This document shows positions 1 to 42,306 of a stretch of 42,306 nucleotides of DNA, piece by piece. The DNA comes from Myxococcales bacterium (GTDB lineage: Bacteria; Myxococcota_A; Polyangia; Polyangiales; Polyangiaceae). The notes beneath the pieces are model-generated. The model was given only the letters and a program-made list of their open reading frames with translations. It was not told where the DNA came from and did no database searches. Positions within the stretch are counted from its first letter, which is position 1; the number at the start of each line of letters is the position of its first letter. Both the position numbers and the translations under genes were made by a program. The DNA is taken from contig CAHJWM010000044.1 in NCBI GenBank assembly GCA_903642325.1, forward strand, positions 1 through 42,306, given 5' to 3'.

Positions 1-327
1 GCTCGGCGCTCCTCCACCCGCCACGCCGCCTGCGCTGCTCCCGGCGCTGGCGGTGTTGCCCGCGCTCGATGCGCCGCTTCCGCTGCTCCCGGCGCTGGCG
101 GTGTTGCCCGCGCTCGATGCGCCGCTTGCGCCGCCGAGAAGGCTTGTGTCGCCGCCTCCGCTCGCAACAACGCCACCACTCGCCTGCCCAGACCCTCCGC
201 TCCCTTGCCCGGCCCGCCCAGCGAGACCACCCTCACCGGAAGCGCCGTCGCTGTTGTCGCTGCAACTCAGCGCGTGAAACGCGACCAGGCAGGTGAGGCT
301 GAAGAACGTGCTCGGCTTGCGCATCAT
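1..327 (-). CDS. Gly/Ser/Ala-rich lipoprotein, N-terminal part (cut by window edge)
   Basis: The reading frame is open from an ATG at 327 to the window edge, giving 109 codons of a longer protein. It begins with a basic N-terminus (MMRKP), a hydrophobic stretch and a lipobox-like A-L-S-C near residue 22, so it is probably exported and lipidated. The rest of the visible part is low-complexity Gly, Ser and Ala, a linker type common in secreted lipoproteins of Polyangia. It includes two tandem copies of a 16-residue unit, encoded by a 48-bp direct repeat. An AGGA sequence lies just upstream of the start. The functional domain would be beyond the window, so no role can be assigned. A second ATG sits directly after the first (324). 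Confidence 0.75.
   Translation of the reverse strand, partial: MMRKPSTFFSLTCLVAFHALSCSDNSDGASGEGGLAGRAGQGSGGSGQASGGVVASGGGDTSLLGGASGASSAGNTASAGSSGSGASSAGNTASAGSSAGGVAGGGAPS
33..127. repeat. two tandem copies of a 48-bp intragenic repeat
   Basis: The 47 bases at 33-79 are repeated exactly at 81-127, a period of 48 bp. This equals 16 codons, so the repeat keeps the reading frame of the Gly-rich lipoprotein gene that contains it. It probably arose by slippage or unequal recombination within the linker. Confidence 0.9.
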
Positions 328-557
328 GACTTCCTACAACTATCAGAGGCGGTCAGGGTGTGCCCGCATTCAGATTCGGCGCGCGCCGCGCGAATAAAAG
401 GCGCGTTACATCGCCACGCGATAATTCTTGCTCGCCTGATGAGGCTACAGTTTCGTCGCGTTGCGTCGCCGATGAGCGCAATGCGCGCGTCTAGGGCAAA
501 GTCGCGGGGCTGTGTTTCCGGACCGTGATCTCGCGCGGTCTACGGAGGAACTGCCCG

Positions 558-1217
558 TCAAGGCGATTGCCGCGGAACGGCCCCGGGTGCCACCGGTAGC
601 AGAGGGGGCTCCGGCGGCTCGGACGACGAAACTGGACGGTCCGCCAGCGCTGGCCGCCCCTCGCCGATGGCGGCCGCGATGGCGTCTGCGAGCTGTCCCA
701 ACAGGCCGCTCATGCTCCCGACCAGATCGGGGGTGGTGCGGGTCGCGGGACGAATGCGGAGTGCATAACGCTTCAGACGGGTGGCGTCCGGATCCGTCCA
801 GCGAACGGCGACTTCCGCCGTGAGCTCTACCGAGCCGCTCGCGGTCAGCTCGAACCGTGACACGGCTACCTCGATGCGCACGTCCGCAGTCGCAGAGAGC
901 GCGCCGGTCTCAGTGTAAACCACGCAGCCAGGCAGACGCTCGGATAGATCATCTGCGAGCGTGGCTCCCGCCATCGCGTCCAAAGGTGCACCCCAGCGCT
1001 CGTCCGCCGCCAAGCCTAGGCGCTCCGCGGTCACGCGGCGTACGATGTGCGGGCGGTCGAGATAACCCGGCAAGCCCGGACTACGTAACTCGATCTTCAG
1101 TGGTGGACTGCTGACGGTCGGCCCGGACCGCGAGGACAGCGCATAGAACACGGGGTCGGGTGAACCCGCGCAGCCCAAAAGCGCGAGCGACAACCCGAGC
1201 ACAATTCGTACGTTCAC
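558..1217 (-). CDS. pqiC: PqiC-type outer-membrane lipoprotein of the MCE/Pqi system
   Basis: A 219-residue protein with a lipoprotein signal peptide (hydrophobic stretch 5-15, lipobox L-L-G-C with Cys16). The body looks like the PqiC/YmbA family (ABC-type transport auxiliary lipoprotein), with 'YALSS' soon after the lipid anchor and a beta-rich domain to about residue 185. In E. coli PqiC is the outer-membrane partner that receives the PqiB needle. The last 30 residues are Pro/Ser-rich and probably disordered. Its ATG overlaps the pqiB stop by four bases (ATGA), so it is translationally coupled as the third gene of pqiABC. The family call comes from sequence style plus position. Confidence 0.85.
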   Translation of the reverse strand: MNVRIVLGLSLALLGCAGSPDPVFYALSSRSGPTVSSPPLKIELRSPGLPGYLDRPHIVRRVTAERLGLAADERWGAPLDAMAGATLADDLSERLPGCVVYTETGALSATADVRIEVAVSRFELTASGSVELTAEVAVRWTDPDATRLKRYALRIRPATRTTPDLVGSMSGLLGQLADAIAAAIGEGRPALADRPVSSSEPPEPPLLPVAPGAVPRQSP

Positions 1218-2929
1218 GGCTCGTTCTCTTTTCGCCCGCTCACTAGTGACTCGGGGTGGCGGTTCAGATAGTCGGTCAAGAGCCGAATGCTACGGGCCGC
1301 GTCGGTGACCTGAGACATCATTCGATCGAGGCTGCGCTGGGTTTTCGAATCGGAGCCGTAGCCCGATTGACCGAACGCGGCTTCGGCTTGGTCGACGGCT
1401 TGCTCTAGCTTCTCGGATATACGGGGCAAGCGTGAAAGCGCTGGCTGCAGATCCGTTTTCGCTTCCCGCGCCAGTTGACCGACCTCCTTCAGGGCCGAGT
1501 CGAGCGAGGCAATGGCATTCTGCAGCTCGGGCCCCCCGACCGTGCGATCGAGGGAAGCCAGTGCCTTGTTCGCATTGCTTCCAATTTCTTCGAACGGAAT
1601 ACTGTTGACCTTATTGGCAATTTGACTCAGCGAGGCCGTCAGATCCGTTAGATCCTGGCCCTCGCTAGGCAGTACCGTCGCGTCTCCCTCGCTGGCGACC
1701 GGCGCGGACTTCGAGCCTGGCACGAACTCGAGCGAAAGCTCTTTCTGGCCGGTCAACAGGCTGCTACTCGCCAAGACAACGCGCAGTTGGTTCTGCACGA
1801 GCGAGCGCATACCGTCACCTTGAAGTGCGCTGCGGTCGACCGCGTCGAGAGCGCGTTCGGCCTGTAGCACGTACGCGATGCGCGCAGCCAATTGCCCCTG
1901 ATGGCCGGGCCGAGGATCCTTCACTAGATCGATATCCGTGACCGAGCCCAGCTGTTTCCCGAACATCTGTACGGCCGACCCCTTGCCCAGGCCACGAATC
2001 GAGCTTTGAAAGTAGCTCACGTAAGGCACGCCCGCGCTGTAAAGCCCGATCTCGGCTTGTGGCTCGTCGGCGTAGAGGTCGAATGTAGTTTCAGGCGGGC
2101 TCTGGGCGTGTAACTCCGCGCCCGCCGGGTTGCGAAAAGCGATCCCGCCAGACAAGAGTGATTTGAGCGACTGCAGCTCGACGTGCAACCCCTGTGCACC
2201 GGTGTTCACGCTGAACCCGGAGCTGTTCCAAAACCGCGTCTCTGGGACAACGTGGCGATCGTAGGGCGAGCGCACGAAGATTCGCACCGACACCTCGTTG
2301 CTCTTGTCGTTCAGCTCGGCGCTCAGCACCTCGCCTACGCTTACGTCGCGATAGAAGACGGGCGCACCTTCACTCAACCCGCCGAGCTGTTCCGCGTTCA
2401 ACAAGTACACGCTACCCGGTTCGTCCGAGCGCACGCTCGGCGGTGTTTCCAGGCCCTTGAAGTCGGTTTGAGGTGTCCCGCCGGGTGGGCCGGGATCGAC
2501 GGCCACGTAGGCCCCGGAAACGAGCGTTTCCAGCCCGGATTGAAGCGCGCTCAATCCGCCCCCGAGCCGCGGCCGCGCCACCCAAAAACGCGTCTTGTCC
2601 GTCAATAAGTCGGCTGACTTGCCGCTCATCCGGACTTTGACCACCACGTGCGACAAGTCGTCCGCTAGCTCGATGCGTTCCACCGTGCCTAGGGTTACCG
2701 CCTTGTATTTCACCTGCGTTTGCTGGGCGCTCAAGCCGTCAGCGGTTTCGAAAGTGATGGAGATCGTGGGCCCGCGTTCGGAGGCCAAAGTGTAGGCGAG
2801 GTAACCAACCAGGCAGAGGGCAGCCAGCGGCAGCAGCCAAATCCAGGAAAACCCGTGGTTTTCACGGAGCGTTGCGCTCGGCAGCTCGGGCTCGGTGCGC
2901 GGTTCCGGTGGCTTGGAGGGCGCGTTCAC
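1214..2929 (-). CDS. pqiB: PqiB-like MCE protein, triple MCE domain
   Basis: A 571-residue protein with one N-terminal transmembrane helix (about 29-47) followed by three MCE/MlaD domains. The first starts at 'GPTISITFETADGL', the others near residues 165 and 290, and a long helical C-terminal region runs from about 430 to 560. This is the architecture of E. coli PqiB, whose stacked MCE rings and coiled-coil needle form a lipid tunnel across the periplasm. I chose the GTG at 2929 rather than the ATG at 3040: it has a CAGGAG ribosome site, overlaps the pqiA stop as GTGA, and removes a basic extension that would sit inside pqiA. pqiC follows with an ATGA overlap. Confidence 0.92.
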   Translation of the reverse strand: MNAPSKPPEPRTEPELPSATLRENHGFSWIWLLPLAALCLVGYLAYTLASERGPTISITFETADGLSAQQTQVKYKAVTLGTVERIELADDLSHVVVKVRMSGKSADLLTDKTRFWVARPRLGGGLSALQSGLETLVSGAYVAVDPGPPGGTPQTDFKGLETPPSVRSDEPGSVYLLNAEQLGGLSEGAPVFYRDVSVGEVLSAELNDKSNEVSVRIFVRSPYDRHVVPETRFWNSSGFSVNTGAQGLHVELQSLKSLLSGGIAFRNPAGAELHAQSPPETTFDLYADEPQAEIGLYSAGVPYVSYFQSSIRGLGKGSAVQMFGKQLGSVTDIDLVKDPRPGHQGQLAARIAYVLQAERALDAVDRSALQGDGMRSLVQNQLRVVLASSSLLTGQKELSLEFVPGSKSAPVASEGDATVLPSEGQDLTDLTASLSQIANKVNSIPFEEIGSNANKALASLDRTVGGPELQNAIASLDSALKEVGQLAREAKTDLQPALSRLPRISEKLEQAVDQAEAAFGQSGYGSDSKTQRSLDRMMSQVTDAARSIRLLTDYLNRHPESLVSGRKENEP

Positions 2930-4413
2930 GAAGTAACTCCTGGCGCAATCGCGGGCCCCGGATTCTGACCGGCGGCGTCCCACATCAAGCGCGGATCGAA
3001 CGCGCGCGAAGCGAGCATGGTGAGCACGACGACACCGCAAAACGCACTGGCGCCAAGGCCCGGCATGACGTTACCCAACCAGCCGAAACGCGCGAGCGTG
3101 ACCAACATCATGGTCGCGAAAATGTCGAGCATCGACCAACGCCCGATCAACGCCACGAGGCGAAACAGACGCGTCCGCGTGCCGAGCCCCGCTGCGGACC
3201 GGAGTGATGTGCTCACGAGCAGAAACGACAACGCGCCGAGCTTGACCAAGGGCACGAGTATACTCGCTACGAAGACGAGCAACGCGAGCCCCCACATACC
3301 AACGTGCAGCAGCTCCCGAGTGCCGCCCAAAATCGTGCTCGGGCCGCCGCGCCCGAGCTTCGTGATCGTCATCACCGGTAGCACATTGGCCGGAATGGCC
3401 AGTAACGCCGCGGAGGCGATCAGCGCCCAGGTGCGCCGTACGCTATCGTGCTTGCGCGCGTGCACGCTCTGCTCGCAGCGCTGGCACTTCGAGCCTTCAG
3501 CGGCGTGAGTCACGAGACCGCAGCCATGGCAAGCGAGCCAACCCGTAGGGGTGCGCGCGCCTCGTGACTTGGGCCCGAGCGGTACACGGTGCCAAAAAAC
3601 GGCGCGATCCAAAGCGGCATCGACGGCAACCGAGCAGACGGCGGCGCCGCCCAACGCAAACAGGGCCGGTCCGAACGCAACCAGCATCCAGGCGCGCAAA
3701 CGAAACAGCGCGATGATCGCGCCAAGCAAAAATACGTCGACCATGGCCCACTCGGTGAAGACCGGCAGTGCGGTGAAACAAGCCTTGAGCCAGCGTGGAA
3801 CGCGACCAAAGCGAAGCGCAAGCGACATAGCCAGCACCGTACTCAGCTTCGCGAACGGCAGTATGAGCAACGTGATGACTACGGCCAGCGCCAGCGCCCA
3901 AGCCCCGTTTTGGCTCAGCCGCTCTGGGCCGTTCACCAGATCGCTCGTGGCGAAGCGGCCGCCTTGCATCCACACGCTGGCGGTCGGCAGTACGAACGCA
4001 AGGGCGAACAAGCCAAGCCCCGCCGCGGCGCACGCCGCGCTCAGCACGACACTGTTGTGACGGACCTGGCGCAACCTCGCTCCGCAGCGCTCACACAGGA
4101 CCACAGCCGCCACTGAAGCATCGGGCAGCCGCTGCACCAAGCCGCAATCGTGGCACTCGCTCAGTACATCGGCATCGTGAGCATCGGGCTGTCGCACGTG
4201 CGCTAGCAAATACCATAACTGGGAGGGAGACTCCGACAACCGTCTATCGGACCGCGCCTTCTGGCGCTTTTTGGCCCCCTGTGGCTGAATTGTGCGAAGC
4301 CGACCCGCGCGCTGCCGTGACAAGGCCCAGATAATCGCCAACTCCCCTTCGGATGTGCCGGCCGGCGCGCCACGACTCGGCCGTGTCCGAACGAAGAGCG
4401 TGGCCTCGTTCAT
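2926..4413 (-). CDS. pqiA: PqiA-like inner-membrane protein
   Basis: Up to 495 residues with two repeats of the PqiA domain, each a four-cysteine zinc-ribbon followed by a membrane bundle. The ribbons are C87-x2-C90...C107-x2-C110 and C295-x2-C298...C310-x2-C313. The second half carries the family motifs 'PANVLPVMT', 'GRWSMLDIF' and 'FDPRLMWD', as in E. coli PqiA. It is the membrane partner of PqiB in inter-membrane lipid transport. The start is uncertain. The ATG at 4413 lies only 17 bp from the divergent gene at 4431, and the first 70 residues are basic and unlike E. coli PqiA. A GTG at 4197 is a plausible alternative that would leave room for a promoter. Confidence 0.9.
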   Translation of the reverse strand: MNEATLFVRTRPSRGAPAGTSEGELAIIWALSRQRAGRLRTIQPQGAKKRQKARSDRRLSESPSQLWYLLAHVRQPDAHDADVLSECHDCGLVQRLPDASVAAVVLCERCGARLRQVRHNSVVLSAACAAAGLGLFALAFVLPTASVWMQGGRFATSDLVNGPERLSQNGAWALALAVVITLLILPFAKLSTVLAMSLALRFGRVPRWLKACFTALPVFTEWAMVDVFLLGAIIALFRLRAWMLVAFGPALFALGGAAVCSVAVDAALDRAVFWHRVPLGPKSRGARTPTGWLACHGCGLVTHAAEGSKCQRCEQSVHARKHDSVRRTWALIASAALLAIPANVLPVMTITKLGRGGPSTILGGTRELLHVGMWGLALLVFVASILVPLVKLGALSFLLVSTSLRSAAGLGTRTRLFRLVALIGRWSMLDIFATMMLVTLARFGWLGNVMPGLGASAFCGVVVLTMLASRAFDPRLMWDAAGQNPGPAIAPGVTS

Positions 4414-4430
4414 GCAGTCTCGAGCGGCTT

Positions 4431-4604
4431 ATGTCTTTTGGAATTTACCTGTTCGGCGTCATCCTCCTCATTGCGGGAGTCGTCTACGGCGCGGCCATGC
4501 TGCACGCGCCGCTACATTGGATCGTGGTAGCGACGCTTCTGCTGCTCGGAGCAGGTGTCGTCACAGCGGTCAAAGCGACCCGTCAGAGAGATTCTGCCGA
4601 CTAA
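4431..4604 (+). CDS. small two-helix membrane protein
   Basis: A 57-residue protein starting at the ATG at 4431, with two hydrophobic helices (about 3-22 and 29-48) and a short charged tail ending in 'RQRDSAD'. I recognise no family. I chose this start over the longer one at 4353 because the upstream extension overlaps pqiA on the other strand and is Arg-rich. The gene points toward the URC operon, 163 bp downstream, but nothing shows that the two are linked. Two clean membrane helices make it a reasonable gene despite its size. Confidence 0.5.
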   Translation: MSFGIYLFGVILLIAGVVYGAAMLHAPLHWIVVATLLLLGAGVVTAVKATRQRDSAD

Positions 4605-4767
4605 ACGCAAATACCCCGGCAAACTTGCCAGGTCGCGTCAGGCAGGAAAGAATGGTCAACTTGAACTCGGAGCGAGGTCGGACCAGCGCGTGCAACGGTG
4701 TGGGGGCGCACTGGCGAGCTTGGGCGACCGCCGAAGACGCCACGGGGCCGGTGACGAGGCCAAGATC

Positions 4768-6036
4768 ATGAGCGCAAAGACGGCGCACAAACGGCCCAAG
4801 GCCATTCAGCTGACCTCTCATCCAGGTGGGCCCGGTCCCAAGCCGGTGCCCGTGGTGTGGGGCGCGGTAGACCCGATGACGCGGGGCCCGCTGATCGGTA
4901 CGGTCACGAACACCGCGCAGCGGAACGTGATCGGCACGCACGCCGGTAGCTATTCCGTTTACCGCGCCGTCGCCGTGGCCGCCGGTGCGCTCGATCCGTT
5001 GCGCAAGCCCGACCTGACGAACACTTCACCGACGCACGTCATTGGCCCCTTTCCGAGCTGGTTCGATCCGACGAAGATCGTGTCACTCGACCCGTTCGGC
5101 GCCTTGGTGAGCGAGGTATTTCAGCCCTACTTCCAGCAAGGCTATGACATCCGTCCCACGATTGCCGTGACGAGGGCGCACATTCAGCTGCCTGAGCTGG
5201 AAGAGGCGATCCATGCGGGGCGGTTGAAGGTGGACGGGCACGTGCTCAAGCCGGGCGGCTCGGTCGTGGTCGTCAAGGCCGCGCTGGAGCCAGTGTGGTA
5301 CCTGCCCGGTGTCGCCGCGCGCTTTGGTTGTGAGGAGGCGGACCTACGGCGCACCTTGTTCGAGCACACCGCCGGAATGTTTCCCGAGCTCGTGACGCGC
5401 ACTGATTTAGAAGTGTTCATGCCACCGATTGGCGGCGCAACCGTGTACATGTTCGGTGATATCTCGGGTATCTCCAATCCCGATAAACCATTGGCCGTGC
5501 GCGTGCACGACGAGTGCAATGGGTCGGACGTGTTCGGCTCCGACATCTGCACCTGCCGGCCGTATCTCACGCATGGCATCGAGGAGTGCGTGCGCACCGC
5601 GCAAGCGGGCGGCTCGGGCGTCATCGTTTACAACAGAAAAGAAGGTCGTGCGCTCGGTGAAGTGACCAAATTCCTGGTATACAACGCGCGCAAACGCCAA
5701 ACCGGCGGGGATCGCGCGGATCAATATTTTGCGCGCACGGAGTGCGTGGCCGGCGTCCAAGACATGCGCTTTCAAGAGCTGATGCCGGATGTGTTGCATT
5801 GGCTCGGCATCACCAAAATCGACCGCTTCGTGTCAATGAGCAACATGAAGCACGACGCGGTGGTGCGTGCGGGTATTCGAATCTTGGAGCGCGTCGCGAT
5901 CCCGGATGACCTGATCCCCGAGGATGCGCGGGTCGAGATGGACGCCAAGATGGCCGCCGGTTACTTCACCGAGGGCACAGTGCCCGACGGCAACGAGCTG
6001 GCGAAGCCCAAAGGTCGTGACTTCGAAGGTGGCTGA
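4768..6036 (+). CDS. GTP cyclohydrolase II homologue of the URC uracil-degradation pathway (URC1-like)
   Basis: A 422-residue protein with an N-terminal extension of about 230 residues (GTP_CH_N-type) followed by a GTP cyclohydrolase II fold. The zinc triad is conserved as C250-x10-C261-x-C263, the spacing of E. coli RibA. The catalytic-loop motif RKEGR (290-294) is also present. The usual 'RCDCG' is replaced by 'ICTCRPY', and no RibB domain is attached. This shape matches Urc1, which acts with Urc4 on uracil-derived nucleotide in the URC pathway first found in Lachancea (Saccharomyces) kluyveri. The neighbours are the other two core genes. I chose the ATG at 4768 because it has a GAGG ribosome site; the longer frame from 4555 overlaps the preceding gene. 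A plain riboflavin role is less likely. Confidence 0.85.
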   Translation: MSAKTAHKRPKAIQLTSHPGGPGPKPVPVVWGAVDPMTRGPLIGTVTNTAQRNVIGTHAGSYSVYRAVAVAAGALDPLRKPDLTNTSPTHVIGPFPSWFDPTKIVSLDPFGALVSEVFQPYFQQGYDIRPTIAVTRAHIQLPELEEAIHAGRLKVDGHVLKPGGSVVVVKAALEPVWYLPGVAARFGCEEADLRRTLFEHTAGMFPELVTRTDLEVFMPPIGGATVYMFGDISGISNPDKPLAVRVHDECNGSDVFGSDICTCRPYLTHGIEECVRTAQAGGSGVIVYNRKEGRALGEVTKFLVYNARKRQTGGDRADQYFARTECVAGVQDMRFQELMPDVLHWLGITKIDRFVSMSNMKHDAVVRAGIRILERVAIPDDLIPEDARVEMDAKMAAGYFTEGTVPDGNELAKPKGRDFEGG

Positions 6037-6037
6037 G

Positions 6038-7258
6038 GTGACGTCAGCACCTTCAGCACAGGTTGAGTACGAGTACCTACAAACGCCACAAGCGATTCGC
6101 GAGCGATCCGAGCGCGTGTTCCAGATGGCCTTGACCGACCAGCTCGAGCACTGGCAGCTGGATGAGTCGAAGCTGGAGGCGGTCGCGGCGCGGGTATTGG
6201 CCATCACGCGCGCGACTTATCCAGACTTGTCGCGCATTCCATACCATGGGCGGTATCGGCACTTCGATGTCGGCGCAGTGCCGCGTTTGGCGAATTTCAA
6301 CGCGCAGATTGCCGCCTTCTCTGGCGATGAGCAGCTCGCGGCCCGTTTCGAGCTGGTGATCACGAGCGTGCTGCTCGACGCCGGCGCCGGGCCAAGCTGG
6401 CAGTACCGCGCTGCCGATGGCGGGGTCTACACCCGCTCGGAAGGGCTCGCCGTCGCAAGTTATGAGCTGTTCACCGCCGGCGGGCTGGGCGGTACCGCGC
6501 ATGCGCCTCGGGCCGATGCCGTTGGGCTCACGGGGCTGACCGCTAGCGTCCTCGCTGACGCCTTTCAGGTTACCCCGAGCAACCCACTTACCGGGCTGAC
6601 TGGGCGTGCAGCGCTGCTGCGTCGCCTGGGCGAGCTCGTCACGCTGACCCCGGAGTACTTCGGGCCTCCGGAGTCCGCGCGGCTGGGCAATTTGGGAATC
6701 TGGTTGAAGCGTTCAGCGCGCTCCGGGGTGCTCGACGCCACCGCCCTGCTGCGCAGCGTGCTGCGTGAGCTCGGACCCATCTGGCAGGGTCGGCCGCATC
6801 TGGCCGCACAGAGCCTGGGCGACGTTTGGTGCCATTCGCGCCTGGGCTTCATGCCGTTTCACAAACTATCGCAGTGGCTCAGCTACTCACTCTTCGAGCC
6901 TTTGGAGGCGGCTGGCGTTCGCATCGCCCAGGCCGACGCACTGACCGGCCTGGCAGAGTACCGCAATGGCGGACTGTATGTGGACGCGGAGGTCTTGCGC
7001 CTGCGTGAGCCGAGCGCCACCTCCCAGGCGCACCGCGTCGATTCCGACTTGGTCATCGAATGGCGGGCCCTGACCATTACGTTGCTCGACCGCACCGCTG
7101 ACATCATCCGGCGCTCGCTCGGCGTGGACGCGGCGCACCTGCCGTTGGCGCGCATCTTAGAGGGCGGCACTTGGCGCGCCGGCCGTGCCATTGCGCATGA
7201 ATTGCGCGCCGACGGCAGCCCGCCCCTGCACATCATCAGCGACGGCACGGTATTTTGA
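6038..7258 (+). CDS. DUF1688 family protein, URC4-like
   Basis: About 406 residues from a GTG start at 6038, one base after the URC1 stop, with AAGG at 6026-6029 as ribosome site. Other in-frame starts (GTG 6029, ATG 5924) overlap URC1. The protein looks like DUF1688: an N-terminal helical part ('RERSERVF'), then '[14 protein letters not shown]', 'GAGPSWQY', '[14 protein letters not shown]', 'GNLGIWLK', '[13 protein letters not shown]' and a C-terminal '[13 protein letters not shown]'. In yeast, URC4 is essential for growth on uracil as nitrogen source and works with URC1. Its exact reaction is, as far as I know, not firmly settled. The position between URC1 and upp supports the call strongly. 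Confidence 0.85.
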
Positions 7259-7271
7259 TTTCGGAGCACGT

Positions 7272-7907
7272 ATGAGCACCAACAACGTCACGGTCGTCGA
7301 TCACCCATTGGTGCAACACAAGCTCAGTCTGCTCCGGCAAAAGGATCGCAGTACTAGCGGGTTTCGCACGCTGCTGGGCGAGATCAGCATGTTGCTCGTG
7401 TACGAGGTGACGCGCGATCTGAAGCTCACCTACCGGTCGATCGAAACCCCGTTGGCCACCATGCAAGCGCCGAGTATCGACGGCAAAAAAGTCGTACTGC
7501 TAAATATTCTACGTGCGGGCACCGGCATGGTGGAGGGCATGCTCCGGATTTTGCCCTCGGCGCGCGTCGGAAACATCGGCCTATACCGCGACCCGGAAAC
7601 GCTCGGCGCCGTAGAGTATTACTTCAAGTTGCCGAACGAGATGTCCGACCGCGATGTGATCGTGGTCGACCCCATGCTCGCAACCGGGAACAGCGCGGTT
7701 GCGGCTGTCGATCGCGTGAAGGCGGCAAACCCACGCTCAATCAAATTCGTGTGCCTGCTCGCAGCGCCAGAAGGGATTGCCAATTTTCAGGACGCGCACC
7801 CAGAGGTGCCGATATTTACCGCCGCGATCGACTCCCACCTAGACGAGCACGGTTACATCATCCCCGGGCTCGGCGACGCCGGTGACCGGCTCTTTGGCAC
7901 CAAGTGA
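7272..7907 (+). CDS. upp: uracil phosphoribosyltransferase
   Basis: A 211-residue enzyme converting uracil and PRPP to UMP and pyrophosphate in the cytoplasm. The PRPP-binding loop is at about 129-142 ('[14 protein letters not shown]'), the flexible-loop motif is '[13 protein letters not shown]', and the C-terminal uracil-recognition motif is '[17 protein letters not shown]'. The start at 7272 has GGAG upstream and lies 13 bp after the URC4 stop, so it is the last gene of the operon. In this context UPRT probably feeds the URC route, as FUR1 does in yeast, besides ordinary salvage. Confidence 0.95.
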
Positions 7908-7960
7908 GACCGGTGATGGATCGGACTCAGGCTTTCACCAAAGCGCGCCGGTGCATCTAA

Positions 7961-8794
7961 TCATCGGCCCGCAGGGGCGCTCGGTACGCCGGTAGCGCCG
8001 TTCGGCGCGGCACCTGGCACGGGCGCGCCGGGGATGGTGCCATTCGAGACAGATTGGTTGATGTTCGAGCCATTCGGCAAGGACTGCGATGAGGGCACCG
8101 ACACGGTCCCATTAGGAATATTCGGCACCGGATTCGCGGCGGGCACCGAGCCGACTAATCCTGGATTTGCGGAAGCGCCCGGTACGGTCCCATTCGGTAC
8201 GCCCGCCGCGGATGAGTAATCGACTAAGGGCGCGCCCTGGTACTGCAAAGGCACTCCCTGCGATGGCGAGCCTTGGTTCGACGCGCTTTGATACGGCACT
8301 TGGTTGGCCGCGCCTGGGTACGGCGCCGGGCTCGCAACGCCCGCACCCGGGTTCGCGTACAGGGGCGGTGAGCTTGCTGCGCCGCTCGATGCTCCGGCTG
8401 CACTCTGGGCCGGCGCGGCGGGCGCGACCGCCCCTTGCATCGGCACGTTGACGACTACAACGGTGGATGGCGTGCCGTTGCTCGGCGCAGCCGGCTGGAC
8501 TTGAGCTGCGTTGGGTTGCCCGTTGGGGTCGCGCTGGGCGCCCTGGGTCGCCAAAGCCGCAAGCGTCGACCAGCCGTCCTTCAGCTCTTCACGCTGCGCG
8601 GCTTCAGTGCGAGCGCGCACCGAATGGTCATGTGCGATAACTCCGACGATGCCGGCGCCCACGAGGGTCAAACCCAGCGCTACCGCTAACGTGCCGAAGG
8701 ACCGCCGAGGGGGCATCCGGCGCGCGGCTGGCGTGGGGATCTCGACTACGTGCTCGCCGTGAGAGTTGTACTCTTCGCCTGAACCCTGAATCAT
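7961..8794 (-). CDS. membrane-anchored Pro/Asn/Ala-rich protein, unknown function
   Basis: A 277-residue protein from the ATG at 8794, which has GGAG nine bases upstream. The N-terminal 32 residues are cytoplasmic-like, with a basic patch ('ARRMPPRR') before one transmembrane helix (33-54). After a short charged helix, the remaining 190 residues are Pro, Ala, Asn, Ser and Gly. Repeated 'PNGT'-like units occur (VPNGTVPGA, IPNGTVSVP, LPNGSNIN, VSNGTIPGA), giving a disordered periplasmic or surface stalk. I recognise no domain. It could be a cell-wall-spanning linker or an extracytoplasmic scaffold. It converges on upp with only 53 bp between. Confidence 0.7.
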   Translation of the reverse strand: MIQGSGEEYNSHGEHVVEIPTPAARRMPPRRSFGTLAVALGLTLVGAGIVGVIAHDHSVRARTEAAQREELKDGWSTLAALATQGAQRDPNGQPNAAQVQPAAPSNGTPSTVVVVNVPMQGAVAPAAPAQSAAGASSGAASSPPLYANPGAGVASPAPYPGAANQVPYQSASNQGSPSQGVPLQYQGAPLVDYSSAAGVPNGTVPGASANPGLVGSVPAANPVPNIPNGTVSVPSSQSLPNGSNINQSVSNGTIPGAPVPGAAPNGATGVPSAPAGR

Positions 8795-9300
8795 GCTGGC
8801 TCCATATGCCGCGCTCGCGGCAGTGAGACGTTTAGAGCAAGCTTCGGGCCAGTGGGTCGGTACTCCGTCCGCGGAAAGGGCGGGTGGGCTAAATGCGACA
8901 ATCACACGCTATTTTCAGGAGCAGCCATCGCCCGGTGGCGGCAGGCCGCGCGGCGCGCTGCCCCGTTGTGACTGCGCGCCACGCACTGCGAGTCGAGCGG
9001 GGAGTAGGCCCAGCGCTCCGGGGGAGCGGTGCCTCGCGCGAAGCGCCAATGAGATTGGGCAGGCGTGGAGCGACTTTCACTCGGCCTTGGCCCGTGCGGC
9101 CTCGTCGAACACGTCACCGAGGATTTGTTGCCGCGGGCGGCATCGTCGAGCTGGCTTCACCTCAGGCGAATCCGCAAGCGTGGTCCAGTGCCACGCCGGG
9201 ACCCGTATCCTGCGCCCTCATCCCGAGCCCTACCGTGGACCACACGCCCGCGCCGCGCAACGGCGGAAGGCCGTATGTCACGTGCTAACGTTGTAGCCCC
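8795..9300. other. intergenic region, no gene recognised
   Basis: This 506-bp stretch lies between the divergent genes at 8794 and 9301. Short open frames exist on both strands, but they are Arg/Pro-rich, mutually overlapping and without recognisable motifs. It probably holds the two promoters. I see no tRNA and no strong inverted repeat. Confidence 0.6.
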
Positions 9301-10062
9301 ATGACGGAGATTGGGTCTCGAAGCAGGGCGCTGGTGGCGGTTCTGCGACCGCTGATCATCGCGCTGGGCGTGGTGCTGGGTCTGGAAATCCTTGCCCGGG
9401 CCGTGGTGCGCTCTTTCGAGATCAAGCATCAGGAAAAACGCATCACCGTGACCGGCTCGACCACGCGCCGGATCCGCTCGGATTTGATCGTATGGCACGC
9501 CCATTTACGCGCACAAAACGCGGACCTCACCGCCGCTTACAAAAAGATCGCGGCCGACGTGCCGGTCGTCCTGGAGTTCATTCGAGCGCGGGGCATGGCG
9601 GAGCCACAGATCACCGTATCGGCGGCTTCGATCACCGAAGTTCACCCGCGCAACGCCGAAGGCATGGTGCAAGACGAGGTCGTCGCCGCGTATGGCGCGC
9701 AGCAAGACATCGTGGTCGAGTCGAGCGACATCGCCAAGGTCGAATCGATCTCGCGGGAAGCCACCCAGCTGCTCGACCGTGGTGTGTACATTCAGTCGGA
9801 CGCCCCGCTTTACGTATATACGAAGCTTGGCCCACTCAAGCTTCAAATGTTGGCCGAGGCATCCAAAGACGCACGGCTCCGGGCGGAACAGATCGCGCGC
9901 AATACTGGCTCGCACCTGGGCGCGCTGATCACTGCGCGCATGGGCGTCTTGCAGGTGAACCCCAAATTTTCCACCGAAGTCTCGGGTGAGGGCAATAACG
10001 ACAAGAGCACACTCGAGAAGGACGCTTTCGCCGTCGTTACGGCCTCTTTCGAAATTCGTTAG
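9301..10062 (+). CDS. SIMPL-domain (DUF541) protein
   Basis: A 253-residue protein with one N-terminal membrane helix (about 15-32) and a SIMPL/DUF541 domain from about residue 47. Family features are 'ITVTGSTTRRIRSDLIVW' at the start, repeated alternating strands, and the C-terminal helix 'KDARLRAEQIARNTGSHLG' before 'FAVVTASFEI'. SIMPL proteins are envelope proteins of poorly known function; the E. coli member YggE is linked to oxidative stress tolerance. This one is probably anchored in the inner membrane and faces the periplasm. It stands alone between intergenic gaps. Confidence 0.85.
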   Translation: MTEIGSRSRALVAVLRPLIIALGVVLGLEILARAVVRSFEIKHQEKRITVTGSTTRRIRSDLIVWHAHLRAQNADLTAAYKKIAADVPVVLEFIRARGMAEPQITVSAASITEVHPRNAEGMVQDEVVAAYGAQQDIVVESSDIAKVESISREATQLLDRGVYIQSDAPLYVYTKLGPLKLQMLAEASKDARLRAEQIARNTGSHLGALITARMGVLQVNPKFSTEVSGEGNNDKSTLEKDAFAVVTASFEIR

Positions 10063-10250
10063 TGACTCTGCTCGCAAGTGCGTTCCGGATTTCGCGGCAA
10101 CAAGTGAACGAGGGCCGCAGAAATCTGCCAGCACGGCTCAGTTAGCCTCGATGCTCGATCGGTGCGACGCACGACAGCCCAGAACGGAGCCGGCACCCGT
10201 GCACTGAGCCCCTAGACGCGCCGAACCGAGCGGGCTACCGGTGCCCTTCC

Positions 10251-12485
10251 TTGCAATTCATTAAACCCCTAAATACCCCTGGCGCGGAAGTCGCGGCCGT
10301 CACCTCCGCGCTTTTGATCGCGCAGCAGGTCGCCGGCAAAGCGACGCGCGACGCGCTGTTCTTGTCCGCCTTTGGGGCCTCGTATTTGCCTTTTGCGATG
10401 GCCACGGGGGCGGTGTTGTCGCTCGGCGCGGTGCTCTGGTTATCGCGCTTGATGAGCCGCCATCCGCCCCGGGTCATCATGCCCGTCCTCTTTGCGATCA
10501 GCGCCTTCGGCTTCGCGGCGGAGTGGCTGCTCGAGCTCAGCGCCCCACGCGCGGCTGCCCTACTGGTCTATCTACACACTGCCCTGTTTGGACCAGCTAC
10601 CATTTCGACATTTTGGTCGCTGATCAACGAAAGCTTCGACCCACACGCGGCCAAGCGTGCCGTGGCGCGCATCGCAGGCGGCGGAACCCTGGGCGGCGTG
10701 CTCGGTGGTTTGACGTCGTGGCGCGCATCGACCTTGGTGCGACCGGCTACCGTGCTTTTGATTTTGGCCATCCTCAATGGCCTGGCCGTGGTCGGCACGC
10801 TCTGGATGCGAGCCCGCCGTGCGGGCGTGATGCCGGCGCCAGTCTCGAACACGGACCGCCCCTCGTCCGCGGAGACCGAGTCCGCGCTCGGCGCTTTGCG
10901 GGCCATGCCGTTCCTGCGAAACCTGGGTCTGCTCGTCGCGCTGGGTGCGGCGACGTCCGCGATTTTAGACTACCTGTTCAGCGTGCAAGCCGTGGCCGAG
11001 TTTGGCAAAGGCCCGGCCCTGCTCTCCTTTTTCTCCCTGTTTTGGCTGGGCGTGGGTGTGCTGTCGTTCCTGCTTCAGCTCTCGGTAGGCCGAGTCGCGC
11101 TCGAAAAACTAGGCCTTGCGGTGAGCATTGCCGTACTGCCCGGGCTGATTATCCTGGGCGGGGCGTTCGGACTAGCCATGCCCGGGTTGGTCAGTGCCTC
11201 CACCTTACGCGCATCCGATGCGGTGCAGCGCAACACTCTGTTTCGTTCCGCGTACGAGTTGCTGTACACACCCATTCCCGAAGAGCGCAAACGAGCAACC
11301 AAGGCGCTCATCGACGTCGGCTGTGACCGCCTGGGCACCGTGGTCGGCAGCGGATTGGCCTTGTTGGCGTTGGCAGCGTTTTCGCGTTCGCCAGGTCCTA
11401 TCTTGCTTGGTGCAGTGGTCGTTTTGGCGCTCGCCACGCTGCCGCTGACGCGTCAGCTCCACGTCGGCTACGTCACGGCGCTCGAGCAACAATTGAGGGA
11501 GGGCGCGGCCGAGAATCGAATCACGACTTATGAGGCGCTCACACGAGCAAGCCTCATAGGCTCGCCTCAGTCGGAGCGCGATCATCTCGTCGAACAAATT
11601 GAGGACTTTCAGCCAGGGGGGCTCACGGCCCTGCTCGAAACGAGCAATCCAGAGACCCGAGAGCAGCACAACAGCAACCCCGGTGTCCTCACTCGCCCAC
11701 CGCCGCCCGCCGAGGCCCAGCTCGGCGAGCTGCAGCACGTCCTCTCCACGAACGCCGTCGAGGTCAGGCAGGCCCTGGAGCACCTTCAGCCTCGCGGGCC
11801 CGCTGTCGCGTCCGCTATCCTGCTTTTAGCGCATCAGGATTTCCATCAGGCGGCGGTGACCGGGCTGGCCGCTATTGCTTCTTCGATTACCGGTCAGCTC
11901 GTGGATTCGCTGCTCGATCCGAGCCTGGATTTCGTGATCCGCCGCAGGATTCCGCGGGCCCTGCGCAATTGCTCGACGCAGCGCGCGGCGGACGGGTTGC
12001 TGCTAGGCCTCGGCGACGAACGCTTCGAGGTCCGCTACGAGTGCGGGCGGGCGCTGGTGAAGGTGACCAGCGTCCAAGCCGACTTGACCATCCCGCGGGA
12101 AAAGGTGTTCGAAGCGATCCAGCGGGAGCTGCAAGCGGGCAAGCGGTTGCTGAGTGGGATGACCTCGCACTTCGACGAGGACCCACATGGAGACGAGCAG
12201 CACGCCCTCGTAGACAGTCTGATGCGGGACCGCGTCGACCGCACGCTCGAACATGTGTTCACTATCCTTTCTCTGAACCTCGAACGCGAACCTTTGCGCA
12301 TGGCGTTCCGCGCGCTGCACCATCAGAACACCGCCTTCCGAGGTACCGCGCTCGAATATTTGGACACGGTGCTGCCCGCGGAAATCCGGCACATCGTCTG
12401 GCCCTACCTGGGTGAAGCGGCGCCACTGCCCACGGCCCGAAGCCCGCGCGAGCTCTTGGCCGAGCTGGCCCGCGCCGGCACTTGA
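10251..12485 (+). CDS. ATP:ADP-translocase-like / MFS membrane protein with HEAT-like C-terminal domain
   Basis: A 744-residue protein. The first 400 or so residues hold about ten hydrophobic helices and resemble the nucleotide translocase (NTT, COG3202-like) branch, with 'GKATRDALFLSAFGASYLP' near the N-terminus and 'RSAYELLYTPIPEERKRATKALIDVGCDRLGT' in the centre. From about residue 490 on, the protein is soluble and helical with HEAT-like repeats ('ALEHL', 'VASAILLLAHQ', 'RIPRALRNCSTQRA'). Similar fusions are annotated in delta-proteobacteria and Myxococcota; the substrate is unknown. The start is a TTG at 10251 with no clear ribosome site, and no better upstream in-frame start is visible. 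It is probably not an energy-parasite ADP/ATP exchanger. Confidence 0.75.
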   Translation: MQFIKPLNTPGAEVAAVTSALLIAQQVAGKATRDALFLSAFGASYLPFAMATGAVLSLGAVLWLSRLMSRHPPRVIMPVLFAISAFGFAAEWLLELSAPRAAALLVYLHTALFGPATISTFWSLINESFDPHAAKRAVARIAGGGTLGGVLGGLTSWRASTLVRPATVLLILAILNGLAVVGTLWMRARRAGVMPAPVSNTDRPSSAETESALGALRAMPFLRNLGLLVALGAATSAILDYLFSVQAVAEFGKGPALLSFFSLFWLGVGVLSFLLQLSVGRVALEKLGLAVSIAVLPGLIILGGAFGLAMPGLVSASTLRASDAVQRNTLFRSAYELLYTPIPEERKRATKALIDVGCDRLGTVVGSGLALLALAAFSRSPGPILLGAVVVLALATLPLTRQLHVGYVTALEQQLREGAAENRITTYEALTRASLIGSPQSERDHLVEQIEDFQPGGLTALLETSNPETREQHNSNPGVLTRPPPPAEAQLGELQHVLSTNAVEVRQALEHLQPRGPAVASAILLLAHQDFHQAAVTGLAAIASSITGQLVDSLLDPSLDFVIRRRIPRALRNCSTQRAADGLLLGLGDERFEVRYECGRALVKVTSVQADLTIPREKVFEAIQRELQAGKRLLSGMTSHFDEDPHGDEQHALVDSLMRDRVDRTLEHVFTILSLNLEREPLRMAFRALHHQNTAFRGTALEYLDTVLPAEIRHIVWPYLGEAAPLPTARSPRELLAELARAGT

Positions 12486-12595
12486 GCCAGTTTCGAACGG
12501 CAAACATCGCCGCCATCGCCACGTAAATCAACGGATAAGCGAGCGGCTGAATTGGTCCGGGCCACACGGTGCGAATTCGATGCTGATCGGGTAGT

Positions 12596-13729
12596 ATGCG
12601 GGAAGTGACGGTTGGCTTTTCGGTGCTGCGGGCGGCCGGGCAGGCGCGCGCCGGGGTGCTGCATACCCGCCGCGGCGACATCCCCACGCCGGTATTCATG
12701 CCCGTGGCTACGCGCGCCGGCTTCCGTCACATCTCGATGGACGATGCGCGAAGCACGGGCGCTGCCATCATCCTATCGAACACGTATCACCTTCTAGATC
12801 AGCCCGGGCCCGAGGTTTTTGCCACCTTTGGGGGCATTCATCAATTCATGAGTTGGTCCGGGGCCGTCCTGACCGACAGCGGCGGCTATCAGATTTTTTC
12901 GCTGCCAGGTGAGCGCCGCATCGACGAGCGCGGCGCGCATTTCCGGCTTCCGAGCGGCCGCCGTCATCTGCTCACTCCTGAGTCGAGCATCGAGATGCAA
13001 CAGGCCATCGGTAGCGACATCATGATGGCACTGGACGTGTGCGTGCCTTCTGACCGTGACGAGGGGCGCACGCGTGACGCCATGATCACGACCCATGCCT
13101 GGGCGAAACGCAGCCTCGAGACACACGCGCTCCACCGTGCTGGGCAAGCGTTGTTCGGCATCGTTCAAGGCGGCGTACACCCGGCCTTGCGCGAAGAGAG
13201 CACGGCCGCCATCGGCGCGTTGCCGTTCGACGGCTTTGCGATTGGCGGCCTGGCCGTGGGTGAGACACGCGCCGAGCGTGAAGCCATGACCCTGCTTTGC
13301 GCCCGCGCGTTACCCCCACACAAGCCGCGTTACCTGATGGGCGTCGGGACACCAGTGGATCTGTTGGAAGCCGTAGAGCGGGGGGTGGATATGTTCGACT
13401 GTATTTTGCCCACCAAGATGGCCCAGCAGGGCTGGGCTTACACCTTTCAGGGCGTGCTGGAAGCTAAGCGCCCGGCAATGCGGCATGCGGACGGGCCGCT
13501 CGAGCTCGACTGCGATTGCTTGGCGTGCAAGACGCAACCGCTCGCCTACATTCACCACCTTCTGCGGGTGGGTAGTGCGCAGGGCGTGCGGTGGCTGGCC
13601 ATTCATAACCTCCATCACACTCAACGATTGATGACCCGCGCCCGAGACGCCATCCTCTCTGACGGCTGGCCGCCGTTTTATGCCGAGCTACGCGAGCGCT
13701 TAGCGCAGCGGATCAAGTGCCCTTGCTGA
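12596..13729 (+). CDS. tgt: tRNA-guanine transglycosylase (queuine tRNA-ribosyltransferase)
   Basis: A 377-residue TIM-barrel enzyme that exchanges guanine-34 for the queuosine precursor preQ1 in GUN-anticodon tRNAs. The general-base region is 'LTDSGGYQIFSL' with D94, the nucleophile is D268 in 'GVDMFDCILPT', and the zinc site is C306-x-C308-x2-C311 with H337, the same spacing as E. coli Tgt. After the nucleophile the usual 'TRNARNG' is 'TKMAQQG', and the base-binding 'DECTP' is 'DVCVP', so the substrate loop differs from E. coli. Other queuosine genes are not in the window. Confidence 0.92.
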   Translation: MREVTVGFSVLRAAGQARAGVLHTRRGDIPTPVFMPVATRAGFRHISMDDARSTGAAIILSNTYHLLDQPGPEVFATFGGIHQFMSWSGAVLTDSGGYQIFSLPGERRIDERGAHFRLPSGRRHLLTPESSIEMQQAIGSDIMMALDVCVPSDRDEGRTRDAMITTHAWAKRSLETHALHRAGQALFGIVQGGVHPALREESTAAIGALPFDGFAIGGLAVGETRAEREAMTLLCARALPPHKPRYLMGVGTPVDLLEAVERGVDMFDCILPTKMAQQGWAYTFQGVLEAKRPAMRHADGPLELDCDCLACKTQPLAYIHHLLRVGSAQGVRWLAIHNLHHTQRLMTRARDAILSDGWPPFYAELRERLAQRIKCPC

Positions 13730-13801
13730 ACGTCACTGTTCCAGCGGACGGTGCGCGCTGCGCAGAACGACCCGCGACCAAATCAATCCTGGCGGGAGCA
13801 G

Positions 13802-13839
13802 GCTCGCGCAGCGGGAGCATCACGACCGGCTGCGCGAGC
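13802..13839. terminator. inverted repeat between convergent genes, possible bidirectional terminator
   Basis: GCTCGCGCAGC at 13802-13812 is the exact reverse complement of GCTGCGCGAGC at 13829-13839, giving an 11-bp GC-rich stem with a 16-base loop. It lies about 70 bp after the tgt stop and 7 bp beyond the stop of the convergent gene, the expected place for a shared terminator. There is no T-tract. Confidence 0.45.
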
Positions 13840-13846
13840 ACCCGAA

Positions 13847-14512
13847 TCAATGCCAGGGCCCGAACCAGCCGCCGATCGTCAAGCGCGCCGCGACCACGGT
13901 CTGCTTGGCATCTCCCGAAAGGTCCGTGTCCAGCGCTGGCCCAAAACCGACGAAAAAGTGGGTGACCGGGTGGAACATGAACGGCGCAAAAAGGTTCAGC
14001 GCGATGTGGTTGCCCGATGCCGTGTCGCCGCCGGCAAGGTCGCTGCTGCTGGAATGCGTGTAAGAGAAACCGAGCTTCGGCCAAAACGAGATGCGCTTGC
14101 TTAGAGGAAGATTATAGCCGACGCGAGGTCCAATCTCGAACTTGTTCGAGTGGCCGTCGCCGACCTTGACATAGTCGAGACCTACGAAGCCGCCGATCGA
14201 GAGGTTGTGCACCACGAAATAGTCGATAGCCGGCAACAGGACGATCTCCGTTTTCGAGGCGCTCTCGCCGCTGACGCTCGTATGAGAAATCGACAGGCTC
14301 GAGTCACTGGAGACGGCAATTTGCCCCTGGTCGCCAAACGCGCCGGACGGTGAATCGACTGGCACGGCCGGCAATGCCGGGGTGTTTGCATTGGCGTTGC
14401 CCGTGGCCTTGATCTTGGCATCGTCTTTCATGCCTTCGGCAGAGGCGAGCGCGGGCAATGCGAGCAGACCGAGCGTGAGCGAGAGGGGAAATCGGAAGGG
14501 CAATGACTTCAT
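13847..14512 (-). CDS. outer-membrane beta-barrel protein
   Basis: A 221-residue protein from the ATG at 14512, with GGAG eight bases upstream. It has a Sec signal peptide (basic start, hydrophobic core, 'ALASA' cleavage site near residue 23), then a polar linker to about residue 65. The rest alternates hydrophobic strands ending in aromatics, as in small outer-membrane barrels ('FEIGPRVGYNLPLS', 'WPKLGFSYTHSS', 'FFVGFGPALDTDL', 'LTIGGWFGPW'). No enzymatic motif is visible. It probably is an eight-stranded porin-like or structural barrel. Confidence 0.8.
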   Translation of the reverse strand: MKSLPFRFPLSLTLGLLALPALASAEGMKDDAKIKATGNANANTPALPAVPVDSPSGAFGDQGQIAVSSDSSLSISHTSVSGESASKTEIVLLPAIDYFVVHNLSIGGFVGLDYVKVGDGHSNKFEIGPRVGYNLPLSKRISFWPKLGFSYTHSSSSDLAGGDTASGNHIALNLFAPFMFHPVTHFFVGFGPALDTDLSGDAKQTVVAARLTIGGWFGPWH

Positions 14513-14860
14513 CGTACGTTCTCCGAGGGGGGGAATGAGGCGGGCGGTTGAGCGTGCCGGTAGGCGGCGCGAACGCCGTACTCGCCGAATAGGCACTGTA
14601 TAACCTCATGAGCCAGGCAAAGTCGCTTTCGCTGCAAACCCGGCCTGTGCTCGGATTCCGTCCGACCAGCCTAACGCCAGAGCCCCCGCTTTTGACGCAA
14701 GAATTTGCGCATAATTCTGGCGAGCGGTCATGATTCTCGGCGTGGCAAAATTGGACAAGCCGATGCAACCGATTGCGACTGCGACCCACGTTGGTCGGAG
14801 GGTACCAGCGGCTCCGGCATGGCCGCTGCGCCGAGCAAGCGGCTCGCTCCGTGACCTCCC
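14513..14860. other. divergent promoter region between barrel protein and MFS gene
   Basis: This 348-bp gap lies between two divergent genes and holds no convincing reading frame. It contains one AT-rich inverted repeat (listed separately) that could be an operator. Nothing else stands out. Confidence 0.5.
14700..14718. promoter_or_regulatory. AT-rich inverted repeat, possible operator
   Basis: AGAATT at 14700-14705 and AATTCT at 14713-14718 form a 6-bp inverted repeat around a 7-base centre that is itself near-palindromic (TGCGCAT). It is unusually AT-rich for this DNA and sits between divergent genes. No regulator is encoded next to it. Confidence 0.3.
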
Positions 14861-16169
14861 ATGACTTCTCATACGAAAGGCACCTTTCGATCGCTCCAGG
14901 GCTTCAATTATCGGACCTGGGCGATGGGAGCGATCCTATCCAATGTTGGCACGTGGATGCAGCGTACCGCGCAAGACTGGGTCGTGCTCACGCAACTGAC
15001 TCGACACAACGCCACGGCGGTGGGTGTGGTGATGGCGCTGCAGTTCGGGCCGCACGCGCTGCTCCTGCCAGTCACGGGTTTTGCCGCTGACCACCTCGAC
15101 CGACGAAAGCTGCTCTTTGCGACGCAGGCCATGATGGGCCTCTTGGCGCTCGGCCTGGGCCTGCTGACGGTCGCGGGCGTGGTGAAGCTATGGCACGTGT
15201 ACACTTTTGCGTTCTTGCTCGGTTGCGTCACGGCTTTCGATGCACCCGCGCGGCAGACATTCGTGTCCGAGCTAGTGAACGAAGCGGACCTTTCTAACGC
15301 CGTTGCGCTGAACTCGAGCTCCTTCAACGCCGCCCGCATGATCGGTCCGGCCGTAGCCGGGCTGCTGATCGAAAGCGTCGGCTCCGGTTGGGTATTTTTG
15401 ATCAATGCAAGCTCGTTCGTTGCCGTGCTCGTGTTCGCTCAGCCTGCTGCACATTGGCGAGCTGCGCCCGCGGCCTCGCGCGCCGCGCAGCAAAGGCAGC
15501 TTCATGGAGGGCTTTCGCTACGTTTGGAAGCGACCAGACCTGAAAGCGCTGCTGCTCATGTTGTTCTTGATCGGAACCTTTGGGCTCAACTTTCCCATCT
15601 TCATCTCGACCATGTCGGTCAGCGTGTTTCACGCCGGCGCCGGCCAATTTGGGCTGCTCACTTCCAGCATGGCCCTCGGCTCGGTGACGGGGGCCCTGCT
15701 CGCCGCGCGTCGCGCCGCGCCGCGCATCGGGTTTCTGCTGGCCGGGGCTGCCCTGTTTGGCGTAGGGCTCGCGCTCGCCGCCGCCATGCCCAACTACGTG
15801 CTCTTCGGCCTAGCGTTGGTGATCGTCGGGGTGTCCGCGCAGACCTTCAGTGCGACGGCCAATAGCACCATGCAATTGTCGACCGAGCCCGGTATGCGCG
15901 GCCGCGTGATGGCTATTTTTCTGGCCATCGTCTTGGGCGGCACACCGATCGGAGCGCCGGCCGTGGGCTGGGTTGCCGATACGCTTGGCCCGCGCTGGGC
16001 GCTCGGCGTCGGCTCGGCCTCCGGCTTCGCCGCCGCAGCCGCGGGTGTGTATTACTTGGTCAAGCACCGGGGCCTGAGGCTGAGTATACGAGCAGGCAGA
16101 GTCCGCCTCAGTGTGACCCCTCTCGTCCGTGACGCCGAAGGCTGGGACGCCGCGCGACTCATCGAGTGA
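14861..16169 (+). pseudogene. MFS exporter (EntS/MFS_3-like) broken by a frameshift
   Basis: Two overlapping frames encode the two halves of one 12-helix major facilitator. The first (from the ATG at 14861) carries 'GTWMQRTAQDWVVLTQLT', the 'DHLDRRKLL' loop and 'FDAPARQTFVSELV', the signatures of the EntS-like multidrug/siderophore exporter group. It stays in register to about 15436. The second half continues one base later (frame of 15438) with 'SKGSFMEGFRYVWKRPDL', 'GTFGLNFPIF' and 'GMRGRVMAIF'. Skipping one base near 15437 gives an uninterrupted protein of roughly 435 residues. In the first frame, translation runs on into Arg-rich nonsense to 15865. It could be a recent pseudogene or a sequencing error, since both halves look intact. 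Confidence 0.8.
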
Positions 16170-16218
16170 CCATCAATCCTGACGAAATGCGAGCACCGCG
16201 CCGAGACCTCAAGTAGGG

Positions 16219-16842
16219 ATGTCAAATATGAAAGTCGTCGTCATCGGGGGCAATGGGACCATCGGCAGCGCAGTTGCGAAAGCGCTCGGCGCCAATGGCC
16301 ATCAGGTGCTCACTGCTTCGCGCGGCAGCGAATTGAAGGTGGACCTGCAGGACCAGGCTTCCATCGAGGCGCTGTTTGCGAGCGTGCCGAATGTCAACGC
16401 GGTGGTGTCGTGCGCGGGGGACGGGCTCTTCAAACCCTTGACCGACTTGACGGACGCGGACTTCGAGCTGTGCCTGCGCAGTAAGCTGATGGGGCAGGTG
16501 AATCTCGTGCGGGCTGCCGCCAAGCACCTTCTCGATCGCGGCTCGGTAACGGTCACGACGGGCACGCTCGCCATGCACCCAATGCCCGGCTCCGCCGCTA
16601 TCTCACTCGTCAACGCCGGGCTAGACGGCTTCGTCCGCGGCGCGGGCTTGGAAATGCCGCGCGGCATCCGCGTCAACGCCGTGAGCCCCGGCTGGATTAC
16701 GGAAACTCTGCTCAAGTTCGGCATGGACCCGAGCCCCGGCTTACCCGCGGTCGAATGCGCCAACGTGTACGTCAGCGCCGTTGAAGGCGCTGACCAGGGA
16801 AAGATCATCGAGGCAACGAAGCTCGACGTCACCCCCAGATGA
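16219..16842 (+). CDS. short-chain dehydrogenase/reductase, short atypical type
   Basis: A 207-residue Rossmann protein with the nucleotide-binding 'VIGGNGTIGSAVAKAL' near the N-terminus and 'VVSCAG' in place of NNAG. It ends with 'GIRVNAVSPGWI'. The usual catalytic Y-x3-K is absent; the matching region reads 'SAAISLVNAGLDGFVRGAGLE', a pattern common in this short SDR subfamily, so reductase activity by the classical mechanism is doubtful. The stop overlaps the ATG of the DUF1810 gene (ATGA), so the two are probably co-translated. Substrate unknown. Confidence 0.85.
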   Translation: MSNMKVVVIGGNGTIGSAVAKALGANGHQVLTASRGSELKVDLQDQASIEALFASVPNVNAVVSCAGDGLFKPLTDLTDADFELCLRSKLMGQVNLVRAAAKHLLDRGSVTVTTGTLAMHPMPGSAAISLVNAGLDGFVRGAGLEMPRGIRVNAVSPGWITETLLKFGMDPSPGLPAVECANVYVSAVEGADQGKIIEATKLDVTPR

Positions 16843-17261
16843 CTACGCCGGCTCTCGAGCGCTTCCTACACGCCCAGGCTCCCATGTACGCGGACGCGCT
16901 CAGTGAGTTGAAAGCCGGCCGCAAACGAAGCCATTGGATGTGGTTCGTGTTTCCACAGCTCCGGGGCTTGGGGCACAGTCCGACCGCCAGCTTTTACGGC
17001 ATCAGCTCGCATGCGGAAGCCGTTGCCTACCTTGGTCACCCAGTGCTTGGCGGCCGCCTTCGCGAATGCGTCGCCGTCCTACTCGTCAACGAGCACAAAA
17101 CGGCGCTCGAGATCTTCGGTTCACCCGACGACTTGAAACTGCGTTCCTGCGCCACGCTCTTTGCCGAAGTTTCGAGCGAGAGCTCGTTTCAGGCCGTGCT
17201 CGACCGGTTCTTCGGCGGCGCGCGCGATCGCAAGACCCTCGAGCTGCTACAAACACCGTGA
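16839..17261 (+). CDS. DUF1810 family protein
   Basis: A 140-residue soluble protein matching DUF1810. It has 'LERFLHAQAPMYADALSELKAGRKRSHWMWFVFPQLRGLG' at the N-terminus, then 'FYGISSHAEAVAYLGHPVLGGRL' and 'DDLKLRSCATLFAEV'. The family has no established biochemical role that I know; some members are misannotated as calpastatin. It overlaps the SDR gene by four bases, so the pair forms a small operon. Confidence 0.85.
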   Translation: MTTPALERFLHAQAPMYADALSELKAGRKRSHWMWFVFPQLRGLGHSPTASFYGISSHAEAVAYLGHPVLGGRLRECVAVLLVNEHKTALEIFGSPDDLKLRSCATLFAEVSSESSFQAVLDRFFGGARDRKTLELLQTP

Positions 17262-17560
17262 GCGCATGCACGTGAGTTGCTGGATCGATGGTCACGGGCC
17301 ACATACGAAGCGGCGCAGCCTTCGGCGTCGCTGCACGAGCGAAGCCGAGCGCGCGTTGCGCGTCTCGAGGCCGGGTTCCGAGTTGGCTGATTCCGCATGC
17401 GTACGGCGACGGTTCGCGAGCTGCGGATCGGCAGATTGGTCGGGTCGGGCCGTTGAAGGTAGCCGAGCACGGGGTTTGAGGCATACTGCGGCGCGCTGAG
17501 TATCGAGCCAAAAGACCAACCGGGGAGCGCGCCGCCGACGGCGGCAACCGGCGCCCCCGC
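17262..17560. other. intergenic region, nothing recognised
   Basis: About 300 bp between the DUF1810 gene and the next gene on the same strand. Open frames here are Arg-rich shadows. I see no RNA gene or strong hairpin. It presumably holds the promoter of the gene at 17561. Confidence 0.5.
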
Positions 17561-18178
17561 ATGAACGCCGCCGCTCGCCAAAGAACGGCTCGACTGGCGC
17601 GTGTGCTTCATCTCGCGTCGATCCTGAGCGGTTTCACCGCCCTGGCTCACGCCGAAGAGGCTGCGCCCGCACCACCCGAAGAGGCTGCGCCTGCACCGCG
17701 CCGCGCGAGCAAGGTCATGGCGGGCGGCCTCTGGGCATTGACGCAGCTCGTGCCAAGCCCCTTGCTCGTCATCGGCAGGGAACATGTCGGCGGCGGCGCG
17801 CGCTGGCAGCTCACGCCGCTCTCCTATTCGTTCGGCGTCAGCGCGCGGCCGCTCCGCGCTTTTTTCATCTCGCCTATCGCGCGTCATTCAGGCTCGGTCG
17901 AGCTGCACGCATCGCCCGAGTGGGCGTGTTGCGCCCCAAACCAGCGGAGCAGCTGGCTGATTCGAGCGGGGCTTCGTTTGTACTTGCCCCTACTCGAGCA
18001 TGGCGAAAGGCTGTCGTGGTCGTTGGGCGGTTCTTACTATCGCGCGCTCGGCCGTAACGGCGCGGCCGCTGACCTCGGGATCTACACCTTCAATGGCATA
18101 CTTGGCTTGAACGTCAGCGTTTCGCCATGGCTTTCGCGGCGCGAGCTGATTACCGCCCTCACCATCAGGTACTTCTGA
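17561..18178 (+). CDS. exported protein, probable outer-membrane protein
   Basis: A 205-residue protein with a basic N-terminus, a hydrophobic signal ('VLHLASILSGFTALAHA') and a short repeated 'EEAAPAP' linker. A strand-rich region follows with frequent aromatics ('WQLTPLSYSFGVS', 'SWLIRAGLRLYLPL', 'LSWSLGGSYYRALG') and a terminal 'LTIRYF'. A C-terminal Phe and alternating residues suggest an outer-membrane barrel. No family is recognised. Its TGA shares one base with the ATG of the metallo-hydrolase gene, so the two are coupled. Confidence 0.7.
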   Translation: MNAAARQRTARLARVLHLASILSGFTALAHAEEAAPAPPEEAAPAPRRASKVMAGGLWALTQLVPSPLLVIGREHVGGGARWQLTPLSYSFGVSARPLRAFFISPIARHSGSVELHASPEWACCAPNQRSSWLIRAGLRLYLPLLEHGERLSWSLGGSYYRALGRNGAAADLGIYTFNGILGLNVSVSPWLSRRELITALTIRYF

Positions 18179-19104
18179 TGCGCGGCCTTGTCCTGGCGCT
18201 GCTCGCGGCGAGCCTGCTGGCAAACTCGGGTTGCGGCTTCGCTTGGCGCGTCATCGGACGCAGCTTGTCGGCGCCCCCCGAGCGCAAAGTCGCCCACAAG
18301 TTGACCGACCCGCGGCGAAACGACGCACGGTTGTCGGTGTTGTGGGTCGGTCATGCCACGGTGCTCGTGCAGCTGGACGATATTTTCGTGCTCACCGATC
18401 CGGTCTTCGCGCACACGCTGGCGCAGCTGTCACCGCGACTGATCGAGCCGGGGCTCGATCCGCAAAACATGCCGCCACTGGCCGCCGTGTTGATCTCGCA
18501 CATGCACTTCGATCATCTATCGTTCTCGAGCTTGGATAGCGTCGAAGCCCGCACCCCGGTCGTGCTCGTACCGCCCGGTGTCCGCGAGAATATGCCGAAG
18601 TACTCGTTCGCTATCCGCGAGCTTTCGCGCTGGGAGTCTTACGAAAGCAAGGGCCTCGAGGTGACGGCCGTACCGGTGCAGCACGTGGGCGGACGGTACG
18701 GCGTCGATGAGGCCTTCGAGCCTCGAGCCTTCACCGGCTATGTCATCGAGTATCACGGTCTGTCCGTGTATTTCGGCGGGGACACTGCGTTCGTACCGGA
18801 GGCGTTTAGGGCGACGCGCCAGCGTTTTCGCGACCTTTCACTGGCGCTGCTTCCCATCTGCCCAGACGCGCCCCGCGACTACATGCAGCACACACACGAA
18901 GGCCCGAGCCAAGCTTTGGATGCCTTCGCCCTGCTCGGCGCCCAGCGTATGGTTCCCATCCATTTCGATACCTTCATCAACTCCGACGACGCTTTCGGCG
19001 CCTGCCCCGCGGAGCTTCGTCGGCGCATGACAGAGCGCGGACTAAGCGAGCAACGGGTCGCGATTCTCGCGGTCGGCGAGCAGCGCGTTCTGATCGGCAA
19101 ATGA
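18178..19104 (+). CDS. metallo-beta-lactamase-fold lipoprotein hydrolase
   Basis: A 308-residue protein with a lipoprotein signal peptide (lipobox ending at Cys19, 'ANSGC'), so it is probably attached to an envelope membrane. The metal site H108-x-H110-x-D112-H113 ('SHMHFDH') is intact. Further ligands fit His in 'VPVQHVGG', Asp in 'FGGDTAF' and His in 'PIHFDTF'. The order resembles the UlaG/NAPE-PLD-type branch of the fold, acting on phosphodiester or lipid-like substrates; the actual substrate is unknown. I chose the ATG at 18178 because it overlaps the previous stop and gives a clean signal peptide; the longer frame from 18127 lies inside the upstream gene. Confidence 0.85.
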   Translation: MRGLVLALLAASLLANSGCGFAWRVIGRSLSAPPERKVAHKLTDPRRNDARLSVLWVGHATVLVQLDDIFVLTDPVFAHTLAQLSPRLIEPGLDPQNMPPLAAVLISHMHFDHLSFSSLDSVEARTPVVLVPPGVRENMPKYSFAIRELSRWESYESKGLEVTAVPVQHVGGRYGVDEAFEPRAFTGYVIEYHGLSVYFGGDTAFVPEAFRATRQRFRDLSLALLPICPDAPRDYMQHTHEGPSQALDAFALLGAQRMVPIHFDTFINSDDAFGACPAELRRRMTERGLSEQRVAILAVGEQRVLIGK

Positions 19105-19141
19105 GACCGCGCCCGTCTGCTTTTGCCTGAGCTGCGGCGTT

Positions 19142-19765
19142 TCAGCGAGCCAGCCCGTGCTCTTTGATCACATCGGCATTGCGGGCGTCGGCGCGTTGCA
19201 ATGCGGGCCGCGCGCCCAGGCGCTCGGCATAGGCCGCAACTAAGGGCCGCGCCTCGAGCATGTTGAACCGGAGCATGTAGCGTAGGGTGCCGCCGAAGAT
19301 CACGTCCGCCATCGAGAACGTGTCGCCCAGCAAAAATTCGCGATCTTGGAGCGCACTGTCGACCGCTGCGAGCATGGCTTCGTGCGTACCCCAGCCGGCT
19401 TGACTCGGTTTGACGGCCCAACCCGCCAGTTTTGCCATCGAGCCGGGCTCGATTACCGAGGGGGCGAACAGGGACCAGCGCAGGTACGTGCCGCGCTTGG
19501 GATCTTCCAGGGTTGGAGCCAAGCGGCCGATTGCGTAACGATCAGCCAGGTACAAGCCAATGGCGGCGACCTCCGTCACGACCTGGGCCTCATCGGTCAG
19601 AATCGGCAGCTTGCCCATGGGGTTGAGAGCCAGTAGCTCTGGCGCCTTGTGCGCCCCGGAAAGTAGATCGACGAACCGTAGCTCGTAACTCATGCCGAGC
19701 TCCTCGAGCATCCACACGACGGTTGCGGCCCTTGAATACGGGTGATGGTACAGAACGAGCGCCAT
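19142..19765 (-). CDS. glutathione S-transferase family protein
   Basis: A 207-residue two-domain GST. The N-terminal thioredoxin-like domain (1-80) has 'LYHHPYSRAATVVWMLEEL', the cis-Pro motif 'NPMGKLPIL' and the glutathione-binding 'VTEVAAIGLYLAD'. The C-terminal helical domain has the conserved 'FSMADVIFGGTLRYM'. It probably conjugates glutathione to electrophiles or reduces peroxides; no substrate can be inferred. It converges on the metallo-hydrolase gene 37 bp away. Confidence 0.9.
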   Translation of the reverse strand: MALVLYHHPYSRAATVVWMLEELGMSYELRFVDLLSGAHKAPELLALNPMGKLPILTDEAQVVTEVAAIGLYLADRYAIGRLAPTLEDPKRGTYLRWSLFAPSVIEPGSMAKLAGWAVKPSQAGWGTHEAMLAAVDSALQDREFLLGDTFSMADVIFGGTLRYMLRFNMLEARPLVAAYAERLGARPALQRADARNADVIKEHGLAR

Positions 19766-19879
19766 GGCGGCGCTCTACCGTGAACGCTTCGCCGCGCCAA
19801 GCACGGAACGAGCCGGAGGAAGGCAATCAACGAACGCGCCGAGAGTGCCCCTCTGCGCCGCGTCGTTCGTCGGGGCGGC

Positions 19880-20797
19880 TCAATCGATGCGGAAGAGCAC
19901 GTGGGCGATGCGCGAATCGTAGGCCTTCAGGCGATCAGTCGTGTCACGCAGATCGCGCGCAGTATCGGCCAGGCTGGTAGCCGGGTCGGGAGCGATGGTG
20001 CATGCCACGAGAATGGCCTTCGGACCGAGCTGCAGAGTGGCGACGGTGCTGACCTGCAACTTGGCGGATTGGGTACGAAGCAAGTCGTTGATTCCCTCGA
20101 TCACCGGGGATGCGGCGGCCTCGCCCGCGATCAAGCTGCGCGTTGCGCGGGCGATGATGAGTGAATCTGCGATCAAAAGCACGCCGATCGCGATCGAGGC
20201 GATGCCGTCGGCGATCAGCAGCTTGAAATAGGCGCTGGCGACGACCCCCACGATCGCGATCCCGATACCAATCAACGCCGCGGAGTCTTCCAGCAGGGTC
20301 TCGTACAGGTTCGGATCTTTCGTGATCTCGATGAAGCGCCACAGGCTTACTTCCTGGCCGTCGATTTTTCGACCGCGCACGACGCGCTTGAATTCACGGT
20401 AGCCGACGGCCAAGGACGAGCCCTCGAAGACGGCCGACACTCCAAGCACGACCAGGCTCACGACCGGCCTTTCGATGGGGTGAAGGTGACTGAGCCGGGC
20501 GATCCCCTGGTAGATGGAGGCGACGCCACCGGCTAGCAGCACCATCACCGCAACGACGAAGGTCCAAAAATAGATCTCCATGCCATAACCGAATGGGTGG
20601 CTGTCATCGGACTCGACGCGACTTCGGTTGTTACCGATCAGCAAAATAATCTGGTTCGCGCTATCCGCGCTGGAATGGACGGCCTCCGTGAGCATCGCGC
20701 TCGACCCGGAGAGAGCGGCGGCGCCAAACTTTGCCAGCGCCACGAGCACATTGCCGGCAAGCGCTGCATAAACGACCTTGGTTGATTCGTCCGCCAT
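19880..20797 (-). CDS. cation diffusion facilitator family transporter
   Basis: A 305-residue inner-membrane protein with six helices in the first 210 residues and a small cytoplasmic domain. The TM2 metal motif is H-x3-D ('AVHSSADSANQ') and 'HPFGYGMEIYFW' follows, both typical of CDF proteins that export Zn, Mn, Co or Fe by proton antiport. In TM5 the usual H-x3-D is replaced by 'LLEDSAALIG', a pattern known in the ZnT9-like branch, so the metal or stoichiometry may differ. Divergent from the Gly-rich lipoprotein gene downstream. Confidence 0.9.
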   Translation of the reverse strand: MADESTKVVYAALAGNVLVALAKFGAAALSGSSAMLTEAVHSSADSANQIILLIGNNRSRVESDDSHPFGYGMEIYFWTFVVAVMVLLAGGVASIYQGIARLSHLHPIERPVVSLVVLGVSAVFEGSSLAVGYREFKRVVRGRKIDGQEVSLWRFIEITKDPNLYETLLEDSAALIGIGIAIVGVVASAYFKLLIADGIASIAIGVLLIADSLIIARATRSLIAGEAAASPVIEGINDLLRTQSAKLQVSTVATLQLGPKAILVACTIAPDPATSLADTARDLRDTTDRLKAYDSRIAHVLFRID

Positions 20798-21035
20798 CTG
20801 AGCCCGGTTCCTCCGCGTTCGGCATGTGCGTCGTTGCCGAGGCCAGCGAGCATTTCGCGCTTAGTCAGCGCACGCAACCGTTCTACGAAAGCCACGACGA
20901 CGCGAAACGTCGAGGCCCGCTGTCCTGCACGGAGACGGTCGAGACCGGGCGGAGCTCGAGTGGCGCGCAGATTCCTCCGATGATAGTAGCAATCGGTTCG
21001 ACGATTCGAATGCGCACTCCGCCAACGAGGAAACG

Positions 21036-21872
21036 ATGTCGCTAATGGTCACCAGACAGACGCGCTTACTTATTTTCTCGGGCCTCTGCAGCGCGGCGCT
21101 TCTAGCATGCGGCAGCACGACGACCGACGACAATGAGGGCGCCGGAGCGTCGTCCGGCGCCGGAGCGTCCGGCGCCGCGGAAGCGGGTAGCCCGGCCAGC
21201 TCGGGAGCGGCCGGGGTGGCGACCGGCCAACCCAACGCGGGCGGAAGCGGTGGTTCGACCGTGATGACCGGAAGCGGCGGCGCGAGCCTGGCAGGCACAG
21301 GCGGAGGCATGGCAGGCACAGGCGGAGGCATGGCCGGCATGGGCGGAGCCATGGCGGGCACAGGCGGAGGCATGGCCGGCGCGAGCGCGGGTTCGGCTGG
21401 CCTCGCGGGCTCGGGCGGCTCTGCAGGTGCAGGTGGGGCGGTGGGTGCCGCGGGCTCTGCAGCGATGGAAGCGGGCCAGTACAGCGTGACCCTGGACGCC
21501 ACCACGCCGTACGCCCTCGGCGCCGAGCACGTCGGGCACACCGTCTTCGGAACTGTCATTGACACGACGCCGGGCGCCAACCGGGCGCGCGTCGGGCGGA
21601 TCCAAGAAACTCCGGTCGTTGCCGGTCAGCAGGTGAAGTGGGTTTGGCCTAAAATCATGATCGCAGGGCACACCTATGAGCTCGCGATGTTTGGCGATGA
21701 CTTCTCGAAAAACCGCACCTGCGTCGTGGCTTCGGGCACGCCAAATCCGGGATGGATCATGAAAATCCCCACGCCCACGGCGGATTTCGATTTTCCGTGG
21801 AAGCGGCCTGTAACGCGCACGGACGGACCGGAGTGCGTTGATTTCCCGACCGGAGCCATTCCGCTCCAGTGA
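21036..21872 (+). CDS. Gly/Ala-rich lipoprotein with C-terminal domain
   Basis: A 278-residue secreted lipoprotein: signal peptide with lipobox L-L-A-C (Cys25), then about 115 residues of Gly/Ala/Ser linker containing repeats of 'GTGGGMAG'. A folded C-terminal domain runs from about residue 145 to 278. That domain has strands such as 'YSVTLDATTPYALG' and 'HTYELAMFGDDF', and two cysteines ('RTCVVA' and 'PECVDF') that could pair as a disulfide. I do not recognise the domain. The design, lipid anchor plus flexible linker plus small domain, is shared by the proteins at 1-327 and 36794-37735. Confidence 0.85.
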   Translation: MSLMVTRQTRLLIFSGLCSAALLACGSTTTDDNEGAGASSGAGASGAAEAGSPASSGAAGVATGQPNAGGSGGSTVMTGSGGASLAGTGGGMAGTGGGMAGMGGAMAGTGGGMAGASAGSAGLAGSGGSAGAGGAVGAAGSAAMEAGQYSVTLDATTPYALGAEHVGHTVFGTVIDTTPGANRARVGRIQETPVVAGQQVKWVWPKIMIAGHTYELAMFGDDFSKNRTCVVASGTPNPGWIMKIPTPTADFDFPWKRPVTRTDGPECVDFPTGAIPLQ

Positions 21873-21875
21873 GGG

Positions 21876-23144
21876 TCATCTGGGCGGAGGCGCCAAGAAT
21901 GGCGCCACGTCCCAGGTCATTCCGGCCGCCCGCAGGCGATCGACGAGATGCAGGCCCATACTGACGGCGGGTGTCGTCACGCCGCCTTCGACCCGAATCG
22001 CGTCGCGCGCCAGGCACAGCGCGGACTCGCCAACCATTTTGGCGGTCTCGCCATAGCCTGGGTCGCTCGTGCCACGCACCGTAGCCAGCACGCGCTGACG
22101 ACGCCCCGCCGCGTCCGGCTCACTCGTGGCGATGTGACGGGCGACAAAAAAGCCCGCGTCGCGCGTGGCCTTCGACGGGCCTTCACCCGGCGAGGGCAGG
22201 ACGAGCTCGAGCAGCTTACGCGTGGGAGCGAATGACAGCGCACCCGATAGAGCGCCCAGCCCAGCCGTGATGCCCCCCGCGGCCGCCCAGCCTCTCAAAC
22301 CTTTGGGCATGCTCATCGATTCCAGATACCGAAAGCTCGGCCCATAGCCGCCCAGAAGCATGTTGGAGCGGCGCACGACGCGCGTATTGACCATGGCCAT
22401 GATGAACGGCGCTGTCCACGTGGCCAGGTCTTCACTGTACTCGGGCCGGCGTTGATCCGGCGCCTCCGGACCGCGGTCAGTCGTGCGGTTGGGCACGAGC
22501 GCATACGGATCACAGGCGAGCTCTCGAAGCTTGGGGTCGCGCCTCGATTCTGCGATCCCGTGCAGCATGGAATCGACCGTACCGCCAGATAAGCCGCCCT
22601 TTTGCTCACCGAAGTACGCGCGGTCCTCGCTGAGACCCAGGCCGTGCTCGCTCTTCAAATGGTGAGCAACCAAATAAGCGCCGAGGTCCGAAGGAATAGA
22701 ATCGAAGCCGCAAGCGTGCACGATGCGCGCGCCACTCGCGCGCGCCGTAGTGTCGTGAAGGTCGATGGTCTCGCGCATGAACGGCACCTCACCCGCAAGA
22801 TCGCAGTAGTCGACGCCCAGCCGCGCGCAAGCGGCGACGATCTGACGCCCATACTTGCCGTACGGCCCGACGGTAGTGCACACCACGCGGGCATTCGACA
22901 CGATCGCCGCGACCGCTCGTTCGTCGTGCGAGTCGCCGACCAAGATCGGAATTGCCCCCGCTCGCGGCAGACGGGTGGCAATTTCGTTTCGAACCGCTTC
23001 TAACTTATCGCGATTCCGACCGGCGAGGGCGAGCCGCAAATCACCCGGGCCGTGGCCTACGAGGTACTCCGCCACGAGGCGGCCGACGAAGCCGCTTGCC
23101 CCCCAGAGCACGATATCGTGAGCCTTGCCGCTCCGTTCACTCAT
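21876..23144 (-). CDS. saccharopine-dehydrogenase-like NAD(P)-binding oxidoreductase
   Basis: A 422-residue protein with an N-terminal Rossmann motif ('VLWGASGFVGRLVAEYL') and the family signatures 'VVCTTVGPYGKYG', 'VDYCDLAGE' and 'HACGFDSIPSDLGAYL'. These match the saccharopine dehydrogenase NADP-binding group that includes mycobacterial trans-acting enoyl reductases and animal SCCPDH, so a lipid or polyketide substrate is more likely than lysine metabolism. I chose the ATG at 23144, which overlaps the aldolase stop by 8 bp; the longer frame to 23168 adds only a short extension. It converges on the lipoprotein gene with 3 bp between. Confidence 0.85.
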   Translation of the reverse strand: MSERSGKAHDIVLWGASGFVGRLVAEYLVGHGPGDLRLALAGRNRDKLEAVRNEIATRLPRAGAIPILVGDSHDERAVAAIVSNARVVCTTVGPYGKYGRQIVAACARLGVDYCDLAGEVPFMRETIDLHDTTARASGARIVHACGFDSIPSDLGAYLVAHHLKSEHGLGLSEDRAYFGEQKGGLSGGTVDSMLHGIAESRRDPKLRELACDPYALVPNRTTDRGPEAPDQRRPEYSEDLATWTAPFIMAMVNTRVVRRSNMLLGGYGPSFRYLESMSMPKGLRGWAAAGGITAGLGALSGALSFAPTRKLLELVLPSPGEGPSKATRDAGFFVARHIATSEPDAAGRRQRVLATVRGTSDPGYGETAKMVGESALCLARDAIRVEGGVTTPAVSMGLHLVDRLRAAGMTWDVAPFLAPPPR

Positions 23145-24156
23145 GCGTGTACACGCCTTGCATCGCAAGCGAGTTGGAGCGCGCCCGGTGCAGAAACACC
23201 TTTTGAGCCGCCGCCACGTTTTCGGCCGAGCCGCGCCATGTTTGCAGCGCCGAATCTTGCAGCGCGCGCCCGTATGAAAACGTCAATCGCCACGCGGCGC
23301 CGCCGCCGAGCTTGGCGATCGCGTTCAGGCGCGTCGTCGCGTCCACTTCACTTTGCCCTCCCGAAAGAAACACGACTCCCGGCAGCGCGGGTGGCACGAC
23401 GCGTTCCAAGCAACGGATCGTGGCTTGGGCGACGGCCTCCACGCCCGGCTTGTCCGAACAGCCCTCGCCCGGCAGCACCATCCCCGTCTTCAGCAACGTT
23501 GCCTCGAGCGCGACACGGTGTTCGAGCAGCGCCGCAATTACGGCGTTGATGACGGCGCTGGTCACTTCCTCGCAGCGCGCGAGCGAATGCTTACCGTCCA
23601 TCAACACCTCGGGCTCGACGATCGGCACGAGCCCAGCCTCTTGGCAAAGCGCCGCGTACAGCGCCAAGGTGCGCGCATTTTGCGCAATGGAAATCGAGCT
23701 CGGGAGACAGTCGTCTATTTGCGTCACGGTGCGCCACTTGGCGAAGCGCGCACCCAGCCCGCGGTAGGTCGCGAGCCGTTCTCGTAGACCGTCCAGGCCT
23801 TCGCTCAGCTTTTCGCCCTCGAAGCCCGGAAACGCCACCGTGCCCTGATCCACCTTGATTCCGACGATGATGCCTTGCCGCGTCAGCGCCTCGGACAGCG
23901 AAACGCCGGCCGCGTCCGTCTGATGTATCGTTTCATCGAACAGGATGGCGCCGCTGATGAATTCGCCGAGGCCCCGCGTCTCGAACAAGAGCTCGCGATA
24001 AGCGCGCCGGTTTTCGGGGTTGGATTCGATGCCGAGCGGCGCAAACCGCTTGCCGATGGTGGGCAAGCTCTCGTCTGCCGCCAGAATGCCTTTGCCCGTT
24101 GCGACGAGCGCGATCGCCGTCGCCTTCATGCTGTCGAGCCCGCTTTGAGGATCCAT
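23137..24156 (-). CDS. class I fructose-bisphosphate aldolase
   Basis: A 339-residue Schiff-base aldolase of glycolysis and gluconeogenesis, cleaving fructose-1,6-bisphosphate to dihydroxyacetone phosphate and glyceraldehyde-3-phosphate. Key residues are Asp28 in 'GILAADES', Lys140 in 'FAKWRTV', Glu181 in 'VPIVEPEV' and the imine-forming Lys223 in 'TLLKTGMVLPG'. The phosphate-binding 'FLSGGQSE' and 'LTFSYGRALQ' are present. This is the animal/plant-type class I family, found in some bacteria. I used the ATG at 24156; the frame also opens at 24204 without a clear ribosome site. The following reductase gene overlaps it. Confidence 0.95.
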   Translation of the reverse strand: MDPQSGLDSMKATAIALVATGKGILAADESLPTIGKRFAPLGIESNPENRRAYRELLFETRGLGEFISGAILFDETIHQTDAAGVSLSEALTRQGIIVGIKVDQGTVAFPGFEGEKLSEGLDGLRERLATYRGLGARFAKWRTVTQIDDCLPSSISIAQNARTLALYAALCQEAGLVPIVEPEVLMDGKHSLARCEEVTSAVINAVIAALLEHRVALEATLLKTGMVLPGEGCSDKPGVEAVAQATIRCLERVVPPALPGVVFLSGGQSEVDATTRLNAIAKLGGGAAWRLTFSYGRALQDSALQTWRGSAENVAAAQKVFLHRARSNSLAMQGVYTHE

Positions 24157-24271
24157 GATTCTAGTCAAGCTCAGGGAAGCCGAAGACGGAACCCAAATCG
24201 GCACGCGTGCCTACGCTGGCAAATCTTGAGGGAGCATTTCGGCGTACGGCCGGGCGCACTCGAGCGCCGAC

Positions 24272-24618
24272 TCAGGTCACCGCGTGTTCGTCCAAAAAGC
24301 GGTCCAGCACGCGAAAGGTCGTAACCGGCTGTTCGAGATGGGGGAGGTGCCCGGCCTCCGGCACGACCTCGAAGCGAGCGTTGGGGATTGCCGCCGCGTA
24401 AGCGCGGCCATAATCCGGAGAGACGACTCCATCGGGCGCACCCCACAGCACGAGCGTCGGAATGCGCACACCTTGCAACCGGCCGAGCAGCGTCGGGTCG
24501 AACATATATGGAGCGCCGGCGATCGCGGCTAGGGCAGCTTGTCCGGGCCGCCACCGCCGTGCAGAACCAGGATGTTTTGGCCTTTTCGAGCTTCGAGCCC
24601 GCCCATGCCGGGCATCAT
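24272..24618 (-). pseudogene. alpha/beta-hydrolase relic with internal deletion and frameshift
   Basis: Reading from the ATG pair at 24618/24615, about 25 codons encode a normal hydrolase start, including the oxyanion-hole strand 'NILVLHGGGGP'. The frame then ends at a TAG near 24530. In another frame, from about 24550 down to 24274, the C-terminal third of the same fold is intact: 'AGAPYMFDP', 'VRIPTLVLWGAPDGVVSPDYG' with the acid Asp, and 'VPEAGHLPHLEQP' with the catalytic His. The whole middle, including the nucleophile G-x-S-x-G, is missing, so the protein cannot be active. The junction lies near 24528-24550. It is divergent from the marR gene. Confidence 0.8.
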
Positions 24619-24620
24619 GA

Positions 24621-24648
24621 ATCAATAAGCTTATATACGCAAGTTGAT
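24621..24648. promoter_or_regulatory. AT-rich spaced inverted repeat between marR and hydrolase relic, possible MarR operator
   Basis: ATCAA at 24621-24625 and TTGAT at 24644-24648 flank an AT-rich centre containing the palindrome TAAGCTTA and TATATA. It is the only AT-rich stretch in the 62-bp gap between two divergent genes, where a MarR dimer would be expected to bind. The arms are short, so this is tentative. Confidence 0.4.
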
Positions 24649-24680
24649 AGCGCCCTAGACCCGCCCTACCCTGGGCGCGC

Positions 24681-25097
24681 ATGGACGAATTGCAGGCCAC
24701 GTTGCGGGCACTGAAACGCGCTCAATACCGTAACCACCGCGCCATGGATCGCGCTCTCGGCGTCGTCGGTACGACCCTTGCTCAGTGGGATGCACTGCGG
24801 GCGATTTCCGAAGCGCCCGACTCGCCCGCCCATGCCTTGGCGGTGGCTACGTTCCAAAGCGATCAAGCGTTCGGAACCTTGGGCAATCGGCTCGAGGCGC
24901 AGGGCTTGATCGAGCGTACGACCGGTAAAGGTCGGCGGATCGAGCACAGACTCACGGCTCCCGGCAAGAAGGTGCTCGCGGCAGGAGAGACCGTGGCCAG
25001 CCGCGTTGCCGTGCGGTCACTCTCCTTGCTGTCGAAAGCGGAGGTCGCGAGATTGCACGAGCTGCTGCTGCGCGTAGGAGAGAGGGTGGACGAGTGA
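24681..25097 (+). CDS. MarR-family transcriptional regulator
   Basis: A 138-residue dimeric winged-helix regulator. The helix-turn-helix lies at about 45-80 ('AHALAVATFQSDQAFGTLGNRLEAQG') and the wing follows ('LIERTTGKGRRIEHRLTAPG'). The terminal helices 1-20 and 110-138 would form the dimer. MarR proteins usually repress a divergent or adjacent gene and release DNA on binding a small aromatic ligand. Here the divergent gene is a broken hydrolase, so the regulator may have lost its main local target. Confidence 0.9.
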   Translation: MDELQATLRALKRAQYRNHRAMDRALGVVGTTLAQWDALRAISEAPDSPAHALAVATFQSDQAFGTLGNRLEAQGLIERTTGKGRRIEHRLTAPGKKVLAAGETVASRVAVRSLSLLSKAEVARLHELLLRVGERVDE

Positions 25098-25137
25098 CTG
25101 TTGCCGTCTTCACGCGGCGTTTAGAGGCCTCTTACGC

Positions 25138-25166
25138 CTGACGCTCGCCGTCGTCGCGAGCGTCAG
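25138..25166 (+). terminator. 11-bp perfect hairpin after marR
   Basis: CTGACGCTCGC at 25138-25148 pairs exactly with GCGAGCGTCAG at 25156-25166 around a 7-base loop. It lies 41 bp after the marR stop and before selO, the usual place for a terminator. No T-run follows, so termination may be weak or factor-assisted. A 10-bp palindrome (AGAGGCCTCT) precedes it. Confidence 0.5.
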
Positions 25167-25292
25167 TCATCGTCCGGTGAAGGCGCGGCTCGACGCCGAA
25201 GGCTAAGACGCGTTCAGCCGTGGCCGGTGACCATGCAATTCACCCAGAATAAACGCACCTCGCCGCCCTCGCCCTGCCGAGCGGGCGGTGGC

Positions 25293-26798
25293 ATGGTCAA
25301 CGAATCGCCCATGCCGCTGACCATCACCTTCGACAACAGTTACGCTCGCCTCCCGGAGCGCTTTGCGGCGCGAGTTGCGCCCACGAAGGTGCGCGAGCCG
25401 CGCATCATCAAGGTCAACTATCCGCTTGCGGAGCTGCTCGGGCTCGACCCTGCCCAGTTGGATTCGCCGGAAGGGGCGCAAATTTTAGCGGGCAACGTCG
25501 TGTCCGAAGGGGCCGCGTCGATTGCGCTCGCGTACGCCGGGCACCAGTTCGGCGGGTTCTCGCCGCAGCTGGGTGACGGGCGAGCAATATTGCTCGGGGA
25601 GGTGCTGGCGACCGACGGAACGCGAAAGGATATTCAGCTGAAGGGTGCCGGGCCAACCCCGTTCTCGCGTCGTGGTGACGGGCGCGCGGCGCTCGGTCCG
25701 GTGCTGCGTGAGTACATCGTGAGCGAGGCCATGGCCGCGCTCGGCGTGCCCACCACCCGTTCGCTCGCCGCGGTTGCCACCGGCGAGACGGTGGTGCGCG
25801 AGCAGCGCCTGCCCGGCGCCGTCCTGACGCGCGTGGCGGCCAGCCATATGCGCGTGGGAACCTTCGAGTTTTTCGCGGCACGTGACGACCGCGAAGCCTT
25901 GTCGATGTTGACGTCGTACGCACTGGCTCGGCACTACCCGCTTTCAGCGGAGAAGCACGACAGCGCGCAGAACGAAGCCCTGCGCCTGCTCGAGTGCGTG
26001 GTCGAGGCGCAGGCAACCCTCGTCGCGCGTTGGCTCGGCATCGGTTTCGTGCACGGGGTGATGAATACCGACAACACGGCCATTTCAGGAGAAACGATCG
26101 ATTATGGGCCGTGCGCATTTTTGGACGAGTACGACCCGAACAAGACCTTCAGCTCCATTGATCATGGCGGTCGCTACGCGTTCGGCAATCAACCGCGAGT
26201 GGCGCAGTGGAACTTAGCGCGTTTTGCCGAAACGCTCTTGCCGCTGATCGCCGATGAAGAGGACGAGGCTGCGCGCTTGGCGACCGAGCGCCTTCAGCGT
26301 TTTCCCGGCGTGTTCGAGGCCGCTCGTGCGCGCGTGATGAGCGCCAAGCTCGGGCTCGTTAGCGAGCGAGAAGAGGACGCGTTGCTCGTCGCGGATTTGC
26401 TGCAACGCCTTGCCGCGAATGACGTCGATTACACCGTGTTTTTTCGCAGCCTGTGCGCCGCCGCCGAGGACCGCGCCGCCGACGTACAGACTGCGGCGCT
26501 TTTTACGAGCCCGAACGCGTTTCACGAGTGGGCTGCGCCCTGGCGGCGACGGCTGGCGAGCGACGAGCGAACGCCGCAAGCGCGAGCGCAAGCGATGCGG
26601 CGTGAGAACCCCGCCTTCATTCCGCGCAATCATCGCATCGAACAAGCCATCGCGGCGGGCGGGCGCGGGGACTTCCGGCCATTCGAGACCCTGGTGCGCC
26701 TGCTCGCTCGCCCTTTCGACGATCAGCCCGAGCTCGCGGAGCTCGCTAACCCGCCCTTGCCCGATGAGCGGGTGCAGCAAACGTTCTGCGGCACCTAG
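25293..26798 (+). CDS. selO: SelO/YdiU family protein AMPylase
   Basis: About 501 residues of pseudokinase fold that transfers AMP from ATP to Ser/Thr/Tyr of target proteins, linked to redox stress. Family motifs are '[24 protein letters not shown]', '[18 protein letters not shown]', 'PTTRSLA', '[23 protein letters not shown]' and '[10 protein letters not shown]'. The C-terminus ends in 'FCGT', keeping the terminal redox Cys that is selenocysteine in animal SelO. Start uncertain: ATG 25293 or 25311 fit the family length better than the GTG at 25227, which adds a Pro/Arg-rich tail. Confidence 0.93.
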
Positions 26799-26812
26799 CG
26801 CCGCCTAGGTGC
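26791..26812 (+). terminator. hairpin overlapping the selO stop
   Basis: GCACCTAG (26791-26798) and CTAGGTGC (26805-26812) form an 8-bp perfect stem with a 6-base loop; the selO TAG is inside the left arm. It sits between convergent genes and may end transcription. No T-tract is seen. Confidence 0.35.
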
Positions 26813-26903
26813 GTCGCGGATTGCCGGCGCTGGTGCTGCTTTGGCCGAACGTGCAGATGTGCCACGCCGCACTCGGCCGCACCTCCACGGGTTTGGCGAC
26901 GCG

Positions 26904-27410
26904 TTACGGCCGCAGGTCGCCCTCAACGCCGTCGTCCGTGGTCTTGCCGGTAACGGCACCCACGGCCATGCCCAGAACCTGGACCGCCTTCGAGTGCTTG
27001 GTATCCCAATAATGTCCTATTTTCGGCGTAAAACGTAGCAGTGAAATCGACGGATCCTCTTTCCCTTCGGGAAACCAGGTCTTATCGAAAGCGCTCCACA
27101 GCTCATCGATCTTGGCCTGATCTCGCAGAACCGCTGCGCGCCCATCGAGCACTAGGTACTCCGAGCGCGACTTGATGGCGTAGGTGACCTGCATCACGTG
27201 GTCGCCCTCCACCTGCTCGTTTTTGGGGCTGCCCGCTTTGCTCAGAAACCACAGGGTTCCGTCGCTGTCGACCCCCGCCGTAGCCATGGGCCGGACGACG
27301 CCGACTTCACGGCCGACGAAGGTGTGCACCATCGCGATTTCACCTTCGGCAATATGGCGGATTTTCTCGATCGCTTGATTCCGGTTTAGATCAGCTCGCT
27401 CATCGCCCAT
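26904..27410 (-). CDS. pyridoxamine 5'-phosphate oxidase-fold protein, general stress protein 26-like
   Basis: A 168-residue split-barrel flavin-binding protein. It has 'RPMATAGVDSDGTLWFLSKAGSPKNEQVEGDHVMQVTYA' in the barrel and 'LRFTPKIGHYWDTKHSK' near the C-terminus, the pattern of the GSP26 / Pyrid_ox_like group. These proteins bind FMN, FAD or F420 and are usually small stress-related oxidoreductases. The true substrate is unknown. The last 20 residues ('GMAVGAVTGKTTDDGVEG') are the typical family tail. It stands alone, convergent with selO. Confidence 0.88.
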   Translation of the reverse strand: MGDERADLNRNQAIEKIRHIAEGEIAMVHTFVGREVGVVRPMATAGVDSDGTLWFLSKAGSPKNEQVEGDHVMQVTYAIKSRSEYLVLDGRAAVLRDQAKIDELWSAFDKTWFPEGKEDPSISLLRFTPKIGHYWDTKHSKAVQVLGMAVGAVTGKTTDDGVEGDLRP

Positions 27411-27526
27411 GACTTAGCCTCGCTGCAGGAGGCCGAACTGCTCGGCCTCGCTCGGGCGGATGCAATGCGCGCGCCAGCTCGGCGCAACGCCCGATGCCTG
27501 GTTGAAGGGTCGCCAGCGAGCGACGC

Positions 27527-28222
27527 TCAGCGCCGGTTCGGACGGTCGGGTCGTGCGCCGATGGGTTCGTCGTCGAGCTCTTGGCGCGGACCATCGACTC
27601 CAAGCACGTCCGCTACGCGCACCTTGCCCTCCGCGCTCACTCGATACTTTGCTCCGAACGGGTGTGGGCGCAGGCCGGCGCGCGCGAAGACGTAGAACGT
27701 CTGCCCGCCCTCGTCGAGCTCTAAAGAGACGTGCTCCGGCTCCGTTCTCGCTAAATCATCGAGCAGTGAGCTCACGTGCCCCACTTCTAGCTGCAACGAA
27801 CGCGCGGCGTCCGTGACGGTGAGTGTGCCGCCGCGGTTGACGGCTAGCGCGTAGAAAGCCTCGACGCGCGCCTGCCGCTCCGCCTGCGAGCCCGCTCGGC
27901 CCAAGCGACGGCTGGCGAACAGCAAGGAGCCGCCGAGCACCAATGCGACGAGCGCCACCGGCAGCCCAAACGCGTAGCCGATGTGCGCGGCCGGCCACAA
28001 CAATTGAAAGCACAGGATCAGCACCGCCGCCAACAACAGCCCAAGCAGAAGCACGAGGCTGCCAAGCGCGCGGCCGACGCGGCTGCCGAGCTTCGAAGGC
28101 TGGCCCGCGAGCGCGAGTGCTTTTCCCGAAAACGGTGCGCGAGCCTGACTGCACGCCGAGCAGAAGGCAAACACGCCCTTGTAAACGACGGGCGCGTCTT
28201 GGTGGCAGTGCGGACACGGCAT
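27527..28222 (-). CDS. zinc-ribbon, two-helix membrane protein with winged-helix-like tail
   Basis: A 231-residue protein from the ATG at 28222. It begins with a four-cysteine zinc-ribbon (C3-x2-C6 and C21-x2-C24), followed by two strong transmembrane helices (about 52-75 and 80-102). The cytoplasmic tail includes 'RVEAFYALAVNRGGTLTVTDAARSLQLEVGHVSSLLDDLA', which looks like a winged helix. I know no named family for the complete arrangement, though similar proteins are seen in Myxococcota. The tail could bind DNA from the membrane or be a protein-interaction module. I rejected the longer frame to 28492 because it overlaps the divergent flavoprotein gene. Confidence 0.75.
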   Translation of the reverse strand: MPCPHCHQDAPVVYKGVFAFCSACSQARAPFSGKALALAGQPSKLGSRVGRALGSLVLLLGLLLAAVLILCFQLLWPAAHIGYAFGLPVALVALVLGGSLLFASRRLGRAGSQAERQARVEAFYALAVNRGGTLTVTDAARSLQLEVGHVSSLLDDLARTEPEHVSLELDEGGQTFYVFARAGLRPHPFGAKYRVSAEGKVRVADVLGVDGPRQELDDEPIGARPDRPNRR

Positions 28223-28378
28223 ACGAGCTCGAGCGTAGCGCGGGCGGGCCGCGCCAACGAGCCATTTACCGAGGTGCTCGATGGCCGGCTTTGCGTGCCG
28301 CGTTCGTGGGCGAGGGCCGCTTGCGCCGGGCGTCGTGCTGCGCCACCGTGCCGGCCGAGCCATGGCGGAGAGAATCCA

Positions 28379-29557
28379 CTGACCGACACAACTCACTTCG
28401 ACGCGGTGGTCGTCGGCGGTGGCCCTGCAGGCAGCCTGTGCGCGCGGCGGCTGGTGCGAGCCGGCCTGAACGTCCTGGTGCTCGACCGGCACGCGTTTCC
28501 TCGCGTGAAGCTATGCGGCGGCTGGCTGAGCCCCATGGTTTGGGACGTGCTCGAGCTCTCGCCGACCGAGTACCCTGGAGGCCTTTGGCCGTGGTCACGG
28601 TGCCACGTGCAGCACGGGGGCAGGCTGCGCACGTTCGAAGGCAGCGGACACTTCATTCGTCGCTACGAGTTCGACGACTTCTTGCTGCGCCGTAGCGGCG
28701 CCACGGTCACTCAACACGCGCTGCGGAAGATCGAGCGACGCGAAGATCACTGGCTGCTGGACGATCAGTTCCAGACGCGTCTACTGGTGGGCGCGGGCGG
28801 GACCCATTGTCCAGTTGCGCGCCAGCTTTTCGCGAGCAAACGCGTTAAGCCCGTTGCGGCACAGGAGGTCGAGCTCGTGGTGGGCTCCGCTGCCGTCGCC
28901 GCCACGCGCGTGGGTCGAGATGGCGAGCCGGAGCTCTTGCTGCATGATGACCTCGGCGGCTACTCCTGGAACGTGCCAAAAGGCGAGTGGCTGAACGTGG
29001 GTACCGGCACCTCCGAACCGCGCGAGGTGCTCGCCGCCTGGTCGGCTGCGCGCGAGCTCTTCACGAATGCAGGTCACCTGCCCGAGGCCGCCATCGATGG
29101 TTTGAAAGCAGCCAAAGGCCATTCGTATTATCTGTTCGATCCCTCGAACCTGAACGATTGTGCGCGAGATGGCGCGCTCCTCATCGGTGACTCTCTCGGG
29201 CTCGCTCACCCGCTGACTGCCGAGGGCATACTGCCGGCTCTTTTGTCGAGCAAGCTGGCGGCAGACGCCATCATTGGCGGGACCGTCAGCCGCTACCCTT
29301 CTCGATTGGCCGAACACCCGCTCATGCGCGACTATGCGCTGGCCGCCGAGCTGCTCGCGGCCGGGATCGCCCTGCGGAACCGCGGCCGCGACCGAGCGTG
29401 GTCTCTGCCCAGCTCGAAAACCGTAACGCGGCTCACGCAAGCGGCAACGGCGCGCGCATTCGCCTGGATGTTTTCTGGTCACCCGATTCCGCACGCCGGC
29501 GTGTGGCGTGCCCTGTTGCGTAAAGCTCACTTCCTCACCCGTTCTAACCCCACATGA
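28379..29557 (+). CDS. FAD-dependent oxidoreductase, geranylgeranyl-reductase type
   Basis: About 392 residues with an N-terminal FAD site ('FDAVVVGGGPAGSLCARRL'), the family motif 'RVKLCGGWLSP' and the second flavin motif 'GALLIGDSLGLAHPLTAEGILPAL'. This group reduces isoprenoid or fatty-acyl double bonds. The next gene, a CFA-synthase-like methyltransferase, overlaps it as ATGA, so the two probably act on one lipid. No ATG, GTG or TTG lies in the expected place. A CTG at 28379 has GGAGAG six bases upstream. In-frame GTGs at 28274 and 28295 would add Arg-rich tails. A six-codon frame (ATG 28362) ends on this CTG as CTGA. Confidence 0.85.
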   Translation: MTDTTHFDAVVVGGGPAGSLCARRLVRAGLNVLVLDRHAFPRVKLCGGWLSPMVWDVLELSPTEYPGGLWPWSRCHVQHGGRLRTFEGSGHFIRRYEFDDFLLRRSGATVTQHALRKIERREDHWLLDDQFQTRLLVGAGGTHCPVARQLFASKRVKPVAAQEVELVVGSAAVAATRVGRDGEPELLLHDDLGGYSWNVPKGEWLNVGTGTSEPREVLAAWSAARELFTNAGHLPEAAIDGLKAAKGHSYYLFDPSNLNDCARDGALLIGDSLGLAHPLTAEGILPALLSSKLAADAIIGGTVSRYPSRLAEHPLMRDYALAAELLAAGIALRNRGRDRAWSLPSSKTVTRLTQAATARAFAWMFSGHPIPHAGVWRALLRKAHFLTRSNPT

Positions 29558-30702
29558 ATCCCCTACTCAACGCGTTCTCGAGCTTGACCGCCGCTCAGGC
29601 GGAACGCACCGTGCGTGGCTTACTCGACGCCGCCGACGTTCGCGTCGGGGGCGATCGACCGCAGGACATTCGAGTCCACAGCGCAGCTTTTTACAGCCGC
29701 GTGCTCCGTGACGGCCGTTTGGGAGTCGGCGAATCGTATCTGGAGGGTGAGTGGGACGCGGTCGAGCTGGATTGCTTCATCGCGCGCGTGCTCGAAGCTC
29801 GACTCAACGAGCAGGTACAGGACTGGCGCACTATCCTTTATGTCGTAGCGGCGCGTGCGGGCAACTTCCAGAAAGTATCGCGGGCTTTCCGCTCGGTAGA
29901 GCGGCACTACGACATTGGCAACGATTTGTACGAGGCCATGCTCGGCGAAACCTTGGCTTACACGTGCGCTTATTGGAAGGGAGCCGAAACCCTCGACCAA
30001 GCCCAACGCGCGAAGTTCGAGCTCGTTTGCCGCAAGCTTTCACTGCGCCCGGGCATGAAAGTGCTGGAGCTCGGTTGCGGCTGGGGAAGCTTCGCCAAGT
30101 TTGCCGCAGAGCGTTACGGTGTAGAAGTGACGGGCTACACGGTCTCCAAAGAGCAAATAGCGTTGGGCCAGCGGTTGTGCCGCGGGCTGCCGGTCGAGCT
30201 TCGTTTACAAGATTACCGGATGGCGAGCGGCTCATTCGACCGCGTGCTCTCGATTGGCATGATGGAGCACGTGGGCCACAAAAATTATCGCAATTACTTC
30301 GAAACAGTCGACCGTTGTCTGAAGCCCGGAGGCGTTGCCTTCGTGCACACGATAGGCAGCAACGTCAGTGAGACGCTGATCGACTCATTTTACCACAAGT
30401 ATCTATTTCCGAATGCGCTGATTCCCTCCTTGGCGCAGTTAACGCGCGCCATGGAGGGGCTATTCGTGCCGGAAGACGTGCATAATATCGGCCCGCACTA
30501 CGATGCGACACTGATGGCCTGGCACGCGAACTTCGAGGCGGCATGGCCGGCTCTGCGCACCCATTACGATGAGCGTTTTCACCGCCTCTGGCGCTTCTAT
30601 CTGCTCTCTTCAGCCGGCTCGTTTCGCGCGCGCTTCACCCAGCTCTACCAGCTCGTGCTCACCAGGCCGGGGACCGCACAGCCCCCGTCGATCCGTGACT
30701 AG
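29554..30702 (+). CDS. cyclopropane-fatty-acyl-phospholipid synthase family methyltransferase
   Basis: A 382-residue SAM-dependent enzyme of the same length as E. coli Cfa. It has the lipid-binding N-terminal part ('GESYLEGEWDAVELDCF'), the entry motif 'RHYDIGNDLYEAML', the SAM site 'VLELGCGWGSFA' and the bicarbonate-binding active-site residues C138, E238, H265, I267 and Y316, matching E. coli C139, E239, H266, I268 and Y317. It adds a methylene to cis double bonds of membrane phospholipid acyl chains; relatives also make methyl or methylene branches. The ATGA overlap with the flavoprotein suggests a two-step modification. Confidence 0.9.
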   Translation: MNPLLNAFSSLTAAQAERTVRGLLDAADVRVGGDRPQDIRVHSAAFYSRVLRDGRLGVGESYLEGEWDAVELDCFIARVLEARLNEQVQDWRTILYVVAARAGNFQKVSRAFRSVERHYDIGNDLYEAMLGETLAYTCAYWKGAETLDQAQRAKFELVCRKLSLRPGMKVLELGCGWGSFAKFAAERYGVEVTGYTVSKEQIALGQRLCRGLPVELRLQDYRMASGSFDRVLSIGMMEHVGHKNYRNYFETVDRCLKPGGVAFVHTIGSNVSETLIDSFYHKYLFPNALIPSLAQLTRAMEGLFVPEDVHNIGPHYDATLMAWHANFEAAWPALRTHYDERFHRLWRFYLLSSAGSFRARFTQLYQLVLTRPGTAQPPSIRD

Positions 30703-30783
30703 GGGCCGGAGACAGCTTGCCCAGTGCGACCAGGGCCACGTTCGAAGGAGTGGCGACCCTCGAGGCAGCACCGTTCGCTGACG

Positions 30784-31584
30784 CTAAGTGCGCGGCGCTT
30801 CCGCTTTGTTCTTCACTAGCATCGCCTCTGCGGGCTTGGCGAGCTGCTTCAGGATGAATTGAGGCGCGATTCTGCTCATCAGCTTCAGCGTGTTGGCAAG
30901 GCCCGGCCGGATCTCCAGCGTGTCCTTCTTCAGGCCGTCAACGGCGTGCTTGGCCAGTACTTTCACATCCATCGCTTTTGCCCCGCCGAGATCCTCTTTC
31001 GTAAAATCGCCGCGGAATAGCTTGGTTTCCGTGCCGGGCGGGGCCAGCTCGAAGACTTTGACGGTCGAGCCCTTCAACTGCACCCGCAAACACTCCGTGA
31101 ACGCGTGAACGCCCGCCTTCGCCGCGCTGTAAATCGGCGAGATGGGAAAAGGCACGAAAGCGAGACCGGAAGAAACATTGACGACGGCGGCGGCGGGCTT
31201 GCTTCGCAGATGCGGCAAAAATTCTTTGACCATGCGCAAGGGCCCCATCAGATTGATTTCTATCTCGCGCGTCAGGTCCACGAGATCGGTCTCCGGTCCG
31301 TTCAAGTTGATCTTGCGCATGATTCCCGCGTTGTTGACGATCACGTTCAGATCGGGAAATTCGGCGGTCAATTTTTCTCGCAACGCGGTGATGGCGGTCG
31401 GATCGCTCGCGTCACTCACTACGCAGTGGAGGGCCGGCAGCTGCGCGCGCGCCTCGTCGAGCTTCGCATGCTCGCGACCGGTGATGATGACCGTGTTGCC
31501 AAGCTCGAGCAGGGCGCGCGCGAGCTCGAACCCGATGCCGCTCGTGCCACCGGTGATCAGAATCGTATTCTTGGTCATTTCCAT
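30784..31584 (-). CDS. short-chain dehydrogenase/reductase (DltE-like)
   Basis: A 266-residue classical SDR with 'ILITGGTSGIGFELARALLE' for NAD(P), 'NVIVNNAGIM', catalytic Ser in 'NVSSGLAFVP' and Y-x3-K in 'PIYSAAKAGVHAF'. The start at 31584 has a strong ribosome site (AGAGGAGAG). The C-terminal part ('ELAPPGTETKLFRG') fits the DltE/YqjQ-like subgroup, which acts on alcohols or lipid-like molecules. It converges on the CFA-synthase gene 81 bp away; no link in function is shown. Confidence 0.9.
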   Translation of the reverse strand: MEMTKNTILITGGTSGIGFELARALLELGNTVIITGREHAKLDEARAQLPALHCVVSDASDPTAITALREKLTAEFPDLNVIVNNAGIMRKINLNGPETDLVDLTREIEINLMGPLRMVKEFLPHLRSKPAAAVVNVSSGLAFVPFPISPIYSAAKAGVHAFTECLRVQLKGSTVKVFELAPPGTETKLFRGDFTKEDLGGAKAMDVKVLAKHAVDGLKKDTLEIRPGLANTLKLMSRIAPQFILKQLAKPAEAMLVKNKAEAPRT

Positions 31585-31935
31585 GAAACTCTCCTCTTGA
31601 GGGCGGCCGACACGGGTCGTGAAAGGCAAAAGTGGCCAACCCCGCTCTGTACTAGAGCCAGGCGCACGGTCCGCCAACCCCCGCGGCGCCTCGAGTGCGT
31701 TTCCGGTCGTAATTCGTTCGATCGAGGGTCGATCATACCCGCCTCGAACGAGCGAGCGAACAAAGACCTAGCTCGACACCGCCAACGAAGCGGTTCTGGC
31801 TCCCGAGTCTGCCGGGCCAAGATGCGATTCTCCAGCAAGCACTCGCCGCCAAGGGCGCGATGGCTCGAGTCATTTTCAGCGACGAAGCGCGACCGCACGC
31901 GAGGGGTCAGAGCTTCGGATGCTAGGCTCTTGCTC

Positions 31936-32547
31936 ATGCCACGATTAGCTTGGGTGCAGCGACTTCAGACCATCACGCAGGCAGGTCTGACGTACACACG
32001 AGACCCGTACGACCGTCAACGCTACGAGCAACTGCAGGAGCTGGCCGCGGATATCGCCGACAGCATCACGCCGGCCACGAGCGACCCGTGGATTTCCATC
32101 ATCCGCGCGGAAAAAGGCTACGCTACGCCGAAAGTAGACGTGCGCGCAGTGGTAGAGCGCGAGGGAAAATTGTTGTTCATGCGTGAGTCACAAGATGGCT
32201 TGTGGTCACTACCTGGCGGCTGGGCCGACATCGGTGAATCGCCCTCTCAGATCGCGGTGCGGGAGGTGCTCGAGGAAACCGGTTTCGAAGTCCGCGCGAG
32301 CAAGCTCTTGGCGCTGTACGACAAAGCACGCCACGACCACCCCCCCGAATTTTGGTACTGCTACAAATTGTTCGTGCGTTGTGAGCTACTCGGCGGTGCT
32401 CCCGCACGCGGAATCGAAACTCTAGACACGGCGTTTTTCGGTGCCGACGAATTGCCGCCTCTGTCCACGGCGCGCGTCACCGAGTCTCAAGTGCGTCACA
32501 TGTTCGAGCACATCGCTCACCCAGAGCTAGCCACCGACTTCGATTGA
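31936..32547 (+). CDS. Nudix hydrolase with N-terminal helical domain
   Basis: A 203-residue protein. Residues 1-55 form the short helical domain found in some ADP-ribose/nucleotide pyrophosphatases ('LQTITQAGLTYTRDPYDRQRYEQLQELA'). The Nudix box is complete at 95-117: G95-x5-E101-x7-R109-E110-x2-E113-E114-x-G116-F117, so Mg-dependent cleavage of a nucleoside diphosphate-linked molecule is expected. I chose the ATG at 31936; the open frame upstream to 31105 is an antisense shadow of the SDR gene. Confidence 0.9.
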   Translation: MPRLAWVQRLQTITQAGLTYTRDPYDRQRYEQLQELAADIADSITPATSDPWISIIRAEKGYATPKVDVRAVVEREGKLLFMRESQDGLWSLPGGWADIGESPSQIAVREVLEETGFEVRASKLLALYDKARHDHPPEFWYCYKLFVRCELLGGAPARGIETLDTAFFGADELPPLSTARVTESQVRHMFEHIAHPELATDFD

Positions 32548-32566
32548 CCGCTGATGGCGCTCGCCT

Positions 32567-33211
32567 TCACTTGAGGGCGGCCGCACTGCTCGTGGGCGCC
32601 GCCATGCTCAGTTTTTGAACGGCTTCTTTGCCCACTTCGCGGACGGCTTCGTCGAGGGTAGCAGTCAATGTCTCGGCTAGGTTTTGAGCCGCGTCCGCGC
32701 CCTCGCGCGCCGCGACGCGCTGCTCTAAGTCTAGAGTGCGCTCGAGCAGCGAGCGGCGCTCGTTCCGCAGGCTGAAGGTAAGGGTGACGTGGGCCTTGAT
32801 CGGGCGGCCGCGCACCTCTTCGAAGGCGGTGAGCTCGACGTCGAGCGTCGGTGCCTCACCCGCGACGATGCGAGACAGCCCCCGCTCTTCGAACAAGTCG
32901 CGTTCCAGGGCGCGACGCAGATACGCTTCGGGAATTTCCGTCCAACGCCGATCCTCGTAAAACCCCATCTCGGAGCCGCCCAGGCGATACGCCACGCGCT
33001 CGTCCAGATGGGAGGCCGAAGAGACCTGGCCGAGCCTCAGCTCGTAGGGCTGCGCTGCCTTGTCGGAGGGCGCCGCATGCGTTGGCTCCGCGCTGAAATA
33101 GCGCGGCGTCACGACCTCGGCTTTGGACGTCAAGGCGCAGCCAATCAGCAATGCGCCGCCGCCGACGCCGAGAAACGGACGCACAGCCCTGTAAGCGGAC
33201 GACGGATTCAT
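32567..33211 (-). CDS. ABC-type transport auxiliary lipoprotein of the Mla/MCE operon
   Basis: A 214-residue lipoprotein: signal peptide with lipobox ending at Cys25 ('LLIGCAL'), then 'TPRYFSAEP', the start of the ABC_trans_aux/PqiC-like fold, with alternating strands and a helical end. It overlaps the MlaD stop as ATGA, the last gene of mlaEFD-lipoprotein. Such lipoproteins link the periplasmic MCE ring to the outer membrane. It is analogous to PqiC at 558-1217 but differs clearly in sequence. Length and position fit the family. Confidence 0.85.
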   Translation of the reverse strand: MNPSSAYRAVRPFLGVGGGALLIGCALTSKAEVVTPRYFSAEPTHAAPSDKAAQPYELRLGQVSSASHLDERVAYRLGGSEMGFYEDRRWTEIPEAYLRRALERDLFEERGLSRIVAGEAPTLDVELTAFEEVRGRPIKAHVTLTFSLRNERRSLLERTLDLEQRVAAREGADAAQNLAETLTATLDEAVREVGKEAVQKLSMAAPTSSAAALK

Positions 33212-34173
33212 TGCTTGACGCTCCTGGCGTGGCCTTTGAGCAGCATGTCGGGGTCGCGTTCGAGGTCATCCGCCAGGCGTTTGATGGAGTGGGCCGCGGC
33301 CCGCACCTCTCGCAGCGTGAGCTCCATCTCTGGGCCAAAGCTACGCGCCCCCCGGGCCACCTCTCCGATCGCGTCTGCACTGCGTTCGGCGTTGCGAAAC
33401 AGCCCTTGTTCGCTGTCCAGGCGCGTCAACAGCGCGTTGCTACGAACCAGCACGGCATTGAATTCCTTGAGGTTGCCTTCGGCGTCAGCGGAGAGCTGCG
33501 CCGCGTTCAATGCCTTGAGTTGGGTCGTGAGCTCGGACAACGACCCATTGGCCTGAGTCAATGTCTCCGCGGCGCGATCCGGGAGCCGCCCGGATTGAAT
33601 TTGCTCGGCGAGCAGCCGAATCTGGGTAACGGCCTTGGCCGCGTCATCTGCGATTTCCGGAAAGCGATTGGCGGTCTTCGTGACCGTGTCCTCGAGATTT
33701 TTCAGGGTCGACGAGGCAGTTGGGATGTAGTTCGGAGGCGTCTCGAAGGGCAGTGACTCGACGGGGTTGGTTTTGGAGTCGAAAAAATCGATCAGAATGA
33801 ATTTCACCCCGGTGATGCCAGTTTGCGCCAATTGCACTCGCAAGTCGGGGGACATTTTGGTCGGCTTCAGTCCCTCTCCCGGCACGCCGAGATCCAGCCG
33901 GCTCACCTTTTCTAGACTGAGCTCGCTCGTGACTTGCACGTGGCGCAGGTCGCGCGCGATATCGACGCCAGCAACGCGGCCCACCGTAACGCCTCGAAAT
34001 TTCACTGGCGACCCGAGCTCGAGGCCCTGCACCGATTCATCGAAGTAACTCACGAACTCCACGGTCTTTTTGCCCCAGCTCCGTGCGCCGAGCAGCAGCA
34101 GCGCGGCCAGCGCGACCCCGAAGCCGACGATCACGAACAGGCCGAGCTTCCAACGATTCGTAGCTATTGCCAC
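33208..34173 (-). CDS. mlaD: MlaD-like MCE-domain protein
   Basis: A 321-residue protein with an N-terminal membrane helix (about 11-29), one MCE domain ('VEFVSYFDESVQGLELGSPVKFRGVTVGRV', about 36-115) and a long helical C-terminal region predicted to form coiled coils. This is the substrate-binding subunit of the Mla-type ABC transporter, moving phospholipid between membranes. It overlaps the MlaF gene by 10 bp and the lipoprotein by 4 bp, so expression is coupled. Unlike E. coli MlaD (about 180 residues), it has the long helical tail of the needle-type MCE proteins. Confidence 0.9.
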   Translation of the reverse strand: MAIATNRWKLGLFVIVGFGVALAALLLLGARSWGKKTVEFVSYFDESVQGLELGSPVKFRGVTVGRVAGVDIARDLRHVQVTSELSLEKVSRLDLGVPGEGLKPTKMSPDLRVQLAQTGITGVKFILIDFFDSKTNPVESLPFETPPNYIPTASSTLKNLEDTVTKTANRFPEIADDAAKAVTQIRLLAEQIQSGRLPDRAAETLTQANGSLSELTTQLKALNAAQLSADAEGNLKEFNAVLVRSNALLTRLDSEQGLFRNAERSADAIGEVARGARSFGPEMELTLREVRAAAHSIKRLADDLERDPDMLLKGHARSVKQ

Positions 34174-34913
34174 TGGGGAATACTCGTTTCACGGTTGAAA
34201 AATCTGCGTACGCGTGGGTCGTCCGTCTCGCTGCGCAGCTTTTGTGGTTCGCCTTGCGCAATGATCGTGCGCGTGTCGCGGTCGAGCATGATGCAGTGCT
34301 TGCCAACTTTGAAAATGCTCTCGAGCTCGTGGGTCACCATCACCACGGTCAGCCCAAGATTGCGATTCAACGCCAAAATCAGCTCGTCGAGCTCGACTGC
34401 GCTGACCGGGTCCAAGCCCGCGGACGGCTCGTCGAGAAAAATGAGGTTCGGTTCGAACGCCATCGCCCGCGCGATCGCCGCGCGCTTGCGCATTCCGCCC
34501 GACAGCGCCGCGGGCAACTTGTCCTCGGAGCCTTCCAAGCCCACGAGCGCGAGCTTCGCTCGCACGATCGCCGACACCGCCTCGGGCGGTAGGTGTGTCC
34601 ATTCCTGCACGGCAAAGGCCACGTTTTCGCCCACCGTCATCGAGCTGAACAGGGCTCCAGACTGAAACATGACGCCGAAGCGGGGCGCCGCGCCCTCCAG
34701 GCGGGGCGCGCCAATGCCGGCGATTCGGATCTCGCCGGCCAGCGGCGTTTCTAGCCCTATCAGATGGCGCAGCAACGTCGACTTGCCGCAGCCGCTTCCG
34801 CCCAAGATGATGAAAATGTCGCCTCGTGGCACATCGAAGCTCGCATTGCGGAGCAGCGTCGTGTCCCCATAACCGATGCTGAGATCGCGCACCGTGATCA
34901 GCGGTTTGCTCAT
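34164..34913 (-). CDS. mlaF: MlaF-like ABC transporter ATPase
   Basis: A 249-residue ATP-binding subunit with Walker A 'GGSGCGKST' (38-46), the Q-loop 'VMFQSGALFSSMTV', signature 'ALSGGMRKRAAIARA', Walker B 'LIFLDEPSAGLDPVS' and the switch His 'VMVTHELES'. The spacing and 'GALF' text are typical of the MlaF/Mkl group. It couples ATP hydrolysis to lipid movement by MlaE. The ATG at 34913 overlaps the mlaE stop as ATGA; the longer frame to 35048 lies inside mlaE. Confidence 0.93.
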   Translation of the reverse strand: MSKPLITVRDLSIGYGDTTLLRNASFDVPRGDIFIILGGSGCGKSTLLRHLIGLETPLAGEIRIAGIGAPRLEGAAPRFGVMFQSGALFSSMTVGENVAFAVQEWTHLPPEAVSAIVRAKLALVGLEGSEDKLPAALSGGMRKRAAIARAMAFEPNLIFLDEPSAGLDPVSAVELDELILALNRNLGLTVVMVTHELESIFKVGKHCIMLDRDTRTIIAQGEPQKLRSETDDPRVRRFFNRETSIPQWQ

Positions 34914-36112
34914 AGTCCGAACAATGCCAGAAGCACGGTGAACAGCGCGTCCAGAACGATCAGCGCAAACAGGATAGAGACCACGGCGCTGGTCGTGCGC
35001 CGGCCGACGCCTTCCGCGCCACCCGAGGTAGCTAAGCCTTGCTGACAAGAGATGAGCGCGATCGTCGCACAGAACACGACGCCCTTGATGACGCCCGACA
35101 CGATGTCACTCGCTTTGACCGCGCTCTGCAGCTGGATCAAAAAACTGGTGGAAGTGATGTCCAGGCTGATCGAGGCTACTAATGCTCCGCCCAAAATGCC
35201 AATCGCATCCGCCATCAAGACTAGGATTGGCGCCACCAGAATCAGCCCCAACATGCGTGGGATGACCAGGTACGGCAGCGGTAAGAAGCCGAGCGTGCGC
35301 AAGGCGTCGACCTCCTCGGATACCTTCATCGTCCCTAACTCGGCCGCGAACGCCGCGCCCGAGCGGCCGCAGATGATGATCGCCATCATCAAGGGTCCAA
35401 GCTCACGGGTCATGGATACCCCGACTAGGTCGACCACGTAAATGTTGGCGCCGAATTGCTTCAGTTGCGCGGCGCTCTGATAAGCCATGACGAAGCCCAT
35501 CAAGAAGTTGATCAGCAGTACGATCGGCGCCGCGTCCGCGCCCGCCCGTTCCATCGTCCGGCCCACGTCGCGTAGGTTCAGGCTCTTCGGGTGCCTCAGC
35601 ACGTGCAGGGTTGAGGCCACTAGACGCCCGAGGAAATCCAGAATTTGGTTGATCTCCCCGACCACGCCGAGCGTCGCGCTGCCGATCTGCTCGATGGCGT
35701 TCACCGGGGGCCGCACGGGGCGCTTCTGACGCGTCTTACTGCGCCCGCCATATAGCTCGACGATACGCCGGACTTCCGCACTGCCTCCGCTGAACTCGCA
35801 AGCCACGCTACGTGTCCGGAGGTCGGTTCGGAACTGCACCAAGAGCGCCATGCAAGCGCCGTCGATCATCTGAATCTGCTCCAGGCTCAACTCCAGCTGA
35901 CGCACGCCCTCCACGTGCGTGAGCGTCTCGCTGATGCGCTTCCAGAGCGCGGCCGCATCGTCGATGGTAATGCGGCCGCCCAGCTCGACGCGCACGCTCG
36001 CGTCACCGGCTTCCACACGCTCCCAGGAGAAGCGCTGCAGCATGCCGACGACGACGCTGAGCCGCTCGTCGAAGACCATGGACGGGCGGTCGATGAGCTC
36101 GCTATCGTTCAT
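34910..36112 (-). CDS. mlaE: MlaE-like permease with N-terminal STAS domain
   Basis: About 400 residues: a STAS-like domain (about 20-125, with 'VRQLELSLEQIQMIDGACMALLVQF') fused to the MlaE permease. The permease part has 'NFLMGFVMAYQSAAQLKQFGANIYVVDLV', 'SMTRELGPLMMAIIICGRSGAAFAAELGTMKVSEEVDALRTLG' and 'YLVIPRML'. In E. coli the STAS partner MlaB is a separate protein; here it is joined to MlaE, so the ATPase regulator travels with the permease. The start is uncertain: ATG 36112 is my choice, but the frame is open to a TTG at 36184. First gene of the operon. Confidence 0.88.
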   Translation of the reverse strand: MNDSELIDRPSMVFDERLSVVVGMLQRFSWERVEAGDASVRVELGGRITIDDAAALWKRISETLTHVEGVRQLELSLEQIQMIDGACMALLVQFRTDLRTRSVACEFSGGSAEVRRIVELYGGRSKTRQKRPVRPPVNAIEQIGSATLGVVGEINQILDFLGRLVASTLHVLRHPKSLNLRDVGRTMERAGADAAPIVLLINFLMGFVMAYQSAAQLKQFGANIYVVDLVGVSMTRELGPLMMAIIICGRSGAAFAAELGTMKVSEEVDALRTLGFLPLPYLVIPRMLGLILVAPILVLMADAIGILGGALVASISLDITSTSFLIQLQSAVKASDIVSGVIKGVVFCATIALISCQQGLATSGGAEGVGRRTTSAVVSILFALIVLDALFTVLLALFGL

Positions 36113-36250
36113 GCGTGCCCAAAGGCCCATGAGCTCGATTGCGCGCGTGTCCAGCAGCTTAAGCGAGGTGACAAATTGCACCAAGCATGGCTCGCGCGGG
36201 CACCGTCGGTGCCACCGCGACCGGACTGAGCTCGCCCGCGTAGCGCTTTG

Positions 36251-36664
36251 CTACAACGCACGGCGGACGCTGTGCCAACCCCGCTCTACGCCGGCTTTCA
36301 CGTTATCCCAGGTGCTTTCGTGTCCTCCCGCATCCCATTCTCGCTGCAGCTGAGCCGTGAGCGTGTCGTCCCACGGGCGGTCCGCGTAATGCTGACGCGC
36401 GCCGTAACCGTAGCGCACAGCCGGTTCTAACGCGGCCCAATCAGCGGGGCTGCCGTGTCGTGGCCCGGGGTTCGGCATTCCGTCCGGAGGAATGGGTTGT
36501 GAGCCGACCGCTTGCTTGATCGTGTCCGTGGCGCCCTGATTGAGGTCGACGCCGTTGTCCGCTAGGTCGCCTTTGGTCTGTTCCCAATCGCGCTGCAAAG
36601 CGTGCTTCGCTCGCTCCCAGCCCGAAGAGTGCTCCTCAGTCCACCAGGTTGGATTTTCGCTCAT
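36251..36664 (-). CDS. small soluble protein with repeated Trp motifs, unknown function
   Basis: A 137-residue protein from the ATG at 36664. Two similar segments occur near the ends: 'WERAKHALQRDWEQTKGDL' and 'WDNVKAGVERGWHSVRRAL', both of the form W-x2-(A/V)K-x3-x-R-x-W. The middle has 'AVRYGYGARQHYADRPWDDTL', a phrase often seen in small stress-associated proteins with CsbD- or YMGG-like neighbours. I know no established function. The ribosome site is not clear. It follows the mlaE operon's upstream side and is divergent from the lipoprotein gene. Confidence 0.65.
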   Translation of the reverse strand: MSENPTWWTEEHSSGWERAKHALQRDWEQTKGDLADNGVDLNQGATDTIKQAVGSQPIPPDGMPNPGPRHGSPADWAALEPAVRYGYGARQHYADRPWDDTLTAQLQREWDAGGHESTWDNVKAGVERGWHSVRRAL

Positions 36665-36793
36665 GCAGATTTGGGTGCACGTCTCGTGCCTAGGCGCTAC
36701 CGCACGAGCCCGGGCTCCTGTTGCAGAGCAGAGTGCGTGCGCGTACATCTGACTAGGCGATTGGGGGTCATATTCAACTACGGAGCGTTGCCA

Positions 36794-37735
36794 TTGCTCG
36801 TGCTCAAAAGCGTCGTGCGCTCCTTTACTGCTTGGATGCTCTTCTGTGGACGCCTCGTGGCGTGCTCGTCCGGAGCGAGCGAGGGTCCCGCGTCGAGTAC
36901 GAACGGCGCAGGTGGCATGGGTTCGCCGGGTTCGGCAGGCGCAGCTGGTTCGCATGGCGGCAGCGTGGTCAGCATCGACGGCGCGGGCGGTGCTGCCGGC
37001 GGGGCCGGGGCGGCCGGTACAAACGCGACCGCCGGCACCGTCGGCCGAACGGGAGCCGGTGGTTCCTCGAGCGGTTGCCCAGCCAATGCCATTTTTTGCG
37101 CTGACTTCGAGGCCGGCATGCTCCCAGGCGCCGCCGTCTATTACCCGGCTTACCAACAGTCGATGATCGCGAGCTACATGACCGTGGATGAAACCGTCGC
37201 GCATGGGGGCACGCGCTCGCTCAAGCTGACACCGGCCGGCAATTTTAGCCAAATGTTGGGGGTGGCGACCGACACACCGACGTTCTGGATCCGCGTCTAT
37301 CTACGTCAGGACATCGCTACGAGCACGGTCATGGCCCACGACACCTTCATTGCTGCAACCGACGCGGACGGTGACCCGAACCAGGGAGCTCAGATCCGAA
37401 TCGGTGAGCACAGCTGCCAGCTCGAGATCAACCGCGCGTCCGACGACAAAGAGCTTCTTTCGGACGCGGTAAACGGCGCGAGCACTTATACCTGTTCGGG
37501 CGGCGTGACCTTCGCCCCGGGCACCTGGTACTGCCTCGAAGCGGCATATGACGGTCCGCACAGCAGCGTCCGTGTGTTCGTGAACGGCGCGGAGATCAGC
37601 GCGCTTCATGTCAGCGACTGGGGACCCTACGCTTACGATATCGTCAAGTTCGGCTTCGAAAACTACGGCGGGGCCGCTCGCACCCTCTGGTACGACGACG
37701 TCGTCGTCGCCCCGCAGCAAGTTGGCTGCAATTGA
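36794..37735 (+). CDS. Gly/Ala-rich lipoprotein with LamG/concanavalin-like domain
   Basis: About 313 residues: signal peptide with lipobox L-V-A-C, a Gly/Ala/Ser linker of about 70 residues, then a 220-residue beta-sandwich-like domain beginning 'CPANAIFCADFEAG'. Typical lectin/glucanase strands are 'GGTRSLKLTP', 'FWIRVYLRQD', 'GTWYCLEAAYDG', 'VRVFVNGAEI' and 'TLWYDDVVVAP'. It probably binds or acts on sugars outside the cell. The start is uncertain; TTG 36794 has GGAG eight bases upstream, GTG 36800 follows, and the longer frame to 36602 overlaps the divergent gene. Confidence 0.75.
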   Translation: MLVLKSVVRSFTAWMLFCGRLVACSSGASEGPASSTNGAGGMGSPGSAGAAGSHGGSVVSIDGAGGAAGGAGAAGTNATAGTVGRTGAGGSSSGCPANAIFCADFEAGMLPGAAVYYPAYQQSMIASYMTVDETVAHGGTRSLKLTPAGNFSQMLGVATDTPTFWIRVYLRQDIATSTVMAHDTFIAATDADGDPNQGAQIRIGEHSCQLEINRASDDKELLSDAVNGASTYTCSGGVTFAPGTWYCLEAAYDGPHSSVRVFVNGAEISALHVSDWGPYAYDIVKFGFENYGGAARTLWYDDVVVAPQQVGCN

Positions 37736-37992
37736 GCAAAGCGCCGATCATGTCCCGTCGAGTAAAGTATCGACACGGTCCGATACGCTCTGAGCACAAC
37801 AGCCCCTCTGTCTGATTCTCAATTCGAAATGCAGTCGCGCTTGGGACCGCCGTTGATTTTTTGATGATCACCAGCTGCGACCCAGCGCGCTCAGCCTTCG
37901 GCGGCTCGGACGGGCGGCGGGGGAGCTTTCGAAGTGGGCCAAGCACCACCCGACACAATTTGGAATCGCGGGCGCTCCGGCGCTTCGCGTGC

Positions 37993-38931
37993 CTAGTCCG
38001 CGGCTGGATGCCGCAAGAGCGAAATGGCCAGACCGTCCAAAATATCGCGCTCGCTGACGAGCAGCTCGCCGATGCCGAGCTCGCTCATCAGCGTGGCGAG
38101 CACGACGGCGCCGCCAACGATTACCTCGGCGCGCGCCGGCTCCACGAGCAGCATGCGGCGCTCCGCGACGGTGGCGCGCGCCAGGCGATCACACGATGCC
38201 GAGACCTGCGCCGCGCTCAAGTGGCTGTGATGGGTGCGGGTGGCGTCGTAACGCGTCAGCCCGAGCTGCATGGCGGAGAGCGCAGTCACGGTGCCGGCCA
38301 AACCCACCACGCAGCCTGCCCGACTCACGTCCATGACTGCCCTCACCCGCGCCAGTTGACCTCGGACGTCGACTTCGCAGGCACGTCGCTCCGCGACGGT
38401 CGGCGGGTCACTCCGCAAATGGCGTTCGCTCATGCGCACGCAGCCCATTTGGAGCGAAATGGCCGCCTCCGGCCGCTCACTGCCGAGCACGAATTCGGTC
38501 GACCCCCCACCCAGATCGATCACGAGGAATGGGCGACGGCTAGCCGACAAACCGTGAGTGGCCCCTTCGAAAGACAAGCGTGCTTCCTCGTCACCACTCA
38601 GGAGCTCCGGCCGCACGCCGAGAGCCGCCTCCGCCGCCGCGAAGAACTCGGCGCCATTCGTTGCGTCGCGTGCCGCGCTGGTTGCGACCGCCCGCACGCG
38701 CGTCACCGCGTGCCGCCCCATCGCCCGCGCATACTCCGAGAGCACCGCCACCGTGCGCGCGATGGCGTCCGGTGCGAGGACTCCGCTCACGTCGACCCCC
38801 TGGCCCAAGCGAGTCATGCGCATCACGCGCTCCAGCTCGCGCCCGGCGCCGTCCGCAATCAATAGCCGCACGGAGTTGGTGCCGATGTCGATCACGGCGG
38901 CGGCGCCGCGGCTGTCGCTCAGCGTGCTCAC
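37993..38931 (-). CDS. Ppx/GppA-type phosphatase (exopolyphosphatase or pppGpp phosphohydrolase)
   Basis: A 312-residue protein of the actin-like ASKHA fold. Family motifs are '[16 protein letters not shown]' near the start, '[15 protein letters not shown]', '[15 protein letters not shown]' and the second phosphate loop '[16 protein letters not shown]'. It cleaves terminal phosphate from polyphosphate and/or pppGpp; the short form, lacking the C-terminal HD domain, is common. I chose the GTG at 38931, which overlaps the folE stop as GTGA; the frame to 39087 lies inside folE. The two genes are coupled. Confidence 0.9.
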
Positions 38932-39581
38932 ATGCCCTGCCCGCCGATTTGCCGCTTCAAGCCGATCAGTGTCAAGAGCTCCATGCGCGCCGCCGGATCG
39001 TTCAAGAAAATGCCGTGCAACTTGCTGGTAGTAGTCCAAGAGCCGGGCTTCTTCACGCCGCGGTAGCACATGCAGAAGTGCTGACATTGCAGAATCACGG
39101 CCACACCCTGCGGCTTCAAGTGCGTCTCTAGCGCGTCGCTGATCTGGGTGGTGAGCTTTTCCTGAATCTGCAGCCGCTTGGCAAACACATCGACCACGCG
39201 CGCCACTTTGCTCAAGCCAACCACGCGCCCGTTCGGAATGTAGGCCACGTGGGCCTTGCCCACGAACGGAACCATGTGGTGTTCGCAGTGACTAAAAAGC
39301 TCGATGTCACTCACCAACACGAGCTCGTCGTAGCCTTCGACCTCCTTGAAAGTCTTGGCCAAATACTGTGCAGGGTCCTCGGCGTAACCGGAGAAGTGCT
39401 CGGCGAAAGCACGCACGACCCGCGCGGGCGTCTGCAGCAACCCCTCGCGCGCGGGGTCTTCCCCGAGGAACGTCAAGATGCCACGAACATTCGCCTCCGC
39501 GGCCGCTACCTGTTCCGCTGAGCGTCGCGGCCTGGCCTGATCTAGGTCCTCATCCACATCATTGTTTAGTCTTGCGATCAT
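38928..39581 (-). CDS. folE: GTP cyclohydrolase I
   Basis: A 217-residue enzyme opening GTP to 7,8-dihydroneopterin triphosphate, the first step to folate (and to queuosine, in step with tgt). The zinc site is 'HCEHHM' with C99 and H102, plus C170 in 'HFCMCYRG'. The substrate motif '[17 protein letters not shown]' and the C-terminal '[13 protein letters not shown]' are present. The first 20 residues are a variable, acidic extension. ppx overlaps its stop. Confidence 0.96.
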
Positions 39582-39637
39582 CGCGGCTGAGCATGCTCTG
39601 CGATAGCTCGCGACTCAACTCGGCAGAGCAGACGCGC

Positions 39638-40339
39638 TCAGCAGCCGTCCGGTCCGCACACGGCCCCTTCGTCGAGCACCGCCCCCGCCGGCCGCTCAGC
39701 CCACGCCTGCTCGAGGGCATTCAGCATCACTTGCGACGTCTGCGCGCCCGAGACGGCGAAATGCCGGTCGAAAACGAAGCAGGGCACACCGGTGATCCCG
39801 AGCTCGCGCGCTTGCGCTTCATCGGCACGCACCGCCGCTGCATAGCTGCCCCCTGCGAGCACATCCGTCGCCTCGCCTTCGTCGAGGCCGGCCTCGACGG
39901 CCAAGCGAACCAACGTTCCATGATCGCTCATCAGCTCTGACTGTTCGAAGTAAGCCTTCATGAACCGCTCCTTGACTGCGTCTTGCACGCCTCGCTGCTG
40001 ACCGAGGTGCAGGAGGCGGTGAGCGTCGAACGTGTTGCCGGAACGGATGCCCACGAAATCAAAGGCGAGACCCTCGCCCCGCGCGACCTCCACCAGATGA
40101 TCAGAGGACTTCTGCGCCTGCGCGACCGACATGGCGTACTTGCGGGCGATGCGCTCCGCGTGCGACACGGTTCGGTCCTGCTCCTTGGGCGCGGCTGGGT
40201 CCAGCTCGAACGCGCGCCAAACTACCTGTACTTCCGCGGCGTGGGAGAACGCCTTCAGCGCCCCCTCCAGACGGCGCTTGCCGACGTAGCACCAGGGGCA
40301 CGCAATGTCCGACCACACTTCCAAGCTCAGCGCTGGCAT
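39638..40339 (-). CDS. DsbA-family oxidoreductase (FrnE-like)
   Basis: A 233-residue thioredoxin-fold protein with the active site CPWC (C14 to C17, 'DIACPWCYVGKRRLEGAL'). It has the helical insert with 'SELMSDHGTLVRLAVEAGLDEGEA' and the cis-Pro motif 'GITGVPCFVFDRHFAVSGAQ'. No signal peptide is seen, so it is cytoplasmic, as usual for FrnE-like members. The C-terminus ends with two more Cys ('CGPDGC'), an additional possible metal or redox site. The ATG at 40339 is the family start; the frame to 40396 only adds a short tail. Confidence 0.92.
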   Translation of the reverse strand: MPALSLEVWSDIACPWCYVGKRRLEGALKAFSHAAEVQVVWRAFELDPAAPKEQDRTVSHAERIARKYAMSVAQAQKSSDHLVEVARGEGLAFDFVGIRSGNTFDAHRLLHLGQQRGVQDAVKERFMKAYFEQSELMSDHGTLVRLAVEAGLDEGEATDVLAGGSYAAAVRADEAQARELGITGVPCFVFDRHFAVSGAQTSQVMLNALEQAWAERPAGAVLDEGAVCGPDGC

Positions 40340-40530
40340 CGCGCTAATATGGGGCCCTTTCCCGCACCCGCAATCCGTGCCGAGCCGCGGCCTCACGGCA
40401 GCCGCCCTCTTCGGCTTCTATCGAGCAAACGCGACGCTGAACGCCGCGCCGCGACATATGTCTTGTAAGATGGAAATATGGCAATATAGTGGACGCCGGA
40501 CGCGGTCTTTAATCGGTGAAGGTAGGAACA

Positions 40531-40947
40531 ATGAGCAAGATTCTGGCAGGCGTGCTTCGGGCCAACGGCGAGTACGCTAAAAGCTTCGGGGAAAAGGCCC
40601 AGCTCGCGTTACCGCCGGCGCGCCAATTCGCCATCCTGACCTGCATGGACGCGCGCATCGACCCAGCAAAGCTTGCCGGCCTAAGCGAAGGGGACGCCCA
40701 CGTCATCCGCAATGCGGGAGGGCGCGCCAGCGACGATGCAATCCGGTCGCTCGTCATCTCCTACAAGCTTCTCGGAACGCGCGAGTGGTTCGTCATTCAT
40801 CACTCAAACCGCGTGCACGGCGTTCAATCGCGCCGCCACGCGCTAACGTCGCCGTCGTTGCAAGCTGCGGACGCGCTGTGCGAGCCGACAATACTCGGTA
40901 AAAAGCCGGTCGTAGCGAAGGGCGAGTTGGTGCTTTTCGCTCGTTAA
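40531..40947 (+). pseudogene. degenerate beta-carbonic anhydrase lacking its second zinc Cys
   Basis: A 138-residue frame. The first 93 residues are a normal beta-carbonic anhydrase: '[17 protein letters not shown]' with zinc Cys38, Asp40 and Arg42, and '[24 protein letters not shown]'. At the H-x2-C zinc pair the frame reads H91-S-N-R94, with CGC (Arg) where TGC (Cys) is expected, a single base change. After that nothing matches the family, and the protein ends about 30-60 residues early. Zinc binding, and so CO2 hydration, should be lost. The start at 40531 has AGGA upstream; a GTG at 40516 adds five codons. It may still be expressed, so 'pseudogene' is an interpretation. Confidence 0.75.
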
Positions 40948-40963
40948 TGTACGCCATGTATCA

Positions 40964-41356
40964 ATGGTACTCGGCAAGAATGATTCACTTGGTGGTGATT
41001 CTGGCGGTTTGACGCGGGCACGGCCGTGGGAGTGGGGCGCGGTGATCTTGAACGCGCTCGTCAGCGCTGGGTTTTCACTGGCCGGCTTGTGGAGCGTATG
41101 GGGGGCGAGCGACGCGGCTCGCGTTTTCGCGATGTACGCGGCGGCTCGTAGTTTGCCGCTTTTGGTGATGGCGTTCTGGCTTGGCCTGGCGGGGTCGCGC
41201 GTCGGGCTTGCCGCGCTGGCGGTGGTGCTGACGTTGGTGCAAGCGAGTGATGTGCTGGTCGGCATCGCGCAACACGACCTCGGCAAGACCCTGGGCCCGG
41301 CCGCCCTTTCGATCTTGACGGCCTTTGCCGCGCGCTCGCTCAGCCAAGCTCGCTGA
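40964..41356 (+). CDS. small membrane protein, four helices, unknown
   Basis: A 130-residue protein with about four hydrophobic helices (28-47, 56-76, 79-99, 105-125) after a short polar start. No family is recognised. The gene is 16 bp downstream of the carbonic anhydrase relic and could have been co-transcribed with it. Codon use and hydrophobic profile look real, and the antisense frames are Arg-rich. Confidence 0.65.
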   Translation: MVLGKNDSLGGDSGGLTRARPWEWGAVILNALVSAGFSLAGLWSVWGASDAARVFAMYAAARSLPLLVMAFWLGLAGSRVGLAALAVVLTLVQASDVLVGIAQHDLGKTLGPAALSILTAFAARSLSQAR

Positions 41357-41438
41357 GGGGCGAGCTCAGCAGAGGACTGCGCACGAAAACTGCCCGCGAC
41401 TGCCGAGAGCGCCCGCTCCCTCCCGAGGGTCGGCGGGC

Positions 41439-41942
41439 TCAGTGGTGGTGGCCGTGGCCGTCCGGGCCGTGTGGGTGGCCGTGACTCAGCTCGTTTGCGG
41501 TGGCTTCGCGCACGGCTAGCACCTCCACCTCGAAGTCGAGCGTCTCTCCGGCCAATGGATGTTGTGCGTCCATCAACACCTGCTCGCCGTCGATGCGCGC
41601 GATCCAGATCGGGGCATGCTCGCCGTCCGGCCCTTGCGTCATGAACTGCATCCCTGGGGCGAGCTCGGCGTCCGCTGGAAATGCCGAACGGGGCACCGTC
41701 TCGAGCGGAAGATCTTCACGCTCCCCGTAGCCGTCTTCTGGTTCGACCTTGACTCTGCCGCTGAAGCCGACCGTCTTGCCGGCGAGTGCCTGCTCGAGGC
41801 CGGACACGATGTTGTCTGCGCCGTGCAGGTACGCCATCGGTTTTTCGGCCGTCGAAGCATCGATCACGTCGCCTTCGTCGGTGCGGAGGGTGTAGCGCAA
41901 GACGACCACGAGACCATCGCCGATGATCAGATTTTCAGACAT
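41439..41942 (-). CDS. slyD: FKBP-type peptidyl-prolyl isomerase, SlyD-like
   Basis: A 167-residue protein of the SlyD group: FKBP domain strands ('VVVLRYTLRTDEGDVIDAST', 'GADNIVSGLEQALAGKTVG'), the inserted chaperone flap ('PEDGYGEREDLPLETVPRSAFP', through about 125) and 'DAQHPLAGETLDFEVEVLAV'. The C-terminus is a His-rich tail ('HGHPHGPDGHGHHH'), used in nickel binding by SlyD. It catalyses proline isomerisation, acts as a chaperone and can store nickel. Convergent with the membrane protein gene. Confidence 0.92.
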   Translation of the reverse strand: MSENLIIGDGLVVVLRYTLRTDEGDVIDASTAEKPMAYLHGADNIVSGLEQALAGKTVGFSGRVKVEPEDGYGEREDLPLETVPRSAFPADAELAPGMQFMTQGPDGEHAPIWIARIDGEQVLMDAQHPLAGETLDFEVEVLAVREATANELSHGHPHGPDGHGHHH

Positions 41943-42306
41943 CGAGCGCGGACTAGCGCCAGGGTGGCGCCGCTGCCAGCTCTAAGTGCCGTACCCATGA
42001 CCACCGTCTGGCGCGCAAGCTTTAGCCGAGCGATTTTCTTCGCCGGCCCCGCTGGCGCCGAGCTCCCGTCGGCGTGGGCCGGTCACTACGACCTATGGCG
42101 GCTTTGTCCGCTTCTGCCCCAACTTGTGCCACACGGCGGCGCGCGCTACCTCGTTGTCGGCGCGCATTATCGATGAACGGTGCGGCGAATGCGGGGCATG
42201 CACATTGCACTTCGCGCCGCGACCGGAGCGGCGGGGAATGAAGACGGGGGTTAGTCAACACGGCGCCGCGGCGGGCCAAAAGCGCGAGCCGCGCCGCGCC
42301 GCGGGC
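41943..42306. other. end of window, no gene recognised
   Basis: The last 364 bp lie upstream of slyD and run to the window edge. Short open frames are present on both strands, but none has recognisable motifs. It should include the slyD promoter. Confidence 0.5.

Follow-up and report, generated by a model that had tools for sequence, protein, structure and literature searches.

Two overlapping genes in a 42,306-nucleotide stretch of DNA from a Myxococcales bacterium (the window, meaning this whole stretch) code for a geranylgeranyl reductase (GGR)-like flavoprotein, P0001, and a CFA-synthase-type methyltransferase, P0002. The pair is real, occurs widely among bacteria, and probably serves to form branched lipids. 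The reading that we favor, with reasonable though not full confidence, is a two-enzyme operon that would produce mid-chain methyl-branched membrane fatty acids. A branched-lipid pathway was also the original prediction, which is upheld as the likeliest reading by linkage of the two genes throughout a flavoprotein clade and by the GGR-type family and fold of the flavoprotein. The features of the locus are as follows.

28379–29557, forward strand: flavoprotein P0001, 392 residues, stop codon within the range; putative mid-chain methylene-fatty-acyl reductase
29554–30702, forward strand: CFA-synthase-type S-adenosylmethionine methyltransferase P0002, 382 residues
29554–29557, forward strand: ATGA overlap of start and stop codon, read from the sequence
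28367–28372, forward strand: GGAGAG, possible ribosome-binding site six bases ahead of the CTG at 28379

Gene Borders and the Flavoprotein

The two frames were found where the original prediction had put them, joined by the ATGA overlap it described: the stop codon of P0001 (TGA) spans 29555–29557, and the ATG of P0002 begins at 29554. In the flavoprotein frame, no ATG, GTG, or TTG start was found where the relatives of P0001 begin. The CTG at 28379, which fits best with GGAGAG at 28367–28372, is probably the start codon.

Scans of P0001 against Pfam and NCBIfam matched GGR and FAD_binding_3-type models. The GG-red-SF model TIGR02032 aligns with residues 7–298 at 137.7 bits, below its cut-off of 158.8. 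Among three relatives scanned, L090 passes this cut-off (172.6), while L172 (155.6) and L046 (135.5) stay below. The AlphaFold2 model of P0001 has a mean pLDDT of 94.6. Structural re-alignment of the Foldseek matches with this model identified the GGR-like protein 3oz2 as closest (Z 34.7, 2.9 Å over 338 residues) and FixC of Fix/EtfABCX (7koe_C, Z 33.2) as second-best; the GGR from Sulfolobus (3atq) reached Z 31.2. By Foldseek E-value, PqsL and 3oz2 tied for the first rank. In outline, the predicted fold is also common to halogenases and hydroxylases, which ranked lower in the re-alignment; this breadth weighs against the branched-lipid reading. P0001 contains the motifs FPRVKLCGGW (residues 40–49), GYSWNVPK (194–201), and GDSLGLAHPLTAEGI (270–284). 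FAD-binding and YxW motifs, which we take to be GGR motifs, are present in addition to the predicted GGR fold. With TIGR02032 as the family match and GGR structures among the best folds, the description of P0001 as a geranylgeranyl-reductase-like flavoprotein stands. A plasmid search with P0001 returned nothing beyond one distant match.

The FixC match bears on two other readings. P0001 could be a FixC- or ETF-quinone-like electron transfer protein that sits beside a membrane methyltransferase and does not act on its product, as the Z score of 33.2 might suggest. Since the CFA reaction needs no electrons, such a dedicated partner would be left without a clear task, and we consider this role very improbable. 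Alternatively, the flavoprotein may desaturate the methylated chain further, yielding either a cyclopropene or a diene that serves as a precursor of a furan fatty acid. FixC is itself an oxidoreductase, and the sequence of a methyltransferase and an oxidative step is known from Rhodobacter, where, according to PMC7380195, UfaM makes 11-methyl-12-trans-18:1 and UfaD turns this compound into a diene. Such an oxidation sits poorly with GG-red-SF as the best family match and with two GGR-type proteins among the best structural matches, and we rate it as unlikely.

The Methyltransferase

P0002 matches NF008686, the curated model for cyclopropane synthases of the E. coli type, at 530.3 bits and passes the cut-off of 400. 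This observation counts against reading P0002 as a branch maker. The protein shares 47% identity with E. coli Cfa and 59–63% with enzymes from Chloroflexota and Lentisphaerota that are linked to such a reductase. Residues C139, E239, H266, I268, and Y317 of E. coli Cfa, which we take to be its bicarbonate site, align with C, E, H, I, and Y in P0002. The claim that this CFA-synthase homologue has all bicarbonate-site residues is therefore correct (5 of 5). Because the five positions are kept in linked and unlinked proteins alike (52 to 54 of 54 aligned proteins), they are uninformative as to whether the product is a ring or a branch. We also considered the neighbor of the bicarbonate tyrosine, H315 in P0002, as a marker of linked methyltransferases. 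Among E. coli-type rows, this position is H in 13, D in six, and E in one of 20 linked rows, and D316 occurs in 15 of 15 unlinked rows. The marker was rejected, as six linked rows have D and the Cfa of 5z9o has H.

The genome of the window contains two other full-length CMAS-like genes on contig C12, whose products are 33–36% identical to P0002 over 244–284 residues. No such flavoprotein was found in the stretch of C12 examined.

The match to NF008686 is also what one would expect if P0002 were an ordinary cyclopropane synthase and P0001 reduced an isoprenoid such as menaquinone, a carotenoid, or a lipid chain, the two genes then being neighbors through operon packing and sharing no substrate. 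Isoprenoid reduction is established for members of the wider GGR flavoprotein family, and unlinked members of the P0001 clade exist. This possibility has to be weighed against the distribution of the pair.

Conservation in the Class, Order, and Genus

Of 192 genomes sampled from the class, 16 contain a P0001 orthologue (48–59% identity), not counting the window's own genome. In all 14 cases whose contig continues, the next gene downstream, on the same strand, codes for a P0002 homologue; at the other two loci (L008 and L018), the contig ends. The genome G079, which holds one of these two, also has a close P0002 homologue at a contig end (L129), so both ends may belong to one cut operon. Alignment A1 contains P0001 and 15 of the 16 orthologues (L018, cut at the contig end, was omitted), and alignment A2 contains P0002 and 13 of the 14 homologues (without L013, which is cut).

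Closer to home the pair is rare. In the window's own order, one of 182 other genomes matches P0001 at E 1e-40 (G477, 40% identity); this locus also holds a CFA-type methyltransferase. None of the seven other listed genomes of the genus has a match at this threshold. The near-absence from the order weighs against the branched-lipid reading. Set against the class counts, these numbers show that the pair is patchy among close relatives and has thus been gained or lost often.

The window's MlaE is 76–79% identical to that of two genus mates. On this basis the contig looks native, and contamination is disfavored. The window's Mla genes are retained in the genus mates G541, G536, and G539. Apart from one 25% SDR match in G539, the fetched stretches of these three genomes lack what flanks the pair in the window, and therefore no empty insertion site could be drawn.

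Linkage across Phyla

The survey was extended beyond the class by a profile search of genome contigs with a 16-row P0001 alignment, which returned 78 loci, 64 of them at 100 bits or more. A locus counted as linked if a CFA-family methyltransferase lies no more than 600 bases from the flavoprotein and shares its strand. By this definition, 50 of the 64 family loci are linked, seven are unlinked, and seven are too near a contig edge to decide. The reductase comes first at 36 of the linked loci and the methyltransferase at 14, with a median gap of 12.5 bases between the called genes. An NTGA start, as in the window, is also possible in 10 of the 36 reductase-first relatives. For 43 of the linked loci, the record titles give a phylum, 11 phyla in all; the titles of the remaining seven give none. 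Single phylum assignments may be wrong because most of these loci come from metagenome-assembled genomes. Alignment A3 contains P0001 and 49 of 61 flavoproteins from the 64-locus set. No record titled Marinobacter or Desulfobacter was among the loci returned. The concern that the pair might not be conserved in relatives holds for the window's own order (1/182) but fails in the class (14/14) and beyond it (50/64).

The unlinked loci include two broken flavoproteins (L064 and L076), two records of Larkinella, one of Ginsengibacter, and L077. At L077, as at the undecided L080, a nearby methyltransferase lies on the opposite strand. For the Larkinella records and Ginsengibacter, the flavoprotein is present and no adjacent canonical Cfa was found; at E 1e-20, one short CMAS protein turned up per genome. 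These exceptions, like the opposite strands at L077 and L080, count against the branched-lipid reading.

More distant GGR-like loci served as controls. None has a CFA-family neighbor (0/13 in the class, 0/14 in the contig search, and 0/20 in Pseudomonadota, or 0/47 in all). The controls comprise the loci that were fetched: 13 in the class and, in Pseudomonadota, 20 of the 27 lower matches. These class and Pseudomonadota loci carry flanks about 1.5 kb long, and contig ends truncate some of the controls. Pseudomonadota is the phylum of L066; of 249 genomes surveyed there (that of L066 included), 10 have a flavoprotein at or above about 305 bits. Six of these flavoproteins belong to methyltransferase-first pairs, one of which is L066 itself; near the other four (L176–L179), no methyltransferase was seen.

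The coupling of flavoprotein and methyltransferase is not chance. Packing of unrelated genes into one operon is hard to square with the occurrence of both gene orders, of several methyltransferase types, and of 11 named phyla. An isoprenoid reductase that merely adjoins a cyclopropane synthase is therefore an explanation to which we assign little probability.

The Flavoprotein Clade and Its Signature

In a tree of 118 flavoprotein rows, all 58 linked rows fall into one clade of 74 rows (SH-aLRT 97). These 58 rows represent 57 distinct genes, since L066 and L170 are the same gene. The clade also contains 10 unlinked rows and six rows at contig edges; outside, 0 of 44 rows are linked. The flavoproteins of the methyltransferase-first operons of Pseudomonadota (L170–L175) are inside. 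Rows with fewer than about 230 matched residues were skipped. L081, undecided in the 64-locus count, is linked in the tree set, for which a broader methyltransferase model was used. All trees in this study are quick trees with SH-aLRT support, no bootstrap, and long-branch warnings.

The clade carries a sequence signature. The string FPRVKLC[AGS]G is conserved partly by construction because the search patterns contained it; the residue that follows was free. This residue is tryptophan in 56 of the 58 linked rows and leucine in the other two. The resulting CxGW motif also occurs in six of six edge rows and nine of 10 unlinked rows of the clade; all rows outside lack it. The unlinked GGR-like rows have C-G-G-G, C-A-G-G, and similar sequences instead of C-x-G-W.

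Several Methyltransferase Partners

The partners of these flavoproteins occur on at least three branches of the CFA tree. The branch of the E. coli Cfa type comprises the partners from the window and from Myxococcota, Chloroflexota, Lentisphaerota, Calditrichota, and others. The methyltransferase-first branch is mostly from Pseudomonadota, and the short type comes from Nitrospinota and others. Among Bacteroidota, the flavoprotein of L055 adjoins a short CMAS protein, that of L058 lies about 3.5 kb from one, and the partner at L045 is of the E. coli type.

Within the E. coli-type branch (44 rows), P0002 belongs to a cluster of 23 rows, 20 of which are linked, although the support of 86 is not strong. 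A subset of 18 rows has a support of 98 and contains 15 linked rows. E. coli Cfa itself is found in a group of seven rows (support 93) with no linked member, and a separate group of eight rows (support 100) is wholly unlinked. The separation is incomplete on both sides: no such reductase was found up to about 1.5 kb from L130 and L132, which belong to the P0002 cluster, and the linked enzymes L045, L047, and L069 fall outside of the cluster. Both points weigh against the branched-lipid reading. The first methyltransferase tree omitted the linked L054, L057, and L067 and the unlinked L153 and L156. The second also omitted L003, L055, L087, L098, L118, L119, and L120, which are long or partial, and eight rows were added.

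The short methyltransferases (about 305 residues) are without the N-terminal part of CFA synthases. At 17 of 18 short-type loci, the flavoprotein gene is immediately preceded by a small gene whose conserved part codes for about 110 residues. The contig of the 18th locus (L074) begins upstream of the flavoprotein, hence the count is 17 of 17 where upstream sequence exists. Outside of this count stands L087, a methyltransferase-first locus whose short methyltransferase sits on a long branch among the short type in the first tree and which shows no N-domain gene. The small gene overlaps the flavoprotein gene by four bases at 13 of the 17 loci. All five small proteins scanned match DUF7884 (24.8 to 40.4 bits), four of them above the cut-off of 27. 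Two full-length methyltransferases, L066 (30.5 bits) and L172 (24.4, below the cut-off), match the same model at their N-terminus; no match was found in P0002, L084, or E. coli Cfa at E 0.01. When the 17 small proteins were combined into a model, it matched the N-terminus of full-length partners from Pseudomonadota with at best 23.1 bits and gave weak scores with E. coli Cfa (7.2) and P0002 (7.1 bits). Profile comparison of the small proteins with the N-terminus of E. coli-type enzymes returned a probability of 44%. With the N-domain gene upstream and the short methyltransferase as partner, the order at these loci is therefore N-domain, reductase, catalytic domain.

A reductase gene enclosed by the two parts of a split CFA synthase is difficult to reconcile with operon packing. 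When the neighbors of the 50 linked loci were clustered, the CFA N-domain was the most widely shared among the 14 largest groups (17 loci), and the other shared genes of these groups were confined almost wholly to Nitrospinota-type loci. This result also argues against a flavoprotein that oxidizes the methylated chain.

Proposed Function

Cfa transfers a methyl group to a cis double bond, after which loss of a proton closes the cyclopropane ring. In the branched-lipid pathway that we favor, the methyltransferase would likewise methylate a phospholipid acyl chain at its cis double bond, with S-adenosylmethionine as the methyl donor. Deprotonation of the resulting carbocation would then yield a methylene (or methyl-alkene) chain, either in place of a cyclopropane or alongside it. 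Two relatives set precedents for this step: proton loss from the methylated acyl chain leads to a methylene product with TmpB (PMC7791843) and to a methyl-alkene with UfaM (PMC7380195, PMC10876521). Finally, the GGR-like flavoprotein with reduced FAD would saturate this isolated double bond and leave a saturated methyl branch. We read the flavoprotein as a reductase of the unsaturated product because a dedicated GGR-type enzyme adjoins a CFA-family methyltransferase. The reduction step is modeled by analogy on GGRs acting on isoprenoid chains, and the overall scheme would resemble the published TmpBA.

A broader proposal is that the CxGW clade as a whole consists of phylum-spanning mid-chain methylene-fatty-acyl reductases. 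These would have been coupled repeatedly with different CFA-family methyltransferases (the E. coli Cfa type, the methyltransferase-first type of Pseudomonadota, the short type, and the short CMAS of Bacteroidota) and, in Nitrospinota and others, would lie between the pieces of a split synthase. This generalization is plausible but tentative, and we hold it with less confidence than the reading of the window pair. If it is true, many genes annotated as cyclopropane synthases, including that of the window, would be branch makers. Where a gene with this annotation lies next to such a flavoprotein, the annotation may be wrong.

Comparison with Known Systems

The kind of pathway proposed here has already been published. 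In 2021, Blitzblau et al. (PMC7791843) reported tmpBA, a ten-methyl-palmitate operon from gammaproteobacteria and Desulfobacteraceae, in which TmpA is similar to anaerobic archaeal geranylgeranyl reductases. The original prediction had presented a GGR-type reductase as a different solution; in view of tmpBA, this is not supported. The window pair resembles this pathway, in which methylation but not the GGR-type reduction was seen in the hosts used: four of five tmpBA operons produced 10-methylenepalmitate in E. coli, none gave the reduced product, and TmpA yielded no 10-methylpalmitate in E. coli and was inactive in yeast (PMC7791843). The inactivity of TmpA counts against the branched-lipid reading. 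The linkage-defined CxGW clade includes named isolates (Larkinella and Ginsengibacter) that could serve as test subjects besides the inactive TmpA.

Among the matches listed in searches of the open-access literature, we found no other report of a methyltransferase/GGR-type pair and no fatty-acid profile of the named carrier Larkinella. A search for 10-methyl lipids of myxobacteria gave a Streptomonospora report and no profile of a carrier, and passages from the 11-methyl lipid literature around Nitrospira mention no such reductase gene. Branched fatty acids of the 10-methyl and similar mid-chain types are lipid biomarkers. They are also candidates for lubricants, as noted in PMC7791843.

TmpBA and the window pair share the arrangement as a two-gene operon for a CFA-family methyltransferase and a GGR-like flavoprotein, and methylation followed by reduction is proposed for both. 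They differ in gene order, which PMC7791843 reports as a means to tell tmp from bfa: tmpBA is methyltransferase-first, as are 14 of the 50 linked relatives, while the window pair is reductase-first. Furthermore, P0002 belongs to the E. coli Cfa subfamily, whereas the methyltransferase-first enzymes of Pseudomonadota (L066, L073, and L171–L175) occupy another branch of the CFA tree. Because gene order and methyltransferase branch differ, and with TmpA and TmpB compared by description only, we do not file the window pair as a member of TmpBA.

BfaAB, which makes tuberculostearic acid in actinobacteria, also combines a methyltransferase with a separate flavoprotein. BfaA is of another flavoprotein family than TmpA (PMC7791843), in agreement with what had been predicted for the tuberculostearic acid partner; the models matched by P0001 in the Pfam and NCBIfam scans are of the GGR and FAD_binding_3 types. 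The UfaM-UfaD-UfaO pathway likewise relies on a CFA-family methyltransferase and later redox steps on the methylated chain, but comprises three enzymes, is oxidative, and ends in a furan fatty acid, as described in PMC7380195. E. coli Cfa resembles P0002 in subfamily (NF008686), identity (47%), and bicarbonate residues, but its gene is flanked by punC and ribC with no GGR-like flavoprotein, and it sits among unlinked rows of the tree. The archaeal GGRs 3oz2 and 3atq share with the P0001 model the predicted fold over most of the chain as well as the FAD-binding and YxW motifs, at an identity of 18–19% over the structural alignment. Beyond what the available part of PMC7791843 describes, the present analysis adds the breadth across phyla, the variety of methyltransferase partners, the CxGW signature, and the split synthase.

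Split CFA synthase around the reductase gene

In short-type loci, the methyltransferase partnered with the flavoprotein (about 305 residues) lacks the N-terminal part of CFA synthase. A separate gene for this domain (DUF7884-like) lies upstream of the flavoprotein in all 17 short-type loci with upstream sequence (L068, L079, L083, L085, L086, L089-L097, L099-L101), and the gene order is CFA N-domain, reductase, catalytic domain.

Flavoprotein homologues elsewhere

Close flavoprotein homologues occur in the Bacteroidota strains Larkinella knui (L046), Larkinella soli (L058), and Ginsengibacter hankyongi (L062), each of which encodes one short CMAS-family protein (E 1e-20). This gene lies 3.5 kb from the flavoprotein in L. 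soli and is not found within 4 kb of it in the other two strains. For four CxGW-clade flavoproteins from Pseudomonadota (L176-L179), in which the motif reads KPCAGW, the flanks of about 1.5 kb hold no CFA-family methyltransferase gene. Distant GGR-like proteins of rumen and gut Bacteroidales carry FPRVKLC[AG]G with L, V, or M as the next residue; no methyltransferase neighbor was seen for these genes (L102-L104, L106, L107, L109-L111, L113).

Other genes of the same genome

Another contig of the genome (C12, locus L037) carries two CMAS-family genes:

9435-10961, (-), CMAS-family gene
11971-13131, (+), CMAS-family gene

They form a divergent pair spaced by about 1 kb, and no GGR-like flavoprotein adjoins them. 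One of the proteins (508 residues) has a hydrophobic N-terminal extension. The window itself also contains:

25227-26798, (+), SelO-type protein adenylyltransferase (PF02696, 390 bits)
32567-36184, (-), putative Mla-like lipid-transport genes, named by reading translations

The flanks of the reductase-methyltransferase pair were not found in the fetched stretches of three genus mates (G541, G536, and G539); the Mla-like genes are kept in all three.
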